64,000 nucleotides of DNA from Bradyrhizobium sp. CSA207 (GTDB lineage: Bacteria; Pseudomonadota; Alphaproteobacteria; Rhizobiales; Xanthobacteraceae), in assembly GCF_029051685.1 (NCBI RefSeq), contig NZ_JAACFT010000011.1, positions 1 through 64,000 on the forward strand, written 5' to 3'. A program made the position numbers and the translations under genes. A model generated the notes under the pieces. The model made no database searches, was not told the origin of the DNA, and was given only the letters and a program-made list of their open reading frames with translations. Shown piece by piece: positions 1 through 64,000 of the stretch; the stretch's first letter is position 1; each line of letters opens with the position of its first letter.

Positions 1-48
1 ATCACCGACCTGCTGCCCTTCAACTTCCCCAAAACCGCCACTGCCTGA
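1..48 (+). pseudogene. C-terminal tail of an IS66-type transposase (TnpC), cut by window edge
   Basis: Fifteen codons open from the window edge to a TGA at 46-48, ending in a leucine-rich motif (ITDLLPFNF) of the kind seen at the C-terminus of IS66 TnpC proteins. The reading is supported by the sequence ending in TTAC at 127, because IS66-family termini read GTAA inward. The rest of the gene lies outside the window, so I cannot tell whether the transposase is intact. The family call rests on 15 residues plus the terminus. Confidence 0.4.
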
Positions 49-104
49 ACAGGCCAGACGCCGCCCCCGATACGAAGGCCATCCGTCAAAAGCGCAGGCG
101 TCAA

Positions 105-127
105 CGTGCGGGGAAAATCGCGCTTAC
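105..127. mobile_element. Right terminus of an IS66-type element
   Basis: The stretch ends ...CGCTTAC at 127, the complement of the GTAAGCG start typical of IS66 inverted repeats. Immediately to the right (128 onward) the minus strand reads as the interior of a reverse-transcriptase gene, so 127/128 looks like the insertion junction. The left terminus and target duplication are outside the window. Confidence 0.45.
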
Positions 128-291
128 CGTCGATCTGGCGTACACCGCCGCCTTTCTTCGGGATGGCGAAGGTCGTGTATTTGCTCCCGGCCGGAAGTTT
201 ATAAAGCAGAAGGACAATCCGCTTGGTTGGTAGCCAAGCAGATGAGCCATGTCGTGAAGCGTTTTTGACCTGTTTAAGAGACTGGAGCGCC
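128..291 (-). pseudogene. 5' fragment of a retron/Abi-like reverse transcriptase, interrupted by the IS66-type element
   Basis: On the minus strand the translation carries a classic N-terminal reverse-transcriptase block (LLYKLPAGSKYTTF followed by IPKKGGGVRQI), the RT0/RT1 region of bacterial RTs. Upstream of it, in a second frame, is MAHLLGYQPSG, which matches what usually precedes that block, so a frameshift lies near position 210. The gene is cut after RQID by the IS66-type end. Only about 55 codons remain, so it is non-functional. Bacterial RTs of this kind often occur in defence islands, but which class this was cannot be judged. Confidence 0.55.
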
Positions 292-456
292 GACAAGGAT
301 TGCACCGGGGGAGGAAAGGCTTACAGGCACTCTTATGCGCCGCATGGATGGTTCGCCATGCATTTCGTCGAGCTCGTCGTCTCGGAGCAGCACCCGGGAC
401 ATGGAATCATATATCGCGAAGCACGATAACAAATCTGCCTGTAAGCCCGCGTGATT

Positions 457-738
457 TTAGAGTGGATGCGGTGAGTCGGGCAACATCGCCTCGAAGATCC
501 GCGCCCAAACACCCTTGATGCTCCATCGACTGAAGCGCCGGAACACGCTGTTCCAATCGCCAAGCAATTCCGGAAGATCACGCCAGGGAGAGCCCGTACG
601 AACGATCCAAAGCACGCCTTCCACGAACATCCGATTTTCGCGCCCGGTCGAGCCTTTCTGGTCAGGCCGACCTATGATCAGCGGTGCCATCCGCTCCCAC
701 GCCACGTCGCTCAAAACCAAACGGTCCATCACACCCAA
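457..738 (-). pseudogene. N-terminal fragment of an IS5-family transposase
   Basis: The 93-residue product has the DUF4096-type N-terminus of IS5-family transposases: WERMAPLI, then an FVEGVLWIVRTGSPWRDLP block and a downstream WARIFEAM motif. It stops being recognisable after FEAM, and the DDE catalytic part is missing from the DNA to its left, so the copy is truncated. It sits between the broken RT gene and the WYL regulator, consistent with repeated IS activity at this edge of the island. Confidence 0.7.
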
Positions 739-835
739 GACTACCTCCCCAAAAGCAGTCTTGAATCTGATTTGCTCCTAAAAAGGAATACCTAGAGTCC
801 ACACTACCTAGCGCTGGATTGGAAGCGGGTGTGGC

Positions 836-1750
836 CTATTGGTTTGCTGGCGAATACTTTCCTGCTGCAAGCCGGCGTTTAGATTCCTCTTTCGCTTGTT
901 GGCTTGCGTGTAGGAATTCCTCGTAGTTCTGAAGAAAGAGCTGCGCGCGAGCCGGCGGAATCTCTCCCTTTCTAAGATCGAGGTTGTTCCGCTTGATGAA
1001 GTAGAATGCGAGCGCCAGACGCATGTCGATGGCAAGCTCACCATCCTTGAAACGATATTCGCGTTCAATTGTCTCCTTTTGTCGATCATCAAGTTCTGGA
1101 TAAGCGATCAAGCGGAGCGAGAACTTTGTCTGCCATTCGACGTCGTCCGCAGGATCAATACTGGTGTGAGTCGGAGCGCTACCGATCGACAGAATTCGAC
1201 CGAGCACGTAATCACGAAACTCCACGCGGTCTAGTGACAGCGCGCGAACGTGCCAGCGATACCCATCATGACCAAGCGCATGCGGGAGGATCGTACGGAC
1301 GCCAGTCCGTGTCAGCGATTGGTAGTTGATGCTAACTGCACTTCCGGCGGAGATGGCGCGAACAACCGCCCTCAATGTGTACGCCTGGGGACCTCGAACG
1401 ATGTCGGGAACTACATCCACGGGCGGCACGCGGTCGAACCACGTATCGCTCTGGCGGATCGAGCTGCTGGTCAAAGCCCGCAGCTGAAGAAGGTAGCGCT
1501 CGGGTGAAAGGTTGAGAAACTTCGGTCGAAAATCCTGGGTTGCAACATAGGTCTTTTCGGTGGCACTGTACTCGATGTTGCGTGGAACCGTCTTTTGATA
1601 CTCGCGAAGGTCAATCGACGCTTGTGGCGTCGAAATGTCGAATTCCAGTTCCAGATCACGTCGGTTGATTCGGCCGTCCCAGTAAGCACGCCATTCGATG
1701 AACTCGAAGCGCTGCGCCAATCCCCATTTGATTTCAGTAGGTTGCGTCAA
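836..1750 (-). CDS. Winged-helix/WYL transcriptional regulator, CapW/BrxR type
   Basis: The 304-residue protein has an N-terminal winged helix (about 10-70, with the sequence DGRINRRDLELEFDIS), a central WYL-like domain (about 125-205, containing GYRWHVRAL) and a C-terminal WCX-like region. This three-part layout and the N-terminal wording match the CapW/BrxR repressors that control CBASS, BREX and other anti-phage operons. The start is a TTG at 1748-1750; a stop codon lies directly upstream in frame, so no longer form is possible. It is divergent from the ubiquitin-like operon, with about 120 bp between. Inference: it represses that operon and perhaps itself, with release on infection or nucleic-acid stress. 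Confidence 0.85.
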   Translation of the reverse strand: MTQPTEIKWGLAQRFEFIEWRAYWDGRINRRDLELEFDISTPQASIDLREYQKTVPRNIEYSATEKTYVATQDFRPKFLNLSPERYLLQLRALTSSSIRQSDTWFDRVPPVDVVPDIVRGPQAYTLRAVVRAISAGSAVSINYQSLTRTGVRTILPHALGHDGYRWHVRALSLDRVEFRDYVLGRILSIGSAPTHTSIDPADDVEWQTKFSLRLIAYPELDDRQKETIEREYRFKDGELAIDMRLALAFYFIKRNNLDLRKGEIPPARAQLFLQNYEEFLHASQQAKEESKRRLAAGKYSPANQ

Positions 1751-1793
1751 TTACGTATACTTTCTTGACCAGTCGTGTTTTCATACTTACATA
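1746..1793 (+). promoter_or_regulatory. Putative promoter and operator between the WYL regulator and the Ubl operon
   Basis: A -35-like TTGACC (1765-1770) and a -10-like TACATA (1788-1793) are 17 bp apart and point at the Ubl gene. The -35 overlaps an inverted repeat GTCAA-N14-TTGAC (1746-1750 and 1765-1769), and ATACTT occurs twice 26 bp apart (1757-1762 and 1783-1788). Overlap with the promoter fits a repressor site for the divergent WYL protein. The elements are seen; the regulator-site pairing is inferred. Confidence 0.45.
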
Positions 1794-1872
1794 GTTTTTA
1801 TACCCTCTTGGATGGGTGTGTCTTGCGAGGGTTAACTTCTTACCGCCGGATTCCGGCAGATTGGAAATCATT

Positions 1873-2139
1873 ATGTCTGATGGCAAGCCTGAAACGCCCG
1901 GCAACGTGTCCGGGCACCACGAACCGAAGGTGACGATTACTGTCGACGATCACCAATACGAAGTGCGGCCTGGCCAGTGGATTGTCCAAGACCTGAAGAC
2001 CGCTGTCGGAGTAGACCCCGCGAAGGCCCTCGCTGAGATCACGCCCCATGGTCTGGTCGACCTCGACGACGCATCCTCAATTGGAGTGCACGAAGGCCAG
2101 CGGTTCATGAGCCATGTCCGTTCTGGGGCTTCCTCCTGA
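1873..2139 (+). CDS. Ubiquitin-like protein with one multi-ubiquitin-type beta-grasp domain
   Basis: From the ATG at 1873 the product is 88 residues. After a polar 15-residue N-terminus, residues about 17-84 have the pattern of the bacterial multi-ubiquitin (Multi_ubiq) beta-grasp family: alternating strand VTITVDD, then GQWIVQDLK, a hydrophobic core and EGQRFM near the end. A GTG at 1816 would add 19 residues, but they look unlike the family. The C-terminus is RSGASS: there is no terminal Gly-Gly. Conjugation would therefore need trimming by the downstream peptidase to the single Gly at residue 85, or another chemistry. The stop overlaps the next start (TGATG), so the two are translationally coupled. 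Confidence 0.75.
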   Translation: MSDGKPETPGNVSGHHEPKVTITVDDHQYEVRPGQWIVQDLKTAVGVDPAKALAEITPHGLVDLDDASSIGVHEGQRFMSHVRSGASS

Positions 2140-2504
2140 TGTCGGCGGTAACCGACGAGCTGGACGCGAGACTTCGCCCGATCGCTGAACTGTGTGAAGG
2201 CGAGGTCTCGTTCCGGAAAGAAGGATGGCGAGAGCTGATCCTCATGAAGGCGCTGCGCCTCGTTGCCTCCGGAGCGCAGCACAAAATTGATGCGATCCTT
2301 TGTCTTAATCACGACAATCCTACCTACCCCACAAAGCTGTACTTGGCGCAGCCGGTTGGCAGCGACCTGAATTGGAATGAGACCGTGTACCTCCTCGATC
2401 GCAGCTGGCACACGTTCTCTTGGAGCAACGTCAGCCCCGATCAGCCTTGGTTTGATATTTTGGCCGCCCATCTGAGGGCGATCGACCGCGGAGGCAAGCC
2501 ATGA
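2139..2504 (+). CDS. Small E2-like (UBC/RWD-fold?) protein of a ubiquitin-like operon
   Basis: A 121-residue soluble protein with no signal peptide or membrane segment. The E2 call comes mainly from position: it lies between a ubiquitin-like protein and a JAMM peptidase/E1 pair, the slot where E2 enzymes sit in bacterial conjugation operons. Internal features are compatible (YPTKLYL strand, then a Trp-rich WHTFSW segment). It has only two cysteines, Cys19 and Cys55, and neither sits after an HPN-like motif, so the usual catalytic cysteine cannot be assigned. It may be a divergent E2, an inactive UEV-like adaptor, or something else. ATGA overlap couples it to the next gene. Confidence 0.5.
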   Translation: MSAVTDELDARLRPIAELCEGEVSFRKEGWRELILMKALRLVASGAQHKIDAILCLNHDNPTYPTKLYLAQPVGSDLNWNETVYLLDRSWHTFSWSNVSPDQPWFDILAAHLRAIDRGGKP

Positions 2505-3034
2505 AGATTCTATTTCGGGCTACTGGAGATTTCATGGCGGCCGTGAGGAGGGATCTCTCGCGTCGTCATCCATTTGCGCACGAACGAGTGGGCTTTATCA
2601 CGGCCCGTGCGGCTCAGGGGCATGATCATCTTGTTGTTCTCGCTGAGGACTATCATCCCGTCGCGGATAACGACTATGTTCCTGATCCCAGCGTGGGCGC
2701 GATGATTGGCCAGGAAGCTCTGCGGAAGGCACTCGAGCTTGCGCTACTGAAACCGGTCGGTGTCTTTCATGTCCACTTGCATGGCCTTCCGGCGGGCAGG
2801 AGGTTGTGGTTCAGCCCCATCGATCTACGCGAGCAGGTCAAGTTTGTCCCCGACTTCTTCAAGGTCCGGCGCAATATGCCGCACGGGGCGATAGTTCTGA
2901 GTCCTTACAGCGCAGCGGGTAGGGTCTGGCTGCGGCCCGACGAAATCGTGAACTTCTCCGAATTCGTTGAAGTTGACGCGCAGGTTTCCATTCGAAAGTC
3001 TTCCCAAGACGGAAGCACGGATTTTTATGCATGA
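2501..3034 (+). CDS. JAMM/JAB metallopeptidase, deubiquitinase-like
   Basis: The 177-residue protein carries the JAMM zinc-site pattern: Glu28 in an ERVGF strand, a histidine cluster HVHLH (His90, His92, His94) and S-x2-D at Ser105/Asp108. The distance from the histidines to the serine is longer than the usual seven residues, so the loop is extended. In bacterial ubiquitin-like operons such enzymes trim the Ubl precursor and remove it from targets; here processing matters because the Ubl lacks a terminal Gly-Gly. The start overlaps the upstream stop and its own stop overlaps the E1 start. Confidence 0.8.
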   Translation: MKILFRATGDFMAAVRRDLSRRHPFAHERVGFITARAAQGHDHLVVLAEDYHPVADNDYVPDPSVGAMIGQEALRKALELALLKPVGVFHVHLHGLPAGRRLWFSPIDLREQVKFVPDFFKVRRNMPHGAIVLSPYSAAGRVWLRPDEIVNFSEFVEVDAQVSIRKSSQDGSTDFYA

Positions 3035-3846
3035 GCAGCAAGGGAGATTTCACGCGGCAGAGTTTTCTTGGTCCGAACTCCGAAAACGTGCTTGCAGATG
3101 TCAGGGTGGCTCTGGTCGGTCTGGGGGGGGGCGGCTCCCAGATTGCACAACAGCTTGCTCATGTGGGAGTCGGCCATTACCGTCTGCTGGACCCTCAAGC
3201 GATTGAAGAAAGTAATCTCAACCGCCTCGTTGGAGCTACTCAAAACGATGTCGACCGTGGAACGGCAAAGGTTGAAATCGTGCAACGCACGATTTTGGGA
3301 ATCCGACCGTGGGCGACCGTCGAAGCTGTTCAGGAAAAGTGGCAGGACGCAACCTATCTGCTGAGGGATGCGCACGTCATGTTCGGTTGTGTGGATGGAT
3401 TTCAGCAGAGGGAAGCACTCGAACGTGCGGCCCGTCGCTTCTGTATTCCCTACATCGATATAGGAATGGACGTGATTGAAGTCGCGCAAGGGAATTTTGC
3501 AATCTCCGGACAGATGATCATGACGCGGCCTGGCCGTCCATGTCTGCGTTGCCTTGGCTTTCTGAATTCGCAGAATCTCAGCCAGGAGGAAAACCGTTAC
3601 GGCGATGCAGGAATAAATCCACAAGTCGTTTGGACCAACGGGACTCTGGCGTCACTCGCGGTTGGGGCATTTATCAGGCTGATTGCCCCATGGTCGAACT
3701 TTAAAGATGACTTCACCTGGCTAGAGCTAGATGGAAACAACCAGACGGTGACGCCTAGCCCGCGGCCAGCTTATGAGCCCATTCCCGGCTTATGCCCCCA
3801 TCACGGTGGGCCGGACGGCGTGGGCGATCCGTTTTTTTCATTGTAA
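3031..3846 (+). CDS. ThiF/MoeB-type E1-like adenylyltransferase
   Basis: The 271-residue protein is a single ThiF-fold E1. It shows the nucleotide loop GLGGGG (30-35), acidic Asp54 closing the second strand, NLNR (62-65), catalytic Lys80, a GCVDG metal/adenylate loop (Asp122) and zinc ligands CLRC (Cys171, Cys174) with CPHH near the C-terminus (Cys255, His257/258). It should adenylate the C-terminus of the Ubl at 1873. It lacks the large extra domains of eukaryotic E1s and is short even for bacterial E1s of this kind. It is the last gene of the coupled operon; its 3' end overlaps an opposing gene by 46 bp. Confidence 0.85.
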   Translation: MSSKGDFTRQSFLGPNSENVLADVRVALVGLGGGGSQIAQQLAHVGVGHYRLLDPQAIEESNLNRLVGATQNDVDRGTAKVEIVQRTILGIRPWATVEAVQEKWQDATYLLRDAHVMFGCVDGFQQREALERAARRFCIPYIDIGMDVIEVAQGNFAISGQMIMTRPGRPCLRCLGFLNSQNLSQEENRYGDAGINPQVVWTNGTLASLAVGAFIRLIAPWSNFKDDFTWLELDGNNQTVTPSPRPAYEPIPGLCPHHGGPDGVGDPFFSL

Positions 3847-4325
3847 GCTTCCGACTGAAAGGGCGACGGCAGCGGTGCTGCTTGGCTGATGGCGGCGGAG
3901 ACCCACTCGATGTCCGCGGGCTCTTCCTGAATTTTTAGATGCTTTCGAACTCCGGTCACGAACGCGGCGGGATCCGGCGCGACCAGCTGCTTAAGTTTCA
4001 GCGTTTCGGCCTGAGGGTCTAGAGCTGCCCTTGCGTCCCCTTGAATGATGGCGGTCACGATGGCCGCCCAGGGAGTCGTTCCCGTTCGGATGCGCGAGCA
4101 GGCTATTGCCACCTTTTCGCCAGGCGCTCGAGTGCTCGCTGCGGCTTTGATGCGCTCCATCATGCTTTCCACCGAGGACCTCGAATAGGCCACCTTCTCC
4201 TGCAACATCTGCATGGGGTCCTCCATGCGAGCAACCAAGCGGTCGCTGTTTCTGGGTGCGAAACTGGTGCGGTCACGCCTGCTCGTTGCAGACGAGTCGG
4301 GATGGACTTCTATACCCGTAGTCAC
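3801..4325 (-). CDS. Hypothetical protein convergent with the E1 gene
   Basis: A 174-residue reading frame on the minus strand fills the gap between the E1 and integrase genes and overlaps the E1 3' end by 46 bp. It has no membrane segment. The N-terminal half is rich in Arg/Ser/Glu with a likely helical stretch (residues 35-60), and internal methionines at about residues 34 and 38 are alternative starts. I do not recognise a family. The length of the open frame and the absence of a competing frame support a real gene; the function is unknown. Confidence 0.45.
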   Translation of the reverse strand: MTTGIEVHPDSSATSRRDRTSFAPRNSDRLVARMEDPMQMLQEKVAYSRSSVESMMERIKAAASTRAPGEKVAIACSRIRTGTTPWAAIVTAIIQGDARAALDPQAETLKLKQLVAPDPAAFVTGVRKHLKIQEEPADIEWVSAAISQAAPLPSPFQSEAYNEKNGSPTPSGPP

Positions 4326-4384
4326 CGCGCGAACCGTAGGTTTTGGCCGTGGGTTCGGAGGACGGATTTTGCGAGGGAGGACAC

Positions 4385-5608
4385 ATGCCTGGCAAGCTCA
4401 AGCCACTCGATGTCGAACGTGAAATTCGGCCGGGCAAATACCCTGACGGCGACGGTCTCTACCTGATCGTCGCGAGCGTCACGTCGAAGAATTGGAACTA
4501 TCGGTACTGGAAGGACGGAAAGCAACGGTGGCTCGGTCTAGGGTCGGTCAAGGACGTATCACTGAAAGATGCGCGCCTAGCTCGGGATGCGGCGCGGCTC
4601 CGAGTGAAGGGGGATCGCGGCACACCCGGCGTCGACATCGTGCAAGAGAAGCGAGCGGCGCGCGAGGAAGCGAAAGCCATAGAGATCAAGGTCACTCTGC
4701 CCACCTTCGAGCAGTGCGCCGAAATCTACATTCGGGAGCGCTGGCCAAACTGGAGCAAGAAGCATCGCGCCCAATGGCCGTCTTCGCTCAAACGCTACGC
4801 TTACGCGACGATTGGAAAACTCACCATCCCGGAGATCAAGCCCAGCCACATCTATGAATTGCTCCGGCCAATCTGGGTTGAGAAGCGAGAGACAGCTAAT
4901 CGTGTGCGCGGACGGATCGAAACGATCATTGCGAAGAATGTCGATGTTGACGACCGCGATTTTCGGAATCCTGCTGAACTCACCAAACAATTGCGCGAGA
5001 AGCTTCCAAGGCGGCCGAAACGCGTCGTTCAGCATCATCCCGCGCTGCCCTACGCCGAAGCACCGCAGTTCTTGATTGACCTGTCCGCAGCAAGCGGCAT
5101 CGCGGCTTTGATGCTTCGCTTTCTGATCTTCACGGCGTGCCGCACCAACGAAGTCGTAGACGCCCGCTGGTCCGAGATCGATCGACCATCATCGATTTGG
5201 AAGATCCCCGGCGATCGCATGAAGATGAACCAGGATCATGTCGTACCACTTTCGGAACCTGCACTCGCGATCCTCGACAAGATACGCGATGGTAGCCAGG
5301 GCGAACTGGTCTTCGCGAACCCTGACGGTGGAATGTTCTCAGAGAATGCGATGCTGGCCGTACTGGATCGCCTCGGATACAGTCACGTCACGGTGCACGG
5401 CTTCCGCTCGACGTTTGCAACATGGGCAGAGGAGTGCACGGACTATCCCGACGGCGTCCGCGAGGCAGCGCTGGCGCACAAGTACAAATCCGAGACTACA
5501 GCAGCCTATCAGCGCGGGCAAAAGCTCGAGAAGCGACGGGTCCTCATGAACGACTGGGCGCAGTTCCTTGCAGGATCAAACATCATCCACTTTGGCGAAA
5601 AGGGTTGA
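4385..5608 (+). CDS. int: Tyrosine recombinase, P4-type integrase
   Basis: The 407-residue protein has the DUF4102-type N-terminal arm-binding domain (1-95), a SAM-like core-binding domain (about 105-210) and a C-terminal catalytic domain with Arg253, His338-x2-Arg341, His365 and Tyr375 in the expected order. All catalytic residues are present, so it is likely active. The ATG at 4385 is preceded by GGGAGG at 4373-4378, which favours it over an in-frame start at 4343. It lies 0.53 kb from a tRNA-Arg 3' fragment, the typical target of this family, and should catalyse integration and excision of the element. Confidence 0.9.
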   Translation: MPGKLKPLDVEREIRPGKYPDGDGLYLIVASVTSKNWNYRYWKDGKQRWLGLGSVKDVSLKDARLARDAARLRVKGDRGTPGVDIVQEKRAAREEAKAIEIKVTLPTFEQCAEIYIRERWPNWSKKHRAQWPSSLKRYAYATIGKLTIPEIKPSHIYELLRPIWVEKRETANRVRGRIETIIAKNVDVDDRDFRNPAELTKQLREKLPRRPKRVVQHHPALPYAEAPQFLIDLSAASGIAALMLRFLIFTACRTNEVVDARWSEIDRPSSIWKIPGDRMKMNQDHVVPLSEPALAILDKIRDGSQGELVFANPDGGMFSENAMLAVLDRLGYSHVTVHGFRSTFATWAEECTDYPDGVREAALAHKYKSETTAAYQRGQKLEKRRVLMNDWAQFLAGSNIIHFGEKG

Positions 5609-5759
5609 TCGATCTTGGACAGGCCAATTCTTGGGGCGTTTGATACACTCTCTAGACCGGGCAAAACACGAAATCGCACGACCTGACATCCGAAAATGCG
5701 CATGGTCCCCTGAGTGCCTTGCGCCGAAAACCCGGTCTGGCACGCTGCGAAACGTCAGG

Positions 5760-6023
5760 GAACAACAGGATGGTTCGTATGTCTCGCGCCATGTCCATCG
5801 CGGTAGAATCCCCGCTCGTAGCGTCGCCGAATCAGGCGATGAGGGCGATCCAGGTCTCGCTAAAAAGCTGTACGAACTTATCAACACGGGCGAGTTGGAG
5901 AGTTATACTGAAGGCAAGTCGCGACGCATCACGGTCAAATCGATCAATGACTACATCGAGCGCCGATTGGTAGCAGAAGCGGTTCGGCGCGGCTGCGCTG
6001 CATCCCCTCGAAACAACCAATAA
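5760..6023 (+). CDS. Excisionase-like helix-turn-helix protein (start uncertain)
   Basis: The C-terminal part reads KKLYELINTGELESYTEGK followed by SRRITVKSINDYIERRL, the winged MerR-like HTH_17 pattern of phage and island excisionases. The region upstream of KKLYEL lacks a clear ATG in this frame and the usual family sequence is only loosely recognisable, so the start is undefined and a frameshift near 5840 is possible. Its place between integrase and attachment site supports a role in excision directionality. Confidence 0.5.
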   Translation, partial: EQQDGSYVSRHVHRGRIPARSVAESGDEGDPGLAKKLYELINTGELESYTEGKSRRITVKSINDYIERRLVAEAVRRGCAASPRNNQ

Positions 6024-6141
6024 TGTCCTGAGTGCCACGCCCGGTTCGGCGGCTGCGAGCCGTTCGGCCAGCGTATCGGACGGGCCGACCTCCGACAATT
6101 CACGATGGGCCCAGCTGCAGACGAGCAAACGTGGCCCGGGT

Positions 6142-6189
6142 AGACTACGAATCTGAGGGGCGGACGTTCGAATCGTTCCGGGCGCGCCA
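6142..6189 (+). other. 3' fragment of tRNA-Arg(ACG): attachment-site scar (att)
   Basis: The stretch contains an anticodon loop CTACGAA (6145-6151, anticodon ACG), most of the 3' anticodon strand, a perfect T-arm (GGACG, loop TTCGAAT, CGTTC; 6162-6178), an acceptor 3' strand CGGGCGC and an encoded CCA (6187-6189). Pairing fails just upstream of 6142 and no D-arm or 5' acceptor strand follows, so this is only the 3' half. Such duplicated tRNA 3' ends mark the distal boundary of tRNA-integrated elements. The intact gene should lie left of this window, with non-element DNA to the right. Confidence 0.8.
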
Positions 6190-6499
6190 TCATCTCGCGA
6201 AGTCCTTGTTTCTCGGGAATAAATCGACAAATCAATAGCTTCGTCCTGCCGCACTGGTATCAAGCGGTGGGATCAATGGTGCGTATCGTGGGACTTGGTC
6301 TGATACAAAACGAGCATGGCGTTTGGTGTGTGCGCCGGAACGCTCAACGTTTGCCGGCGTGTTCGATGGCCGTTTGTATCTGCCCACCGCGAAGCCACCG
6401 AACAAGAGAAGTTTCGATACTCGCTCAGGACGGCGAACGCTGTAGACGATCGAGACGGCGCATCCTTGAGAGAACCTTGCCACAAGCGCGGCGACAGGC

Positions 6500-6640
6500 G
6501 CCGGTTCGCGATTACTCTCGTCCGTGATGATCGCGGCAAGCTGCGCGAGACCTTCCCGTCCCGTCTCCGCAACGAGGCCGAACTCGGCAAGGTGGGCTCG
6601 GAGCGCATTGATCAGCTGCGTGCGCTGCGCGCGAACACGG
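6500..6640 (-). pseudogene. IS110-family transposase fragment
   Basis: On the minus strand about 40 residues match the middle of IS110/IS1111 transposases: RTQLINALRAHLAEFGL, then ETGREGLAQLAAII. Flanking sequence in all frames is not transposase-like, so only a short remnant remains. It lies just outside the att scar. Confidence 0.5.
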
Positions 6641-6665
6641 GCCGGCGGCAGGGCATGCCTGCTTG

Positions 6666-6821
6666 GCCAATTTGGTCCAGGGAACGGTGTGCAAGATCCT
6701 CGGCAAGGAGGAAATCAAGCCGCACAAGGTGTGCTACGACTATCTTAAAAATCGCGATGCTGAGTTCGAACGGAAGATGGCCGAGGTCCTGTGCGTCTAT
6801 CGTGAAGTCGCGAGTTCCTGA
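6666..6821 (+). pseudogene. IS630-family transposase fragment
   Basis: A 51-codon frame ending at TGA 6819-6821 encodes a segment typical of the middle of IS630-family transposases: KILGKEEIKPHKV, then NRDAEFERKMAEVLCVYRE. No start is present and the frame continues into unrelated sequence, so it is a relic. Confidence 0.55.
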
Positions 6822-7117
6822 AGACCTCCGGTAGGTTCGCGGCCCTAGTCCCGCCCGCGCTGACCGCCTGACTTTCGACGCCGTTGACGTTAACCGCGAT
6901 TGCGAAGTGGGCGGGCGACGGATCCATCATCGAGCATCACCACCGCGACCGCGATTGAGGAGCTGCCAGTCCGAGCGACAGTTGAACGAAGGCCTGCCGC
7001 CAGTGTTCGAGCATCCGCCAGCTCTGAATGCGAGCTCTGCCTTAGGTCTCAGCCACGAGACAGGCCCGGATTGGGGTCTTTTCTCTGCCTGGTGCGACCC
7101 CGGCGGGCATCGCGGCC

Positions 7118-7330
7118 TCAATGGCGCAACAGCACGGCTTCCCGAAGCGCGCGGCTTGAACTTAAGACGCAGACGATACCCAAAGCCATTAGCAGCACGC
7201 CTATCCAGGTTTCCGTCCAGCCTCTTCCCTTTTCGCCCGTCTCTGTAGCATGCAGATCGACCGGCACAACCGGTGGCACGGAGGCATCCACCGCGTCGCT
7301 AGCAGCCGGCGCGGGCGCCCCAGGCTTTTG
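7118..7330 (-). CDS. Possible small single-span membrane protein
   Basis: A minus-strand frame ending at 7118 encodes an acidic/proline-rich segment followed by one hydrophobic helix (TWIGVLLMALGIVCVL) and a short basic tail ending LLRH. No convincing ATG with a ribosome site was found. It may be a real small tail-anchored protein or a decayed gene. Confidence 0.25.
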   Translation of the reverse strand, partial: QKPGAPAPAASDAVDASVPPVVPVDLHATETGEKGRGWTETWIGVLLMALGIVCVLSSSRALREAVLLRH

Positions 7331-7501
7331 GCGGACGATCGGAGAAAATATCGTGGATTTGTGTCGTGTGGGGAAAAGCGGTAGCGGTCTCCCGCTACCA
7401 ACTTTTCAAGCACTGATCCGCAAATCCACCAGCTCTGAAGGCTTGGCTCAGGCACGCGCGACGTGGCCTGCGTGCATCGCCTGTTGCGCGGTCAGTGCGG
7501 C

Positions 7502-7639
7502 ATGGCGCTCGCTTGGTACGAGCAGCCCGCAGAGGACGATGAAACGGCAAGGGCCGAGGCCCGGCGGTATCCCAAGCAGCATCTCCCGATGGAGGCCCGG
7601 CACCGGCCGCGCCGAGCCGCCCCGGCCCACGCGAATTAG
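7502..7639 (+). CDS. Possible 45-aa hydrophilic protein
   Basis: The frame ATG 7502 to TAG 7637-7639 encodes a charged peptide beginning MALAWYEQPAEDDETARAEA. It precedes the better-supported DUF2934 gene by 130 bp in the same orientation. The acidic-then-basic composition looks protein-like, but no family is recognised. Confidence 0.25.
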   Translation: MALAWYEQPAEDDETARAEARRYPKQHLPMEARHRPRRAAPAHAN

Positions 7640-7767
7640 GAACTCTCGCGCCGGATCAAAGCTTGAATCCCCGGGCCAGCCTCGCCGCCCGATCGCTGGC
7701 CTGCACGGCCCCGCCTCCAAGCCCCCCATATCCCCAAGGTGGGGTCGTGCCCATAGCAGGAGGTGCA

Positions 7768-7929
7768 ATGCCCGAGCCGACCGAGCAGCAAATCAGAGAA
7801 CGCGCGCACCAGCTGTGGGAGCAAGCCGGCAAGCCGGAAGGCCGCGAGCAGGAGTTTTGGCACGCGGCCGAGCAGGAGCTGCGCAACGAGGACAAGTCCA
7901 ACCCCACGCGCACGCCGGACACGCTGTGA
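7768..7929 (+). CDS. Small DUF2934-type protein
   Basis: The 53-residue product has the DUF2934 pattern: IRERAHQLWEQAGKPEGREQ followed by FWHAAEQEL, a helix-turn-helix-like acidic peptide common in rhizobial genomes. An excellent ribosome site AGGAGG (7758-7763) lies 4 nt before the ATG and fixes the start; a longer upstream frame in the same phase is not supported. Its stop overlaps the GTG of the next gene. Function unknown. Confidence 0.75.
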   Translation: MPEPTEQQIRERAHQLWEQAGKPEGREQEFWHAAEQELRNEDKSNPTRTPDTL

Positions 7930-8111
7930 CCGAGAAGAAGTGCCCATTCTGCGACGGTCTGGGATGGGTCTGCGCAAACCATCCGCTCCGGCCCTGGAGC
8001 GAAGAGCCAGGCGGCTGCCGCTGCGGCGAGGGGATGCCTTGCACCTGCAACACGACTGAAGATCCGGAAGTCAGAGCGGTCGTGATCGATGCGGACACCA
8101 CCTGGCACTAG
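7926..8111 (+). CDS. Cys-rich 61-aa protein, probable zinc-binding
   Basis: A GTG at 7926 overlaps the stop of the DUF2934 gene (GTGA). The product has CPFC, WVC, CRC and CTC motifs within its first 45 residues (seven cysteines), a layout like a DnaJ-type or knuckle zinc ribbon, then an acidic tail ending ADTTWH. A much longer open frame upstream in this phase (from 6900) is low-complexity and unlikely to be coding. Coupling to DUF2934 suggests joint expression. No function assigned. Confidence 0.6.
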   Translation: MTEKKCPFCDGLGWVCANHPLRPWSEEPGGCRCGEGMPCTCNTTEDPEVRAVVIDADTTWH

Positions 8112-8510
8112 ACTAGGTGGACTCCGAAGAGTGATACGTAGCTTCCTGCAAACTGCAGGCGATGGAGCAAGACGGAGGGCGGCTCGGCGGCTCACTCCTG
8201 CGGCAGAGAAAAAGCCGCCGAGTTCTTCACCCTGGCGGCTTCAGAAGTCGCTAGCTGTTGATCGCCTCCCCAGCCTCGTGCGTACCGCCGTTACCTTGTT
8301 TGCGGCCATGCCCAGTCCTTCTAGGCGAAGGCACCTGATTCTGCTGTGACCTGAAGCACACGGCGCAAAGACGATGTTGCGACCTGCGGCAGGTCCCGCG
8401 TCACGTGGGTGCCTTAACCTCTCGCCCCAAACCGTTCCTAACCTCCCGCCTGTGAGGAACACGACCAGGTCAAACTTGTTGAACGGCATGGCCGGGAGAG
8501 TTCTTTAGGA

Positions 8511-8699
8511 AGCGCCAATGACGACGTCTGGCGGCTGGTCCGCGATCCGCATTCGGGCGACCCGATGATGGAGCACAGGCCGAACATGAACTCCGGCGCG
8601 CAGACGTCGCCGACCGCGATCGGACAATTCGAGCACGCCGGACGCGGCTTCGAACATCAGCCCTTGCTGCAACTCATCGGTACACTTGGTGTCGACTGA
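8511..8699 (+). CDS. Small hypothetical protein, start unclear
   Basis: The frame ending at TGA 8697-8699 encodes a hydrophilic peptide with DVWRLVRDPHSGDPMMEHRP near its start and HQPLLQLIGTLGVD at its end. This reads like a conserved small rhizobial protein. No ATG lies upstream in frame; the nearest in-frame ATG pair is internal (MMEHRP), and an ATG at 8518 is out of frame. Either translation starts internally or a frameshift has removed the start. Confidence 0.4.
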   Translation, partial: SANDDVWRLVRDPHSGDPMMEHRPNMNSGAQTSPTAIGQFEHAGRGFEHQPLLQLIGTLGVD

Positions 8700-8776
8700 C
8701 AGTGGAGCGCCGGGCCGCCTTGGCGAGCGCTCCTGGAATCGGCTGGTTGGCATCGGAACTTCGCGGCGGACCGAAC

Positions 8777-8881
8777 ATGTTTTTCTTCTTCTCAAACCGC
8801 TTGGGCTGTTTTGGCTCCCTGCTGATCTCCGCGCTCGTTACGGTTGCGCTGCTTTTCGTGCTCGGGATGCTGCGGTTCTGA
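8777..8881 (+). CDS. 34-aa hydrophobic membrane peptide
   Basis: The frame from ATG 8777 encodes MFFFFSNRLGCFG followed by one transmembrane helix (SLLISALVTVALLFVLGML) and RF. Composition and brevity fit the tiny single-span proteins often missed in Bradyrhizobium annotation. Function unknown. Confidence 0.5.
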   Translation: MFFFFSNRLGCFGSLLISALVTVALLFVLGMLRF

Positions 8882-9220
8882 GAAGATGTCTGCAATGCAC
8901 CTGATCGATATCCTTCTTCCCATGAATGACAACAAGGGACGGCCCTTCGCTGCCGAACAATTCGCGGCTACCGGCGCCATTTAGAGCACGTCTTCCAGCA
9001 GGACGAGATCATCGTCCGAGCGTCGGGGATCAACTTGCTCTGAGGCCTGGATCATGCGCAGGACGGGAGAACACTTGCGAAACCAATCGTGACCACTGCA
9101 CACGAAGCTTCGATGCGGCTGCTTTGCTATCCATCCCTTGGGCGGGCAACCATGGTGCAAGGCTAATGGCGCAGCGCCAGGCCGCATGGCCGCACAAGTC
9201 CGCGCTCGCCACACCTGTTG
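8882..9220. other. Non-coding stretch without a recognised gene
   Basis: No frame in this interval has family-like sequence. It leads into the palindromic repeat at 9221. I see nothing else that I can support. Confidence 0.4.
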
Positions 9221-9300
9221 CGTCATTGCGAGCGCAGCGAAGCAATCCCGAATCTGACGGTGGAAAGACTCTGGATTGCTTCGCTGCGCTCGCAATGACG
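9221..9300. repeat. Palindromic intergenic repeat with perfect 28-bp arms
   Basis: Arms at 9221-9248 and 9273-9300 are perfect inverted complements around a 24-nt centre; each contains CATTGCGAGCGCAGCGAAGC. A degenerate relative lies at 11402-11516. It sits 30 bp past the 3' end of the peptide-binding-protein gene and could form a transcription-terminating or mRNA-stabilising hairpin. Confidence 0.85.
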
Positions 9301-9329
9301 ACAGCGTTGGCGCCGATGTTTTATCCCCT

Positions 9330-11117
9330 TCACCCCCGATACCAACTCCCCAAATTCCACGTCGTCACATCCCACCCCGACATATCGACCATCAGGCTAT
9401 TGACGCCGGCGTTGACGACGTTGCGCGAGAGCAGCGGCAGGAACACGTGGGCTTCGCAGAAGGTCTCGTCGATCTTGATCAGCAGCGCGGCGCGCTTGAC
9501 CGGGTCGAGTTCGCTCTGCGCGGCCTTGTAGGCCTTGTCGACTTCGGGGTCGGAATAGCGCGAGACGTTGCGGCCGAGCCACTTGTTGTCCTTGTTGGCG
9601 ATCTCCCAGGACACGCACTGGTTCAGGAAACGCTCCGGGTCGGGCTGCGGCTGCGTCGTGTTGTACATCTCCATGTCGGCATAGAATTTCGAGTAGGTGT
9701 CGGGGTTGCCGGCGTCCGACGAGAAGAACACCGAGGCGGTGACCGCCTTGATCTCGATGTCGATGCCGGCCTTCTGGCAGGCCTGCTTGATGATGGCCTG
9801 CGTCTTCTGGCGCGGGGCGTTGGTCGAGGTCTGGAACACGTATTTGAGTTTCTTGCCGTCCTTCTCGCGGATGCCGTCCGCGCCCTTTACCCAGCCGGCT
9901 TCATCGAGGATCTTGTTCGCCTTGTCGATGTCGAACTCGTATTTCAGCTTGCTCGATTTGAATTGCTTCGGTGCGTTGACGAAGCTCGCCGTCGCGACGC
10001 CGCCGCGCCCGTAGATGAATTTCTGGATCGCATCGCGGTCGATCAAGAGGTTGAGCGCCCGTCGCACGGCGGGATCGGACAGCGTCGGGTGCTTCGTCTT
10101 GACGCTGGAGCGCTCGCCGTCGACCTCGGTCCACGGGTCCGTCGTGTTGAGGACGATGAACTCGACGTTGCCGGAGGGCGTGACGTCGAGCCGGCCCTTG
10201 CCGCCGGCCTCCATGCGCTTGAGGACCTCCTCCTCCACCTGCATGTTCCAGGCATAGTCGTATTCGCCGGTCTGCAGCACGGCGCGCGCCGCGGACACCG
10301 CATCGCCGCCGCCCTTGACCTCGAGCGTGTCGAAATGCGGCTGATTCTTGACGTGATAGTCGGGGTTGCGTTCGGCCTTGATCAGGTCGCCCGGCTTGAA
10401 CTCGACAAACCTGTAGGGACCGGTGCCGACCGGCTTCAGATTGCCCGGGGCCTCGCGCGATTTTGCGCCGACATAGTCGCCGAAATGATGCTTTGGCAGG
10501 ATCGGGCCAACCGAGCCGACGAAGGGATCGGCCCAGAACGGCGTCGGGGCCTTGAAGGTCAGCTTGACGGTGTGGTCGTCGATCTTGTCGACCTTGATAT
10601 TCTGGTAGGATCCCGTGGTGTACGCCGCGGTCGCCAAATCCGCGGCGTATGCCCAAGTGAAGACGACGTCGTCGGCGGTGAAGGGCTTGCCGTCATGCCA
10701 GGTCACGCCCCGCTTCAGCTTCCAGGTCACGCTCATGCCGTCCGGCGAAAGGCCGCCGTTCGCCTTGGTCGGGACCTCGGCGGCGAGGCACGGGAAGAGG
10801 TTGCCGTCCCTGTCCCAGCCGGCGAGCGGCTCGAAGAAGATGCGCGAGGCGATCTGGTCCTTGGTGCCGAGCGCGAAATGCGGATTGAGCAGGGTGGGGG
10901 CCTGCCAGAGCAGGATCTTGAGCGGCCCGCCGCCGCCGGCCTTGGTCGGCTTGTAGTCCAGCGTGGCATTCGCCATCGCCACGTCGTTCCACACCAGGAT
11001 CTGGCTGGCGATCGGCGCCGCGATCCCGACCGCAGCCGCCTTCCGGATGAACGCGCGCCGCGACAGCGTGCCCTGCTTCACCTCCGCGATTGCCTTGCGA
11101 ATTTCGTTCTCGTTCAT
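9330..11117 (-). CDS. Peptide/oligopeptide ABC transporter substrate-binding protein (SBP family 5)
   Basis: The 595-residue protein starts with a twin-arginine-type signal (LSRRAFIRKAAAVG, then a hydrophobic core), so it is probably exported folded. The body has the family 5 solute-binding layout (DppA/OppA type), including LNPHFALGTKDQ near the N-terminus, GVTWHDGKPFTADDVVFTW and a GTGPYRF motif. The ATG at 11117 has GGAGGG upstream; a TTG 24 bp earlier is less likely. No permease or ATPase gene is adjacent, so it is an orphan here and must share components encoded elsewhere. Substrate unknown, probably a peptide or opine-like compound. Confidence 0.9.
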   Translation of the reverse strand: MNENEIRKAIAEVKQGTLSRRAFIRKAAAVGIAAPIASQILVWNDVAMANATLDYKPTKAGGGGPLKILLWQAPTLLNPHFALGTKDQIASRIFFEPLAGWDRDGNLFPCLAAEVPTKANGGLSPDGMSVTWKLKRGVTWHDGKPFTADDVVFTWAYAADLATAAYTTGSYQNIKVDKIDDHTVKLTFKAPTPFWADPFVGSVGPILPKHHFGDYVGAKSREAPGNLKPVGTGPYRFVEFKPGDLIKAERNPDYHVKNQPHFDTLEVKGGGDAVSAARAVLQTGEYDYAWNMQVEEEVLKRMEAGGKGRLDVTPSGNVEFIVLNTTDPWTEVDGERSSVKTKHPTLSDPAVRRALNLLIDRDAIQKFIYGRGGVATASFVNAPKQFKSSKLKYEFDIDKANKILDEAGWVKGADGIREKDGKKLKYVFQTSTNAPRQKTQAIIKQACQKAGIDIEIKAVTASVFFSSDAGNPDTYSKFYADMEMYNTTQPQPDPERFLNQCVSWEIANKDNKWLGRNVSRYSDPEVDKAYKAAQSELDPVKRAALLIKIDETFCEAHVFLPLLSRNVVNAGVNSLMVDMSGWDVTTWNLGSWYRG

Positions 11118-11201
11118 CGGATGCCCTCCACCTCGCGACAAGTCGCGGTTGCATGCACTCTAACTCAGGACGCCGGCCCGGAGTCAAAGATGAAATTCCC
11201 G

Positions 11202-11289
11202 GTAGCCCGGATGGAGCGCAGCGCAATCCGGGACCGCTCGGTCCGCATTCGGCACTTCCCGGATTACGCTTCCGCTCCATCCGGGCTAC
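11202..11289. repeat. Palindromic intergenic repeat (GTAGCCCGGATGGAGCG type)
   Basis: The left arm 11202-11232 and right arm 11258-11289 are near-perfect inverted complements, each combining GTAGCCCGGATGGAGCG with an AATCCGGG core. It lies about 85 bp upstream of the start of the peptide-binding-protein gene and belongs to a different family from the 9221 repeat. Confidence 0.8.
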
Positions 11290-11401
11290 GAGAGGGTGAA
11301 GCGACGAAGCAAAGCTCGGGCGAAACGCGCCGCGAGACTATGAAGGCGTGTGTGCAAGTCGAAATGCGAGTTAGAAGATGACGACGGTTCATCTTGCTCA
11401 C

Positions 11402-11516
11402 TCATTGCGATCGCAGCGAAGCAATCCAGAGTCTTTCCGCGGCGACAGGCCGGATTGCTTCGCGGAGCCTGTCATCGGGCCGGGCTTTGCGCGGACCCGT
11501 TGGCTCGCAATGACGA
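11402..11516. repeat. Degenerate copy of the CATTGCGAGCGCAGCGAAGC repeat
   Basis: A left arm at 11402-11427 is complemented by two pieces, 11452-11469 and 11502-11516, separated by about 32 bp of extra sequence. This is the 9221 element with an insertion in its right arm. Confidence 0.65.
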
Positions 11517-11692
11517 TGTGGTGAGAGCGGCGCGCCACTCCATCGCCGTCATCCTTGTGTGCCCGTCCTGCAACGCAGGACGGGCCTCGAAGGGCGACGG
11601 CCCGGCTGCACGATCTCACGAAAGTCTCGTTCTTTCACCATGATGCTTTCACAATCATGGCAGTGGAACGCCATAGCATCACGGCGGTTCCC

Positions 11693-11732
11693 GTGGGTAT
11701 CAGGGAGAATCGTGTGGGTATCAGGGAGAATC
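11693..11732 (+). repeat. Tandem 19-bp duplication carrying the ribosome site
   Basis: The unit GTGGGTATCAGGGAGAATC occurs at 11693-11711 and again at 11714-11732, 2 nt apart. Each copy includes a CAGGGAGA that can act as Shine-Dalgarno; the second is 7-9 nt upstream of the ATG at 11735. Confidence 0.85.
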
Positions 11733-11734
11733 GG

Positions 11735-11929
11735 ATGAGCGACGCAGACGATCATTTCGCCAGGTTGCTCGGACGGGCGGCGATGGACGTGTGGGGCGAC
11801 ATGCCTCGCGACATCCAGGAAGCGTTGTTCGAGACGGCGATGAAGGAGCGCAGCTCCGAGCGCGAAGAGCTCGCGCGGCTGCTGCACAGCCGCCATCCGC
11901 GCACGCTGCACCCGGCGAAGCCGGGCTGA
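11735..11929 (+). CDS. Small hypothetical protein (64 aa)
   Basis: The ATG at 11735 sits behind the duplicated ribosome-site unit. The product is a hydrophilic, helical peptide beginning MSDADDHFARLLGRAAMD, with MPRDIQEALFETAM in the middle and a basic tail. It has no membrane segment. I recall no functional family; a similar layout in rhizobial small proteins makes it likely real. In-frame starts further upstream (from 11555) give sequence crossing the repeats and are not credible. Confidence 0.6.
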   Translation: MSDADDHFARLLGRAAMDVWGDMPRDIQEALFETAMKERSSEREELARLLHSRHPRTLHPAKPG

Positions 11930-12066
11930 GCGCGCGGTCAGAACCGTGCTCTCGATGCGGGAACGTTTGTGCGTATATCTGGTTGGCGTCTTGAAGGAGA
12001 CGTTAACTGGACAGCGCAAATGAGCCCCGCGCTCCCGACTGCGCTCGAGCACGTGAGTTGACTGCC

Positions 12067-12249
12067 GTGACCGACATCAAGATTGGAAAATGGTACGACC
12101 CGATCTCCGAGCAGTGGATCGTGCCGCGCGAGACCTCTCCAGAGACGTCGTCTGCGCAGTCGACCGAGGAGCGCCTGCTCGATATCCACAAGCGCGACGA
12201 AGCTGAGCGCATCTGGCACCTGCTGGTGGACTGCTGCGCGCGCGAATGA
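12067..12249 (+). CDS. Small hypothetical protein (60 aa)
   Basis: A GTG at 12067 (or TTG at 12058) opens a frame with protein-like wording: KIGKWYDPISEQWIVPRE, then a charged helix EERLLDIHKRDEAERIWHLL ending CCARE. It is hydrophilic, with two adjacent C-terminal cysteines. No good ribosome site is visible, so the start is uncertain. Function unknown. Confidence 0.45.
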   Translation: MTDIKIGKWYDPISEQWIVPRETSPETSSAQSTEERLLDIHKRDEAERIWHLLVDCCARE

Positions 12250-12450
12250 AGTCCGGCCGGCTCGTCGCCGCCCGGTGCGACCAAAGCGCCGTCGCCCGCA
12301 CGCCAGCGGCAAGCGTTCATTTCCCCGTAGGCGCTGCGCAGAGAAGCGGCATCTCCTCGCGCGGAGAAATTTGAATTTCCATTTCATTGATTTCGGGTCC
12401 CCTTCGGAGGAAGACGGCACGAGCTTTTGCCGGTTCCATGGAGACCACAG

Positions 12451-13234
12451 ATGTCGTTTCGTCCCGCCCTGATCATCGCGACCGTACTCGCTGCGTGGTC
12501 AGCTGCAGCCACAGCCGAGACCATCAAGATCGGCGTGACGCCGGGTCCGCATGCGCAGATCTTCGAGGCCGTGAAGCCGATTGCGGCCAAGCAGGGCCTC
12601 GACATCCAGCTGATCGAGTTCTCCGACTATGTCGTGCCCAATGCCGCGCTCGATGCCGGCGACATCCAGGCCAATTCGTTCCAGAACCAGCCTTATCTCG
12701 ACAATCAGAAGGTCGACCGCGGCTACAAGATCGAAGCCGTGGGCCTGACCGTGAATTTCCCGATCGGGGTCTATTCGAAGAAGCACAAGGCCTTCGCCGA
12801 CATCCCCGACGGCGGCAAGGTCTCGATCCCGAACGATCCGACCAATGGCGGGCGCGTGCTGCTGCTGCTGCTGCGTGACAAGGGCGCGATCAAATTGAAG
12901 GACGGGGTTGGCTTCAAGCCGACGGTGCTGGACTCACCGAAAATCCCAAGAAGCTGAAATTCGTCGAGGTCGACGCGGCGCAGGCGCCGCGCGCGCTCGA
13001 CGATATCGATGCAGCGGCGATCAACACCAATTATGCAACCCAGGCGGGCCTCGATCCGGTCAAGGATCCGATCCTGCGCGAGGACCGAAGGGGCCTTACG
13101 TCAACCTGATTGCCGTCCGCGCCGCCGACAAGGACAAGCCCTGGGTCAAGACCCTCGTCGACGCCTACCACACGCCGGAGGTCAAGGAGTTCGTCCTGAC
13201 CAAGTTCAAGGGCGCGGTGCTGCCGAGTTGGTAG
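12451..13234 (+). pseudogene. metQ: metQ-like D-methionine ABC transporter substrate-binding protein with two frameshifts
   Basis: The signal peptide and NlpA/MetQ domain are clear: TIKIGVTPGPHAQIFEAVKP, then DIQANSFQNQPYLD and NFPIGVYSKK. The frame breaks at 12933/12934 (GACTCACC where a codon-perfect gene would read GAC-ATC-ACC) and again at 13085-13087 (GACCGAAG where GAC-CCG-AAG is expected). After each break the MetQ sequence continues in the next frame to KFKGAVLPSW and the stop at 13232-13234. So the gene is whole apart from two single-base losses: a very young pseudogene or two sequencing errors. No MetN or MetI gene is adjacent. Confidence 0.8.
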
Positions 13235-13369
13235 GCAGACTGCCTAGCAAAACTCAGGCGGAGAGGCGATCCCGGCCAATTGGCAGCGTTGCGCAATGCC
13301 CGCTTGTCTCGGGCTGCGGCAACCGACATCATCGGGGCCGTGGCAATTGATCGCCCGAACAGGGGTCGT

Positions 13370-14404
13370 ATGAAACGCTTTGCAAACCTGAAACGGCTGG
13401 GATTCTTCACGCGCCTGCTCGACGAGGCGCCGCCGGCCGAGCGCTATCGCTTCGCCGCCGAGCAGATCGCGTGCGCGGAAAAGGCGGGCCTCGATTCGGC
13501 GTGGATCGCGCAGCACCACTTTCACGAGCGCGAGGGTGGATTGCCCTCGCCGTTCGCCTTCCTCGGCTATGTCGCCGCGCAAACCTCGCGCATCCGCCTC
13601 GGCACCGGCATCGTCACGCTGCCGCTGGAGAGTGCCGTGCGGGTGGCGGAGGACGCCGCGGTGCTCGATCTGCTCTGCAATGGCCGGTTCGAGCTCGGCG
13701 TCGGCACCGGCGGCAATCCCTCCGCCTTCGCCGCCTTCGGCCTCGACAGTGCCCAGCGCAACGAGATCTTTGCCCGCAATCTGGACGTGGTCCGGATCGC
13801 GCTGGCCGGCAAGCCGCTCGCCGGCGGCGATACGCTCTATCCGGTGCGGCCGCAATTGTGCGACCGGATCTGGCAGGCGACGTTCTCGGTGGCCGGCGGC
13901 GCGCGTGCCGGCAAGGCCGGCGACGGCCTGCTGCTGTCACGCACCCAGCCGAGGGCCAAGGAGGCGCCGCGCGCCACGCTCGCCGAAATCCAGAACCCTG
14001 TCATCGATGCCTATCTCGAAGCGCTGCCGGCGGGCTGCGAGCCCCGCATCATGGCCTCGCGCAGCGTCTTCGTCGCCGACGACCGCCGCGAGGCGATGCG
14101 CCTTGCCGACATCGGGCTACGGCGCGCACTCCCGCAATTCCTCAAGGGCGGTCACGCCGCGCCGGGCGAGACGCTGGAGGAGATGATCACGGCGTTCGAC
14201 ACCCATGTCGGCGCAGCCGACGACGTCATCGCCTCGCTCCGCGCCGACGCCACGCTGGCGCGGGTGACCGATCTCGTCTTCCAGGTGCATTCGGTCGATG
14301 CCCCGCATCCCCATATCCTGCGCTCGATCGAGCTGGTCGCCGACAAGGTCGCGCCGGCGCTGGGCTGGATCAGGACGGCGCCCGATGTGGCCTTGGCAGG
14401 CTGA
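13370..14404 (+). CDS. FMN-dependent luciferase-like monooxygenase
   Basis: The 344-residue protein is a bacterial luciferase-like (LLM) TIM-barrel oxidoreductase: WIAQHHFHEREGG near residue 45, then LGTGIVTLPLE, and a GVGTGGNP phosphate/FMN loop about residue 110. It would use FMNH2 supplied by a separate reductase to oxidise a small organic substrate. The ATG at 13370 follows AGGGG; an upstream in-frame extension to 13280 has no support. The two CMD/AhpD-type genes that follow are the usual partners of the KPN_01858-type LLM family, and an ABC importer is next, pointing to uptake and oxidation of a shared substrate. Confidence 0.8.
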   Translation: MKRFANLKRLGFFTRLLDEAPPAERYRFAAEQIACAEKAGLDSAWIAQHHFHEREGGLPSPFAFLGYVAAQTSRIRLGTGIVTLPLESAVRVAEDAAVLDLLCNGRFELGVGTGGNPSAFAAFGLDSAQRNEIFARNLDVVRIALAGKPLAGGDTLYPVRPQLCDRIWQATFSVAGGARAGKAGDGLLLSRTQPRAKEAPRATLAEIQNPVIDAYLEALPAGCEPRIMASRSVFVADDRREAMRLADIGLRRALPQFLKGGHAAPGETLEEMITAFDTHVGAADDVIASLRADATLARVTDLVFQVHSVDAPHPHILRSIELVADKVAPALGWIRTAPDVALAG

Positions 14405-14454
14405 TTTGGCAGGCTGCCTGGAATGAACATGATCGCGTTGCACGAGGCTGACTG

Positions 14455-15081
14455 ATGAGCACGAAGGATATCATCGACACGCTGGCGGGGATCGAACCGG
14501 GATCGGCTCTGGACGCCATCCGCGCGCGGCGCCTGCAGGCGCGCGACAACGCGCAGAAGAGCTATCTCTCTCTGTTCGAGCCGATCGACGCCAGCGAGGT
14601 CTCGCTTGTGGAACGTGCGGCGGTTGCGGTCTTCGTCGCCGGCCTCCATGGCGAGTCTCCCGTGTCCGCCTTCTACCGGGCAAAGCTTGCCGCGAGCGCA
14701 GAGCGGGCGGTTCTGATCGAGGCGATCGAGGCCGAGATCGAGCGGGGCAAGACGTCGGGCCCGTATGGTGCCTTTCCGGTCGGCCCGCTGTCGACCGAGA
14801 ACAAGGCCGGTTTGATCTACCGCGTAAGTGCGGATCGCAAGCCGGTCCTCGGCGCCCGGCTTTCCGCTGCGCTCGAGCATGCCCATTTGCTGGTGTTCCG
14901 GCCGCGCGATGCGGCATCCGCTGATATGAAGGTGCTGCTCGGTGCCGGCTGGTCGAACACCGGCATCGTTACCTTGTCCCAGCTCGTCGCGTTCCTGTCG
15001 TTCCAGCTGCGCGTCGTCGCCGGCCTGCGCACGCTCGGCGCCTCGCTCGGGCGTCCGGCCAGTGCCGCGGCGAATGCGTAA
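14455..15081 (+). CDS. CMD-domain protein, Avi_7170-like
   Basis: A 208-residue protein of carboxymuconolactone-decarboxylase-like fold. It lacks the redox CxxC motif of AhpD in the expected helix (the segment reads VAVFVAGLHGESPVSAFY), so it is probably not a peroxidase by itself. Its pairing with the next, cysteine-containing CMD gene 13 bp downstream and with the LLM monooxygenase upstream matches the Avi_7170/Avi_7169 gene pair as I know it. Cytoplasmic. The specific role is unknown; it could form a hetero-oligomer with its neighbour. Confidence 0.65.
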   Translation: MSTKDIIDTLAGIEPGSALDAIRARRLQARDNAQKSYLSLFEPIDASEVSLVERAAVAVFVAGLHGESPVSAFYRAKLAASAERAVLIEAIEAEIERGKTSGPYGAFPVGPLSTENKAGLIYRVSADRKPVLGARLSAALEHAHLLVFRPRDAASADMKVLLGAGWSNTGIVTLSQLVAFLSFQLRVVAGLRTLGASLGRPASAAANA

Positions 15082-15093
15082 GGAGATAGCACC

Positions 15094-15678
15094 ATGAGCG
15101 CTGCGAGCACCGTCAATCCGCCCGTCGTTTTCACCCAGGACGAGCTCGGCTGGGTGTCCTGGATCGATCCATTGCCCGAGGCCGAGCTGACCGAGCGGCA
15201 TTTCGCCGGCCTGGTCGATCGCTCCCGCGCCAAGTCGGAATATTTCCGTCTGCTGGTGCGCGATCCCGAGGTGCTGGAAGCCCGCACCAAGACCGACAAG
15301 GACATCTTCTACAACACCGCCGACGGCCTGCCCCGCGCCGAGCGTGAGCTCGCGGCGGCTGCGACCTCGCGCTACAACGGCTGCATCTATTGCGCCTCCG
15401 TGCATGCGCGGTTTGCCAGCACCTATTCCAAGCGCCGCGACGACGTGCAGCGTCTGCTCGACGAAGGTATCAAGGCCGATCTTGGTGAGCGCTGGAATGC
15501 CGTCGTCAAGGCGTCGGTCGCGCTGGCAGCAACGCCGATCGCGTTCGGGCCTGACAATATCGACGAACTGCGCCGCGCCGGCCTGGACGATGCCGAGATC
15601 GTCGACGTCATCAACGGCGCGTCGTTCTTCAACTGGGCCAACAGGCTGATGCTGTCGCTCGGCGAGCCGACCAAATAG
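15094..15678 (+). CDS. Alkylhydroperoxidase-domain protein, Avi_7169-like
   Basis: The 194-residue protein contains the AhpD active-site motif CIYCASVHA (C-x2-C-x3-H, about residues 93-100), so it can do thiol-based peroxidase chemistry. A ribosome site AAGGAG lies 7 nt before the ATG. It directly follows the cysteine-less CMD gene and is probably co-translated. In this context it may remove peroxide or hydroperoxy intermediates produced by the monooxygenase (inference). Confidence 0.75.
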   Translation: MSAASTVNPPVVFTQDELGWVSWIDPLPEAELTERHFAGLVDRSRAKSEYFRLLVRDPEVLEARTKTDKDIFYNTADGLPRAERELAAAATSRYNGCIYCASVHARFASTYSKRRDDVQRLLDEGIKADLGERWNAVVKASVALAATPIAFGPDNIDELRRAGLDDAEIVDVINGASFFNWANRLMLSLGEPTK

Positions 15679-15739
15679 GCCCTTTCACTGGCATGGAAAT
15701 TGCCATTTATTTTCAACGTTTGAGCGGATGGAGCCGTGC

Positions 15740-16897
15740 ATGAGCAACATCGACCGTCGTACCCTGGTCAAGGGATCCCTCGCCGCCATGATGGCGGGCG
15801 CAGCGATGTCGCGCGGCGCCTTCGCGCAATCGTCCGAGCCGATCCTGATCGGTGTCAGCGGTCCCCTGACCGGACCGAACGCGCAATATGGCACGCAATG
15901 GAAACAGGGCTTCGATCTCGCGCTCGACGAGATCCTCGGCGCCGGCGGCATCAACGGGCGCAGGCTCGCCTACAGCTTCGAGGACAGCCAGAGCGACCCG
16001 CGCCAGTCGGTGGCGATCGCCCAGAAATTCGTCTCTGATCCAAGGATCGTCATGGAGCTCGGCGATTTCTCCAGCACGGCATCGATGGCCGCGTCTCCGA
16101 TCTATCAGCGGGGCGGCCTGGTGCAGTTCGGCTTCACCAATTCGCATCCCGATTTCACCAAGGGCGGCGACTTCATGTGGAGCACCTCCGTCAGCCAGGC
16201 CGACGAGCAGCCGCTGCTGGCGCAATATGCCGTGCGCCGTCTCGGCCTCAAGAAGCTCGCGGTGCTGCATCTCAACACCGATTGGGGGCGCACCAGCCGC
16301 GACTATTTCGTCAAGGCCGCCAAGGAATACGGCGCCGAGGTCGCGGTCACCGAAGGCTACATCGCGGAGGAACGCGATTTTCGCTCGACGCTGGTGCGTG
16401 TCCGCGACGCCAATCCGGACGGGCTGATCCTGATCTCCTATTACTCCGATGGGGCGTTGATCGCGCGTCAGGCGCGCCAGGTCGGGCTGAAGCAGACGAT
16501 CTGCGCCGCGAGCTCGGTCTATTCACCGAAATTCATCGAGCTCGGCGGCGACGCCGTCGAGGACGTCCATCTCGGCACGCGCTATTTTCCGGAAGATCCG
16601 CGGCCCGAAGTGCAGAAATTCATCGCTGGCTTCAAGAAGAAATACAACGGGCAGGAGCCCGACGCCTTCAACGCCTATGCCTATGACGCGATGAATATGG
16701 CGGCCGCCATGGTCAAGATTGGCGGCACTGATCGCCGCGCCATCCGCGATGCCTTCACCAAGGTCAAGGATGTCTCCAGCGTCATCTTCGGGAAGGCGAC
16801 GTTCGACGTGGAGAGCCGCCGCGTCAAGGGCGCCATGAATGCCGAACTCGTCGTGCGCAAGGGCCAGTTTGCGCTTTGGGACGGCAAGCCGACCTGA
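15740..16897 (+). CDS. Branched-chain-amino-acid-type ABC transporter substrate-binding protein (LivK family)
   Basis: The 385-residue protein has a signal peptide with a DRRTLVKGS start (twin-arginine-like) and a Peripla_BP_6 fold: PILIGVSGPLTGPNAQYGTQ, then DEILGAGGINGR, and LNTDWGRTSRDYF in the second half. These proteins bind amino acids, amides, urea or aromatic acids. It is the first gene of a complete importer and follows the monooxygenase group by 62 bp. Substrate not deducible from sequence. Confidence 0.88.
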   Translation: MSNIDRRTLVKGSLAAMMAGAAMSRGAFAQSSEPILIGVSGPLTGPNAQYGTQWKQGFDLALDEILGAGGINGRRLAYSFEDSQSDPRQSVAIAQKFVSDPRIVMELGDFSSTASMAASPIYQRGGLVQFGFTNSHPDFTKGGDFMWSTSVSQADEQPLLAQYAVRRLGLKKLAVLHLNTDWGRTSRDYFVKAAKEYGAEVAVTEGYIAEERDFRSTLVRVRDANPDGLILISYYSDGALIARQARQVGLKQTICAASSVYSPKFIELGGDAVEDVHLGTRYFPEDPRPEVQKFIAGFKKKYNGQEPDAFNAYAYDAMNMAAAMVKIGGTDRRAIRDAFTKVKDVSSVIFGKATFDVESRRVKGAMNAELVVRKGQFALWDGKPT

Positions 16898-16903
16898 CAT
16901 GAT

Positions 16904-16925
16904 GGCCGGGGGCGCATCCCCGGCC
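16904..16925 (+). terminator. Intercistronic hairpin after the substrate-binding-protein gene
   Basis: A perfect 8-bp GC stem (GGCCGGGG, 16904-16911; CCCCGGCC, 16918-16925) with a 6-nt loop and no T-run. Such hairpins commonly stabilise the upstream mRNA and attenuate read-through, raising binding protein over permease. Confidence 0.55.
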
Positions 16926-16950
16926 GCACTTCTCTCACTAGGAATGTCGC

Positions 16951-18774
16951 TTGTCTTCCTGGCTCGACTACACGATCAACGGGCTGATTGTCGGTAATGT
17001 GTACGCCCTCGTTGCGGTCGGCCTCGCGCTGATCTTCGGCGTCAGCCGGCTGATCAATTTCGCCCAGGGCTCGATTTATCTCGTCGGTGCCTATATCGGC
17101 TGGGTCGCGGTGGTGCAGTTGCACACGCCGCTGCCGCTCACCATCATCGTGGTCGCGTTGGCCGCCGCGTTGGTCGGGCTGATCATCGAGCGGTTCGGTC
17201 TGCGTCCGCTCCAGAACTCGGTGCGCATCGCGCCGCTGCTGGCGACGATCGGCATCAGCTTCGTGCTCGACCAGCTCGTGATGCTGACCTTCTCGCCCAA
17301 TCCGCGGGCGCTGCCGAGTCAGTTGCCTGATGTCCGCTTTCAGATCGGCGGCGGCACGATCGGACCGCTCGACCTGTTGATCGCCGGCGTCGGCCTTACC
17401 AGCGCGCTGCTGTTGTTCGCGTTCCTGCGCTACAGCAAGCTCGGCTGGGCCGTGCGCGCCACCGCGCAGGACCGCGACGCCGCGATGCAGATGGGCGTCG
17501 ACGTCAACCGCGTCAATCAGGCGGTGTTCGGCATCGCCGCCGCGCTCGGCGGCGTCTCCGGCTTGCTGGTCGGCATGTACTACAACCAGATCGACACCGC
17601 GATGAGCCTTCAGGCGACGCTCAAGGGCGTCGTCGCGGAAGTGGTCGGCGGCGCCGGCAATGTGCCCGGCGCCGTGATCGGCAGCCTGCTGCTTGGATTG
17701 GTCGAGAGCTACGGCGTTGCCGTGTTCGGCACCAGCTACCGCAATCTGTTTGCCTTCCTGCTGCTGGTCGTGGTGCTCGTGCTTCGTCCGAACGGCCTGT
17801 TTGCGAGTGCGCGGCAAGCGCCGCCCGAGCCGCTCACGGGCACCTTCATCGCGCCGAGCCGTCCTGTCCGCATTCCTCGCTGGGCCTTGCTGGTTGTGCT
17901 CGGCGTCTTCGCGATCCTGCCGCTGCTTCCGGTGTCCTTGTACGTGCTCCAGACCCTGATCAACGCCTGGCTGCTCGGCATGCTCGCGCTCAGCCTCACG
18001 CTGGTTGCGGGAACGATCGGCCAGGTCTCGCTCGGACACGCGGCCCTGCTAGCGATCGGCGCCTATACATCCGCGCTACTGTCGCTGAATTTCTCCGTTC
18101 CGGTCGGTCTCGCGATCATCGGCGGTGGGCTGACGAGCGCGGCGCTCGGCACGGCACTGATCTCGCCGTCGTTCCGCCTGCGCGGGCACTACGTGTCGAT
18201 CGCAACGCTCGCCATCGGCGAGATCGTGTCGCTGGTGATACTGAACTGGGAGGGCGTCACCCGCGGCCCAATCGGTGTTTCCGGCATCCCGCCCTTGTCG
18301 CTGTTCGGCTATGAGCTGATCAGCCCAACGTCGATCTACTGGTTCAGCTTCGCGGTGATGGTGGTGCTGGCGTTGCTCCAGGCGCGATTGCTCGGCTCGC
18401 ATCTCGGTCGCAGCTTTCGCGCCATCCGCGACGACGACGTCGCCGCGCGCGCCTATGGCCTCAGCCTGAACCGCTACAAGTCGTTGGCCTTCATCTTCGG
18501 CGGGTTCGCGGCCGGCATCAGCGGTGGCATCGCCGCGCATCTGTATTCCTACATCAACCACGAGACCTTCAACACGCAGCAATCCATCCTGGCGCTGACT
18601 GTCGTGATCCTCGGGGGTCTCGGCAATGTCGTTGGCGCCGTCGTCGGATCGGTCGCGCTGGTCGGCCTGCCGGAAGTGTTCCGGATCGCGGCCGAGTACC
18701 GCATCCTGATCTACGGCATCGTGCTGCTGCTGCTGGTGCGGTTCAGGCCGCAGGGCCTGTTGGGGACGATCTGA
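16951..18774 (+). CDS. Fused LivH-LivM ABC permease
   Basis: The 607-residue protein joins two normally separate permeases. Residues 1-290 are LivH-like ([30 protein letters not shown], then an EAA-like [13 protein letters not shown]). Residues about 310-607 are LivM-like ([20 protein letters not shown], a [13 protein letters not shown] motif and a C-terminal FRPQGLLG). About 16-18 membrane helices are visible. The start is a TTG at 16951 with AGGAA upstream; the nearby ATG at 16944 is out of frame. The fusion fixes 1:1 stoichiometry. Its stop overlaps the ATPase start. Confidence 0.88.
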
Positions 18775-19628
18775 TGGCGATTGCGCAGGCTGCACCGCTT
18801 CTGTCTGTCCGGGGGCTGACGCGCCGCTTCGGCGGCCTCACCGCTGTCGACGCCATCGATCTCGACCTCGCCAAGGGCGAGCTGGTCAGCATCATCGGCC
18901 CGAACGGTGCCGGCAAGACGACGCTGTTCAATCTCGTAACCGGGCTCGACAGGCCCGATGCCGGCAATGTCAGCTTCGAAGGGCAGGATGTCACCGGGCT
19001 GTCGCCGGAAACGCTGGCGGCCGAAGGCATCGCCCGCACGTTTCAGCTCGGCCGCGTCTTCGGCAATCTCAGCGTCATGGACAATGTCCTGATCGGTGCG
19101 CACACGCGGCTGCGTGCGGTGAAGCCAGCCGTGCCGCTGATCGGGCCGCTGCTGGAATTGGGACTCGCGCTGCTGCGGCCCGCAAATGTCAAGGCCGAAG
19201 AGGAGCGGCTGCGGGAAGAGGTGAAAGTCATTCTCTCGCGCTTCGGCGAGCGGCTGCTGCCGCGGATCGAGCAGCCGGCCTACAGCCTGTCCTACGCCAA
19301 CCGCCGCCGCGTCGAGATCGCGCGGGCGCTCGCTCTCAAGCCGCGCCTGTTGTTGCTCGATGAGCCCACCGCCGGCATGAACCCAACCGAGACCGCCGAG
19401 ATGCAGGCCCTGGTCGCCGAGCTGAAAGCCGAAGGCCTGACCATCCTCCTGATCGAGCACAAGCTCGAAATGGTGATGCGCCTCTCCGACCGCGTCATCG
19501 TCATGGACGAGGGCAAGAAGATCGCGGAAGGCGCCGGCGAACAGGTGCGTACCGATCCCAAGGTCATCGAGGCCTATCTCGGCCACGGCCTGTCTGGTGC
19601 GGCGGATCAGCGGGAGAGCGCGGCATGA
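18774..19628 (+). CDS. ABC transporter ATP-binding protein, LivG type
   Basis: The 284-residue ATPase shows Walker A GPNGAGKTT, Walker B LLLLDEPTAGMNP and an H-loop (LLIEHKLE). The signature reads LSYANRRR rather than LSGGQ, a deviation tolerated in this family but worth noting. An insertion around residues 115-150 is typical of LivG-like proteins. It overlaps the permease stop by 1 nt (TGATG) and the next gene by 4 nt. Confidence 0.88.
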   Translation: MAIAQAAPLLSVRGLTRRFGGLTAVDAIDLDLAKGELVSIIGPNGAGKTTLFNLVTGLDRPDAGNVSFEGQDVTGLSPETLAAEGIARTFQLGRVFGNLSVMDNVLIGAHTRLRAVKPAVPLIGPLLELGLALLRPANVKAEEERLREEVKVILSRFGERLLPRIEQPAYSLSYANRRRVEIARALALKPRLLLLDEPTAGMNPTETAEMQALVAELKAEGLTILLIEHKLEMVMRLSDRVIVMDEGKKIAEGAGEQVRTDPKVIEAYLGHGLSGAADQRESAA

Positions 19629-20371
19629 CGACCAACGCATTCTCATCCGCTCCGCTCCTGACACTGTCCGGCGTCAACACTTTCTACGGTCAGGCCCAGG
19701 TCCATTTCGACCTGTCGATCAACGTCGCCCGCAGCCACATCGTCTGCCTGCTCGGCGGCAACGCCAGCGGTAAATCGACGACCATGAAGATCATTCTCGG
19801 CCTGGTAAAGCCGCGCTCGGGCGATGTGAGCTTCGACGGCGCCTCGCTGCTGGGGCTGACCACGCCGCAGATCATCCGCCGCGGCATCGCCTCGGTGCCG
19901 GAGGCGCGGCGGCTGTTTGCGGACATGAGCGTCCGCGAAAACATTCTGATGGGCGCCTTCGTGCGCAACGACCGCGATGCCGTCGCGCAGGATCTCGAGC
20001 GGATGCTCGCGCTGTTTCCAAAACTCGGCCAGCGGCTGTCGCAGCGCGCAGGCTCGCTGTCCGGCGGCGAGCAGCAGATGGTCGCGATGGCGCGGGCGCT
20101 GATGAGCCGGCCACGCATGATCGTGATGGACGAGCCGACCATGGGCCTGTCGCCGCTGTATGTGGACCGCGTGCTGGAACTGATCAGGACGATCAACCAG
20201 GAGGGCGTGTCGGTCTTCATGGTGGAGCAGAACGCCAGCCTCGCGCTCGAGATCGCGCATGAAGCCTATGTGCTCCAGACCGGAAAGATCGTGCTGTCCG
20301 GCTCCGCGCGGGCGTTGAAGGACGACCCCCGCGTGCGCGATGCCTATCTCGGCGGCGCCGAGGCTGCGTAA
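19625..20371 (+). CDS. ABC transporter ATP-binding protein, LivF type
   Basis: The 248-residue ATPase has Walker A GGNASGKST, signature LSGGEQQMVAMARAL and Walker B MIVMDEPTMGLSP, all intact, plus the PEARRLFADMSVREN segment typical of LivF. It closes the operon and would form the heterodimeric motor with the LivG-type subunit. The short inverted repeat CTCCATCGGTGGAG directly after the stop (20372-20385) may be part of a terminator. Confidence 0.88.
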   Translation: MTTNAFSSAPLLTLSGVNTFYGQAQVHFDLSINVARSHIVCLLGGNASGKSTTMKIILGLVKPRSGDVSFDGASLLGLTTPQIIRRGIASVPEARRLFADMSVRENILMGAFVRNDRDAVAQDLERMLALFPKLGQRLSQRAGSLSGGEQQMVAMARALMSRPRMIVMDEPTMGLSPLYVDRVLELIRTINQEGVSVFMVEQNASLALEIAHEAYVLQTGKIVLSGSARALKDDPRVRDAYLGGAEAA

Positions 20372-20433
20372 CTCCATCGGTGGAGCCGCTAACGTTCCGC
20401 GTGACAATGGCCGCGCGTTCTACTTCCGTCGGA

Positions 20434-21945
20434 TCAGAGTGACGCGGCGCTGCTGACCGGCTCCGCCGGCATATCGTCGGCGTTGGGATCGCCAGGCGCT
20501 GTCGCCCAGGCCAGCTCCACCAGCGTCACGAACCTGCGTCCGGCACCGTCGAGCTGGCAGACGATCAAGCCTTGCTCCTCCATGTAGCTCAGCAAGCGCT
20601 GCGCCCGGCGCAGCGAATGCGAGCCATAGGCGCGCGCGATCACGGCATCGCCAGGACACGGCCAGCCTTCCTTCGCCGCGCGCGCAATCATCATGAACAC
20701 GCCCTGCATGTCTTCGGGCAGGATCGAGGCGCGGAGCGATACATCCTGCCAGGCATCATCCTCGGCAAGTTCAGCGCCAAGTCCCGCGCGTGCGCGCGTC
20801 AACATGCGGCGGAATTCGGTGAGGTCGGGCACGGCCGAGCCGAGGCCTTCGATACGGCAGCGAACCACGAACTCCTGATAGAGCACGCCGATGGCGCGGA
20901 AGCCGGCATCCGGCTCGGCAAGCACGGCGCGCAAGGTCCGGTCCACGCGCTCGCGCCGGTCCGCCAGCTCCTCGGCGCTCGCCGGCAGCTCGAACGGCTC
21001 AGGCCGGATTTCCGGGGCGGCGGCCTTCGCGGCCCGGAGCTGTTCGAGCAGGTCTGGCGCTGGCCGACGCTGTGGCCGGCTGGCATCGGGCGGTGGCGCG
21101 GCCAGGATCACGGCACGCGCATCTTCCAGCGTCGCCTCCGGCATCGGCATGAGCCGGGGCGTGGAGTTGCGCGGCTTGGTGTCCGTCGTGCCGATATGCA
21201 GGCGCAGCGGACGGCGTGACAGCGCCGGGCCGAGCGCCATAAACTGTCCGCGCTCGAGATCCCGAAATGTCTCCGCCTGCCGCCGTTCCATACCGAGCAG
21301 ATCGGCGGCGCGCGCCATGTCGATGTCGAGGAAGGTCCGGCCCATCAGGAAATTGGAAGCCTCCGCCGCGACGTTCTTGGCAAGCTTTGCCAATCGCTGC
21401 GTCGCGATGATCCCGGCCAGCCCGCGCTTGCGGCCGCGGCACATCAGGTTGGTCATGGCGCCGAGCGAGAGCTTTCGCGCCTCGTCCGACACCTCGCCCG
21501 CGACCGCCGGCGCAAACAGCTGAGCCTCGTCCACCACCACCAGCATCGGATACCAATGGTCGCGATCGACATCGAAAAGCCCGCCGAGAAAGGCCGCCGC
21601 GCGCCGCATCTGGTTCTCGGCATCCAACCCTTCGAGATTGAGCACGGTGGAGACGCGATGCAGCCGTGCGCGTTCGCCCGCGACCTGAAGGCCGCGCTCA
21701 GTATGATCCTCGGCCTCGATCACGAGGTGGCCGAAATGCTCGGCCAGCGTGACGAAGTCGCCCTCGGGGTCGATGATAGCCTGTTGCACCCAGGGCGCGC
21801 TCTGTTCCAGGAGCCGTCGCAACAGATGCGATTTGCCGGAGCCCGAATTCCCCTGCACCAGAAGGCGGGTCGCCAGCAGTTCCTCGAGGTCCATGGCCGC
21901 CACGGCGCCCGCAATGGTCTGCCCCATCTCGATCGCAACCGTCAT
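20434..21945 (-). CDS. HerA/DUF87-like ATPase
   Basis: The 503-residue protein has Walker A GNSGSGKSH near residue 33 and Walker B MLVVVDEAQLF near 145, followed by a GIIATQRLAKL segment, the pattern of HerA/FtsK-superfamily ATPases of the DUF87/DUF853 type. The C-terminal third (from about 330) contains a region like a winged helix (AYGSHSLRRAQRLLSYMEEQGL). No NurA nuclease, SIR2 or other usual HerA partner is adjacent. It converges on the livF gene with a 60-bp gap. DNA translocation is the likely activity; the pathway is unknown. Confidence 0.75.
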   Translation of the reverse strand: MTVAIEMGQTIAGAVAAMDLEELLATRLLVQGNSGSGKSHLLRRLLEQSAPWVQQAIIDPEGDFVTLAEHFGHLVIEAEDHTERGLQVAGERARLHRVSTVLNLEGLDAENQMRRAAAFLGGLFDVDRDHWYPMLVVVDEAQLFAPAVAGEVSDEARKLSLGAMTNLMCRGRKRGLAGIIATQRLAKLAKNVAAEASNFLMGRTFLDIDMARAADLLGMERRQAETFRDLERGQFMALGPALSRRPLRLHIGTTDTKPRNSTPRLMPMPEATLEDARAVILAAPPPDASRPQRRPAPDLLEQLRAAKAAAPEIRPEPFELPASAEELADRRERVDRTLRAVLAEPDAGFRAIGVLYQEFVVRCRIEGLGSAVPDLTEFRRMLTRARAGLGAELAEDDAWQDVSLRASILPEDMQGVFMMIARAAKEGWPCPGDAVIARAYGSHSLRRAQRLLSYMEEQGLIVCQLDGAGRRFVTLVELAWATAPGDPNADDMPAEPVSSAASL

Positions 21946-22192
21946 GTCCCGACTCAGACCCCTTCATTCGCGGACAGGGGCTTATCAACCCGACCGGGGC
22001 GCGTCGAGCGGCACGCGGCGAATCACGTCGCGTTGCCCACGGCGGAGTTCAGGCACGATTCGGTAATTGGAGGGGGGATCGTCGTCCGGGTCATCCGGGA
22101 TCGCGCAGGATCCGAGCTCCTGCCGCTGCAGTCACGCTCGTCTGGAGTGCCTGCTCGACGAGGATCAATCGAATGAGGTCGCCGCACCGCCG
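21946..22192. other. Intergenic region between HerA-like and reductase genes
   Basis: About 250 bp without a recognisable gene. It contains the upstream region of the minus-strand HerA-like gene and the 3' flank of the minus-strand reductase gene. No clear promoter or repeat seen. Confidence 0.3.
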
Positions 22193-23257
22193 CTATTGCG
22201 CGCCGGATCCGCCCTGCACGATCTTCTCGTTCAGCTTCAGGTCCACTGTTTCGACGGTGCGGTCGATCTCGGCATTGGGCGCGCCGAGCTGATGCGAGAT
22301 CAGCTTCACCAACAGGTCGACGCGCTCGATGAAAGGAGCACCGCTCGCAACCGCGCGCGCCGCCGATGACGGCTTGAGCAGGCTTTCTGCGGCCTTGGCG
22401 TATTTTGCAAAGGGTACCTGGTCCTGCGGATCGGCGCCGAGCTTGCGGGCGATGGCATCGACATGGTCGTAGATCGTCTGCGAGCGCGCGAGATCGCCGT
22501 GTACGGCGTCACGGATCGACTGTGGCTCGTGCGGTGTGATGCAGCGGTAGTTGCCGGTCAGCAGCATCGACCATTTCGCCAGCGGGACGAACAGCGATGA
22601 GAACACCTTCAGCTTCACCGGCACGTCGCGGCCATCGAGCGTCACGGCGTCGATGTCGGCTTCGAGCTCGCGCAGCACCTTGTTGTGCTTGTCGTCGGCG
22701 AATACCGACGCCTTGAAGTTCGTGGGCAGGCCGACATGAAGCACATTCGCCGCCTCTTCCGGCGGACGGAATGCCTGCGGATCGGGCGAGCACAGCGTCA
22801 CCAGTCCCGGCTCGAACCGCTCCCACACCTGCGCATTGGTGTAGGCCTCCTCGAGCTCCATGCCAGCGAGCAACGGGATCCGCTTGAGATAGGGCAGCGG
22901 CGGCATGTTCATGATCGACAGGCACGGCAGCTTCGCCGCGGCGATCTTGACCATGAGAACGCGGACCGTGTGGTTGGCGTATTGCGGCTCCTGCATGGCA
23001 AGGCCAACCATGTCGTAGCGGGAGACGTCGACGTCGGCGGGCGTCACGGCGTCCAGCTTGCCGGGCAAGTCGCGCGAGAAGATCGCCCGATGAACCGCCT
23101 CGTCGCGCAACTTGATGCGCACCTCGGTGCCGTCGCGGTTGATCAGCTCTGCGGTCTTGGCGCGGCAGACCAGGGTGACGTTGTGCCCGGCCATCAGGAG
23201 CTTCGTGCCTAGCAGGGAACCGTAAGATGCTCCGAGGATCAAAACGTTGCGCGCCAT
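22193..23257 (-). CDS. Ketopantoate-reductase-like NAD(P)-binding protein
   Basis: The 354-residue protein starts with a Rossmann motif (VLILGASYGSLLGTKLLMAGHNVTLV) of the ApbA/PanE family and keeps a DMVGLAMQEPQ segment where PanE has its nucleotide-side strand. The C-terminal helical domain is present but diverges from true PanE, and it is longer than the roughly 300 residues usual for PanE. It may therefore be an opine-dehydrogenase-like or other 2-keto-acid reductase rather than the pantothenate enzyme. It stands alone. Confidence 0.65.
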   Translation of the reverse strand: MARNVLILGASYGSLLGTKLLMAGHNVTLVCRAKTAELINRDGTEVRIKLRDEAVHRAIFSRDLPGKLDAVTPADVDVSRYDMVGLAMQEPQYANHTVRVLMVKIAAAKLPCLSIMNMPPLPYLKRIPLLAGMELEEAYTNAQVWERFEPGLVTLCSPDPQAFRPPEEAANVLHVGLPTNFKASVFADDKHNKVLRELEADIDAVTLDGRDVPVKLKVFSSLFVPLAKWSMLLTGNYRCITPHEPQSIRDAVHGDLARSQTIYDHVDAIARKLGADPQDQVPFAKYAKAAESLLKPSSAARAVASGAPFIERVDLLVKLISHQLGAPNAEIDRTVETVDLKLNEKIVQGGSGAQ

Positions 23258-23599
23258 GCTCTTCCCTATCGCGTGATTTTTGGCCCGGCTGTCATCCGAG
23301 GGCGATTAGCGGCATGTAAAGGGAAGTATCCCGTAATGGCAACTGGGATAATGCATACAAGGCGGCTGCAGGATTCTTGCTTCGTTCTCGGCGAGCCCTG
23401 AGGCAGCTGCGACGGCAGGCTGCCACCTCAGAATATTCCGCTTCATCGAAATTCGGATTTATCGTCGCCCGGGCCGGGTTACGGTGAATGCGGCAGCGTC
23501 GGGCGCGACTATCGAGCAACGGGAGCGCCTACAGCGCACGACACTGCGAAACTTTCCGCAAACTCTGTCAAGCCATTCACCCGGAAATTGCGCGCGGCG

Positions 23600-24235
23600 T
23601 CATCCCTGGCTCGCGACGCGGGCGCGATCGAGATGTTCCTCGATCTTCGGGCGGTCGCGGGTGCGCTCAAAACTCGTGCAGAGCAGTTCGGTCTCCTGGA
23701 GCGAGACCGGGGCGCGATACAGCCGGCACATGAATTCGGCGGTCGCACGTCCCTTGCTCGTACTGGGACTGCGTTCGGCGAGAAACATGCAATCCCGGCA
23801 GATGCTGGCATCGAGTCGCTGATGTGCCGCATCGAGGTGGTTGAGGATATCCCGCAGCGAGTCGCGCAGCCTGATGCATTCCTCGGTGCCGAGTGCCGTG
23901 ACCGCATTCACCACGTGATTGACTGGATCATGCTGGCTCAGGCATTTTTCGCCCTGCGCGGTGACGTTGAGCAAGACGGAGCGCTTGTCCTCGGGCGACG
24001 GCTTCCGCACCAGGAAGGACTTGCTCTCCAGCGTCTTCACGATCTGCGATGCAGTCGCCCTGGTGGCACCGATGAAACCGGCGAGCGCGGACGGCGTGCG
24101 CGAAAACCTGTTGGCGCGACCGAGAAAGCGCAGCGCCATCCATTCCCGATCGCGCAATCCGTGCTGATTGCCTTCGAAATACCAAGCCCTGGCCGCCTGA
24201 ACCAGCAGCTCGACGGCCTCGCGTGCCAATGGCAT
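23600..24235 (-). CDS. MarR-type winged-helix regulator with four conserved cysteines (copy 1)
   Basis: From the ATG at 24235 the protein has 211 residues: a MarR fold with GLRDREWMALRFLGRANRF, a recognition region IGATRATASQIVKTLE and a wing KPSPEDKRSVLL. A C-terminal extension has CRDC, then CRLYRAP, then ELLCTSF, i.e. C-x2-C-x20-C-x15-C. The paralogue at 61654 keeps all four cysteines with near-identical spacing, suggesting a metal or Fe-S site. A longer frame from 24307 adds 24 unconserved residues and is rejected. Its target is unknown; nothing close by is obviously controlled. Confidence 0.75.
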   Translation of the reverse strand: MPLAREAVELLVQAARAWYFEGNQHGLRDREWMALRFLGRANRFSRTPSALAGFIGATRATASQIVKTLESKSFLVRKPSPEDKRSVLLNVTAQGEKCLSQHDPVNHVVNAVTALGTEECIRLRDSLRDILNHLDAAHQRLDASICRDCMFLAERSPSTSKGRATAEFMCRLYRAPVSLQETELLCTSFERTRDRPKIEEHLDRARVASQG

Positions 24236-25067
24236 GAATCTACCTCGTCCCCGGAACTTCGTCTGCGGCGTCCCGAAGCCGCTTTGCGCCCTGGCTCGCG
24301 AATCCATCGAGAGACATCGGACGACCGAAGCTGTCCGATGAGCACGTCATACCCGTCTCTCTTTCGAACGCAGGGACTGCAACGCGCCCGACCTCGACCC
24401 ATGGGCGTTGCATCGTCCGGAGCAGGAGGCTGCGTCGCTGATCGCATGCCAATCGCGTCGTCGCCGTGGAGCCCGAGTTGCCGTCACCAGCGGACGATGG
24501 ATCGGAGTTGTTCAACCGAAGCCCCTAAACGTTCAAGTCACAAGCCACGCGTTTCTTATACTCCACCGAAACGATGAATGAGCTTCTCAACAAAATCAAG
24601 TAGAGACACTCCTCGAGACCGGATGTCGCTGCAGGCGAATGTAACGTTCAAGACAATCTCGCTGTTCGGGACACATGATAGTGAACACAATACGCTGCTC
24701 CGCAAGCAACATGCACGCAACTATACGACGGTTTAATTGCACGGCATGTTGTTGTCCGTCGTTGATGCAAGTTGATCGAAGCTTGTGCATGACGACGATG
24801 TGCATAGGCATGTCATCCACAACCTTGTGCGATGGGCCGGAAGAATCGCCAGGGGAACTCGGAGGGAATGCACGCGCCGGTTGTTCGGCCGGCGATCGCA
24901 GAATCATGCGTTCGGTCGTTTTTCGCCACGGCCGCGCGCTGCCCATCCGGATGGTTGATGCCCAGGCTGATAGCGGCGATGCATTGGCATGCGCCGGAAG
25001 CGGGGTGCCATGCGCGATCGACTGTTGAAAAAAACGAGCAGGAGAGAGCGCGCGCCGTCTTCCCTGA
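24236..25067. other. Long intergenic gap before the flagellar locus
   Basis: About 830 bp without a supported gene, less GC-rich than its neighbours around 24550-24800. A minus-strand frame ending at 24596 gives MHIVVMHKLRSTCIN and similar text, but codon use is not convincing. No tRNA or terminator recognised; the upstream region of the MarR gene lies at the left edge. Confidence 0.3.
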
Positions 25068-26393
25068 TTAGTCGCCCTTGAGCATGTCCCTCAGCTCGCG
25101 AAACGGATCGGCACTCGGTCGAGCCGAGGCGTCCTGGCGCATTGCGCTGTAGATCCTCGGAACCATGTCGACCGCCTGGTCGAGGCCCGAATCACGTCCC
25201 GACTGATATCCACCCATCAGCCGAAGGTCGCGGGTGTCCTCGTATTTGGCGATCATGGTGCGCAGCTTGCTCACCAATTCGCGCTCTTCGGGGTCCCAGA
25301 CGTTATGGGCGAGGCGAGAAACTGAGGCGAGCACGTCCACGGCCGGATAGCGCGCCTGGTCGGCGATGTGCCGGCTGAGCACGATGTGCCCATCGAGCGT
25401 GCCGCGGATGGTATCGGCAATCGGCTCGTTGTGATCGTCGCCGTCGACCAACACGGAGAAAATGCCGGTGATCGTGCCGGTTCCCTCCTCGCCGGGGCCA
25501 GCCCGCTCAAGGAGGCGCGGCAGGTCGGTGAAGACCGTCGGCGCGTAACCGCGCGCAACTGCCGGCTCGCCCGCGGCGAGGGCGACTTCGCGGGCGGCGT
25601 GGGCGAAACGGGTGATCGAATCGACCACGAGCAGGACCGATTCGCCCCGATCACGAAAATACTCGGCGACCGCCATCGCGGTCTTCGGCGCCAAACGCCG
25701 CATCATCGGGCTTTCATCTCCCGTCGACACGATGGCGACGGCGCGGTTGCGGTTGGTGCCGAGCACGTCCTCGATGAATTCGCGCACCTCGCGGCCACGT
25801 TCGCCGACCAGGGCCAGGACGACAGTGTCGAAACCTTCGCTGCGGGCGAGCATCGCGAGCAGCGTCGACTTGCCGACGCCGGAGCCGGCAAAGATGCCGA
25901 CGCGCTGGCCGGCACAGATCGGCGCGAACAGATCGATGACGCGCACGCCGGTGCGCAGCGGCTTGTGCACACGGGCGCGCTTCATGGCCGAAGGCGCCTC
26001 CGCCTCGGCGGAGACGGTCCGCGATCCCGGAGTGAGGGGGCCCTGTCCGTCGAGCGGCGCGCCGAGCGCGTTGATGACGCGTCCCTTCCAGCTCGGATCG
26101 GGCGCAAAGGACAAAGGCGGCATCCGGTAGGCGACCGAGCCGAGGCCGCCCGCGAACTGGCGGTCGAACGGTTTGGCGATGATGCCTTCGCTGTCGATCC
26201 GCACCACCTCGCCGATCTGGGGCTTGCCGCCCGAATTGACGCCGATGAGCTCGCCGAGCCTGACGAAGCGCGACAGGCCGGAAACACGGAAGTGCGTCGG
26301 CGCGATCTCCGAGATCGCGCCGCTGACGCTTGCAAGGGGAGTGCTCTGCTGAAGCTCCAGCAGCGCCCACTCAAGTTGCCGAAGAGCGTTCAA
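25068..26393 (-). CDS. fliI: Flagellar export ATPase FliI
   Basis: The 441-residue protein is an F1-beta-like rotary ATPase of type III export: Walker A FAGSGVGKSTLL (about residue 165), Walker B VLLVVDSITRFAHAAREVALA with the GEP motif and PTVFTDLPRLLERAG after it. It energises export of rod, hook and filament subunits from the cytoplasmic face of the basal body. It is the last gene of the minus-strand unit led by the DUF1217 gene, 36 bp after flgF. The length is normal for FliI, so no truncation. Confidence 0.95.
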   Translation of the reverse strand: MNALRQLEWALLELQQSTPLASVSGAISEIAPTHFRVSGLSRFVRLGELIGVNSGGKPQIGEVVRIDSEGIIAKPFDRQFAGGLGSVAYRMPPLSFAPDPSWKGRVINALGAPLDGQGPLTPGSRTVSAEAEAPSAMKRARVHKPLRTGVRVIDLFAPICAGQRVGIFAGSGVGKSTLLAMLARSEGFDTVVLALVGERGREVREFIEDVLGTNRNRAVAIVSTGDESPMMRRLAPKTAMAVAEYFRDRGESVLLVVDSITRFAHAAREVALAAGEPAVARGYAPTVFTDLPRLLERAGPGEEGTGTITGIFSVLVDGDDHNEPIADTIRGTLDGHIVLSRHIADQARYPAVDVLASVSRLAHNVWDPEERELVSKLRTMIAKYEDTRDLRLMGGYQSGRDSGLDQAVDMVPRIYSAMRQDASARPSADPFRELRDMLKGD

Positions 26394-26429
26394 GGAAACC
26401 GTCCACTCTCATTGCGCACGAGGCGCAGT

Positions 26430-27158
26430 CTATCTGCCGGGATCGCCCAGCGTCCGGATTGCGTTCTGGAGCGCGCTCTCCGTGCCCTCGACCAGCGAAT
26501 TCGTGCCGTCGAAGGCGCGCGAGGCCGACATCAGCTTCGTCAATTCCATCATCGGATTGGCGCCGGAGCCCTCGACATAGCCTTGCTTGAAGCCGTCGCG
26601 GGCGAAATCAGAGATGGCGGTTGCGGGCCGGTCGGGCGTGACGCCGGAATTGCCGTAGCGCTCGAGATTGGCATCGGCGGGAATGTTGAACAGGCCGATG
26701 GTGCCGATCTCGTTGTTGTCCTGGGTGATCGCACCGCTGCGCGAGATCGAGACCGGTCCGCCGTTCGGGTCGAGCGTGATCTGCGCGCCGCCGGAATCGA
26801 CGATTGGGAAACCGGTCACGGTCTGAAGGTCGCCGTTGGGAGCGATCTGGAGCCGGCCGTCACGGGTATAGACTGTGCCATTCGGGCCGGCGAAGGCGAG
26901 CCAGCCCTGTCCGACCACGGCGACGTCGAGCGGGTTGCCGCTCTCGGTGATATTGCCGAGTTCGCGCGAGATGATGTTGTCGCCGGGCGACGAGAACGCG
27001 ACGGGGTTCGCACCAGCGCGCGACAGCACGGTCTCGAATTTCACCACGTCGGTGCGAAACGCCGCCGTGTTGACGTTGGCGACGTTGTTGGCGATTGTCT
27101 GGAGGCGCTTTTCAAGAGCGACCTGTGCCGACAATCCCACATAGAGAGCCGATTGCAT
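26430..27158 (-). CDS. flgF: Flagellar basal-body rod protein FlgF
   Basis: The 242-residue protein has the rod/hook N-terminus (SALYVGLSAQVALEKRLQTI, then ANNVANVNTAAFR) and the C-terminal signature with GANPMMELTKLMSASRAF. FlgF builds the proximal rod with FlgB, FlgC and FlgG in the periplasm and is exported without cleavage. It lies 3 bp after the DUF1217 gene, in the usual alphaproteobacterial order. Confidence 0.93.
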   Translation of the reverse strand: MQSALYVGLSAQVALEKRLQTIANNVANVNTAAFRTDVVKFETVLSRAGANPVAFSSPGDNIISRELGNITESGNPLDVAVVGQGWLAFAGPNGTVYTRDGRLQIAPNGDLQTVTGFPIVDSGGAQITLDPNGGPVSISRSGAITQDNNEIGTIGLFNIPADANLERYGNSGVTPDRPATAISDFARDGFKQGYVEGSGANPMMELTKLMSASRAFDGTNSLVEGTESALQNAIRTLGDPGR

Positions 27159-27161
27159 GAC

Positions 27162-27950
27162 TTACTTTCCGAACCGGATGGACTGAAGTTTCGACAGCAT
27201 GTCGGTATCCATGCTTGCCGTCGTCGACGCGCCGCCGATCAGGACCAGCGCGGGGTTGGTCGAGTTGTCGCTCTGGGCCTGGACTGCATCCCACATCGCG
27301 GCAAAGCGTTGCACGAATTTGTTGACCTTGGTCGGATCCTGGAAATCGGTGAGCTTGATCTTGCTGGTGATCATCTTGGCCTGGGCGTCGATGTCAGCCG
27401 AGCTGATGGTCGACGACAGGCCGAGCGCCGTCTGGACAACCTGCGTCAGCGCCTTGTCTGCGAGAATCTGGTAGGAATTCTTGATCGTAGAGGCCTTGCG
27501 CGTGAAGTAGAGCGCCAGCCGCAGGCCCTCGTTCTGGTCGCCGGCCTTCTGCTCCATCGTCTGCGTGACATATTGGGTTGCCGTGCCGGTCGTGGCCGCG
27601 GCGGTCTGGGTCGCCTTGCTGCCGAGGGCGGCAAAGTTGAAGGCGGCGGCGAATTCCCGGTAGCGGGTGTCGGTCAGCTTGTTGGCGAAGGTGTCCTTGT
27701 TCGCGATCCCCTCGGTCAGCACCTTGCGCATGAACGCCTTGGCGTAGACCATGTCGCTGAGGCCATAGGCCTTCATCGCATAGGAGTAGAGGCGATAGTC
27801 CTTCAGGAAATCGTCGATGGTCTTCACGTTGCCGATATGGCTGAAGAAATAATCGGTCTCGCGGCTGACATCCGGCTGCTTCGCGACCTGCGTCAGCGAC
27901 TTGCCCATGTCCTTGGTCAGTCTGGTGTAGTCCGCGATCGTGGATAGCAT
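27162..27950 (-). CDS. DUF1217 flagellar protein
   Basis: The 262-residue protein begins MLSTIADYTRLTKDMGKSL and carries repeated segments such as DYRLYSYAMKAYGLSDM with following MRKVLTEG, the DUF1217 hallmark. In rhizobia this family sits next to flgF and is needed for or associated with flagellar assembly, with the biochemical role open. The ATG at 27950 is preferred over 27974 because the added eight residues are not family-like. Its promoter box lies at 28004-28015, back to back with that of motA. Confidence 0.85.
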   Translation of the reverse strand: MLSTIADYTRLTKDMGKSLTQVAKQPDVSRETDYFFSHIGNVKTIDDFLKDYRLYSYAMKAYGLSDMVYAKAFMRKVLTEGIANKDTFANKLTDTRYREFAAAFNFAALGSKATQTAAATTGTATQYVTQTMEQKAGDQNEGLRLALYFTRKASTIKNSYQILADKALTQVVQTALGLSSTISSADIDAQAKMITSKIKLTDFQDPTKVNKFVQRFAAMWDAVQAQSDNSTNPALVLIGGASTTASMDTDMLSKLQSIRFGK

Positions 27951-28003
27951 GACACGCGCCCCTCTGGCCGCCATAACGACGTCGTCTCAAGCTGGCGCCA
28001 ATT

Positions 28004-28015
28004 GCTTGTGTGAGG
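28004..28015 (-). promoter_or_regulatory. Flagellar promoter box of the DUF1217-flgF-fliI unit
   Basis: On the minus strand CCTCACACAAGC, an exact match to the best box form CCTCRCRYAAGC, then 9 nt, then CAGCTT as weak -10. It lies 53 bp upstream of the DUF1217 start. Confidence 0.55.
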
Positions 28016-28034
28016 CTGGCGACGCCGAAGCCAG

Positions 28035-28046
28035 CTTCGCGCAAGC
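28035..28046 (+). promoter_or_regulatory. Flagellar promoter box of the motA unit
   Basis: CTTCGCGCAAGC (one mismatch to CCTCRCRYAAGC), then 9 nt, then TAGATA (28056-28061) as -10-like hexamer, 43 bp before the motA start. It is arranged divergently with the box at 28004, so one short region serves two units. Confidence 0.55.
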
Positions 28047-28089
28047 GTCGCCCGCTAGATATTCCCGATGGGATCGGTGATGGAGCGGC

Positions 28090-28989
28090 GTGTTGGGCAG
28101 TTTCGTGGGGATCGTCATCACGGTAGCGGCGCTGCTCGGCGGATTTGCCGCCATGGGCGGCCACCTGGGCGTGCTGATGCAGCCGTGGGAGTTCGTGATC
28201 ATCATGGGCACCGCGGCCGGCACCTTCATCATGGCCAATCCATGGAAGGTGGTCGTGGATACCGGGCTGGCGTGCGTGCAGGCCATCACCGGCGCGGTGC
28301 CCGGTGAGCGTTACTATCTCGATCTGCTCGGCGCTCTCCATGCCCTGATGCGCGAGCTGCGGGGCAAGGGCCGCAACGAAGTGGAAGCCCATATCGACGA
28401 CCCCGCGTCCTCCGAGATCTTCAAGGCGTTCCCGAGCGTGCTCGGTGATGCCTCGCTGCTCCAGTTCATCTGCGACTATGTCCGCCTCATCATCATGGGC
28501 AATGCGCGCACGCACGAAATCGAAGCGCTGATGGACGAGGAAATCCACACCATCGTGAAGAGCAAGCTGACGCCCTACCACGCGCTGGTGGTGGTATCCG
28601 AGGCGCTGCCGGCACTCGGCATCGTCGCTGCTGTGCTCGGCGTCATCAAGGCCATGGGGGCGCTCGACCAGTCGCCGAAATTGCTGGGCGGCTTCATCGG
28701 TGCGGCCCTGGTCGGCACCTTCGCCGGCATCTTCCTATCTTACGGCATCATTTCGCCCTTCGCGCTGAAGATCAAGATGACGCGCGAGAAGAAGTGCCGG
28801 CCCTACATCATCGTCAAGCAGACGCTGCTAGCATTCATGAACGGCGCCATGCCGCAAATCGCCGTCGAGCACGGTCGCAAGATGATCGCCAGCAGCGAGC
28901 GGCCCTCGATCGACGTCGTCGAGAACGAGACGATTGCCGGTCCCAAGGCCGTCGTGACCGATGCCGAACCAAAGGCTGCACGCGCATGA
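28090..28989 (+). CDS. motA: Flagellar motor stator protein MotA
   Basis: The 299-residue inner-membrane protein has four hydrophobic segments and the MotA/TolQ pattern: [19 protein letters not shown] near the N-terminus and a conserved [12 protein letters not shown] helix. It forms the proton channel with MotB (44210). The start is a GTG at 28090; TTG at 28093 is possible. The tail after about residue 270 is charged and cytoplasmic. Its stop overlaps fliM (ATGATGA). Confidence 0.92.
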
Positions 28990-29927
28990 TGACGGAAGAC
29001 CTCGACGTCGATCAGCAGAAGCGACTGCCGAACTACCTGCTGGACGCCGCCGGCATATCGATCGAGCGTATGCCGATGCTCAATGTGATCTTCGATCGCA
29101 TGGCGGCATCGTGCACGGACAGCCTCCAGCCGATAGCCGGAACGCCCTGCTATTTCTCCGTCAACGGCATCACGAACGGGCGCGTCGGCGACATCATCAA
29201 GGACTACGAGGCCAATGCCGTCGCGGCGGTGCTCTATGCCGAGCAGTGGGATTCCAGAATCCTGATCATGCTTGACCGCGATTTCGTGTTCACGATGGTC
29301 GAGGCGATGTTTGGTTCCGACGGTGCCGAACCGCCGCTCGACGTCGAGCGGTCCTTCTCAAACATCGAGATTCGCCTGGTCCAGGCGCTGTTCGAGCGGT
29401 TCGCCAAGGCACTGCAATCCTCCTTCGCCGGTACCTCCAACGTCACCTTCCGCGTGGAGCGGGTCGAGACGGCGATGGCTTCGCTGGCGATCGGGCGCAG
29501 CGGCAACATGTCGATCTGCGCCAACATCATGTTGCAGGCGCTCTACCGCGGCGGCCAGATGTTCCTCATCATCCCGCACTCTGCGCTCAATCCGCTGCGC
29601 CAGAAGCTCGCGACCGTCGTCGTCAGCGACGGCCGCGCGTCCGATCCGCGCTGGCGCGAGCAGATGGAGAGCGAGGTCCATCGCACCGAAGTTACGCTGA
29701 GCGCCGTGCTCGATGAAAAGATGATCTCCCTCGGCGACGTCGTGAAGTTCCAGGTCGGGCAGGTTCTCGAACTCGAAGCCACGCCGCGTACGCTGGCTCG
29801 GCTCGAGAGCAACAACCAGGTGCTGTTCTGGTGTCAGATCGGCCAGCTTGATGGCTATTATGCCATGCAGGTGGCTGATCACGTCGATCAGAAACGGGAG
29901 TTCGTCGATGATATCCTATCTCGTTGA
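28986..29927 (+). CDS. fliM: Flagellar motor switch protein FliM
   Basis: The 313-residue protein contains the FliM middle domain (from about residue 30) and a C-terminal SpoA domain that pairs with FliN; the last part includes [17 protein letters not shown]. The ATG at 28986 overlaps the motA stop, and the upstream reading of the same frame is motA shadow. It links CheY signals to the C-ring. The 20-bp overlap with the next small gene suggests coupling. Confidence 0.88.
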
Positions 29928-30222
29928 TGCCGTGCTGCTGATTGCGCTCGCCTTCACCAGCATGCGGGTGACGCGGATGCACCGCGAACTGGCGCGGCTG
30001 CGCAGCTACCAGGGCGAATTTTCGACCATCGTCCACGAGACGGCGGGCGCCTTCGATACGGTCATCACCGCAGCCCACGATTCCACTGCAAATCTCGGGC
30101 GGCTCGCCAATGTGTTGAGCGCGAAGATCGATCAGGCTCACGAAGCGATCGCGGCGCTGGATGCGCGGCGCGGGCTTGCGCCCGCGACGACCACGAGCGG
30201 CACCGAGGCGAACACGCATTGA
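29908..30222 (+). CDS. Small membrane-anchored helical protein between fliM and fliN (DUF6468-like)
   Basis: The 104-residue product has one N-terminal membrane helix ([18 protein letters not shown]) and then a long amphipathic helix with heptad-like spacing (HRELARLRSYQGEFSTIVHE). The ATG at 29908 lies inside the fliM 3' end. A gene of this type recurs at this spot in rhizobial flagellar loci; I believe it corresponds to DUF6468, but not with certainty. A membrane-to-C-ring linker or scaffold is an inference from position. Confidence 0.6.
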   Translation: MISYLVDAVLLIALAFTSMRVTRMHRELARLRSYQGEFSTIVHETAGAFDTVITAAHDSTANLGRLANVLSAKIDQAHEAIAALDARRGLAPATTTSGTEANTH

Positions 30223-30336
30223 ATTTGGGGCTTGCGGGACATTTACGATCAAAACGTCATCTGACGGCGGCCCGCAGGCGGGGGAATAATCCCGGGGCGG
30301 CGCTCCGGGAGTGGAAATACCAAGAGGCGATACCAA

Positions 30337-30711
30337 ATGGCGCAATCGTTCGACCATGAGTCTGCATCTGCATCGGCAGACACCGAGACGTCTCCGCTGG
30401 AGCGGTTGGCGGAGATCGCCGCCCGTACGGCGGAGGAGACCGGCAAGTTCGCCAATGTCGATGCGATCCTGCGGATCCCTGTCACCATGCAGGTGGTGCT
30501 CGGTTCGGCGACCATCCCGGTGGCGAACCTGATGAAGCTCGGCCGCGGGGCTGTGGTCCCGCTCGACCACAGGGTCGGTGAGCCCGTCGACGTCGTGGTC
30601 AATGGCCGCGTCGTCGCACGCGGCGAGGTCGTCGTTGTCGAAGAGGACAATTCCCGGTTCGGCGTCTCGCTGACCGAGATTGTCGGGCCGTTGGGGCAGG
30701 GTGAAACCTGA
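30337..30711 (+). CDS. fliN: Flagellar motor switch protein FliN
   Basis: The 124-residue protein is a single C-terminal SpoA domain (about 45-120): ILRIPVTMQVVLGSATIPV and PLDHRVGEPVDVVVNGRVVA. An acidic, unstructured N-terminus of about 40 residues precedes it. It forms the bottom of the C-ring with FliM and docks FliH/FliI. About 110 bp separate it from the preceding small gene; no strong promoter box is seen there, so I assign it to the motA unit. Confidence 0.93.
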   Translation: MAQSFDHESASASADTETSPLERLAEIAARTAEETGKFANVDAILRIPVTMQVVLGSATIPVANLMKLGRGAVVPLDHRVGEPVDVVVNGRVVARGEVVVVEEDNSRFGVSLTEIVGPLGQGET

Positions 30712-30713
30712 CC

Positions 30714-31754
30714 ATGGCGGCACAGGTCGGCATCGCGCCCATCAAGCAGCGAGGCGTTGCCACGCTCGGTGGAACGGAAAAGGTCGCCGCGCTCCTGCTG
30801 GCCATGGGCCGGCAGGCCGCCGCGAGCGTGCTCCAGCAGTTCGAGCCGCAGGAGATCCGCATCGTCACCAAGGCCGCGGCGGAGCTGCGGCCGATCACGG
30901 CGCAGGAGCTGGAGGGCATCGTCGAGGAGTTCGCCCAGCAGTTCTCGATGGGCGCCAACATTCTCGGCACCCTCGGCGGTCTGGAGGCCGTGCTCGGCGA
31001 CGTGCTTCCGGCCGACCAGGTCTCGGCGATCATGTCGGACCTGCTCGGCAATTCGAGCCGGTCGGTCTGGGACCGCGTCTCGTCGGTGTCGGAAAACTCG
31101 CTCGCGAGCTATCTTTCCAAGGAGCATCCGCAGACCGCGGCGCTCATCCTGTCCAAGGTCAAGCCGGCCTGCGCCGCCAAGGTCATGAGTCAGCTTCCCT
31201 CGAGCTTGCGCAACGAGCTGATGCGGCGTGTGCTCAGCCTGAAGCCGATCGTCGATGACGCCATGAGGGTGCTCGAGAAGACGCTGCACGAGGACCTGAC
31301 GCTGAACTTTGCCCGCAATCTCGGCGCGGACACCTACGCCCGCGTGGCCGACATCATCAACAAGATGGAGCGTGGCCACATTGAGGACATGCTGAAGAGC
31401 CTGTCGGAGAAGCGGCCGAAGTCGGCCGAAGTGCTGAAGGAGCTGCTGTTCACCTTCGACGACGTCATCCACCTGACCCCGAAGGCGCGCACCATGATTT
31501 TCGACCAGGTGCCGACCGACCGCATCGTCATCGCCCTGAAGGGCACCGACAAGCACTTCCGGGAGCTGATCCTGGCCTCGGTCGCCTCGCGCGTCCGGCG
31601 CGTCGTGGAGCACGAACTGGCCATCGGCGAGCCGTCGAACCAGCGCGACGTGCTCGAGGCGCGGCGGGTGATCACCGACCTCGCGCTCGAACTCGCAGAG
31701 AAGGGTGAAATCGAGCTCAACCCCGAGCAGGAGGATGAGCTGGTCTTCCGCTGA
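30714..31754 (+). CDS. fliG: Flagellar motor switch protein FliG
   Basis: The 346-residue protein shows the three FliG parts: N-terminal FliF-binding domain (GTEKVAALLLAMG), an ARM-like middle (EHPQTAALILSKVKP) and a C-terminal torque domain with FDDVIHLTPKARTMIFDQV and charged residues facing MotA. It begins 2 nt after the fliN stop. Length and motifs are complete. Confidence 0.95.
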   Translation: MAAQVGIAPIKQRGVATLGGTEKVAALLLAMGRQAAASVLQQFEPQEIRIVTKAAAELRPITAQELEGIVEEFAQQFSMGANILGTLGGLEAVLGDVLPADQVSAIMSDLLGNSSRSVWDRVSSVSENSLASYLSKEHPQTAALILSKVKPACAAKVMSQLPSSLRNELMRRVLSLKPIVDDAMRVLEKTLHEDLTLNFARNLGADTYARVADIINKMERGHIEDMLKSLSEKRPKSAEVLKELLFTFDDVIHLTPKARTMIFDQVPTDRIVIALKGTDKHFRELILASVASRVRRVVEHELAIGEPSNQRDVLEARRVITDLALELAEKGEIELNPEQEDELVFR

Positions 31755-31767
31755 CCGCTGAAAGGGC

Positions 31768-32853
31768 ATGGCAGAATCATCCGACCAGGAGAGTAAAACA
31801 GAAGAGCCGACCGAGAAGAAAGTCCGCGATGCGCTCGAACAGGGCAAAATCCCGGTCTCTCGCGAGGCTTCCATCTTCGCGTCGATGGCGGCGCTGATGG
31901 TCATACAGGCGTTCCTGATCGGGCAGGGCGTGCAGCAACTGACGCCGACCCTGATGAGCTTTCTCGACGATCCCGAGGGCTTTCCGCTGAGCACGGGGGC
32001 GGACGCGCAGAACCTGCTCACCGTGGTGGGCCTCCAGGCGCTGCGATTCCTGGTGCCGCTGGTCGTCATCATGGCGGTGTTCGGACTGGCCGCCTCGCTG
32101 CTCCAGAACGCGCCGCGCCTGGTGCTCGAGCGTATACAGCCGGACCTTTCGCGAATTTCGCCGGTGCAGGGCTGGAGCCGGCTGTTCGGAACCCAGGGAC
32201 TCGTGGAGTTCGCCAAGTCGCTGTTCAAGCTCACCGCGGTGAGCGTCGTCGTCGGGGTCGTGCTGCGTTCGTCGGAAGCCCGGGCGTTCGAGGCCATGTA
32301 CACCGATCCCGTCGCGCTGCCGGAGATGATTCTCAGCATCGCGATGCGGATCGTCTCGGCGATCTGCATAGCGACCATCGTCCTGGTCGCGATCGATCTC
32401 GCCTGGTCGCGCTTCCACTGGCGGCGCGAACTGCGCATGACCCGGCAGGAGATCAAGGACGAGCACAAGCAGGCGGAGGGCGATCCGCTGATCAAGGCGC
32501 GCCTGCGCTCGCTGGCGCGCGACCGCTCGCGCCAGCGGATGATCGCATCCGCATCGCGTGCGACGCTGGTGATCGCGAACCCGACGCATTTTGCGATCGC
32601 GTTGCGATATCACCGTGAGGAGAACCCGGCGCCGCTCGTTCTGGCCAAGGGCATGGACGCGCTCGCGCTCAAGATCCGCGAGGTCGCCGAAGAGAACAGA
32701 ATCCCGGTGATCGAGAACAAGGCGCTGGCGCGCGCGCTCTACGAGGCGGTTCAGGTCGACCAGGTGATTCCGGCCGAGTTCTTCCGGCCCGTCGCCGAGA
32801 TCATCTACTTCCTTCAGTCGAAGCAGTCGCCGCGGCCTGAGAACGTTCAGTAG
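31768..32853 (+). CDS. flhB: Flagellar export gate protein FlhB
   Basis: The 361-residue protein has four membrane helices in the first 210 residues and a cytoplasmic domain with the autocleavage motif NPTH (IANPTHFAIALRY). Autocleavage switches export from rod/hook to filament substrates together with FliK (46755). It starts 13 bp after fliG and closes the motA unit. Confidence 0.95.
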   Translation: MAESSDQESKTEEPTEKKVRDALEQGKIPVSREASIFASMAALMVIQAFLIGQGVQQLTPTLMSFLDDPEGFPLSTGADAQNLLTVVGLQALRFLVPLVVIMAVFGLAASLLQNAPRLVLERIQPDLSRISPVQGWSRLFGTQGLVEFAKSLFKLTAVSVVVGVVLRSSEARAFEAMYTDPVALPEMILSIAMRIVSAICIATIVLVAIDLAWSRFHWRRELRMTRQEIKDEHKQAEGDPLIKARLRSLARDRSRQRMIASASRATLVIANPTHFAIALRYHREENPAPLVLAKGMDALALKIREVAEENRIPVIENKALARALYEAVQVDQVIPAEFFRPVAEIIYFLQSKQSPRPENVQ

Positions 32854-32882
32854 ATTTCCGAGGACGGCATCCCGCGCATCAG

Positions 32883-32894
32883 CCTGAGGAAAGC
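32883..32894 (+). promoter_or_regulatory. Weak flagellar promoter box before flgB
   Basis: CCTGAGGAAAGC matches 8 of 12 positions of CCTCRCRYAAGC; 9 nt later lies TAGGCT (32904-32909). It is 23 bp before the flgB start, closer than at other units, so this is the least secure instance together with the first flagellin. Confidence 0.35.
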
Positions 32895-32917
32895 TTGTAG
32901 TTCTAGGCTTCTCCCGA

Positions 32918-33319
32918 ATGGACCAGAATGGGACTGCCGTGGGACCGCTTTATCTCTTCGAACTCGCATCGTCGCAGGCGCGCTGGCTCGAGCTTCGCCA
33001 GTCGACCATCGCCACCAACGTCGCCAACGCCAACACGCCGGGCTTCAAGGCGCGCGACGTCGAGCCCTTCAACAAGATTCTCGACGGAATGCCGGTCAGG
33101 CTTGCGACCACATCGCCTTCGCACATGCAGCTTTCCGCGGCCGAGACCGACACGCGGGCGACGGCGAAGAAGGACAGCTGGGAAGTGGTTCACTCCGGAA
33201 ACTCGGTCAGTCTCGAGCAGGAGATGATCAAGGGCAGCGACGTCAATCGCGACTACTCGATGAATTCGGCAATCGTGCGGTCGTTTCACCGCATGGTCCT
33301 GTCCAGTGCAAAGGCCTGA
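32918..33319 (+). CDS. flgB: Flagellar proximal rod protein FlgB
   Basis: The 133-residue protein carries the rod N-terminal motif (STIATNVANANTPGFKARDV) and the usual helical C-terminus. It starts the long rod/ring unit flgB-flgC-fliE-flgG-flgA-flgI-motE-flgH-fliL-fliP. It is exported and assembles on the MS ring/FliE. Confidence 0.93.
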   Translation: MDQNGTAVGPLYLFELASSQARWLELRQSTIATNVANANTPGFKARDVEPFNKILDGMPVRLATTSPSHMQLSAAETDTRATAKKDSWEVVHSGNSVSLEQEMIKGSDVNRDYSMNSAIVRSFHRMVLSSAKA

Positions 33320-33330
33320 GGTAAACTGAC

Positions 33331-33747
33331 ATGTTGGACGCTCTGCAGTCCTCATTGATCGTCGCGAGCTCCGGGCTCGAAGCGCAGTCGACGCGCATGC
33401 GCGTCGTTTCGGAAAACCTCGCGAACGCGAGTTCGACAGGGCGCACCGCCGGCGCCGAACCCTATCAGCGCAAGACGATCACATTCGATGCTGCGATGGA
33501 TCGCGCCGCGGGCGCGCAGCTCGCGAAGGTCAAGGAAATCGGGGTCGACACCACGCCGTACCGTGTGGAATACGATCCGGGGCATCCGGCCGCCGACAAG
33601 GCCGGCTACGTCAAGCTTCCCAACGTCAACATGATGGTCGAGATGGCGGACATGCGGGAAGTCAATCGATCCTATGAGGCCAATCTCCAGGTGGTGAAGC
33701 AGGTAAGGTCGATGCTGGGCATGACCATCGATCTTCTGAGGAGCTGA
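33331..33747 (+). CDS. flgC: Flagellar proximal rod protein FlgC
   Basis: The 138-residue protein has the rod N-terminus (GLEAQSTRMRVVSENLANAS) and the C-terminal signature VNRSYEANLQVVKQVRSM. It begins 11 bp after flgB and ends 2 bp before fliE. Confidence 0.94.
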   Translation: MLDALQSSLIVASSGLEAQSTRMRVVSENLANASSTGRTAGAEPYQRKTITFDAAMDRAAGAQLAKVKEIGVDTTPYRVEYDPGHPAADKAGYVKLPNVNMMVEMADMREVNRSYEANLQVVKQVRSMLGMTIDLLRS

Positions 33748-33749
33748 CA

Positions 33750-34079
33750 ATGCTAGAGGCGATTTCATCCACGGCGATTTCGGCGGGCCAGGCGGTAGCC
33801 CGCGCGACCGAGACGCAGGCCATCGCGCCGGCGGCGACGTCCGCAATTCAGTCGGGCGAGGGCGCAGGCTTCGATTCCGTGCTGAAGCAGGTGACCTCGG
33901 ACGCGATCGGTACGCTGAAGGCGGGCGAAGCGGCGTCGATCTCGGCAATGCAGGGCAAGGAATCGACACGGCGCGTCGTGGAAGCACTGATGTCGGCCGA
34001 GCAGGCCTTGCAGACGGCGGTCGCGGTCCGCGACAAGGTCGTGCAGGCCTATCAAGAAGTCGTTCGTATGTCGATTTGA
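33750..34079 (+). CDS. fliE: MS ring-rod junction protein FliE
   Basis: The 109-residue helical protein ends with the FliE signature (EALMSAEQALQTAVAVRDKV followed by VQAYQEVVRMSI). The first half is Ala/Thr-rich and variable. It joins FliF to the rod and is among the first exported substrates. Position between flgC and flgG supports the call. Confidence 0.92.
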   Translation: MLEAISSTAISAGQAVARATETQAIAPAATSAIQSGEGAGFDSVLKQVTSDAIGTLKAGEAASISAMQGKESTRRVVEALMSAEQALQTAVAVRDKVVQAYQEVVRMSI

Positions 34080-34096
34080 TCTGAAGGAGTCACATT

Positions 34097-34885
34097 GTGA
34101 AATCGCTTGCCATTGCGGCCACGGGCATGAATGCCCAGCAGACCAATATCGAAGTCATCGCCAACAACATCGCCAACATCAACTCGACTTCGTACAAGCG
34201 GGCGCGGGCGGAATTCACCGATCTGTTCTACCAGATGGACCGCATGCAGGGCGTCTCGAACGTCTCGGGTTCGTCGCCGATCCCGGAAGGCGCCAATCTC
34301 GGCCTCGGTGTCAAGTCTGCGGCCATTCGCAAGCTGCACATCCAGGGCGCGCTCACTCAGACGGGCAATCCCTACGACATGGCGATCAACGGCCGGGGCT
34401 GGTTTCAGGTGTTGGGCCCGAACAACGAGGTGCAATATACCCGCGCAGGCTCGTTCAACACCAATGCCAACAGTCAGCTCGTCACGACTGACGGCTACCT
34501 GCTCGATCCTTCGATTACGGTGCCGCAGGGAACGGTCGAGGTCACGGTCAACCAGACCGGACAGGTGTTCGCCAAGCTCGATACGGAAGTGAACCCGCGG
34601 CAGATCGGCCAGCTCAACCTTGCCAACTTCGCCAATGAGGCGGGCCTCGAGCCGCTGGGCAGCAATCTCTATCGCGAGACCACGGCGTCCGGTACGCCCG
34701 TCGTCGGTCTGCCGGGCGATGCCGGCTATGGCAAGATCAACCAGAAGTACCTCGAGGCTTCGAACGTCGATCCCGTCAAGGAAATCACCGAATTGATTTC
34801 GGCGCAGCGCGCCTATGAGATGAATGCCAAGGTCATCCAGGCTTCGGATGAGATGGCGTCGACCGTATCGAAGGGCCTTCGCTAG
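34097..34885 (+). CDS. flgG: Flagellar distal rod protein FlgG
   Basis: The 262-residue protein has the N-terminus [21 protein letters not shown], the internal [14 protein letters not shown] segment and the C-terminal [17 protein letters not shown], all FlgG signatures, at the normal length. It is followed 14 bp later by flgA. Confidence 0.95.
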
Positions 34886-34898
34886 TTCCGGTGTGTCG

Positions 34899-35375
34899 AT
34901 GTTGAACAGGGTGGGCCTGATCGCGCGTGGGTTGGCCTCCGCGCTGCTGGTTCTCGTCTCCGCGCGCTTGGCCGCGGCAGAGGAGCGGCGGCTTCCCGTG
35001 CCGGCGGTGTCGATTCGCGCCGGCGAGCTGATCAGGGACGACATGATCACCGAGCGCGCTTTTGCGCCGAACGTGCTCGGCGTGGCCATGTTCATCGAAG
35101 GACGCCAGGTCCTCGTCGGACGCATGGCGCGGCGAACGTTGCTGCCGGGCCAGCCGATCCCGACCAATTCCGTGGAGGATCCCTGGACCGTTGCCCGCGG
35201 CGCCATGGTCAAAGTCGTGGTCGAAGACAGCGGCCTGTCGATCGTGACCTACGGCTCGGCGATGCAGTCGGGCGCCCCCGGCGCGCTTATCCCGATACGG
35301 AACACCGATACCGGCGTGATCATCAGGGGCATCGTCCAGCCGGACGGCACCGTCAAGGTCGTGGACGGGTCATGA
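34899..35375 (+). CDS. flgA: P-ring assembly chaperone FlgA
   Basis: The 158-residue periplasmic protein has a signal peptide (RGLASALLVLVSARLAAA) and an SAF-like domain with RMARRTLLPGQPI and a TVKVVDGS end. It helps FlgI assemble into the P ring. The ATG at 34899 follows the flgG stop closely; the longer frame from 34824 overlaps flgG and is not used. It overlaps flgI by 4 nt. Confidence 0.9.
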   Translation: MLNRVGLIARGLASALLVLVSARLAAAEERRLPVPAVSIRAGELIRDDMITERAFAPNVLGVAMFIEGRQVLVGRMARRTLLPGQPIPTNSVEDPWTVARGAMVKVVVEDSGLSIVTYGSAMQSGAPGALIPIRNTDTGVIIRGIVQPDGTVKVVDGS

Positions 35376-36502
35376 TCAGATTTCTGCTTGCGCTGATGCT
35401 CGTCGTCTCCGCGGCCGGCGCGCAGGCTGCCGTCCGCATCAAGGACATCGCGGACATCAAGGGTTTGCGCGAGAACCAGATCGTGGGTTACGGCCTCGTC
35501 ATCGGCCTGAACGGCACCGGCGACACGCTTCGTAACGCTCCGTTCACCGAGCAGTCCCTGCAATCGATGCTCGAGAATATGGGCATCAACGTCAGGAACG
35601 AGACGACGAGCACCAATAATCCTCCGCGCCCGACGACCCTGCGCACCCGCAACGTTGCTGCCGTCATGGTGACCGCGGACCTGCAGCCGTCGATCGGGCC
35701 GGGTGAGCGCATGGACGTGACGGTGTCCTCGCTCGGCGACGCGACCTCGCTGCTGGGTGGCACGCTGGTGATGACGTCATTGCGCGCGGCCGACGGCGCG
35801 GTCTATGCGGTGGCTCAGGGCGCCATCACGGTCGCCGGCTACAGCGTCGGAGGCCAGGCCCAGAACGTCAGCCAGGGCACGCCGACCGCAGGGCGCATCC
35901 CAAACGGTGCGCTGGTCGAGCGCGAGGTGCAGGGAAGCCTCCATGAAATGGAATTCCTGGTGCTGGAGCTCAAGAACCCGGACTTCGTCACCGCCACGCG
36001 AATCCTCGACGCCATCAATCGCTACGCCGGCGGCCGCTATCGCGCACAGATCGCCTTCGAGCGCGACTTCCGGACCATCGTGCTGTCCAAGCCGCGCCAT
36101 ATCGGCCCCGTCCGCTTCCTCGCCGAAATCGGCGAACTCACCGTCGAGCCGGACACGCCGGCGCGGGTTGTGATCAACGAACGCACCGGCACGGTGGTGA
36201 TTGGGCGTGACGTGCGAATTTCGACCGTGGCCGTGACGCACGGCAACCTGACCGTTCGTGTCACCGAGCTTCCCGTGGTGTCGCAGCCGGCGCCGTTCTC
36301 GCGGGGTCAGACGGTGGTCGTTCCCCAGACCGTGGTGGAGGCCAACGAGGCCGGGTCGCAGGTGGCGATCCTCAGTGGTGTCGATCTCCAGCGCCTGGTG
36401 CGCGGGCTGAACCAGATCGGCCTGAAGCCGTCCGGCATCATCGCCATCCTCCAGGCGATCAAGACGGCCGGCGCGCTCCAGGCCGATGTCATCGTGCAAT
36501 GA
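35372..36502 (+). CDS. flgI: Flagellar P-ring protein FlgI
   Basis: The 376-residue protein has a signal peptide cut near AQAAV, then RIKDIADIKGLRENQIVGYG and GLVIGLNGTGDTL, the FlgI hallmark, and a C-terminal LQRLVRGLNQIGLKPSGI. It forms the peptidoglycan-level ring around the rod. Confidence 0.95.
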   Translation: MIRFLLALMLVVSAAGAQAAVRIKDIADIKGLRENQIVGYGLVIGLNGTGDTLRNAPFTEQSLQSMLENMGINVRNETTSTNNPPRPTTLRTRNVAAVMVTADLQPSIGPGERMDVTVSSLGDATSLLGGTLVMTSLRAADGAVYAVAQGAITVAGYSVGGQAQNVSQGTPTAGRIPNGALVEREVQGSLHEMEFLVLELKNPDFVTATRILDAINRYAGGRYRAQIAFERDFRTIVLSKPRHIGPVRFLAEIGELTVEPDTPARVVINERTGTVVIGRDVRISTVAVTHGNLTVRVTELPVVSQPAPFSRGQTVVVPQTVVEANEAGSQVAILSGVDLQRLVRGLNQIGLKPSGIIAILQAIKTAGALQADVIVQ

Positions 36503-36569
36503 TGCACAAGCGTCCTGCAAGCTTGGTCGCTCAATGCTCAGGTCTTGACCGAGAATCGCACGCGGCCCG

Positions 36570-37331
36570 ATGCTGAAGCTGGATCACAAAGCCAAACTCC
36601 TCCTCCTGGTCGCGGTGTCTGCGCTCGCGAGCGCGTCGCCCGTGCTGGCGCTGGATGAGGCGACGCCGTCGAAGCCGCTCAACCTGCTCTCCTTCGCGCG
36701 CGCGCGTGCGGGCGGACCTCAAAAGCCCCGCAACGTCACGTCGTTTCCGAGCGACACCGTGGCGGTGCGGGCGACGGCCTGGGCGGCCGAAGACGGCGGG
36801 CCCGCGACAACCGGTGCAGTGCCGGCTCCCGAGACAGCGGCGCCGGCGCCCGTGGCCGCACGCCCGGCCAAGCCCGCCAGCGTCACGGCGCCGCCGAAGC
36901 CTGCACCGCCGCAGTCCGCCGTGCCTGCGGACAACGAAGTCGCGCTGTTCTGCAGCAACGTGGCCGACCCTGCCGTCGATGCAAGGCTGGCCTGGCAGCT
37001 CAAGGAGCTGGAGAAGGCCGAGACCCAGCTCCGTGAGCGCATTGCCGAGGTGGAGGCCAAGCGGGCCGAATATGAGAAGTGGATGGCGCTGCGCGACGAC
37101 TTCCTGAAGAAGGCCGAAGCGAGCGTCGTCGAGATCTATTCGCGCATGAAGCCGGACGCCGCGGCCACCCAGATCGCCGGCATGGCGGACGAGACCGCCG
37201 CGGCCGTGCTCGCCAAGCTCAGCCCGAGAAGCTCGAGCGCAATCTTCAACGAGATGGATACGGCACGCGCGGCACACCTCGCCGATCTGCTTGGCGGAAT
37301 GCGTCGTGTGGATGACGGAAAGACCAGGTAG
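36570..37331 (+). CDS. motE: MotE-like flagellar protein (MgtE N-domain type)
   Basis: The 253-residue periplasmic protein has a signal peptide, a Pro/Ala-rich linker (90-125), a coiled coil (LKELEKAETQLRERIAEVEA) and a C-terminal MgtE_N-like helical repeat (IYSRMKPDAAATQIAGM, then ETAAAVLAKLSPR). This is the layout of MotE of rhizobia, which chaperones the periplasmic motility protein MotC. MotC is encoded at 45568. It abuts flgH with no gap. Confidence 0.8.
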   Translation: MLKLDHKAKLLLLVAVSALASASPVLALDEATPSKPLNLLSFARARAGGPQKPRNVTSFPSDTVAVRATAWAAEDGGPATTGAVPAPETAAPAPVAARPAKPASVTAPPKPAPPQSAVPADNEVALFCSNVADPAVDARLAWQLKELEKAETQLRERIAEVEAKRAEYEKWMALRDDFLKKAEASVVEIYSRMKPDAAATQIAGMADETAAAVLAKLSPRSSSAIFNEMDTARAAHLADLLGGMRRVDDGKTR

Positions 37332-38027
37332 ATGAAGAAGCCGATCCTCATCCTGTTGCTCATGTTGCTGGCCGGTTGCTCGCATGATCCGGCAGAGCTC
37401 CTGACCGGTCCGAAATTGTCACCCGTTGGCAGTGGCCTGAGGGCGCAGGCCGACCCGATCCCGGTGACGCCTCGCATGCGTACGCCCGTCAGCTATCGCT
37501 CCACCTGGGACGACGGCACCGACCTCTACCGCGATCCCCGTGCCCGCCGCGTTGGCGACGTCGTGACGGTGATCATCTCGATGCAGGACAAAGCCAAGCT
37601 CGACAACAAGACCGGCCGCTCGCGCGATTCGCAGATCAAGTTCGGGCTCGACTGGCTGATGGATGTCGCCGGATGGCAAGACAAGGGCCAGACCAACGCC
37701 AACCTCAGCACCAACACCCAGATCAAGGGCAACGGCCAGATCGATCGCACCGAGGACATCAAGCTGTCGATCGCCGCGATCGTCACCGACGTCTTGCCGA
37801 ACGGCAATATGATGATCAGCGGTTCGCAGGAGTTTGGCGTCAATACGGAGCTGCGCGTGCTCAACGTCGGCGGCATCGTGCGTCCGCGTGATATCTCGCG
37901 AACCAACACGATCTCTTACGAGAAGATCGCCGAGGCGCGCGTCGCTTATGGCGGTCGCGGCAATCTGTCGGACGTACAGCAGCCTGGATGGGGACATCGG
38001 ATCTATGACGCCGTTGCGCCGTTCTGA
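37332..38027 (+). CDS. flgH: Flagellar L-ring lipoprotein FlgH
   Basis: The 231-residue protein carries a lipoprotein signal with lipobox LLAGCS (Cys at about 17), then the FlgH region DVVTVIISMQDKAKLDN and DVLPNGNMMISGSQEF. It makes the outer-membrane ring. The start directly follows the motE stop. Confidence 0.95.
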   Translation: MKKPILILLLMLLAGCSHDPAELLTGPKLSPVGSGLRAQADPIPVTPRMRTPVSYRSTWDDGTDLYRDPRARRVGDVVTVIISMQDKAKLDNKTGRSRDSQIKFGLDWLMDVAGWQDKGQTNANLSTNTQIKGNGQIDRTEDIKLSIAAIVTDVLPNGNMMISGSQEFGVNTELRVLNVGGIVRPRDISRTNTISYEKIAEARVAYGGRGNLSDVQQPGWGHRIYDAVAPF

Positions 38028-38069
38028 GGTTCAAGGATTCGACGCCGCGTCGCGGGGGCAGGGAGCGCC

Positions 38070-38513
38070 ATGCGCCTGATCGCCGCCATTGTGGTCCTGA
38101 CGCTGGTCGCGATCGGCGCGGGCGCGTTAGCCGGCCTGCATTTGTTTGCAGCCGCCGAGCGCGTCGCCGACGCGAAGAAGGGTCCCACGGCGCCGCCCAT
38201 TGCGTCGAGCTACGCCGGCAGCGCGCGGCTCAGGAAGCTGTCTCCGATCGTGACCAATCTCGCCGCCCCGGCCAACAACTGGGCGCGCGTCGAAGCCTCC
38301 ATGGTGACCGACAGCATGAGCGACGAGGACGCCGGCATTCTCGCCGCCCACATCAGCGAGGACATCGTCGTCTATCTGCGGTCGGCCTCCGTTGCGCAGT
38401 TCGAGGGATCGCGCGGGCTTCAGCATCTGCGCGACGACCTGTCCGAACGCGCCAATGTCCGATCTTCAGGCAAGGTGCGCGAATTGATTATCGAGACATT
38501 GGTGATCCAGTGA
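38070..38513 (+). CDS. fliL: Flagellar basal-body protein FliL
   Basis: The 147-residue protein has one N-terminal membrane helix and a periplasmic domain with AGILAAHISEDIVVYLRS and ERANVRSSGKVRELIIETLVIQ, typical of FliL, which surrounds the stator and supports torque. Position before fliP is canonical; it overlaps fliP by 4 nt. Confidence 0.85.
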   Translation: MRLIAAIVVLTLVAIGAGALAGLHLFAAAERVADAKKGPTAPPIASSYAGSARLRKLSPIVTNLAAPANNWARVEASMVTDSMSDEDAGILAAHISEDIVVYLRSASVAQFEGSRGLQHLRDDLSERANVRSSGKVRELIIETLVIQ

Positions 38514-39250
38514 GAGTGAGAGTCCTGCTGCTCGCGTTGGTTCTGGTCGTCCTGCCCGAGGTGGCGCTCGCCCAGATGCCGGACCTCAACTCGCTGCTGC
38601 CGCCGGGAAACGGCTCGACCAGCGGCCGGATCATCCAGCTGATGGCGCTGATCACGGTGCTGTCGGTGGCGCCGGGGCTGCTCATCATGGTGACGAGCTT
38701 CACGCGATTTGCCGTCGCGCTGTCGTTCCTGCGCGCCGGTCTCGGCCTGCAGACCACGCCAGCCAATCTGGTGCTGATCAGCCTCGCTCTGTTCATGACC
38801 TTCTACGTCATGGCGCCGACCTTCGATCGCGCCTGGGAAACCGGCGTCCAGCCGCTGATGAAGAACGAGATCTCGGAGGAGGAGGCCTATCTGAAGATCA
38901 CCGATCCGTTCCGCGAATTCATGCTGGCCCATGTCCGCGACAAGGACCTCCAGACCTTCGAGGCGCTGGCAGCGGAGAGTTTCCGCAAGAAGCTTGACGA
39001 CAAGCGCATCGACATGCGCGTCATCATTCCGGCCTTCATGATCTCCGAACTCAGGCGTTCGTTCGAGATCGGATTCCTGATCATCCTGCCGTTTCTGGTG
39101 ATCGACATGATCGTGGCGACGCTGACGATGTCGATGGGCATGATGATGATGCCGCCGACCATCCTCGCGCTGCCGTTCAAGATGCTGTTCTTCGTGCTGA
39201 TCGACGGCTGGAATCTGCTGGCCTCCGGACTGGTGCGCTCGTTCTCCTGA
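38510..39250 (+). CDS. fliP: Flagellar export gate protein FliP
   Basis: The 246-residue protein has a signal peptide, four membrane helices and the FliP signatures LISLALFMTFYVMAPTF and SMGMMMMPPTILALPFK. It forms the export gate with FliQ and FliR. The start is GTG at 38510, overlapping fliL. It ends the flgB unit. Confidence 0.94.
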   Translation: MRVRVLLLALVLVVLPEVALAQMPDLNSLLPPGNGSTSGRIIQLMALITVLSVAPGLLIMVTSFTRFAVALSFLRAGLGLQTTPANLVLISLALFMTFYVMAPTFDRAWETGVQPLMKNEISEEEAYLKITDPFREFMLAHVRDKDLQTFEALAAESFRKKLDDKRIDMRVIIPAFMISELRRSFEIGFLIILPFLVIDMIVATLTMSMGMMMMPPTILALPFKMLFFVLIDGWNLLASGLVRSFS

Positions 39251-39342
39251 GCGCCGCGATCGTCGGCCGGCCGGCTGGTTATGGTTAGCAAAAACTAATA
39301 TTAACCATATGATATTGCTGCGGAATTCAAGCCGATCTTAAT

Positions 39343-39354
39343 CTGGGCGCAAGA
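39343..39354 (+). promoter_or_regulatory. Putative promoter box of the first flagellin
   Basis: CTGGGCGCAAGA matches 8 of 12 positions of the flagellar box and is followed 9 nt later by TTAGCA (39364-39369). It lies 139 bp before the start codon, close to the 142 bp at the second flagellin, which supports the alignment despite the weak match. Confidence 0.35.
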
Positions 39355-39404
39355 TTCGGCGTGTTAGCAACGCGGCACGGCGGGTTGGACCCACCCATTT
39401 CAGT

Positions 39405-39493
39405 CCAAAGGCATGATGCCGCCCTTCCGTACCGGTGAAAGCCCGGTATGTCCCCTGATGAAAATGTAACGCGTACATAAAGGGACATTCGCA
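39405..39493 (+). promoter_or_regulatory. Conserved structured 5' leader of the first flagellin
   Basis: The 51 nt at 39405-39455 match the leader at 40590-40640 in 47 positions although both are non-coding. TACCGG (39430-39435) pairs with CCGGTA (39443-39448) as a small hairpin. ATGTCCC (39448-39454) can alternatively pair with GGGACAT (39482-39488), which covers the Shine-Dalgarno AGGGA. The two pairings share one base, so they compete. Confidence 0.65.
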
Positions 39494-40399
39494 ATGTCAA
39501 GCCTGCTCACGAACTCGACCGCCATGACCGCGCTCCAGACCCTGCGGTCTGTCAGCTCGCAACTCTCTACCACGCAGAACCGGATCTCGACCGGCCAGCG
39601 CGTGGCCACCGCTTCGGACAACGCCGCCTATTGGTCGATCGCGACGTCGATGCGCGCCGACAACGCCGCGCTCTCCGCCGTCTCCGACTCGCTCGGTCTG
39701 TCGGCTGCGACGGTCGACACTCAGTACACCGCTCTGACCACGGTTATCGGCGACAAGGACTCCGGTCTGACCAAGCTCCAGGCTCTGCTGGTCGAAGCCA
39801 AGACCGCCGGTATCGACCGCACCAAGATCCAGGCAGACGTCACACAGATCCAACAGCAGATGAAGAGCACCGCCAATGCGGCGACCTTCAACGGTGTGAA
39901 CTGGCTGAGCACGACCGCCACCACGCCGACGACCGTCAACCTGGTGTCGTCCTACTCTCGCGTCGGCGCCGTGCCGACCACCAGCTCGATCAGCCTGACC
40001 GTCGCCAACTACTCGCTCTATTCCAGCACCCAGACCGGCTTCCTGGACACGGTGAGCGGCACTGCGTCGGTCGACACGATCAACATCGGTGCGCTGACCG
40101 ACTCGGCGGCTGACCAGACCACACTCGATGGCTACATCGCGCAGGTCACCGCCGCGATCGGCTCGGTCGCTTCGGCGGCGGCCAATCTCGGCGCCGTCAA
40201 GACCCGCATCTCGACCAACACGGACTTCGTGAAGTCTCTGATGGACTCGGTGGATCGCGGTATCGGCCAGCTCGTCGACGCCGACATGAACCAGGAGTCC
40301 ACCCGCCTGGCGGCCCTCCAGGTCCAGCAGCAGCTCGGCGTTCAGGCGCTCTCGATCGCCAACAACAGCAGCCAGAGCATCCTGTCGCTGTTCCGCTAA
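39494..40399 (+). CDS. lafA: Lateral flagellin (copy 1)
   Basis: The 301-residue flagellin has the conserved N-terminal D0/D1 (MTALQTLRSVSSQLSTTQNR, then ISTGQRVATASDNAAYWSIA) and C-terminal coiled coil ending NNSSQSILSLFR, around a short variable centre (about 145-200). This short two-domain form is typical of lateral filaments in Bradyrhizobium. It is strongly similar to the next flagellin, with a segment near residues 55-80 almost identical at DNA level. Expression is likely controlled through the leader upstream by FlbT (52894). The copy number is my own label. Confidence 0.93.
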   Translation: MSSLLTNSTAMTALQTLRSVSSQLSTTQNRISTGQRVATASDNAAYWSIATSMRADNAALSAVSDSLGLSAATVDTQYTALTTVIGDKDSGLTKLQALLVEAKTAGIDRTKIQADVTQIQQQMKSTANAATFNGVNWLSTTATTPTTVNLVSSYSRVGAVPTTSSISLTVANYSLYSSTQTGFLDTVSGTASVDTINIGALTDSAADQTTLDGYIAQVTAAIGSVASAAANLGAVKTRISTNTDFVKSLMDSVDRGIGQLVDADMNQESTRLAALQVQQQLGVQALSIANNSSQSILSLFR

Positions 40400-40415
40400 G
40401 CTTCAAACAATTGGG

Positions 40416-40454
40416 GGGGCCGCGCTTCTCGCGAAGCGCGGCCCCTATTTGTTT
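40416..40454 (+). terminator. Intrinsic terminator after the first flagellin
   Basis: A perfect 13-bp stem (GGGGCCGCGCTTC, 40416-40428, with its complement 40433-40445) around a 4-nt loop, followed by TATTTGTTTG. It separates the two flagellin transcripts. Confidence 0.85.
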
Positions 40455-40519
40455 GGCGTGATGCCGCCCGCACGCCACGATCTCGGCCGACTGTTGCAGC
40501 CGGGGCACAGAGCCACAAG

Positions 40520-40531
40520 CCTCGCACAAGC
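40520..40531 (+). promoter_or_regulatory. Flagellar promoter box of the second flagellin
   Basis: CCTCGCACAAGC, an exact match to CCTCRCRYAAGC, then 9 nt, then TATCAT (40541-40546), the best -10-like hexamer of the set. It lies just beyond the terminator of the first flagellin and 142 bp before the start codon. Confidence 0.6.
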
Positions 40532-40589
40532 TTCGACCTCTATCATCGCCGCTACGACAGGTTGGGCCCTCCAAGCGGATATTCGCGGC

Positions 40590-40673
40590 CCAAAGGCATG
40601 ACGCCGCCCTGTCGTACCGGTGCAAGCCCGGTATGTCCCCAATCTCAATTCAATCTCCAAAGGGACATCAAAA
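40590..40673 (+). promoter_or_regulatory. Conserved structured 5' leader of the second flagellin
   Basis: The 51 nt at 40590-40640 match the first flagellin leader; the TACCGG/CCGGTA hairpin is conserved. ATGTCCC (40633-40639) can pair with GGGACAT (40662-40668), which includes the ribosome site 6 nt before the ATG. The intervening sequence differs between the copies while both pairing blocks are kept. Confidence 0.65.
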
Positions 40674-41585
40674 ATGGGTTCTAGTCTCCTCACCAACTCC
40701 GCAGCAATGACCGCGCTGCAGACCCTCCGGAACGTCAGCGCCAGCTTGCAGACGACCGAAAACCGGATCTCGACAGGCCAGCGCGTCTCGACCGCCTCGG
40801 ACAACGCCGCCTACTGGTCGATTGCGACCTCGATGCGCGCCGACAACGCCGCGCTCTCCGCCGTCTCCGACTCGCTCGGTCTGTCGGCTGCGACCGTCGA
40901 TACCGAATATACCGCTCTGACCGCGGTTGTCGGCGACAAAACCGGCGGCCTGACCAAGCTCCAGGCGCTGCTCGTCGAAGCCAAGACCGCCGGTATCGAC
41001 CGCACCAAGATCCAGGCGGACATCACCCAGATCCAGCAGCAGATGAAGGGCACCGCCAATGCGGCGACCTTCAACGGGGTGAACTGGCTGAGCGCGACCG
41101 CGACCACGCCGGCGACCTTCAACCTGGTGTCGTCATTCTCTCGCGTCGGCGGCACGCCCACCATCGGGTCCATCACGCTGACGATCGCCAACTATTCGCT
41201 CTATACCAGCACCCAGACCGGCATCCTGGACACGGTAAGCGGCACTGCGTCGGTCGACACGATCAACATCTCCGCGTTGACCGATTCGGCTGCTGACCAG
41301 ACCACGATCGATGGCTTCATCGCCCAGGTCACGGCCGCGATCAACTCGGTGGCCTCGGCGGCCGCCGATCTCGGCGCCGTCAAGAACCGCATCTCGACCA
41401 ACACGGACTTCGTCAAGACCCTGATGGACTCCGTGGACCGTGGTGTCGGTCAGCTCGTCGACGCCGACATGAACGCGGAATCCACCCGCCTCCAGGCGCT
41501 CCAGACCCAGCAGCAGCTCGGCGTTCAGGCGCTCTCGATCGCCAACCAGAACAGCCAGAGCATCCTGTCGCTGTTCCGCAACTAA
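40674..41585 (+). CDS. lafA: Lateral flagellin (copy 2)
   Basis: The 303-residue flagellin has the same D0/D1 layout as copy 1 (MTALQTLRNVSASLQTTENR; ending NSQSILSLFRN) and differs mainly in the first 40 residues, the variable centre and the last 50. The ATG at 40674 follows the AAAGGGACAT block; a frame from 40620 runs through the leader and is rejected. A hairpin (41602-41612 with 41617-41627) follows the stop. Both copies probably co-assemble in the lateral filament. Confidence 0.93.
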   Translation: MGSSLLTNSAAMTALQTLRNVSASLQTTENRISTGQRVSTASDNAAYWSIATSMRADNAALSAVSDSLGLSAATVDTEYTALTAVVGDKTGGLTKLQALLVEAKTAGIDRTKIQADITQIQQQMKGTANAATFNGVNWLSATATTPATFNLVSSFSRVGGTPTIGSITLTIANYSLYTSTQTGILDTVSGTASVDTINISALTDSAADQTTIDGFIAQVTAAINSVASAAADLGAVKNRISTNTDFVKTLMDSVDRGVGQLVDADMNAESTRLQALQTQQQLGVQALSIANQNSQSILSLFRN

Positions 41586-41601
41586 GCGGCGAGTTCGAAA
41601 T

Positions 41602-41627
41602 GACCGTGCTCCCCAGGGAGCACGGTC
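41602..41627 (+). terminator. Hairpin after the second flagellin
   Basis: A perfect 11-bp stem GACCGTGCTCC / GGAGCACGGTC with a 4-nt loop, 16 bp after the stop codon. No T-run follows, so termination strength is uncertain. Confidence 0.6.
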
Positions 41628-41821
41628 CCCGCCGTGATAGGCGGATGTAGCGGCCCAAAGCGTGCCCGCAAGCGACCTTCTGACGCCAGCCTTCATGCAA
41701 CACGCCGCAGCCGATCGCGTGCCATGCGCCCGGTCGCCTGCATGTTGACATTGAGCCGGTTGCGCTGCCCAAGCTTCCTGTAAAACTGCAACGCCTCGAA
41801 GGCGAACCGACACGTTCGTGT

Positions 41822-41833
41822 CCTCACGCAACC
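41822..41833 (+). promoter_or_regulatory. Flagellar promoter box of the fliF unit
   Basis: CCTCACGCAACC matches 11 of 12 positions of CCTCRCRYAAGC, 55 bp before the fliF start. The hexamer 9 nt downstream (GGTTCG) is a poor -10. Weaker 8/12 matches lie at 41662 and 41763, so the active site could be one of those. Confidence 0.4.
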
Positions 41834-41888
41834 TCCAGACAAGGTTCGCAGCGGAGTGTCATCTACGTTCGCATTGGTACGAGGTCTT

Positions 41889-43514
41889 ATGCTCAGCCGC
41901 GCGCAGCTACAGCAGCTGCTCAACAATCTGCTGGAACTCGGGCCGCGACGCCTGATGGCCCTGGGACTGATCGGCTTTGCCGTTCTCGTCACCGTCGTCG
42001 GAGGCGCCTACTATCTGAGCCGGCCCGAATTCGAATCGCTCTATACCGGCCTCAGCCGTGAGGACGTGACGCGCATCGGCGCCGCGCTGCGCGAGCAGAA
42101 CATCACCTTCGATGTCAGTGCGGCCGGCGACGCCGTTTCGGTGCGCCCCAGTCAGACCATGCAGGCGCGGATGCTGCTCGCCGAGAAGGGGCTGCCGACC
42201 AGCGCCAATTCCGGCTACGAGCTGTTCGACAAGATCGGCTCGCTCGGCCTGACCTCGTTCATGCAGGAGGTCACCAAGCTGCGGGCGCTGGAAGGCGAAA
42301 TAGCCCGAACCGTTCAGTTGATGAAGGGGGTCAAGGCGGCGCGGGTGCACATCGTCATGCCTGTGCGCGGCTCGTTCCGCGCGACGCAGCAGCCGCCGTC
42401 GGCATCGGTCGTGCTGCGCACCGACGGTGCGATCGAAGCCCGCACGGCACAGTCGATCCGCCATCTCGTCGCGGCCGCCATCCCCGGCATGACCCGCGAC
42501 AAGGTGACGGTGCTGGATGCCGACGGCTCGATGCTGCTGGCCGAAGAGGACGAGGCCAGCGCCGCGCCGACCAAGATGGCGAGCCTCCAGAAGACGGTCA
42601 GCGGGATGGTGCAGGAGAACATCCGCAAGGCACTGACGCCTTATCTGGGCCTGGATAATTTCGAGGTCAGCGTCGCCCCGCAGCTCTCGACTGACAAGCG
42701 GCAGACCAACGAGACCGTCTACGATCCGGAGAACCGCGCCGAGCGCTCGGTCCGGAACGTCCGCGAGAAGGAGACGTCGCAGAACGCGGATCGCTCGCAG
42801 CCGACGACGGTGCAGCAAAACCTTCCGGACCAGCAGGTCAATGCCGGCGGCACCAAGAACTCCAGCGAAGACAAGCAGCGCCGAGAGGACGTCACCAATT
42901 TCGAGGTCTCATCCAAGACCACGACGACTGTAAGCGACGGCTATTCAGTCAAGAAGCTCTTCATCGCCGTGCTGGTCAACCGCACGCGGCTTGTCGCCGA
43001 TCTCGGCGACAAGAGCAACCAGGCCATCGTCGACAGCAAGCTCGCCGAGATCAGCCAGCTTGCGGCGACGGCCGGCGGACTGGACAAGCAGCGCGGCGAC
43101 CAGATCCAGGTAACGGCCGTCGACTTCATCGAGGGCTCACGCGAGCTGGCGCCGGTACCTCCGATCAGTTTCGTCGAGATGATCAACAAGCAGCTCGGCA
43201 GCGTCATCAACGCGGTGACGATCCTGGCCGTCGCCTCGATGCTGGTCTGGTTTGGCCTGCGACCCGCGGTCAACGGCATCCTGACCCACCGCGCGCAGCA
43301 GGAGCAGACCGAGGCAGCGGAGGCTGCCGAGCTCGAGGCCGCCGCAGCCCTCGCACTGCCGGAAGGCGATCTGGCCGAGCTCAACCTCGTCGAAGATCTC
43401 GAAGGCAAGATGCAGCGAACACCGCAGAAGCGGCTGGAGCAGATCGTCCGCCTCGACCAGGCGCAGGCGGCCGCGATCCTTAAAGACTGGATGCGACGGG
43501 AGGAAGCGGCATGA
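41889..43514 (+). CDS. fliF: Flagellar MS-ring protein FliF
   Basis: The 541-residue protein has two membrane helices (about 22-42 and 440-460) flanking a periplasmic region with YLSRPEFESLYTGLSREDV, EGEIARTVQLMKGVKAARV and a DKRQTNETVYDPENRAERS loop. The cytoplasmic C-tail (LEQIVRLDQAQAAAILKDW) is the FliG-binding part. The ATG at 41889 is used; eleven residues upstream in frame look non-family. It heads the unit fliF-fliH-motB-motC-fliK-lytic transglycosylase and overlaps fliH by 4 nt. Confidence 0.94.
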   Translation: MLSRAQLQQLLNNLLELGPRRLMALGLIGFAVLVTVVGGAYYLSRPEFESLYTGLSREDVTRIGAALREQNITFDVSAAGDAVSVRPSQTMQARMLLAEKGLPTSANSGYELFDKIGSLGLTSFMQEVTKLRALEGEIARTVQLMKGVKAARVHIVMPVRGSFRATQQPPSASVVLRTDGAIEARTAQSIRHLVAAAIPGMTRDKVTVLDADGSMLLAEEDEASAAPTKMASLQKTVSGMVQENIRKALTPYLGLDNFEVSVAPQLSTDKRQTNETVYDPENRAERSVRNVREKETSQNADRSQPTTVQQNLPDQQVNAGGTKNSSEDKQRREDVTNFEVSSKTTTTVSDGYSVKKLFIAVLVNRTRLVADLGDKSNQAIVDSKLAEISQLAATAGGLDKQRGDQIQVTAVDFIEGSRELAPVPPISFVEMINKQLGSVINAVTILAVASMLVWFGLRPAVNGILTHRAQQEQTEAAEAAELEAAAALALPEGDLAELNLVEDLEGKMQRTPQKRLEQIVRLDQAQAAAILKDWMRREEAA

Positions 43515-44203
43515 ACGCGGCAATCGGAAAACTCCTGACGCAGTTCGACGCGAACGGTCGGGTCAAGTCGCAGCCGCTTCCGCCGCCGAAGGCCCAGGAG
43601 CCGGCGGCAAGACCGAAGGAGGTCCGGCGCGAGCCTCAGTCTCAGCCCCAGGCTCAACCGCAGCCGCAGCCTCAGTCGCCGCCTCCGGCGTCCAAGGCGG
43701 AAACCCCGCCGGCCAATCTTCTCGACGATGCCCATCGCCGCGGTTATGCCGCCGGCCTTGCGGAAGGCGACGCCAAGCTCGCCGAAGAGCGCGTTCGTAG
43801 CGCCATCCGGCTCGGCGAAGAGCGGGCCAAATGGTCCGACCAGCAGGCGGTCGCGGTCGTCAACGGCTTCGAGTCCGCCTGCCGCGAGATCGAAACCAAC
43901 ATCGCAAGCTCCGTCGCGCGGATCCTGCTGCCGTTTCTCGCCGATGCCGTGCGTGACAAGGCGATCGGGTCCCTGGTCGAACAGATTGCTGCGCTGACTG
44001 GTTGTTCGCCGGTGCCGGTGTTCAAGATCACCGGCCCGGGCGAGTTGCTCGATCTGGTGCGGGCGCAGCTCGATACGGCCCGGCGAACGGGCATCGAATA
44101 CGAGGCCGCCGACACTTTCGAGGTTCGCGTCGTCGCCGACCAGACCGTGATCGAGACGCGGATCTCGACCTGGGCCGAACGCCTGAAGGAGGCGCGCCGG
44201 TAG
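43511..44203 (+). CDS. fliH: FliH-like flagellar export stator protein
   Basis: The 230-residue protein has a Pro/Gln-rich N-terminus with alternating PQ repeats (36-60), then a helical region RRGYAAGLAEGDAKLAEERV with the AxxxG spacing typical of FliH, and a C-terminal V-ATPase-E-like domain. It would dimerise and bind FliI and FliN. Sequence similarity to enterobacterial FliH is low, so the name rests on layout and position after fliF. Confidence 0.7.
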   Translation: MNAAIGKLLTQFDANGRVKSQPLPPPKAQEPAARPKEVRREPQSQPQAQPQPQPQSPPPASKAETPPANLLDDAHRRGYAAGLAEGDAKLAEERVRSAIRLGEERAKWSDQQAVAVVNGFESACREIETNIASSVARILLPFLADAVRDKAIGSLVEQIAALTGCSPVPVFKITGPGELLDLVRAQLDTARRTGIEYEAADTFEVRVVADQTVIETRISTWAERLKEARR

Positions 44204-44209
44204 TTCGCC

Positions 44210-45571
44210 ATGAATGAGGTCAAGCAAGAGCTAGTGATCATCCGCCGGCGCAGCGCCTTCGACGACGAGAAGGCGCACGGTGGCGTTTGGAAGATCGCCT
44301 ATGCGGACTTCATGACCGCGATGATGGCATTCTTCCTGGTCATGTGGCTGATCAACGCGCTCAACCAGGACCAGAAGCAGGTGGTCGCGAGCTATTTCAA
44401 TCCGATCAAGCTCTCAGAAAACGCGCCCGCTCCCAAAGGCCTCAAGGACCTGAGCAAGAAGGAGCCGTCTTCATTCGAAGGCCAGGACGGAAAGCGTCAG
44501 CCGGGCGGGCCGAGCGAGGAGCGCCGCGGCGACTCGCCGACGGCGGAGAAGCCGCCGTTCTACGAAGAGAAGGTCCTGTTTCGCGATCCCTACGCCACGC
44601 TGGCCGAGATCGCCAATAGCGCGAACCAGGCCTCGGGCCAGCGGCGCGCCGGCGCCCTGGCGTCTGCGGAAGAAGACGGTCTCAAGGGTGGCGACGCCTA
44701 CCGCGATCCATTCGACCCGGGCTATTGGAAGCTTGCTCCGCAAGCTTCCAAGGATGCCGATCGCATCATCGAGAACGAGCCGAAGCCAAATGCTTCCGCG
44801 CGCGACAATCCGGCCGGTACAAGTCAGGGCGAGCCGCAGGCGCGCCGTGCAAAATCGGACGATGCCGGCGGAAGCGTCGATCCGAACCCAGAGGCGTCGT
44901 CCGCAAGCATGTCCCCGCTGCTGCCGCCCGGACCCGCGCCGTCGCAGTCTTCGCGCGAAGGCAGCGCCCAGGCGAACGCTCAGCCGGGCGCCCAAGCCAA
45001 CACGCCTGCCAACACACAAGCCAACACGCCTGCCAACGCCACGGCCCAATCGCGACCTGCCGATACCGCGAAGGACGCCGATCCGCGCGAAGCCGGCCAG
45101 GCGCAGCAGCCGACCGTCAAGCAGCTTCAGGCCGAGATCGCCGACGCGCTGTCGGACATCAAGACCGGCGCGGGACCGGTGGCCGAGGTTCGTCAGGTCG
45201 AGGAAGGTCTCCTGATCAGCCTGACCGATGATGCGAGCTTCGGCATGTTCGCGGTCGGCTCAGCCGAACCGCGCCCCGAGCTGATCCGTGTGATCGACAA
45301 GATCGGGCCGCTGCTGACCAAGCGCCAGGGCCCGATCATCGTCCGCGGCCACACCGACAATCGGCCGTACCGGTCGGAGACCTACGACAATTGGCGGCTG
45401 TCGACCGCCCGTGCCCAGATGGCCTATTACATGCTGGTCCGCTCCGGCGTCGATGCGCAGCGGATCGAGCACGTCGAAGGCTACGCCGACCGCCGGCCGA
45501 AACTCCCGAACGATCCCGCCGCCGCGCAGAACCGCCGGATCGAGATCCTGATCCGGGAGAAGCGTTCTTGA
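44210..45571 (+). CDS. motB: Flagellar motor stator protein MotB
   Basis: The 453-residue protein has one membrane helix with the proton-carrying Asp (WKIAYADFMTAMMAFFLVMWL), a long low-complexity periplasmic linker (about 60-300, with NTPANTQANTPANAT repeats) and a C-terminal OmpA/peptidoglycan-binding domain (IIVRGHTDNRPYRSETYDNW). The linker is much longer than in enteric MotB, as usual in rhizobia, where MotC binds MotB. The stop overlaps the TTG start of motC. Confidence 0.93.
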   Translation: MNEVKQELVIIRRRSAFDDEKAHGGVWKIAYADFMTAMMAFFLVMWLINALNQDQKQVVASYFNPIKLSENAPAPKGLKDLSKKEPSSFEGQDGKRQPGGPSEERRGDSPTAEKPPFYEEKVLFRDPYATLAEIANSANQASGQRRAGALASAEEDGLKGGDAYRDPFDPGYWKLAPQASKDADRIIENEPKPNASARDNPAGTSQGEPQARRAKSDDAGGSVDPNPEASSASMSPLLPPGPAPSQSSREGSAQANAQPGAQANTPANTQANTPANATAQSRPADTAKDADPREAGQAQQPTVKQLQAEIADALSDIKTGAGPVAEVRQVEEGLLISLTDDASFGMFAVGSAEPRPELIRVIDKIGPLLTKRQGPIIVRGHTDNRPYRSETYDNWRLSTARAQMAYYMLVRSGVDAQRIEHVEGYADRRPKLPNDPAAAQNRRIEILIREKRS

Positions 45572-46758
45572 TCAGGCTGCTGCTTAGCGCCGTGCTACTG
45601 CTGCTGATGGTACTGCCGCTCAGCGCGACACGCGCAATTGCCGAGCCTGCGCCGGCATCGGTCGAACCCTATGAGCTCGTCCGTGCATTGCAGGCAGTGC
45701 AGGACGGAATCGCCAATGGCGATACGGCGGCGCACGGCAGCCACATCGCGCTGATCAGGCAGATCGGCGAAAAATTTCTCGCCGCCGATGCGGGCGCCTG
45801 GAGCAATCCGCAGAACGGCCAGGCTGTCGTCATCTATCTGCTCAGCGGCGGCGCGCCGCAGATCGTCCGCAAGTTGCCGCGCGACAAGCTGAACGTCGAC
45901 GAGCGGCTGCTCAATGGCGCGCTGGCCTATGTCGAGGGTCGCCAGGACGAAGCCCGCGAACTGCTCAAGGACGTCAAGCCGCGCACCATTCCATCGGGCC
46001 TGGGCGGGCAGGTCGCACTGGTCCAGGGCGCGCTGTTCGCGCGCTCCGAGGCATCGCTCGCGATCGAGCGCCTGGACGACGCCCGTCTGTTGCTGCCGGG
46101 TACGCTCGTGGAGGAGGCAGCGCTGCGGCGCGAGATCCTGCTGGTCGGGCAGGCCGAAGACTTCGACAAATTCGAGTTCCTGACGCTGGCCTATATCCGC
46201 CACTACCGCAATTCCATTTATGCAGGCGATTTCTGGCAGCGCTTCTCCTCGGGCCTGACGCAATCGAGCCTGGCCCTCGACGACCGTCGCTTCGCGCGGA
46301 TCGGCACCCTGCTGGAGCAGATCGATCGCGCGAGCCGCCTCAAGCTCTATCTCGTGATTGCCCGCGCCGCGATGCTCCGCGGGCGACTGGCCGTGACCCG
46401 GCTCGCCGGGGAGCGGGCGCTGGCGCTGAGCGCCGATGCCACGGCGGACCGCGAGCGCGCACATTTATTCCGCGGCGTCTCGCGCGCGCTCACGGACGAA
46501 TATGACGGTGGACTCGCCGAGCTGAAGGCGCTTGACCGCTCGAAGCTGCCTGAGCGCGACGTTCCGCTTCTAAATGCAACGATCCAGCTCGCGCTCGATG
46601 TCCGCAAGCCGATCGCGGGCGCGTCAGCCGGCGCCACGGCCGACAAGCCTCCGCCCACGCCGGCGCGTCTCGACCTCGCGTCGTCGACCGCGACGCTCGC
46701 GCGTGGCCGCAAGCAGCTCAGCGAACTGGAACTCCTCACCAAGGACCGACGACCATGA
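45568..46758 (+). CDS. motC: Periplasmic motility protein MotC
   Basis: From the TTG at 45568 the product is 396 residues with a signal peptide (LLSAVLLLLMVLPLSATRAIAEPA) and a repeat-rich helical body, e.g. VEPYELVRALQAVQDGIANGD and YIRHYRNSIYAGDFWQRF, typical of rhizobial MotC. MotC acts in the periplasm with MotB; MotE is its chaperone. The longer frame from 45391 overlaps the motB C-terminus and is not used. It overlaps fliK by 4 nt. Confidence 0.88.
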   Translation: MIRLLLSAVLLLLMVLPLSATRAIAEPAPASVEPYELVRALQAVQDGIANGDTAAHGSHIALIRQIGEKFLAADAGAWSNPQNGQAVVIYLLSGGAPQIVRKLPRDKLNVDERLLNGALAYVEGRQDEARELLKDVKPRTIPSGLGGQVALVQGALFARSEASLAIERLDDARLLLPGTLVEEAALRREILLVGQAEDFDKFEFLTLAYIRHYRNSIYAGDFWQRFSSGLTQSSLALDDRRFARIGTLLEQIDRASRLKLYLVIARAAMLRGRLAVTRLAGERALALSADATADRERAHLFRGVSRALTDEYDGGLAELKALDRSKLPERDVPLLNATIQLALDVRKPIAGASAGATADKPPPTPARLDLASSTATLARGRKQLSELELLTKDRRP

Positions 46759-48068
46759 CCAAGCTCAACGGAACCTCCGCGCAGCTTTTCTCAGGTCTCG
46801 CCGAAAGCCTCAGCGTGCGCGGGACGTCGCGCGCCGGCAAGAATGCCGGGGGGAAATCCTCCGGAGACGCGGCGTTTAACGATCTGCTCCACACCGTCTC
46901 GAACCTCGCGAAGCGGGCGCTGACCGATGAAGGCAGCGACGCGACCGTGAAAGCCGCAGCGCTGCGCACGCATCTCGTGCATCCGGCCGAGAAGGGCAAG
47001 CCGAAGGACGAGGGGCTACACGAGCGCACCGAGGCGGTCGAGGAGCTCAAATCGTCCGAGAAGTCGTCGGAAGACCAGAGTCCGGTCGACCAGGTCGCGA
47101 AGGCCGACATCCAGAGCCGATCGAGCATTCCCATGATCGTCGGGCAGGACCTCGCCGCCATGCCGGCCATGAAGCCGCAGATACAACCGCCAGCGGGCGA
47201 CAAGAAAGACACCTCCGCGCGGGACGAGCGACAGTCCTCAGCCAAACGCGACGTTCAGAGCGTGAACATGGCGAAGGGGGCGGCGACCGACCTCGGTGCC
47301 TCCGCTCCATCCGGCTCGCGTCCGCAGGTCGCGGCTCCGCAATCGGCGGCCGCGCAGGAGGGCAGCGATGCCTCGCCGAGGGCGATGCCCACCACGCCCG
47401 GCTTCGAAGCGGTCACGGCCAGTGTGGAGCGCGCCGCAAAGGTGTCGGCGCGGGACGCATTGCCCGAAGCGACCAAGGTCACGGTGGTTCAGCAGGAGAC
47501 GCATCTGCCGCCGGCGCAGTTCAGCGCGACCCAACAGGTCGCCAATGCGGTGGTGTCGGAGCTGAAGGGGGCGCCTGCACCGGTGGCGTCCGCTGCGCCG
47601 GATCTCACGTCGTCCCAGGCCAACGCACCCGATCAGCCACTGAGGATTCTTACGATCAATCTCGAGCCGCCGGCGCTTGGCAACGTCACCGTTCGGCTTC
47701 GTCTCGTCGGAACGGAGGTCTCCGTCCAGCTTGCGGCCGAACGCAAGGACACCAGCCAGATGCTGGACCAGCAGCGCGACTCGATCCGCGAGCTCATGCA
47801 GTCGGCGGGCTATGTCGCCGAGGTCGCACCTGTCCAGCACGGCTCGCTGGACGGATTCCAGTCTGGCTCCGGCCAGTCGCAGCCGCAGCTCTCTGGCCAG
47901 CAACAGCAATCGCCGCAGTCGCAAGCCACGTTCGACGGCGCGAGCACATCGCCCGGGCAATCGGACGGCGGAGCCAAGCAAGCGCGGCAAGAGCGCCAAA
48001 CCAATCAGGAGACGCGTCATGACCAGGACGTGGCGCCGCATCTTCGTCGCGGCCCTGTTTATCTGTAA
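46755..48068 (+). CDS. fliK: Flagellar hook-length control protein FliK
   Basis: The 437-residue protein has a low-complexity, Ala/Ser/Lys-rich body and a C-terminal Flg_hook domain (about 295-365: PLRILTINLEPPALGNVTVR, then a VQLAAERKDTSQMLDQQRD segment), followed by a Gln/Ser-rich tail. It measures hook length during export and triggers the FlhB switch. The C-terminal tail overlaps the lytic transglycosylase start by 50 bp. Confidence 0.88.
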   Translation: MTKLNGTSAQLFSGLAESLSVRGTSRAGKNAGGKSSGDAAFNDLLHTVSNLAKRALTDEGSDATVKAAALRTHLVHPAEKGKPKDEGLHERTEAVEELKSSEKSSEDQSPVDQVAKADIQSRSSIPMIVGQDLAAMPAMKPQIQPPAGDKKDTSARDERQSSAKRDVQSVNMAKGAATDLGASAPSGSRPQVAAPQSAAAQEGSDASPRAMPTTPGFEAVTASVERAAKVSARDALPEATKVTVVQQETHLPPAQFSATQQVANAVVSELKGAPAPVASAAPDLTSSQANAPDQPLRILTINLEPPALGNVTVRLRLVGTEVSVQLAAERKDTSQMLDQQRDSIRELMQSAGYVAEVAPVQHGSLDGFQSGSGQSQPQLSGQQQQSPQSQATFDGASTSPGQSDGGAKQARQERQTNQETRHDQDVAPHLRRGPVYL

Positions 48069-48600
48069 CGCCGGCGCCGCGCAGGCCGCCACCGACGGCG
48101 CACGCCCCTGCGAGCGCGAGATGGCGCGCGCCTCGCGGCAGCACGGAATTCCGCTCGGCATTCTCTATGCGGTCGGCCTGACCGAGACCGGGCGTCGCGG
48201 TGCGCTCTATCCTTACGCGCTCGGCGCCGAGGGACAGACGGTGTTCGCCAAGGACATGGGGGACGCGATCGCGAATTTCGAAGCGATGCGAAGCAAGGGC
48301 ATCAAGCTCATCGACCTCGGCTGCATGCAGATCAACCACTACTACCATGGCGACAAGTTCGCTTCGGTGCGGGCGATGTTCGATCCGGCCAGGAATGTCG
48401 ATTACGCGGCGCGCTTCCTGAAGGAGCTGAAGCAGCGCGAGGGTAGCTGGACCATGGCGGTGGCCCGCTACAATGCGGGCCCCAACAACCAGCCGGCGCA
48501 GAAGCGCTATGTCTGCCACATCGTCGCGCACCTCGTCTCAAGCGGCTTCGGCGCGTGGACCGACAAGGCGCGCTCGTTCTGCCAGGCGCAGACGACATGA
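48019..48600 (+). CDS. Flagellum-associated lytic transglycosylase
   Basis: The 193-residue protein has a signal peptide (IFVAALFICNAGAAQA) and an SLT fold with catalytic Glu in AVGLTETG and the YNAGP motif (AVARYNAGPN) near residue 153. It should open peptidoglycan for the rod, a task done by the FlgJ muramidase domain in enterics; the FlgJ here (57332) lacks that domain. Function is similar to SltF of Rhodobacter by context. It ends the fliF unit. Confidence 0.85.
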   Translation: MTRTWRRIFVAALFICNAGAAQAATDGARPCEREMARASRQHGIPLGILYAVGLTETGRRGALYPYALGAEGQTVFAKDMGDAIANFEAMRSKGIKLIDLGCMQINHYYHGDKFASVRAMFDPARNVDYAARFLKELKQREGSWTMAVARYNAGPNNQPAQKRYVCHIVAHLVSSGFGAWTDKARSFCQAQTT

Positions 48601-48627
48601 AGTTGTGCATTATTTCCTTACCATCAG

Positions 48628-48639
48628 CCTCGCGCAAGC
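48628..48639 (+). promoter_or_regulatory. Flagellar promoter box of the flgE unit
   Basis: CCTCGCGCAAGC, an exact match to CCTCRCRYAAGC, then 9 nt, then CATTGT (48649-48654). It lies 44 bp before the flgE start in a gap of only 83 bp. Confidence 0.6.
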
Positions 48640-48683
48640 AAGAACCATCATTGTAACTGCAACCTACCGAAGGAGTCCTATTC

Positions 48684-49925
48684 ATGAGCCTGTATGGTGT
48701 TATGCGCACCGGCGTATCCGGGATGTCCGCGCAGTCCAACAAGCTGTCGACCGTCTCGGATAACATCGCGAACGTCAACACGACCGGCTACAAGCGGGCT
48801 TCGACCGAGTTCTCCTCGCTGATCCTGAAGAGCGGCTCTGGCAACTACGATTCCGGCGCGGTCGAGACGACCGTTCGCTACGCCATCACCGATGCCGGCC
48901 ATCTCCAGTTCACGACCTCGACGACAGATCTCGCCGTCCAGGGCAACGGCTTCTTCGTCGTGCAGGATCCGAACGGCAACAACTTCCTGACGCGCGCCGG
49001 CGCCTTCGTGCCCGACAGCACCGGCAACCTCGTCAACACGGCCGGCTTCCAGCTGATGGGCTACAACATCCAGAACGGTGCCGTGCCAAACACTTCCGCC
49101 AACGGTTTCGGCAACCTGCAGGTCATCAACGTCAACCAGATGGCGCTGCAGGCCTCGGCCTCGACCAAGGCCACGGTCGCGGCCAATCTGGCCCCGGCCC
49201 CGAGCACCGCCAACCTTGTGGCGCCGGCCAGCCCGACCAACTATACGTCGAAGACGTCGATGGTGACCTACGACAATATCGGCAGTGCCGTGACGCTTGA
49301 CGTCTATCTTGCCCAGACCGCGACGGATACCTGGGATATCCAGGTCTACCAGGGAGGGACACTGCTTGCACCAACCGGCAGTACCACGTTCACCTTTGAC
49401 ACGACGTCGGTCGGCAAGGGCGCGTTGGCTGCAGCGAGCACGAAGTCGCTAACGTTCCCAGTTCCCAGTTCCGGCGGTTCGACCTTCCCCTTCACGATGG
49501 ATCTCTCGGCGATGACACAGGTCGCCTCCAGCTTCGACTTCAAGGCCACGGTTGACGGCAACGCCCCATCAGCGGTGGAGAAGGTGGATATCGACAGCAA
49601 GGGCGTGGTCACCGCGGTCCTCCAGAACGGCACCCAGCTGCCGAGCTTCCAGATCGCGCTCGCCACCGTGCCGAGCCCGGATCATCTGACCCCTGAAGTC
49701 GGCAACGTCTACTCGACGAACTTGGACTCAGGGACGGTGCAGGTCGATGTCGCCGGCAAGAGTGGTCTCGGCACCATTCAGTCGGGCGCGCTGGAAGATT
49801 CGAATGTCGATCTCGCCGACGAGCTGACCTCGATGATCGAGGCGCAGCGCGGCTTCACCGCGAACTCGAAATCGTTCCAGACCGGCGCCGATCTGCTCGA
49901 CGTCGTCGTCAACCTGAAGCGCTGA
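48684..49925 (+). CDS. flgE: Flagellar hook protein FlgE
   Basis: The 413-residue protein has the hook/rod N-terminus (MRTGVSGMSAQSNKLSTVSD, then NIANVNTTGYKR), a TDLAVQGNGFFVVQDPNG segment and the C-terminal ELTSMIEAQRGFTANSKSF. An AAGGAG ribosome site lies 8 nt before the ATG. It heads the unit flgE-flgK-flgL-flaF-flbT-flgD-fliQ. Confidence 0.94.
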   Translation: MSLYGVMRTGVSGMSAQSNKLSTVSDNIANVNTTGYKRASTEFSSLILKSGSGNYDSGAVETTVRYAITDAGHLQFTTSTTDLAVQGNGFFVVQDPNGNNFLTRAGAFVPDSTGNLVNTAGFQLMGYNIQNGAVPNTSANGFGNLQVINVNQMALQASASTKATVAANLAPAPSTANLVAPASPTNYTSKTSMVTYDNIGSAVTLDVYLAQTATDTWDIQVYQGGTLLAPTGSTTFTFDTTSVGKGALAAASTKSLTFPVPSSGGSTFPFTMDLSAMTQVASSFDFKATVDGNAPSAVEKVDIDSKGVVTAVLQNGTQLPSFQIALATVPSPDHLTPEVGNVYSTNLDSGTVQVDVAGKSGLGTIQSGALEDSNVDLADELTSMIEAQRGFTANSKSFQTGADLLDVVVNLKR

Positions 49926-49959
49926 ACCCCCAAGCGTTCATCCCGGGCAAGAGCAAGCC

Positions 49960-51435
49960 ATGTCCCTTACCGCCGCTCTCGATTCCGCCCGCGCCTCGCT
50001 CATGGCGTCGGGCATCCAGTCCTCGACCATCTCGCGCAACATCGCCGGCGCCAGCGCCGCCGGCTATTCGCGCAAGATTGCCGTGCTGGACAACCTGCCC
50101 AATGCCGGTGTCTACGTCGCAGCGATCCAGCGTGCCGCCAGCTCGGGTCTCTACAACAACGTCCTGATCGCGACCTCGTCGTCGGCCAAGCAGAGCGCGA
50201 TCTTTGACGGTCTCCAGAAGATCGCATCTGCCACGGTGGACGATCCGGAGCTCGACCAGTCGCCCACCGCCCAGCTCAACAAGCTGAAGCAGGCGCTCCA
50301 GCAATATGCCAACGCCCCGGACAATACCACGCTGGCGCAGGCGGCGGTCACGTCCGCCAAGGACATGGCGATCGCGCTCAACCAGGCGACCCAGACCGTG
50401 CAGTCGGTCCGTGAGGGCGCCGATGCCGACATGAAAACGTCGGTTCAGAACATCAATCAGTTGCTCTCCCAATTCCAGACCGTGAACACCGCGATCATGA
50501 AGGGGACGATCTCCGGCGACGACATCACCGACTACCTCGACCAGCGCGACAGCATCGTCTCCCAGCTCTCGCAAGAGCTCGGCGTCACGATGTCGATCCG
50601 CACCAACGGTGACGCGGCGCTTTATGCCGACAGCGGTGTGGTTCTGTTCGACAAGACGGCGCGGACGGTGAGTTTCGTGCCCACCAACGCCTATACGGCC
50701 GGCACTACGGGCAATGCTGTCTACATCGACGGCGTACCGGTGACCGGCGCCAATTCAGTGATGCCACTCAAGTCGGGCAAGCTCGCGGGCCTCGCCGGAT
50801 TGCGAGACAATGCGACGGTCACGTACCAGAGCCAGCTCGACGAAATCGCGCGTGGCCTGATCGAGACCTTCAAGGAGAGTGATCAGTCCGGCGCGGCGCT
50901 GCCCGACGTGCCCGGCCTCTTCACCTATCCCGGCGCGCCGACGATACCGGCGAGCGCCACCGTCTCAGTGGGCCTTGCCGGCCTGATCAGCGTTGCGGCG
51001 TCGGTCGATCCGGCGCAGGGCGGCAATCCCGATCTGCTGCGCGACGGCGCGATCAGCGGCAACGTCGCATACCAATACAACACCGCCGGCAACGCCGGCT
51101 ACTCGGCCCGGCTGCAGCAGCTCATCGGTGGCATGGATGCGTCACAGCCGTTCGATGCAACCACGCAGGGCAAGCCGAGCGGCAGCTTGATCGACTTCGC
51201 GTCGTCGTCGACGAGCTGGATCGAAAACCAGCGTAAGGCCGCGGACTCCAGCGTCACCTACCAGAAAACACTGCTCGACCGCAGCACCGCGGCGCTGTCG
51301 AACGTCAGCGGCGTCAACATGGACGACGAGATGTCCTTGATGCTTCAGGTCGAGCGCACCTATTCGGCGTCGTCGAAGATCATCTCGACCGTCGACGAAA
51401 TGTTGCAGAGCCTGCTGGCCGCCGTGGGGAATTAA
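49960..51435 (+). CDS. flgK: Hook-filament junction protein FlgK
   Basis: The 491-residue protein has an N-terminus of the hook-associated class (ASGIQSSTISRNIAGASAAG), a DYLDQRDSIVSQLSQELGV segment and a C-terminal NMDDEMSLMLQVERTYSASSK. It forms the first junction ring. It is separated from flgL by 3 bp. Confidence 0.92.
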   Translation: MSLTAALDSARASLMASGIQSSTISRNIAGASAAGYSRKIAVLDNLPNAGVYVAAIQRAASSGLYNNVLIATSSSAKQSAIFDGLQKIASATVDDPELDQSPTAQLNKLKQALQQYANAPDNTTLAQAAVTSAKDMAIALNQATQTVQSVREGADADMKTSVQNINQLLSQFQTVNTAIMKGTISGDDITDYLDQRDSIVSQLSQELGVTMSIRTNGDAALYADSGVVLFDKTARTVSFVPTNAYTAGTTGNAVYIDGVPVTGANSVMPLKSGKLAGLAGLRDNATVTYQSQLDEIARGLIETFKESDQSGAALPDVPGLFTYPGAPTIPASATVSVGLAGLISVAASVDPAQGGNPDLLRDGAISGNVAYQYNTAGNAGYSARLQQLIGGMDASQPFDATTQGKPSGSLIDFASSSTSWIENQRKAADSSVTYQKTLLDRSTAALSNVSGVNMDDEMSLMLQVERTYSASSKIISTVDEMLQSLLAAVGN

Positions 51436-51438
51436 GCC

Positions 51439-52485
51439 ATGATGAGCGCGAACTACATCTCGACCTTGATGCTGTCTTCGTCGTTGAGGTCCTCGATCAC
51501 GAACAACCAGGCTGCGCTGAGCAAGGCGTCGAAGGAGGCTACCACCGGCCGCTTCGCCGATGTCGGCCTCGAGCTTGGTGCCACGACGGGAGGCGATCTC
51601 ACCCTGCGGGCGGACCTGAGCTTCGCCGATCAGCTGGTCGATACCAACGGCCTCGTCTCGGGACGCCTGGACGTGACGCAGAACCGGATAACCCAGCTCA
51701 ACACGACCGCAACGTCCTTCCTCAAGGACCTGATCGCGGCCCGCAGTACGGACGGTGGCGGCCGAGTCATCCTGCCGCCCGCGTCCTCCAACCTCCAGGA
51801 TCTGATCGGCGCGTTGAACGTCTCCTATAACGGCTCGTATCTTTTCTCGGGCATCAACACGCAGAACACGCCGATCACGACTTACACCGCGGGCTCGGCC
51901 AGCAAGAATCAGGTCGACGCCGATTTCCTTGCGACCTTCGGCTTCTCGCAATCCTCGGCCAGCGTGAGCAGCATTACCCCGGCCCAAATGCAGACCTTCC
52001 TCGACACCACCTTCGATGCGGAGTTCGCGAGCCCGGCCTGGAACACCAATTGGTCAACGGCCACTGACCAGGTCATGCAAAGCCGTATCTCCACGACCGA
52101 GATCGCCGATACGTCCGTTAGCGCCAACCAGACCGGCTTCCGCAAGCTCGCCGAGGCCTACACCATGATGGCGGATCTCGGGAACGCGAACCTGAACCAG
52201 ACGACGTTCCAGGTCGTCGTGGACAAGGCCATCGGTCTCGTCGGTAACGCCATCACTGACCTCGCTGTGCTCGGCGGCAGCGTCGGCACGGTCCAGCAGC
52301 GGATTAATTCTGCAACCGACAAGCTCAAGACGCAGCAGGACATTCTGAACAATCAGATCGTCGGTATGGAGAAGGTCGATCCGGCGGAAGCGTCGGTGCG
52401 CGTCAACACCTTGCAGACTCAGATCCAGACCGCGCTCGCGCTGACGTCGCAGCTCCAGAAGATCAGCCTTATCAACTATCTCTGA
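51439..52485 (+). CDS. flgL: Hook-filament junction protein FlgL
   Basis: The 348-residue protein begins with a flagellin-like helix (MLSSSLRSSITNNQAALSKA) and ends with a flagellin-like coiled coil. The middle contains NVSYNGSYLFSGINTQNTPI, a typical FlgL motif. It directly precedes flaF and flbT, the alphaproteobacterial arrangement for filament control. Confidence 0.9.
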   Translation: MMSANYISTLMLSSSLRSSITNNQAALSKASKEATTGRFADVGLELGATTGGDLTLRADLSFADQLVDTNGLVSGRLDVTQNRITQLNTTATSFLKDLIAARSTDGGGRVILPPASSNLQDLIGALNVSYNGSYLFSGINTQNTPITTYTAGSASKNQVDADFLATFGFSQSSASVSSITPAQMQTFLDTTFDAEFASPAWNTNWSTATDQVMQSRISTTEIADTSVSANQTGFRKLAEAYTMMADLGNANLNQTTFQVVVDKAIGLVGNAITDLAVLGGSVGTVQQRINSATDKLKTQQDILNNQIVGMEKVDPAEASVRVNTLQTQIQTALALTSQLQKISLINYL

Positions 52486-52549
52486 ACCAAGGCTCCTTTG
52501 GTTCGTAACCTTTGTCTTGTTCTTCGGTTTCCCGTGCAGAGTGGTCCTG

Positions 52550-52894
52550 ATGACTTTTGAAGCCTATGAAGCGGTCGTCGAAGACAGCGGCCAGGAGGCG
52601 CGCGGGCGCGAGCGGCACGCGCTCACCCTCGGCATCGACCGGCTGGAGCGGCTCCAGAAGGGGCGCTTCAGCCTCGAGGATCTGGTCGAGAGCCTGCTTT
52701 ATGTCCGGCGGCTGTGGACGATCTTCATCGAGGATCTCGCTCATCCCGAGAACGCGCTTCCCGACAAGCTGCGCGCCGACATCATCTCGATCGGCCTGTG
52801 GGTGGTCAAGGAAGCCGATCGCCTCCGCGAGGAAAGATCGAACGACGTGGTGCAGCTCATCGAAATCAACCGCCTGATCCGAGACGCTCTTTGA
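52550..52894 (+). CDS. flaF: Flagellin biosynthesis regulator FlaF
   Basis: The 114-residue helical protein (MTFEAYEAVVED, then TLGIDRLERLQKG and RRLWTIFIEDLAHPENALP) matches FlaF, which is needed for flagellin synthesis or secretion and works opposite FlbT in alphaproteobacteria. The ATG at 52550 is preferred over 52517 because the extra residues are not family-like. It overlaps flbT by 1 nt. Confidence 0.92.
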   Translation: MTFEAYEAVVEDSGQEARGRERHALTLGIDRLERLQKGRFSLEDLVESLLYVRRLWTIFIEDLAHPENALPDKLRADIISIGLWVVKEADRLREERSNDVVQLIEINRLIRDAL

Positions 52895-53304
52895 TGAAGG
52901 TATCCTTGCGGGCGGGCGAACGGATCTACATCAACGGCGCGGTGCTGCGCGTGGACCGCAAGGTCTCCATCGAGCTCGTCAACGACGTGATGTTTCTGCT
53001 CGAAGGGCAGGTCATGCAGGCTTGCGACGCCACCACGGCGATGCGGCAGCTCTATTTCGTCGTCCAGCTCATGCTGATGAATCCGACCGATGTTCGGGAT
53101 CCCATGGCGCTCTATCGGCCGCATCACGCCGCCCTTCTGGCGCTGTGCGAGAACCGCGAGATGCTGGACGGGCTGACCGCGATCGACGAGCTGGTCGGCT
53201 CGACCCGCTATTTCGAGGCGCTCAAGCGGATCAGGGCGTTGTTTCCAGTGGAGCAGGCAATTCTGGCCGGCGCCGCGATCGATTCCCCATTCGAGGCTGC
53301 CTGA
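52894..53304 (+). CDS. flbT: Flagellin post-transcriptional regulator FlbT
   Basis: The 136-residue protein begins MKVSLRAGERIYINGAVLRV and carries TTAMRQLYFVVQLMLMNPTD, the FlbT hallmark. In Caulobacter FlbT acts on the 5' leader of flagellin mRNA; in Bradyrhizobium a lateral FlbT is known to control LafA expression. The natural targets here are the two matching leaders at 39405 and 40590. The ATG overlaps the flaF stop (TTGATGA). Confidence 0.93.
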   Translation: MKVSLRAGERIYINGAVLRVDRKVSIELVNDVMFLLEGQVMQACDATTAMRQLYFVVQLMLMNPTDVRDPMALYRPHHAALLALCENREMLDGLTAIDELVGSTRYFEALKRIRALFPVEQAILAGAAIDSPFEAA

Positions 53305-53318
53305 CAGCGGAGAGGCAC

Positions 53319-53732
53319 ATGAACGTTCCCAGCGCGACCGAGACCACCAGCAAGACCACTTCGACCGGCTCTCCCACGGCCACGTCGAGCAACAGTGTCG
53401 ACTACAATACGTTTCTTCAGCTCCTCGTGGCCGAGATGAAGAATCAGGATCCGACCAATCCGATGGACACCTCGCAATATATGAGCCAGTTCGCCCAGCT
53501 CTCGACGGTCGAGCAGGCCATGCAGACCAACACCAAGCTCGATGCGCTGCTGTCCTCGCAGGCGTTGTCGCAGGCGGACGGGCTGATCGGACGGACCGTC
53601 AGCTTCACCGACTCGACCGGAGCGAGCTTCACCGGCAAGATCGCGTCGGTCTCCATCAACAGCGACGGCTCGATTGCGACCCTCGAGAACGGCACGAAGG
53701 TCGCGATCGGACCCGGCCTCACGCTCAGCTAG
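53319..53732 (+). CDS. flgD: Flagellar hook scaffold protein FlgD
   Basis: The 137-residue protein has a Thr/Ser-rich N-terminus and the FlgD core (FLQLLVAEMKNQDPTNPMDT, then SQFAQLSTVEQAM) but lacks the C-terminal Ig-like domains of enteric FlgD, the short form usual in rhizobia. An AGCGGAGAGG ribosome region precedes the ATG at 53319. Confidence 0.93.
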   Translation: MNVPSATETTSKTTSTGSPTATSSNSVDYNTFLQLLVAEMKNQDPTNPMDTSQYMSQFAQLSTVEQAMQTNTKLDALLSSQALSQADGLIGRTVSFTDSTGASFTGKIASVSINSDGSIATLENGTKVAIGPGLTLS

Positions 53733-53734
53733 CC

Positions 53735-54001
53735 ATGAACGAGCGGGACGCCCTCGACATCGTCCAGGCGGCGATCTGGACGATCATCGTCGCCTCGGGC
53801 CCTGCGGTCGGCGCGGCAATGCTGGTCGGCACCATCATCGCGCTGCTTCAGGCCCTGACCCAGGTCCAGGAGGTGACGCTGACCTTCGTTCCGAAGATCA
53901 TCGTCATTCTCCTGGTCGTTGCCGTATCCGGCTCCTTCATCGGTGCGCATCTCTCCACTTTCACCGAGATGGTCTATTCGCATATCGAACGCGGCTTCTG
54001 A
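53735..54001 (+). CDS. fliQ: Flagellar export gate protein FliQ
   Basis: The 88-residue protein has two membrane helices with the FliQ core GAAMLVGTIIALLQALTQVQ and EVTLTFVPKIIVI. It starts 2 nt after flgD and forms the export gate with FliP and FliR. Confidence 0.93.
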   Translation: MNERDALDIVQAAIWTIIVASGPAVGAAMLVGTIIALLQALTQVQEVTLTFVPKIIVILLVVAVSGSFIGAHLSTFTEMVYSHIERGF

Positions 54002-54025
54002 TCCGAGGGGCCGCCGGCCCACCAC

Positions 54026-54037
54026 CCTCGCGTAAGC
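54026..54037 (+). promoter_or_regulatory. Flagellar promoter box of the flhA unit
   Basis: CCTCGCGTAAGC, an exact match to CCTCRCRYAAGC, then 9 nt, then CAGATT (54047-54052), 41 bp before the flhA start. The gap between fliQ and flhA is only 77 bp. Confidence 0.55.
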
Positions 54038-54078
54038 TTTGCGCGGCAGATTAGGTAGGGACCCTCTGCCGGTGACCT

Positions 54079-56160
54079 ATGGCCGATACGTTAGCTGCTA
54101 GCCTGCCGACCCCGCGACGACTGGGGGCCGACGCCTTTTTTGCCGGCGGTATCGTGGCCATGCTCACGATCCTGTTCCTGCCGATCCCGCCAATCCTGAT
54201 CGATCTCGGGCTCGCTTTCTCGATCGCGTTGTCGGCGCTGATCCTGATGGTCGCGCTGTGGATCCAGCGGCCGCTCGATTTCTCGGCTTTCCCGACCGTG
54301 CTCCTGATCGCGACGATCCTGCGGCTCGCCCTCAACGTCGCGACGACACGCCTGATCCTGTCGCGCGGCGGGGAGGGGGAAACTGCCGCGGGCCACGTCG
54401 TTGCCGGCTTCTCCAAATTCGTCATGGGCGGCGATTTCGTCATCGGGCTGATCATCTTCGCGATCCTGGTCACGGTGAATTTCGTCGTGATCACCAAGGG
54501 TGCGACGCGTATCGCCGAAGTCGGCGCCCGCTTCACCCTGGATGCCATTCCCGGCAAGCAGATGGCGATCGACGCGGACCTCTCTGCGGGCCTGATCGAC
54601 GACAAGGAAGCCCAGCGACGGCGCCGCGAGCTCGAGGAAGAGAGCGCGTTCTTCGGCGCCATGGACGGTGCCTCGAAGTTCGTCCGCGGTGACGCCATCG
54701 CCGGCCTGATCATCACCGCGATCAACATCTTCGGCGGCATCGTGATCGGCGTCACCCATCACGGCCTCAGCCTTGCACGCGCCGCCGACGTCTACACCAA
54801 ACTCTCCGTCGGCGACGGTCTGGTCACGCAGATGCCGGCGCTGATCGTGTCGCTGTCGGCGGGCCTCCTGGTCTCCAAGGGCGGCACCAGGGGGTCAGCG
54901 GAGCAGGCAGTGCTGCGGCAGCTCGGCGGCTATCCGCGCGCGGTGTCGGCCGCGGCGCTGATGATGTTCGTGCTCGCCTTGATGCCGGGGCTGCCGATGG
55001 CGCCGTTCGTGCTGCTCGGAGGTGTTATGGCCTTCGTCGGCTACTCGTTGCCGAAGCGGCAGGCGGCGCGGGAGCGGAAACAGGAGGCGCTCAAGGCCGA
55101 CGAGCGGGCGCAGAGCGATGCCAAGGAATCCGTCAAGGAGCAGCTCAAGACCGCCGAGATCGAGCTGTCGCTCGGAGGCCACCTTTCGGTTCATCTATTG
55201 GGTTCGCGCAACGAGCTTGCGCACCGTGTCGGCAAGATCCGCAAGAAATTCGCCAAGCAATACGGCTTCGTGATTCCCGAGATCAAGCTCACCGACAATC
55301 TGTCGATCGATCCCAAGAGCTACCAGATCCGTATCCACGACACGCGCGTCGCCCATGGCGAGCTGCGGCTCGGCGAGGTGATGGTGCTCGTGGACAAGGA
55401 TGGCAACCCCGATGTCCCCGGCGAAGAGGTGATCGAGCCCGCCTTTGGCATGAAGGCGCTCTGGGTGACGGAAGCTTTCACCGACGAGGTCAAGCGGCAG
55501 GGCTGCAAGCCCGTCGACAATCTGTCGGTTCTGCTCACGCATCTCAGCGAGGTGCTTCGAGCGAACCTTGCCCAGCTGCTGTCCTACAAGGACATGCGTG
55601 CCTTGCTCGACCGGCTCGATCCTGAATACAAGCGCCTGGTCGACGACATCTGTCCGTCGCAGATCTCCTATTCCGGGCTGCTGGCGATCCTGAAGATCCT
55701 CCTAGCCGAACGCGTGTCGATCCGGAACCTGCATCTGATCCTCGAAGCGATCGCCGAAATCGCACCCCATGTGCGGCGGTCCGAGCAGGTCGCCGAGCAT
55801 GTGCGCATGCGTCTTGCCGCGCAGATCTGCGGCGATCTCTCCGAAAACGGCGTGCTCAACGTCGTTCGCCTCGGCAACCGCTGGGATCTGGCGTTCCACC
55901 AGAGCCTGAAGCGCGATGCCAAGGGGGACGTCGTCGAGTTCGACGCCGACCCGCGTCTGATCGAGCAGTTCGCGACCGAAGCCAGCGCCGCAGTCCGGAA
56001 GTTCACCGAGAACGGCACCAGCGTGGTGTTGGCGGTCACGCCTGAAGCGCGTCCCTACGTTCGCATGATTCTCGAACGGGTGTTTCCAACCCTGCCGATC
56101 CTGTCGCACGTCGAGGTTGCGCGCAGCGCCGAGATCAGGCCGCTTGGAGCCATATCGTGA
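54079..56160 (+). CDS. flhA: Flagellar export gate protein FlhA
   Basis: The 693-residue protein has about eight N-terminal membrane helices with the FHIPEP-type loop ([20 protein letters not shown]) and a large cytoplasmic domain that docks substrates and chaperones. The full length is normal for FlhA. It overlaps fliR by 4 nt and leads the unit flhA-fliR-fliJ-flgJ-flgN-like-unknown. Confidence 0.95.
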
Positions 56161-56909
56161 TCAGCGGCCTCACCGACAGCGTACTCGTGACGTTCATCGT
56201 GTTCTGCCGCATTGGCGCCTGCCTGATGCTCGTGCCCGGCTATTCCAGCGTCAACGTTCCGGCCCAGGTTCGCCTGTTCGTCGCGCTGGTCACGACGTTT
56301 GCGCTCACGCCGATCTTGATCGCGGTCCTGAAACCACTCACGGAGAACGCAGCACCGCTGACGCTCGCGCTACTGATCTGTTCGGAGCTCCTTGTCGGCA
56401 GCGTCATCGGGCTCGGTGGCCGCGTGTTCTTTCTTGCGCTCCAGACCATGGCAACCGTGATGGCGAGTGCGATCGGCCTCAGCAACATCCCGGGGACGCC
56501 GGTGGGTGACACCGACCCGGCACCGGCCCTGGTGCCGTTGATCATGGCCGCCGTCACCACACTGTTCTTCATGACCGACCAGCATTGGCAGGTCCTGCGC
56601 GGGCTGATGAACTCCTACGATGTCTGGCATCCCGGCGACAGGATCGGCGGAAGCATGGCACTCGATCAGCTCGTCGGCCGCCTGTCGGAGGCGTTCGTGC
56701 TGACGCTGCGGATTACCAGCCCATTCATCGTCTACTCGGTCATCGTCAACCTGGCGGTCGGCCTCATCAACAAGCTGACGCCGGCCATTCCCGTCTATTT
56801 CATTTCGGTGCCCTTTGTCCTGTTCGGCGGATTTCTGCTGCTCTACCTCACCAGCGACGAGCTGCTGACGCAATTCATGCTCGGCGTGTCGTCGTGGCTG
56901 GCGGAATGA
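56157..56909 (+). CDS. fliR: Flagellar export gate protein FliR
   Basis: The 250-residue protein has five to six hydrophobic segments and FliR features: [20 protein letters not shown] near the N-terminus and [20 protein letters not shown]. It completes the FliPQR core. The GTG start at 56157 overlaps the flhA stop. No fliO gene was found in the window, which is common in this group. Confidence 0.92.
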
Positions 56910-56915
56910 CCGGCC

Positions 56916-57335
56916 ATGACGTCACGCGCGGACAAGCTCGGCCGGATCGTCTCGCTCGTGAAGCTTCAGCTTCGGCTGTCCGAATGGCAGCTGGCGCAGT
57001 TGCGCCAGGAGGAGAGAAGCTTGCACGACGAACAGGCTTGGCTGGTCGGAGCTCTGAACGAAGGCGAGCTGCCGGCGGGCTCGTCGAGCGAATCGATCGC
57101 GCGACGCCTTACCAGGACGAGCATCGGCGCACGCGCCCTGCAGGCCCGAGCCGCTCAGCAGCTCGACCAGGTCCGCGCGGAGAACCGCCGTGTGAAACAG
57201 CTCGAGCAGGTCGCGAAAGCGGCGCTCGCGGACAAGCTTCGCGACGCGGAGAAGCGCTCGCTCGAGGAGATGACGGGCAAAAGCCCCGCCGTGCGCGACT
57301 GGACGCCACGGCCAGCCAACCGGAAAAAGACATGA
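56916..57335 (+). CDS. fliJ: FliJ-like export coiled-coil protein
   Basis: The 139-residue protein is one long predicted coiled coil (LVKLQLRLSEWQLAQLRQEE; RAENRRVKQLEQVAKAALAD) with a short basic tail, as in FliJ, the general chaperone and escort of the FliI ATPase complex. Sequence identity to known FliJ is low, so the call leans on shape and on position between fliR and flgJ. It overlaps flgJ by 4 nt. Confidence 0.65.
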   Translation: MTSRADKLGRIVSLVKLQLRLSEWQLAQLRQEERSLHDEQAWLVGALNEGELPAGSSSESIARRLTRTSIGARALQARAAQQLDQVRAENRRVKQLEQVAKAALADKLRDAEKRSLEEMTGKSPAVRDWTPRPANRKKT

Positions 57336-57814
57336 TCGTGACCGCGACACCCGACCTCGTTCTCGACGTCCTTGCGGCCGCCGATCCCGTGACGCAGCGC
57401 GCGGCGACCGCGAAGCTCGATGCACTGAAATCCCCGGATGCCGATTTTGCCGCCACGATGGATGCCGAGGTCGGTAAGGCCGCGAGGGCCGCCGGCGATC
57501 CGTCGACGGCAAAGACGGCCGATGCACAGCCTTTGCTGCCGAACGCCGCGGCGCCGGTGCAGGTGATCAAGGCGCCGGCCTCGGGCGAGGTCTACCGCAA
57601 GTTCGAGGCGTTCATTCTCCAGACCTTTGTCGAGACGATGTTGCCAAAGGAGTCGGAGGAAGTCTTCGGCAAGGGGACCGCCGGCAGCGTCTGGAAGTCG
57701 ATGCTTGCGGAGCAGCTCGGCAACCAGCTTGCGAAGGGCAAGGGGATCGGCATTGCCAGGCAGCTCGCCGCTGCGCATCCGGCCGTTCTGGACGGTTCGG
57801 GCAAGGGCGGATGA
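57332..57814 (+). CDS. flgJ: Rod-binding protein FlgJ without muramidase domain
   Basis: The 160-residue protein ends with a rod-binding domain (YRKFEAFILQTFVETMLPKE, then SVWKSMLAEQLGNQLAKG) and lacks the peptidoglycan hydrolase domain of enteric FlgJ. The lytic transglycosylase at 48019 likely supplies that activity. It follows FliJ with overlapping ATGA. Confidence 0.9.
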   Translation: MIVTATPDLVLDVLAAADPVTQRAATAKLDALKSPDADFAATMDAEVGKAARAAGDPSTAKTADAQPLLPNAAAPVQVIKAPASGEVYRKFEAFILQTFVETMLPKESEEVFGKGTAGSVWKSMLAEQLGNQLAKGKGIGIARQLAAAHPAVLDGSGKGG

Positions 57815-57857
57815 TGGATCTGAGGATGGGTGACGAAAGTTGAGGGGTGAATTTCCG

Positions 57858-58367
57858 ATGCAGGCAGATGAAGGCGCAGCGGCGCTGGTGATGGAGCAGC
57901 CCGAGGTCGACACCGAGGCGACGGTGGAATCCGCGCAGGGCGCGGTGATGTTGCCGGTGCACCTGCCAGATGGCGGCGGTGAGGTGGCGCCCGACGGCAC
58001 CGATGCGGCGAGATCAGACGAGATGCGGGGCCTGCTGGCGTCGATCCGCCGGCTTGAAAGCATCATTGAAGAGGAGACGGTCGCGCTCGCGACCGGGAAG
58101 AAGATCGATTTCGACGACTTCAGCGCGCGGAAGAGCCGGAGCATGCTGGAATTCGTCCGTCTGATGCGGGCGCGGATGCATCTCGGCGCCGAGGTGGAGG
58201 TCACCGGTGAAATCCAGCGCCTGCGCCAGAAGCTCGAGCGGAACCGCGCCATCCTCGAAATGCACTACGACGCCGTGCGCGAGGTCGCGAGCATCATCGT
58301 CAGGGCGGTCAAAGAAGCCGAGTCGGACGGCACCTATAGCGGTCGCGCAGTGCAGGACGGAAGATGA
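57858..58367 (+). CDS. FlgN-like flagellar chaperone (probable)
   Basis: The 169-residue protein has an acidic, loose first 55 residues and then a two-helix region (MRGLLASIRRLESIIEEETV; DFDDFSARKSRSMLEFVRLM; EIQRLRQKLERNRAILEMHY) of the FlgN type, the chaperone of FlgK and FlgL. The ATG at 57858 is used rather than the GTG or TTG near 57840. The call is from helix layout and context. Confidence 0.55.
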   Translation: MQADEGAAALVMEQPEVDTEATVESAQGAVMLPVHLPDGGGEVAPDGTDAARSDEMRGLLASIRRLESIIEEETVALATGKKIDFDDFSARKSRSMLEFVRLMRARMHLGAEVEVTGEIQRLRQKLERNRAILEMHYDAVREVASIIVRAVKEAESDGTYSGRAVQDGR

Positions 58368-58822
58368 TCAGACTGGTGCTGGCCGGACTCTGGGTATGCA
58401 TCCTCACCGCGGGTACGAGCTATGCCGTGGCCTATTGGAAGGAAAACGGCAGCCTGCTGCCGGCGAAGGACGAATATCTCGATGGGCTGCAATACCAGAA
58501 GACGCGGGCGCTGAGCGTGCCCATGGTCGAGAACGGAAACGTGCAGGGCTACATCGTTGCGCGCTTCGTCTACACCGTGGAGGCGCGGACCATGCACCAG
58601 CTCACCGTCCCGCCGGAGCCGTTCGTCGTGGATGAAGCCTTCCGCAGAATCTATGCGGACGAGCGCCTCGATTTCAGGAAGCTCGCCCGCTACGACCTCT
58701 CCGTCCTCACGACGGCCATCAAGCAGCGCGTCAACGAGCGGATGCAGGCCGACGTCGTCCAGGATGTCCTGGTCGAGGACTTCAACTACGTCTCGAAGGA
58801 CGAATTCCAGCAGAAGCCCTAA
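58364..58822 (+). CDS. Membrane-anchored periplasmic protein of the flagellar locus (FliL-like?)
   Basis: The 152-residue protein has one N-terminal membrane helix (LVLAGLWVCILTAGTSYAVAYW), then a periplasmic domain with strands GYIVARFVYTVEA and a C-terminal ending LTTAIKQRVNERM, DVLVEDFNYVSKDE. The order strand-rich core then helix resembles a FliL/SPFH-like domain, but the true fliL is at 38070. It overlaps the FlgN-like gene by 4 nt, so it is co-expressed with export genes. I do not recognise a named family. Confidence 0.6.
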   Translation: MIRLVLAGLWVCILTAGTSYAVAYWKENGSLLPAKDEYLDGLQYQKTRALSVPMVENGNVQGYIVARFVYTVEARTMHQLTVPPEPFVVDEAFRRIYADERLDFRKLARYDLSVLTTAIKQRVNERMQADVVQDVLVEDFNYVSKDEFQQKP

Positions 58823-58867
58823 AGCGGGATGAATCTTGGTTGAATCGATGCGCGCGACGGAGCTCGA

Positions 58868-59002
58868 ATCACCTCTCCCGTAGGGAGAGGTCGGATCGCA
58901 TCGAAAGATGCGATCCGGGTGAGGGGTTACGGTCGCACTGGGTGTCGCGGCCCGTCACCCGGATTGCTGCGCAATCCGACCCTCCCCGCCGGGGAGAGGT
59001 GA
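58868..59002. repeat. Composite inverted repeat (TCACCTCTCCC type)
   Basis: Outer arms TCACCTCTCCC (58869-58879) and GGGAGAGGTGA (58991-59001) enclose a second inverted repeat around GGATCGCATC/GATGCGATCC. It lies between the convergent ends of the last flagellar gene and lafR and may work as a bidirectional transcription barrier. Confidence 0.7.
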
Positions 59003-59040
59003 ACCGCGTACCGCCGACGAACTGTCCGCCGCTGAAAATG

Positions 59041-59085
59041 CACCGGCCTCTGCGGGATATGTCCGCAGAGGCCGGTGTCGTTTGG
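59041..59085. terminator. Hairpin between the flagellar unit and lafR
   Basis: A perfect 15-bp stem (CACCGGCCTCTGCGG, 59041-59055; complement 59063-59077) with a 7-nt loop and a following TCGTTTGGTATT. It can terminate plus-strand transcription; on the minus strand it lies 27 bp after the lafR stop. Confidence 0.75.
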
Positions 59086-59103
59086 TATTGATGTCGTGTC
59101 GCG

Positions 59104-59874
59104 TCAGTTTCCTGCCGGGTGCGCCGCCGGAGCGGCGTGTGCCCTGTTCAGGAGGATGCCGACCTCGTCGAGATCCTGCATCGGATCGTCGATGGCCTCG
59201 CCGGCCGGGATGTTGAGGCGGTATCCGACGTAGCGCCGAGCCACGATCGCGTCGAAGCCGAGGCGGTCACGAAGCTTCTTGCGCAGCTTGCTCACATGGC
59301 TCTCGATCACGCTCTCGTCGAAGGTCGCCTCGAAGATGCCGTAGACCGCGTTGAAGATCTGCGTCTTGGTGATCCACTTTCCGTGGTTGCCGACCATGTA
59401 TTCGAGAATGCGCAGTTCGCGGCGGGGCAAGGTGAGGGCGCGGCCGCCGATCTCGGGGTCGCGTCCGTTGAAGAAGACCTGGATTCTGGTTTCGCAGGGC
59501 CTCGGCAGGTCGCCGACCCGGCGCCGTGCGATTGCGGCCGTTCGGGCCAGGATCTCGCGAAGATGGATCGGTACGTAAACCACGTCGTCCACGCCCGATT
59601 CGAAAAGCTCAAGCGTGTTCTTGAGCATTTTCTGGCCGCTCATGGCGATGATGGGAGCCGAGGAGCGCTTGCGCATCGCCCGCGGCAGGCTTCCGCGGGT
59701 ATCGCAATCCCCGAGGAGGAAGGCGTCGACCGCTGCCAGATCCGATTCATTGGCGGATTGCAGCCAGTCCCAGAATTCTCCGGAGGAGAAGCCGATCGAC
59801 GATACACCTTCGCGAACGAGCCCTCCGACGTAGCTGTTCGCGACGCTCTCGCGATCATCAACGATTATATACAT
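59104..59874 (-). CDS. lafR: LafR/FtcR-type flagellar response regulator
   Basis: The 256-residue protein has a receiver-like N-terminus (MYIIVDDRESVANSYVGGLV, then SDLAAVDAFLLGD) and a C-terminal OmpR-type winged helix (about 125-225: LTLPRRELRILEYMVGNHGK, VIESHVSKLRKKL, RYVGYRLNIP). The layout matches FtcR of Brucella and LafR of Bradyrhizobium, the master regulator of lateral flagellar genes. The receiver is unusual around the phosphorylation region (see findings). The ATG at 59874 is preferred to 59898. No histidine kinase is adjacent. It probably acts at the promoter boxes listed here (inference). Confidence 0.85.
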   Translation of the reverse strand: MYIIVDDRESVANSYVGGLVREGVSSIGFSSGEFWDWLQSANESDLAAVDAFLLGDCDTRGSLPRAMRKRSSAPIIAMSGQKMLKNTLELFESGVDDVVYVPIHLREILARTAAIARRRVGDLPRPCETRIQVFFNGRDPEIGGRALTLPRRELRILEYMVGNHGKWITKTQIFNAVYGIFEATFDESVIESHVSKLRKKLRDRLGFDAIVARRYVGYRLNIPAGEAIDDPMQDLDEVGILLNRAHAAPAAHPAGN

Positions 59875-60689
59875 CAGTCTTTCGCCCCTGTTTCGCACTT
59901 GTTGCGGCCGGATGGGTTAGTGTGATGCCCGGCTCGGCAACCATGCTGTTTGACGATATTTCCTTCCCGCGAACCGTTATTATGGTTTCATATTCGCGGG
60001 CAGCCCTACGCATCCAGTGCCTGCATGTGCAGGCCTGCTACTTCGACTCGATACTGAACGCTACGACGTGAAGCCCGGCGGGTGTCTACGGATCACCTCG
60101 CGGGGCGGATTGTGACAGCGACCTAGAACAGTTGCGCCAAGTTGCTCATCGCGTCCGAACACCACTGAACTGTGTCGATCTCCTCGCCATCTGGCGAGAA
60201 TCACTTGAGTAGGACCGTAACAATTGCCGATTTCCGATCAAGCACGCGGAAGAAAGCGGTTGCTACGCGTGCTTGATGCGGTTGGTTTGTTTCGAGTTGT
60301 TTCTTGATACGTTCGATCGCATCAGTTGATTCAAAATTCGAACTAGTTTTGCACCGTAGCGGTTATATGGTTCCGTACACCCGTAGAATTGCAGCCATTT
60401 TGGGCGGTGGCGCGAGTCAGGTGCATTGAGGGGTTTTCAACTCCCGATTGACTCTGGCGAGTACGTTGCCGTGTGCGACAATTCGACTCATGTATGGCGA
60501 GGCAGCTCCAGCTTGGCGAAATCTTGGCGAGTGTGTGTCTTTCGAGTCGCACTCTCGCCGCATGCATGACGCGTCTGACTCATTCGACGTCGCGTTGCGC
60601 GTGACGAGAACTTTTCGACGCGCACGTTTCAGGCAAGCTTCGACAACTAGCGTCGTTCGACAGATCGAACCGAACGGAGCATTTTTCAC
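59875..60689. other. Long intergenic region upstream of lafR
   Basis: About 815 bp with no supported gene; lower GC than its surroundings from 60200 to 60400. It holds a perfect 12-bp inverted repeat ATCAAGCACGCG (60237-60248, complement 60266-60277) followed by T-rich sequence, and the divergent upstream regions of lafR and the gene at 60690. No flagellar box was seen near lafR. Confidence 0.45.
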
Positions 60690-61640
60690 ATGTTGTCCGA
60701 TGGCAAAGCTCGTCCCCACGAGACCGCGGATGTGCCTGCGGCGGCGAAGCAGGTTCCGCAGGCGGGCGCCGCAAAGGACAATGCGACGCGTGCGGCAAAG
60801 CCCGCTGCAAGCGCGAGACCTGCGTCGGCGTCGGCCAGCGATGAAACTCTCGCCAAGGAAGCGCTCGAGGGGCTCAAGCGCATTCGCGCCAGGGCGCGCC
60901 TCGACAAGATGGCGATACCGAAGCCTGCGCCGACTGTCATTCGTCCGGCCGTGATCGTGGCCAAGCCGCCGCCGCCGCGTCCGACATGGGTCGTGCCGCT
61001 CGCAACATTGGCGGTCGCCGCGGTGCTAGTGGTCTGCGCCTGCACCGGCGTGATCGCCTATCTTACCACGCAGCCGAGCCAGACCAGCGCCTCCGCCAAT
61101 ACGGAGATCAGGAACCTGCGCGAGACGGTCGCGCAGCTGCGCAAGCAGGTGTCGGGCGTGTCCGAAAACCTGGACGGCCTGCGTACCGCGGTCGATCTCT
61201 CGAGCAAGGCGACCAGCGACCGCTTCGGCCGCTTTGCCGAGAACCTGGATCGTATCGAGCGGGTGACTTCGTCCTCGACGGCGAAGCTCGACAAGCTCGC
61301 CCAGGCGCAGATCCAGGCTCCGGCGCCTGTCGCCGCGCAGGCTCAGACGTCGTCGCAGAGCATGCCGATGATGGCCTCGGTCGCAGCGCCCGAGATCACG
61401 GGCTCGGTATCTCCATCCGAGCGCACGTCGGCACCGCGCAAGGCGGTCAAGGGCTGGTCGGTCCGTCAGGCCTATGAGGGGATTGCCATCCTGCAAAGTC
61501 CGAACGGTGTGATCGAGGCCGTGCTGGGACAACAGGTCCCCGGCCTTGGCCGCATCGAGGAGATCAGGAACGAGAACGGCCGCCTCGTCGTGGAGACCAG
61601 TGGCGGCGTGGTCTATTCGCCACGCAAGGCGACGCCGTAG
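60690..61640 (+). CDS. Single-span membrane protein with coiled coil
   Basis: The 316-residue protein has an Ala/Lys-rich cytoplasmic N-terminus (about 110 residues), one membrane helix (VVPLATLAVAAVLVVCACTG), a periplasmic coiled coil (EIRNLRETVAQLRKQVSGVS) and a C-terminal beta-like domain (GWSVRQAYEGIAILQSPNGV, then VLGQQVPGLGRIEEI). The C-terminal part resembles periplasmic proteins that bind or read peptidoglycan-linked partners, but I cannot name it. It is not clearly part of the flagellar regulon. Confidence 0.7.
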   Translation: MLSDGKARPHETADVPAAAKQVPQAGAAKDNATRAAKPAASARPASASASDETLAKEALEGLKRIRARARLDKMAIPKPAPTVIRPAVIVAKPPPPRPTWVVPLATLAVAAVLVVCACTGVIAYLTTQPSQTSASANTEIRNLRETVAQLRKQVSGVSENLDGLRTAVDLSSKATSDRFGRFAENLDRIERVTSSSTAKLDKLAQAQIQAPAPVAAQAQTSSQSMPMMASVAAPEITGSVSPSERTSAPRKAVKGWSVRQAYEGIAILQSPNGVIEAVLGQQVPGLGRIEEIRNENGRLVVETSGGVVYSPRKATP

Positions 61641-61653
61641 TCCGCGCACTTCT

Positions 61654-62232
61654 CTATTGGCGGTGATGCTCGAAGCTGGTGCACAGCAGCTGGACCTCGG
61701 CCTCCGCGATTGGCGCGCGAAACAGGCGGCAGGTGTATTCGGCCGCTGTCTTGCTGTCGGTGGTGGTGCGGTCCTCGCGGAGGAAGATGCAGCGCTTGCA
61801 AACGTCGGTATGATGCCGCTGTTCGGCCGCGTCCGATTGATCCAGCACGTGCCGGAGCCCGTCGCGGAAGCGGACCTTGGCGTCATTGTCGAGGACGCCG
61901 ATGGCCTCGACGAGAACGTTGACGGGGTCGCGCACCAAGAACTTCTTACCCTGCTGCGTGACACTCAGCATCACCGAACGCTTGTCCTTGGCCGAGCGCG
62001 TCCGCTCCAGATATCCCAGCCGTTCGAGCTCACCGATGATGAACGAGGCGGTGCCGCGCGTGGTGCCGACGTAGCTCGCCAGCGCCGACGGCGTCCTGGA
62101 AAACCGATTGGCGCGGGACAGGAAGCGGAGCGCCATCCATTCGCGATCGCGCAAGCCGTGCTTGGTACCTTCGAACCACAGGATCCGCGCAACCTGCTCC
62201 AATAATTCAATCGATTCGCGAGCCAAATTCAT
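61654..62232 (-). CDS. MarR-type winged-helix regulator with four conserved cysteines (copy 2)
   Basis: The 192-residue protein is a clear paralogue of the one at 23600: GLRDREWMALRFLSRANRFS, VGTTRGTASFIIGELE and a wing RSAKDKRSVMLSV. It keeps CKRC, CRLFRAP and LLCTSF, i.e. C-x2-C-x19-C-x15-C. It converges with the preceding membrane-protein gene (13 bp apart). Targets unknown. Confidence 0.75.
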   Translation of the reverse strand: MNLARESIELLEQVARILWFEGTKHGLRDREWMALRFLSRANRFSRTPSALASYVGTTRGTASFIIGELERLGYLERTRSAKDKRSVMLSVTQQGKKFLVRDPVNVLVEAIGVLDNDAKVRFRDGLRHVLDQSDAAEQRHHTDVCKRCIFLREDRTTTDSKTAAEYTCRLFRAPIAEAEVQLLCTSFEHHRQ

Positions 62233-62815
62233 TTCAAATCCACGTCGGATAAAGCTTTATTCAATTGAGCTTTTGGTAGCGCAATCTGGGAAGATGGAAC
62301 TTTCGAAGGTGGAACTAGAGCGTCACAAAGAAAGTTCGAGTAAATCGCGCAGCTCAACTCTTCTGAAAATTTCACTCAAATGACCGAGGTTCGCGCACGG
62401 GATTCCGCTGATATGCGATGCCCCTGCAACATGGTGTGTCTTTGTGGCCATTGCGGCGCCTTTGTTGCGGCGGAAGGTTTGGAATTGCGCGCGCTGACGG
62501 GTTGTCGGCAACTCCGGACGGCGTCGGCAGCGGTGAGAGAACCGCCGTTTTCGGTTAACGGATGTTGCGACGCAGTGCAGCTACGCGGTTAAATCCGGCA
62601 CATAACCTGCATCCAGCCAATGTCGCGTGTCGTTTGTGGGGGAGGAAAAATCGTACAGCAGCGCGCCGTCGCTGTCGTTGATCGGATCGCTGCTGTTCAC
62701 CGCGTTATGCGACCTTCACCAAGGCGCTGCGGCGGAACATCTGCGGCGGCGTGTTCGTCTACGCGGTCGCGATCGCAAGCGTTCGCGGCACGGCCCGACT
62801 CGTGGTCGCGCGCAA
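62233..62815. other. Intergenic region without a recognised gene
   Basis: About 580 bp. It begins with the low-GC upstream region of the MarR gene. Around 62700-62810 a plus-strand frame gives FTKALRRNICGGVFVYAVAI, which could be the remnant of a small membrane protein, but no start or family is clear. Confidence 0.3.
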
Positions 62816-63667
62816 TTATCGTCCTTCACCCGCGTCCCACAGCGCATCCAGGCCCTGCCGATAGGTCGGATAGGCCAGCGTCACGCCAAGTTCGCGCTTC
62901 AGTTTCGCGTTCGAGACACGCGCGTTGCCGGCGTAGAAGCTGCGGGCCATTGCCGACATCTCGGCCGTCTCGAACGCCTCTTCAGCCGGCGGTGCAATGC
63001 CTGCAAGCTTTGCCGCATAGGCGATCACGTCCTGCGGCGGCGCGGGCTCGTCGTCGCAAACATTCCACGTGCCGCCGCCCTGATGGCGTACCGTAGCCAT
63101 GATCGCGCCCGCTATGTCGTCGACATGGATGCGGTTGAAGACCTGTCCCGGCTTGATGATGCGCCGGGCCGTTCCAGCCCGCAGCGTTGCCAGCGCGTTG
63201 CGGCCGGGACCGTAGATGCCCGCAAGCCGCAGGACCGCGACATCGCCGCGCCCCGCCGCCATCCAGGCGTGCTCCGCCGCAAGCCGCATGCGCGTCCGCT
63301 CGAGGGTGGCCCGCGGTGGCGTGCTCTCGTCGACCCAGGCGCCGCCATGGTCGCCATATACGCCCAGTGTGGACAAATAGATGATCTTCCGGCGCCGGCC
63401 CGATGCCAGCACGTTTGCGAACGTCGCGATGGCGGGATCGCCCGCGCTACCGGGCGGGATCGACACCAGAAGGACGTCGGCGTCGCGGACCCGCTCGACC
63501 GTCTCGCAATCCGGACTGCTCCCGGAGAATGAGTGCGCCTCGAACCCGGCCACGCCTTGCCGTTTCGCGGGATCGCGCACCGTGCCGGCGATGTGCGAGA
63601 AGCTGCCGCCGAATCTGCGGACGAAATGCCCCGCGCTATAGCCGAAGCCGAGAATGAAGAGCCGCAT
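62816..63667 (-). CDS. NAD(P)-binding epimerase/dehydratase-like protein (extended SDR)
   Basis: The 283-residue protein starts with a Rossmann motif (MRLFILGFGYSAGHFVRRFG) and has an SDR-like ISTL region (IIYLSTLGVYGDHGG, with Ser and YGDHGG in place of the usual YxxxK). The C-terminal part includes FNRIHVDDIAGAIMATVRHQ. It is similar to YeeZ/nucleotide-sugar epimerase-like proteins. The ATG at 63667 is used; upstream residues to 63721 are not conserved-looking. Substrate unknown. Confidence 0.7.
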   Translation of the reverse strand: MRLFILGFGYSAGHFVRRFGGSFSHIAGTVRDPAKRQGVAGFEAHSFSGSSPDCETVERVRDADVLLVSIPPGSAGDPAIATFANVLASGRRRKIIYLSTLGVYGDHGGAWVDESTPPRATLERTRMRLAAEHAWMAAGRGDVAVLRLAGIYGPGRNALATLRAGTARRIIKPGQVFNRIHVDDIAGAIMATVRHQGGGTWNVCDDEPAPPQDVIAYAAKLAGIAPPAEEAFETAEMSAMARSFYAGNARVSNAKLKRELGVTLAYPTYRQGLDALWDAGEGR

Positions 63668-63822
63668 GCGTCTGCCGTGCTGTTCGAAGTTCCGGTCGCG
63701 CCGCAGCGCGTCTCTGCTCATAAGAGATTTTTGGGTCCGGCAAAAGATATTGCAATTTTACTCGTCTGCCGCTGCGGGCGATGCTCGCTTGTCACTGGAG
63801 CGGCTGGAGGGAGGCGCCGGTC

Positions 63823-64000
63823 ATGCAGGCAGAAGCACTCGCCGCAGCACTATGCGACGCCGCGGAACTGATCCGGCGTGCCAGCGCGCTGATCTTCGAT
63901 GTCGACGGAACGCTGGCCGAAACCGAGGAACTGCATAGGCAGGCCTTCAACGAAGCCTTCCTGCGCCACGGCCTCGCCTGGCACTGGGATCGTGCCGTCT
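63823..64000 (+). CDS. HAD-superfamily hydrolase, CbbY-like (cut by window end)
   Basis: The first 59 codons include HAD motif I ([20 protein letters not shown]) with the nucleophile Asp and the cap-side sequence [10 protein letters not shown] typical of CbbY-type sugar-phosphate phosphatases. A GGAGGGAGG ribosome site lies about 10 nt before the ATG at 63823. The rest of the gene is outside the window. Confidence 0.8.

What the first reader, a model, noticed from the sequence alone, without database searches (positions are those of the whole stretch)
836..3846. Compact ubiquitin-like conjugation operon (Ubl, E2-like, JAMM, E1) under a divergent CapW-type repressor in an integrated element
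Seen: four genes in one unit with TGATG/ATGA overlaps, in the order Ubl, unknown, JAMM peptidase, E1; a CapW/BrxR-like WYL protein reads away from it; int, xis and a tRNA scar follow. Known: the same order occurs in bilABCD anti-phage operons, and CapW/BrxR proteins repress CBASS and BREX. Inference: a mobile defence module with a single-domain Ubl of 88 aa, a very short E1 (271 aa) and an unusual E2-like protein, i.e. a reduced variant different from canonical Bil.
Basis: partly seen in the sequence, partly recalled or inferred. Interest (0 to 1): 0.85.

Follow-up and report, generated by a model that had tools for sequence, protein, structure and literature searches.

The report
CapW-controlled, cysteine-free ubiquitin-like conjugation operon

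Summary
Window 836-3846 carries a CapW-type gene divergent from four overlapping genes: 88-aa Ubl, 121-aa E2-like protein, JAMM peptidase, 271-aa E1. Integrase, xis and a 49-bp tRNA-Arg scar follow. Of 80 distinct loci gathered by E1 (window included), 74 show all four genes in this order. The E2-like model (pLDDT 93) matches Citrobacter BubB best, the Ubl model bacterial multi-ubiquitin proteins, the E1 BubCD. It is not Bil: no E2 cysteine, one adenylation domain, no E1 cysteine domain. Nor canonical Bub: DUF6527 was in 6 of 6 Bub-type loci examined, 0 of 80 here, and this E2 family has no Pfam match. Shared features: an E2 serine invariant in 78 of 78, aligned with a Bub-E2 serine; no conserved catalytic cysteine; a Ubl tail mostly ending G-x-S-S. 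Single Ubls and one-domain E1s are ordinary here. CapW was found in one clade only (5 of 80, plus a phage contig). A same-genus genome has the element's integrase end at 99% identity without the operon at that place. Best reading: CapW-repressed, serine-using, Bub-like conjugation cargo, probably stress- or phage-triggered. Serine chemistry and defence are inferred. New variant of a known kind.

The parts
836..1750 (-). CapW/BrxR-type WYL gene, 304 aa as listed (TTG start)
   Evidence: WYL PF13280 E 5e-9; PDB CapW 9c5g 294 bits, BrxR 106 bits; a like gene divergent in L024, L025, L026, L086 and L104
1765..1793 (+). sigma70-like promoter TTGACC-17 bp-TACATA
   Evidence: same layout (17 bp in five, 16 in L104) read by eye in 6 of 6 CapW-linked intergenic regions printed; no chance control was run
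1767..1774 (+). GACCAGTC, candidate CapW operator overlapping the -35
   Evidence: GACNNGTC at this place in 4 of 6 CapW loci (not L025, L026), by eye; function inferred
1873..2139 (+). single-domain Ubl, 88 aa, C-terminus SGASS
   Evidence: beta-grasp model pLDDT 82.3, pTM 0.60; bacterial multi-ubiquitin proteins best, Z 10.3-8.8, BubA Z 8.0; homologues
2139..2504 (+). E2-like protein, 121 aa, invariant Ser94, no conserved Cys
   Evidence: model pLDDT 93.4; BubB best match, Foldseek prob 1.00, E 2.4e-3, Z 9.3; conservation in 78 sequences
2501..3034 (+). JAMM/JAB metallopeptidase, 177 aa (E28, H90, H92, S105, D108)
   Evidence: motif residues in 77-78 of 78; hhalign to the JAB part of a Bub-type JAB-E1, prob 95
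3031..3846 (+). E1-like adenylating enzyme, 271 aa, one ThiF domain with CxxC...CxH
   Evidence: ThiF PF00899 E 7.6e-31; best PDB match Citrobacter BubCD; R65, K80, D122 in 78 of 78
3801..4325 (-). 174-aa ORF, shortened copy of a 212-aa gene of the carrier element; marks the cargo joint near 3892
   Evidence: 97% identity of residues 1-145 to L134:9311-9949, there 212 aa
4343..5608 (+). tyrosine integrase of the element
   Evidence: PF00589, PF22022, PF13356; phrog_1 integrase; 98.8% to a same-genus genome
5568..6023 (+). excisionase-like HTH gene
   Evidence: HTH_17 E 3e-7, over its cut-off; TIGR01764 E 2e-4, under its cut-off
6142..6190 (+). attachment-site scar: 3' half of tRNA-Arg(ACG)
   Evidence: 48 of 49 bases identical to the tRNA-Arg at G000:C76 33850-33926
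457..738 (-). IS4/5-type transposase fragment left of the operon
   Evidence: PF13340 E 1.6e-24

Best explanation
A CapW-repressed protein-conjugation operon of the Bub-like class, carried as swappable cargo by an integrative element at tRNA-Arg. The E1 adenylates the Ubl tail; the E2-fold protein takes it up on its invariant Ser94 (an ester rather than a cysteine thioester) and passes it to target proteins; the JAMM protein trims the Ubl (x-S-S after Gly85, or a longer extension or fusion in relatives) and/or removes it from targets. CapW keeps the operon off until single-stranded DNA from phage infection or DNA damage lifts repression. Shown here: gene content, order and co-conservation, predicted folds of Ubl and E2, conserved adenylation, zinc-type and JAMM residues, the invariant serine, absence of a conserved catalytic cysteine, CapW homology, element and scar. 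Inferred: serine ester chemistry, the cleavage point, targets, ssDNA induction of this CapW, and a defence role.
For: Co-conservation 74 of 80 although loci were chosen by E1 only. E2 model best match BubB (Z 9.3 against 6.3 for the next entry). hhalign of the E2 family (74 rows) to six Bub-type E2s: prob 86 (global) and 90 (local), placing Ser94 on the serine of their S-[RW]-H motif, present in 6 of 6, with a one-residue gap just before it. S94 in 78 of 78; the richest Cys column of the E2 holds Cys in 39 of 78, and 12 of 78 have none in the matched region. E1: R65, K80, D122 78 of 78; C171, C174, C255 (77 of 78) with H257 read as a zinc site. Ubl ends exactly G-x-S-S in 64 of 77, has 1-3 residues after it in 5 of 77, and is fused to the E2 right after GGSS in L097. 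CapW homology; like promoter layout in 6 of 6 (by eye). A phage contig carries CapW and the operon between portal and terminase genes. Same-genus element without the operon at that place. Patchy spread: JAB of this type in 11 of 146 same-genus genomes, own included. CapW/BrxR represses until it binds ssDNA, and 219 of 544 Bub operons are linked to CapW or CapH+CapP (PMC13373217, passages).
Against: No activity, target or phage phenotype is known. Iyer et al. 2006 read the cysteine-less E2-like domain of type 6e operons as probably inactive (PMC1779556). CapW stands next to only 5 of 80 loci. DUF6527, constant in the Bub-type loci examined, is absent. No Foldseek match of either model reached E 0.001, and comparison of the E2 family with single Bub E2s was weak (prob 0.7 and 66). 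For the single E1 sequence the lead of BubCD (56 bits) over MoeB (49) is small. That Bub uses oxyesters is recalled from the abstract of Ye et al. 2026, which I could not open. The place of Ser94 relative to a UBC active site was not seen in coordinates. The branch parting this family from Bub has support 89, unstarred, in a quick tree with long outgroup branches.
Confidence: 0.6

Rival explanations
1. The E2-fold protein is a dead scaffold (RWD/UEV-like). The E1 alone charges or transfers the Ubl, or the Ubl acts by non-covalent binding, and the JAMM only matures it.
For: No conserved cysteine; UEV domains, inactive E2s, are the next-best folds after BubB; Iyer 2006 judged the related domain probably inactive.
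Against: Ser94, Trp79, Trp90 and Leu112 are invariant in 78 of 78 across many phyla, more than a scaffold should need; Ser94 aligns with a serine conserved in Bub E2s.
Confidence: 0.2
2. Conjugation machinery as in the best reading, but serving stress response, element maintenance or competition rather than phage defence (overlaps with the best reading except for the role).
For: The EMBO J paper states that Bub has not been shown to protect against phage and may serve wider stress responses (PMC13373217, passage).
Against: Cargo position in an integrative element and in a phage contig, plasmid copies of the family and patchy spread are typical of defence cargo, though no proof.
Confidence: 0.3
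3. A reduced Bil (bilABCD) system.
For: Ubl, E2, JAB, E1 components in the bilABCD order.
Against: No E2 CEHH cysteine, one adenylation domain and no Cys domain in the E1 (against PMC11354881 passages); the nearest solved relatives of E1 and E2 are Bub proteins.
Confidence: 0.03
4. A sulfur-carrier or cofactor pathway (ThiS/MoaD-like) with E1 and JAB.
For: ThiF/MoeB-type E1 with a zinc-type site; JAB also occurs in sulfur-transfer operons (PMC1779556).
Against: No rhodanese, SirA or cofactor gene in the operon; an E2-fold partner in 78 of 80 loci; Ubl tail mostly G-x-S-S.
Confidence: 0.05

Closest known systems
Bub (bacterial ubiquitination-like) operons, e.g. Citrobacter; by my reading the same as type 6e of Iyer et al. 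2006
   Same: Ubl of one to three beta-grasp domains, E2 fold without catalytic cysteine, JAB and single-domain E1, immune-type regulators next door in some; BubCD and BubB are the best solved matches of E1 and E2, and BubA is among those of the Ubl
   Different: No DUF6527 gene (0 of 80); own E2 family without Pfam match (Bub E2 is PF14462); JAB and E1 mostly separate (6 of 80 fused); Ubl tail mostly G-x-S-S; Ubl-E2 fusion in 1 of 80
Bil (bilABCD)
   Same: Component types and order
   Different: Bil E2 has a CEHH cysteine and BilD has IAD + AAD + Cys domain (PMC11354881, passages); neither is here
CapW/BrxR-controlled immune operons (CBASS, BREX)
   Same: CapW homologue divergent from the operon promoter
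   Different: The cargo is a Ubl pathway; ssDNA response of this CapW untested
E1-E2 fusion systems (type II CBASS Cap2, 6A-MBL; Iyer types 6a, 6b)
   Same: Bacterial E1 + E2 fold + JAB; a Cap2 chain appears in the fold list (Z 5.9)
   Different: There E1 and E2 are one protein and the E2 has a conserved cysteine (PMC1779556); no nucleotidyltransferase or MBL gene in this operon

Membership tests
Bil | E2 (BilB) with catalytic Cys in a CEHH motif | tested here: not met
   no Cys column above 39 of 78; S94 invariant; feature from PMC11354881 passage
Bil | E1 (BilD) with inactive + active adenylation domain and a Cys domain | tested here: not met
   271 aa, one ThiF domain; no column between 176 and 254 with Cys in more than 11 of 78
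Bil | gene order Ubl-E2-JAB-E1 | tested here: met
Bub / Iyer type 6e | Ubl(s) related to the multi-ubiquitin proteins | tested here: met
   fold Z 8-10, talin F0 at 8.3 and ubiquitins at 7.2-7.8 close behind; three-domain relatives hit PF14452; the window Ubl itself has no Pfam hit over cut-off
Bub / Iyer type 6e | E2 fold lacking the catalytic cysteine | tested here: met
   BubB best match
Bub / Iyer type 6e | E2 of family PF14462 (Prok-E2_E), as in 3 of 3 Bub-type E2s scanned (L105, L108, L002) | tested here: not met
   no hit at E <= 1 for the window E2 or three relatives; Bub E2s hit
Bub / Iyer type 6e | DUF6527 gene (my match for the metal-binding Y protein of type 6e) | tested here: not met
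   0 of 80 loci, in the flanks held (short in some), against 6 of 6 Bub-type loci, two of which built the model
Bub / Iyer type 6e | E1 closest to BubCD among solved structures | tested here: met
   top PDB hit (56 bits against 49 for MoeB; 81 against 65)
Bub / Iyer type 6e | oxyester (serine) intermediates | not testable with these tools
   only the serine's conservation and alignment; chemistry recalled from Ye et al. 2026, not held
CapW/BrxR | full-length sequence homology to solved CapW proteins | tested here: met
   query 8-296 aligned to 9c5g, E 9.6e-87
CapW/BrxR | ssDNA-relieved repression of the adjacent operon | not testable with these tools
   promoter layout only

The most novel reading that the evidence does not exclude
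A third family of bacterial ubiquitin-like conjugation, beside Bil and Bub, that works without any catalytic cysteine: one adenylating E1 without a Cys domain, its own E2 family using an invariant serine, and a Ubl whose active tail is G-x-Ser-Ser rather than Gly-Gly, kept silent by a DNA-damage-sensing CapW in one mobile clade seen on an integrative element and inside a phage genome.
Probability: 0.35. Interest if true: 0.78.

Novelty: new variant of a known kind. Interest (0 to 1): 0.52.

Why it matters
It separates a widespread four-gene Ubl family (74 full operons among 80 distinct E1 loci, many phyla) from both Bil and canonical Bub, names testable residues (E2 Ser94, Ubl Gly85-x-Ser-Ser, E1 D122) and offers a compact single-Ubl version that could be rebuilt in vitro. 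If the serine relay is real, ester-based Ubl transfer reaches beyond Bub, and CapW ties it to DNA damage in a mobile setting. The host also carries a canonical Bub operon (L002), so the two could be compared in one cell.

Tried and rejected
Bil membership: rejected on tested residues. 'Reduced' Ubl and E1: rejected, both ordinary in the family. Pfam, PADLOC and NCBIfam name none of the window's Ubl, E2-like or JAMM proteins over a cut-off (weak Pfam rows Fer2_4 E 0.02 and CofB E 0.11 taken as chance). A scan of genome contigs with the E2-like protein alone found no relative; the E1 alignment did. Sequence profiles of the E2 family against the PDB gave nothing credible, nor did the C-terminal Ubl domain (its best rows were unrelated); only fold comparison did. 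hhalign of the E2 family to single Bub E2s was weak. No match of the E1 in 50,697 phage records. Palindrome search gave no operator common to all six promoters. Ubl domain numbers were assigned by protein length only. On the quick tree the one/two/three-domain state needs at least 14 changes, but few are forced by starred branches, so gain and loss are not settled; the careful tree was not run. The remark that this four-gene type seems unnamed rests on paper searches and 141 of an open-licence library; four key Bub/Bil/CapW papers are not held, so it may already be among their 544 Bub operons. Whether neighbours of the 80 loci are enriched in defence genes was not tested; only flanks of L024 and L025 were scanned (L025 lies among metabolic genes on one side). 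I first called the CapW clade plasmid-borne in a draft; the calls do not show that, and it is removed.
Full report
WHAT IS THERE. The window is positions 1-64000 of contig C22 of an 8.44-Mb genome in 151 contigs. From the left end: a fragment of an IS4/5-type transposase (457-738, -), a CapW-type gene (836-1750, -), then four overlapping genes on the + strand: Ubl 1873-2139, E2-like 2139-2504, JAMM 2501-3034, E1 3031-3846. After them come a 174-aa ORF on the other strand (3801-4325), an integrase (4343-5608), an xis-like gene (5568-6023) and a scar (6142-6190) that equals the 3' half of the genome's tRNA-Arg(ACG) at 48 of 49 bases. G+C in 1-kb steps is 0.54-0.59 over 1-6500 and 0.60-0.67 from there to 14 kb.

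IS IT MORE THAN CHANCE. I searched one genome for each of 84,980 species with an E1 alignment only (143 confirmed, best 80 kept). Adding six operons from unnamed same-family genomes and the window gives 87 loci; seven duplicates were dropped, leaving 80. All four genes, in the order Ubl, E2-like, JAB, E1, are found in 74 of 80. The other six are L030, L032 and L086 (cut by contig ends) and L056, L065 and L080 (possibly real gaps; the E1 of L065 is in two pieces). By record titles and the tree's labels the organisms span Pseudomonadota, Acidobacteriota, Bacteroidota, Planctomycetota, Verrucomicrobiota, Melainabacteria and others. JAB and E1 are one protein in 6 of 80, and Ubl and E2 are one protein in L097.

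THE E2-LIKE PROTEIN. It has no Pfam match over cut-off and no PADLOC or NCBIfam match. AlphaFold2 on an alignment of 74 sequences gives pLDDT 93.4. The best solved match is Citrobacter BubB (Foldseek probability 1.00, E 2.4e-3; VIA Z 9.3, rmsd 4.0 over 111 residues, 14% identity), ahead of UEV and E2 domains at Z 6.3 and below. Over 78 sequences Trp79, Trp90, Ser94 and Leu112 are invariant; no cysteine column exceeds 39 of 78, and 12 have no cysteine in the matched region. Profile alignment with six Bub-type E2s (L105, L106, L108, L002, L022, L023; probability 86 global, 90 local) puts Ser94 on the serine of their S-[RW]-H motif, present in 6 of 6, with a one-residue gap just before it; against single Bub E2s the comparison was weak. 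The family profile hits none of six Bub-type loci at E <= 1, whereas the three Bub-type E2s scanned belong to PF14462: a sister family.

THE UBL. The model has a beta-grasp fold (pLDDT 82.3, pTM 0.60, tail disordered). Best matches are bacterial multi-ubiquitin proteins (Z 10.3 to 8.8) and BubA (Z 8.0); a talin domain scores 8.3 and many ubiquitins 7.2-7.8, so the margin is small. By length, 22 of 77 relatives (L104 included) have one domain, 7 two and 48 three. The tail is the striking part: 64 of 77 end exactly in G-x-S-S, 5 of 77 carry 1-3 further residues, and L097 runs from GGSS straight into the E2. The other seven end GGAS (three), GNSA, GQSA, GGAA and SSAS. So some members seem to need a peptidase, and the mature end is either the glycine at -4 or the serines; I cannot tell which.

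THE JAMM AND E1. JAMM: Glu28, His90, His92, Ser105, Asp108 hold in 77-78 of 78. E1: Arg65, Lys80 and Asp122 hold in 78 of 78, and the same residues stand in the genome's own MoeB/ThiF-type protein. Cys171, Cys174, Cys255 and His257 hold in 77 of 78, a likely zinc site. The next cysteine column (114) has Cys in 69 of 78 but Ala in the window, and between 176 and 254 no column has Cys in more than 11 of 78, so no thioester cysteine is evident. The closest solved E1 is BubCD (56 bits against 49 for MoeB with the single sequence, 81 against 65 for the next with the profile).

BUB AS A YARDSTICK. Bub-type loci were taken from plasmids (L105-L108, four of the listed hits) and from same-genus genomes (L022, L023). 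DUF6527 is found in 6 of 6 (two built the model; L107 shows only JAB-E1 and DUF6527 beside IS21 genes) and in 0 of 80 loci of the window type, in the flanks held. The window's own genome holds a second, canonical Bub operon (L002: Multi_ubiq, Prok-E2_E, JAB-E1, DUF6527). In the E1 tree the window type is one side of a branch (support 89, unstarred), with long outgroup branches mixed among Bub rows.

CAPW. The repressor's best PDB match is CapW 9c5g (294 bits), then 7tb5, S. maltophilia CapW, and BrxR. A gene like it stands divergent beside 5 of 80 loci (window, L024, L025, L026, L086; flanks are at most about 6 kb for most loci and some contigs are short, so a lower bound) and beside the viral contig L104's operon. 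In the E1 tree the five with enough E1 form one clade with support 100; L086 has too little E1 to place. All six intergenic regions show TTGAC- or TTTAC-type -35 and TATA-like -10 boxes 16-17 bp apart, with GACNNGTC over the -35 in four (read by eye, no chance control). According to PMC13373217 (passages) CapW/BrxR represses until it binds ssDNA, 219 of 544 Bub operons are linked to CapW or CapH+CapP, and CapK+CapS is another common partner.

MOBILITY. One same-genus genome (G359) matches window 3892-6498 at 99% (integrase 98.8%, xis 99.3%), with the scar and flank, but has no hit to any operon protein in the 15 kb fetched, which ends with the contig 5.3 kb past the joint. There the neighbour gene is 212 aa; in the window it is cut at about residue 145, so the operon replaced or interrupted that part. 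L104 (IMG/VR) carries CapW, a single Ubl, the E2-like protein and a fused JAB-E1 between a phage portal gene and a terminase gene. Ten of 72,556 plasmid records match the E1 over 80% or more of its length, at 44-49% identity; 0 of 50,697 phage records match it. A JAB of this type is in 11 of 146 same-genus genomes, own included; in G361 it is in two pieces and in G367 it holds a stop, so some copies may be decaying.

HOW IT MOST LIKELY WORKS. Adenylation of the Ubl tail by E1; transfer to Ser94 of the E2-like protein; transfer to targets; trimming and removal by JAMM; silence under CapW until ssDNA appears. The chemistry of E1 and JAMM follows from conserved residues of established families (ThiF/MoeB; JAMM). 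The serine step rests on conservation and on the recalled abstract of Ye et al. 2026 (Bub uses oxyesters; paper not held). The opposite view, an inactive E2 fold, was printed for type 6e in 2006 (PMC1779556: parts 4 and 5 of the main section and table passages seen).

NOVELTY. Known kind (Bub, type 6e), distinct variant: separate E2 family, no DUF6527, serine tail, mostly unfused genes, and one CapW-bearing mobile clade with single Ubls. Iyer et al. already list one to three Ubl repeats and a separate E2-like gene for type 6e, so those traits are not new. I found no paper describing this exact set in the searches named in Tried and rejected, but could not read the main Bub papers.

Noticed in passing
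G000:C74, locus L002 986-3635: A second, canonical Bub operon in the same genome: Ubl protein (149 aa, long charged N-terminus), Prok-E2_E (128 aa), JAB-E1 (499 aa), DUF6527 (141 aa).
   Followed up: yes
L104 501-8608: Phage contig with a CapW + Ubl + E2-like + fused JAB-E1 cassette placed between portal and terminase genes, an unusual spot for cargo.
   Followed up: partly
L097 4496-5458: Natural fusion of a long Ubl protein with the E2-like protein, GGSS at the joint: a ready-made test substrate for the JAMM peptidase.
   Followed up: partly
L108 4683-6287: A Bub-type operon on a Bradyrhizobium plasmid with a gene annotated phosphotransferase between JAB-E1 and DUF6527.
   Followed up: no
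G000:C76 33850-54235: Intact tRNA-Arg(ACG) followed by a 49-bp copy of its 3' half 10.5 kb on and a 23-bp copy 9.8 kb further: apparently a repeatedly used integration site.
   Followed up: partly
L025 6952-11735: Next to a close CapW-linked copy: calcineurin-like phosphoesterase + 1180-aa AAA_27/SMC-like ATPase, a nuclease-like pair.
   Followed up: no
L004 (G000:C84) 558-2775: By eye an E2-E1 fusion (581 aa) with an adjoining JAB-like gene elsewhere in the same genome: another E1/E2-type system.
   Followed up: no
G367:C110 and G361:C206: JAB genes with an internal stop or in two pieces in same-genus genomes, possible decay of the system.
   Followed up: no
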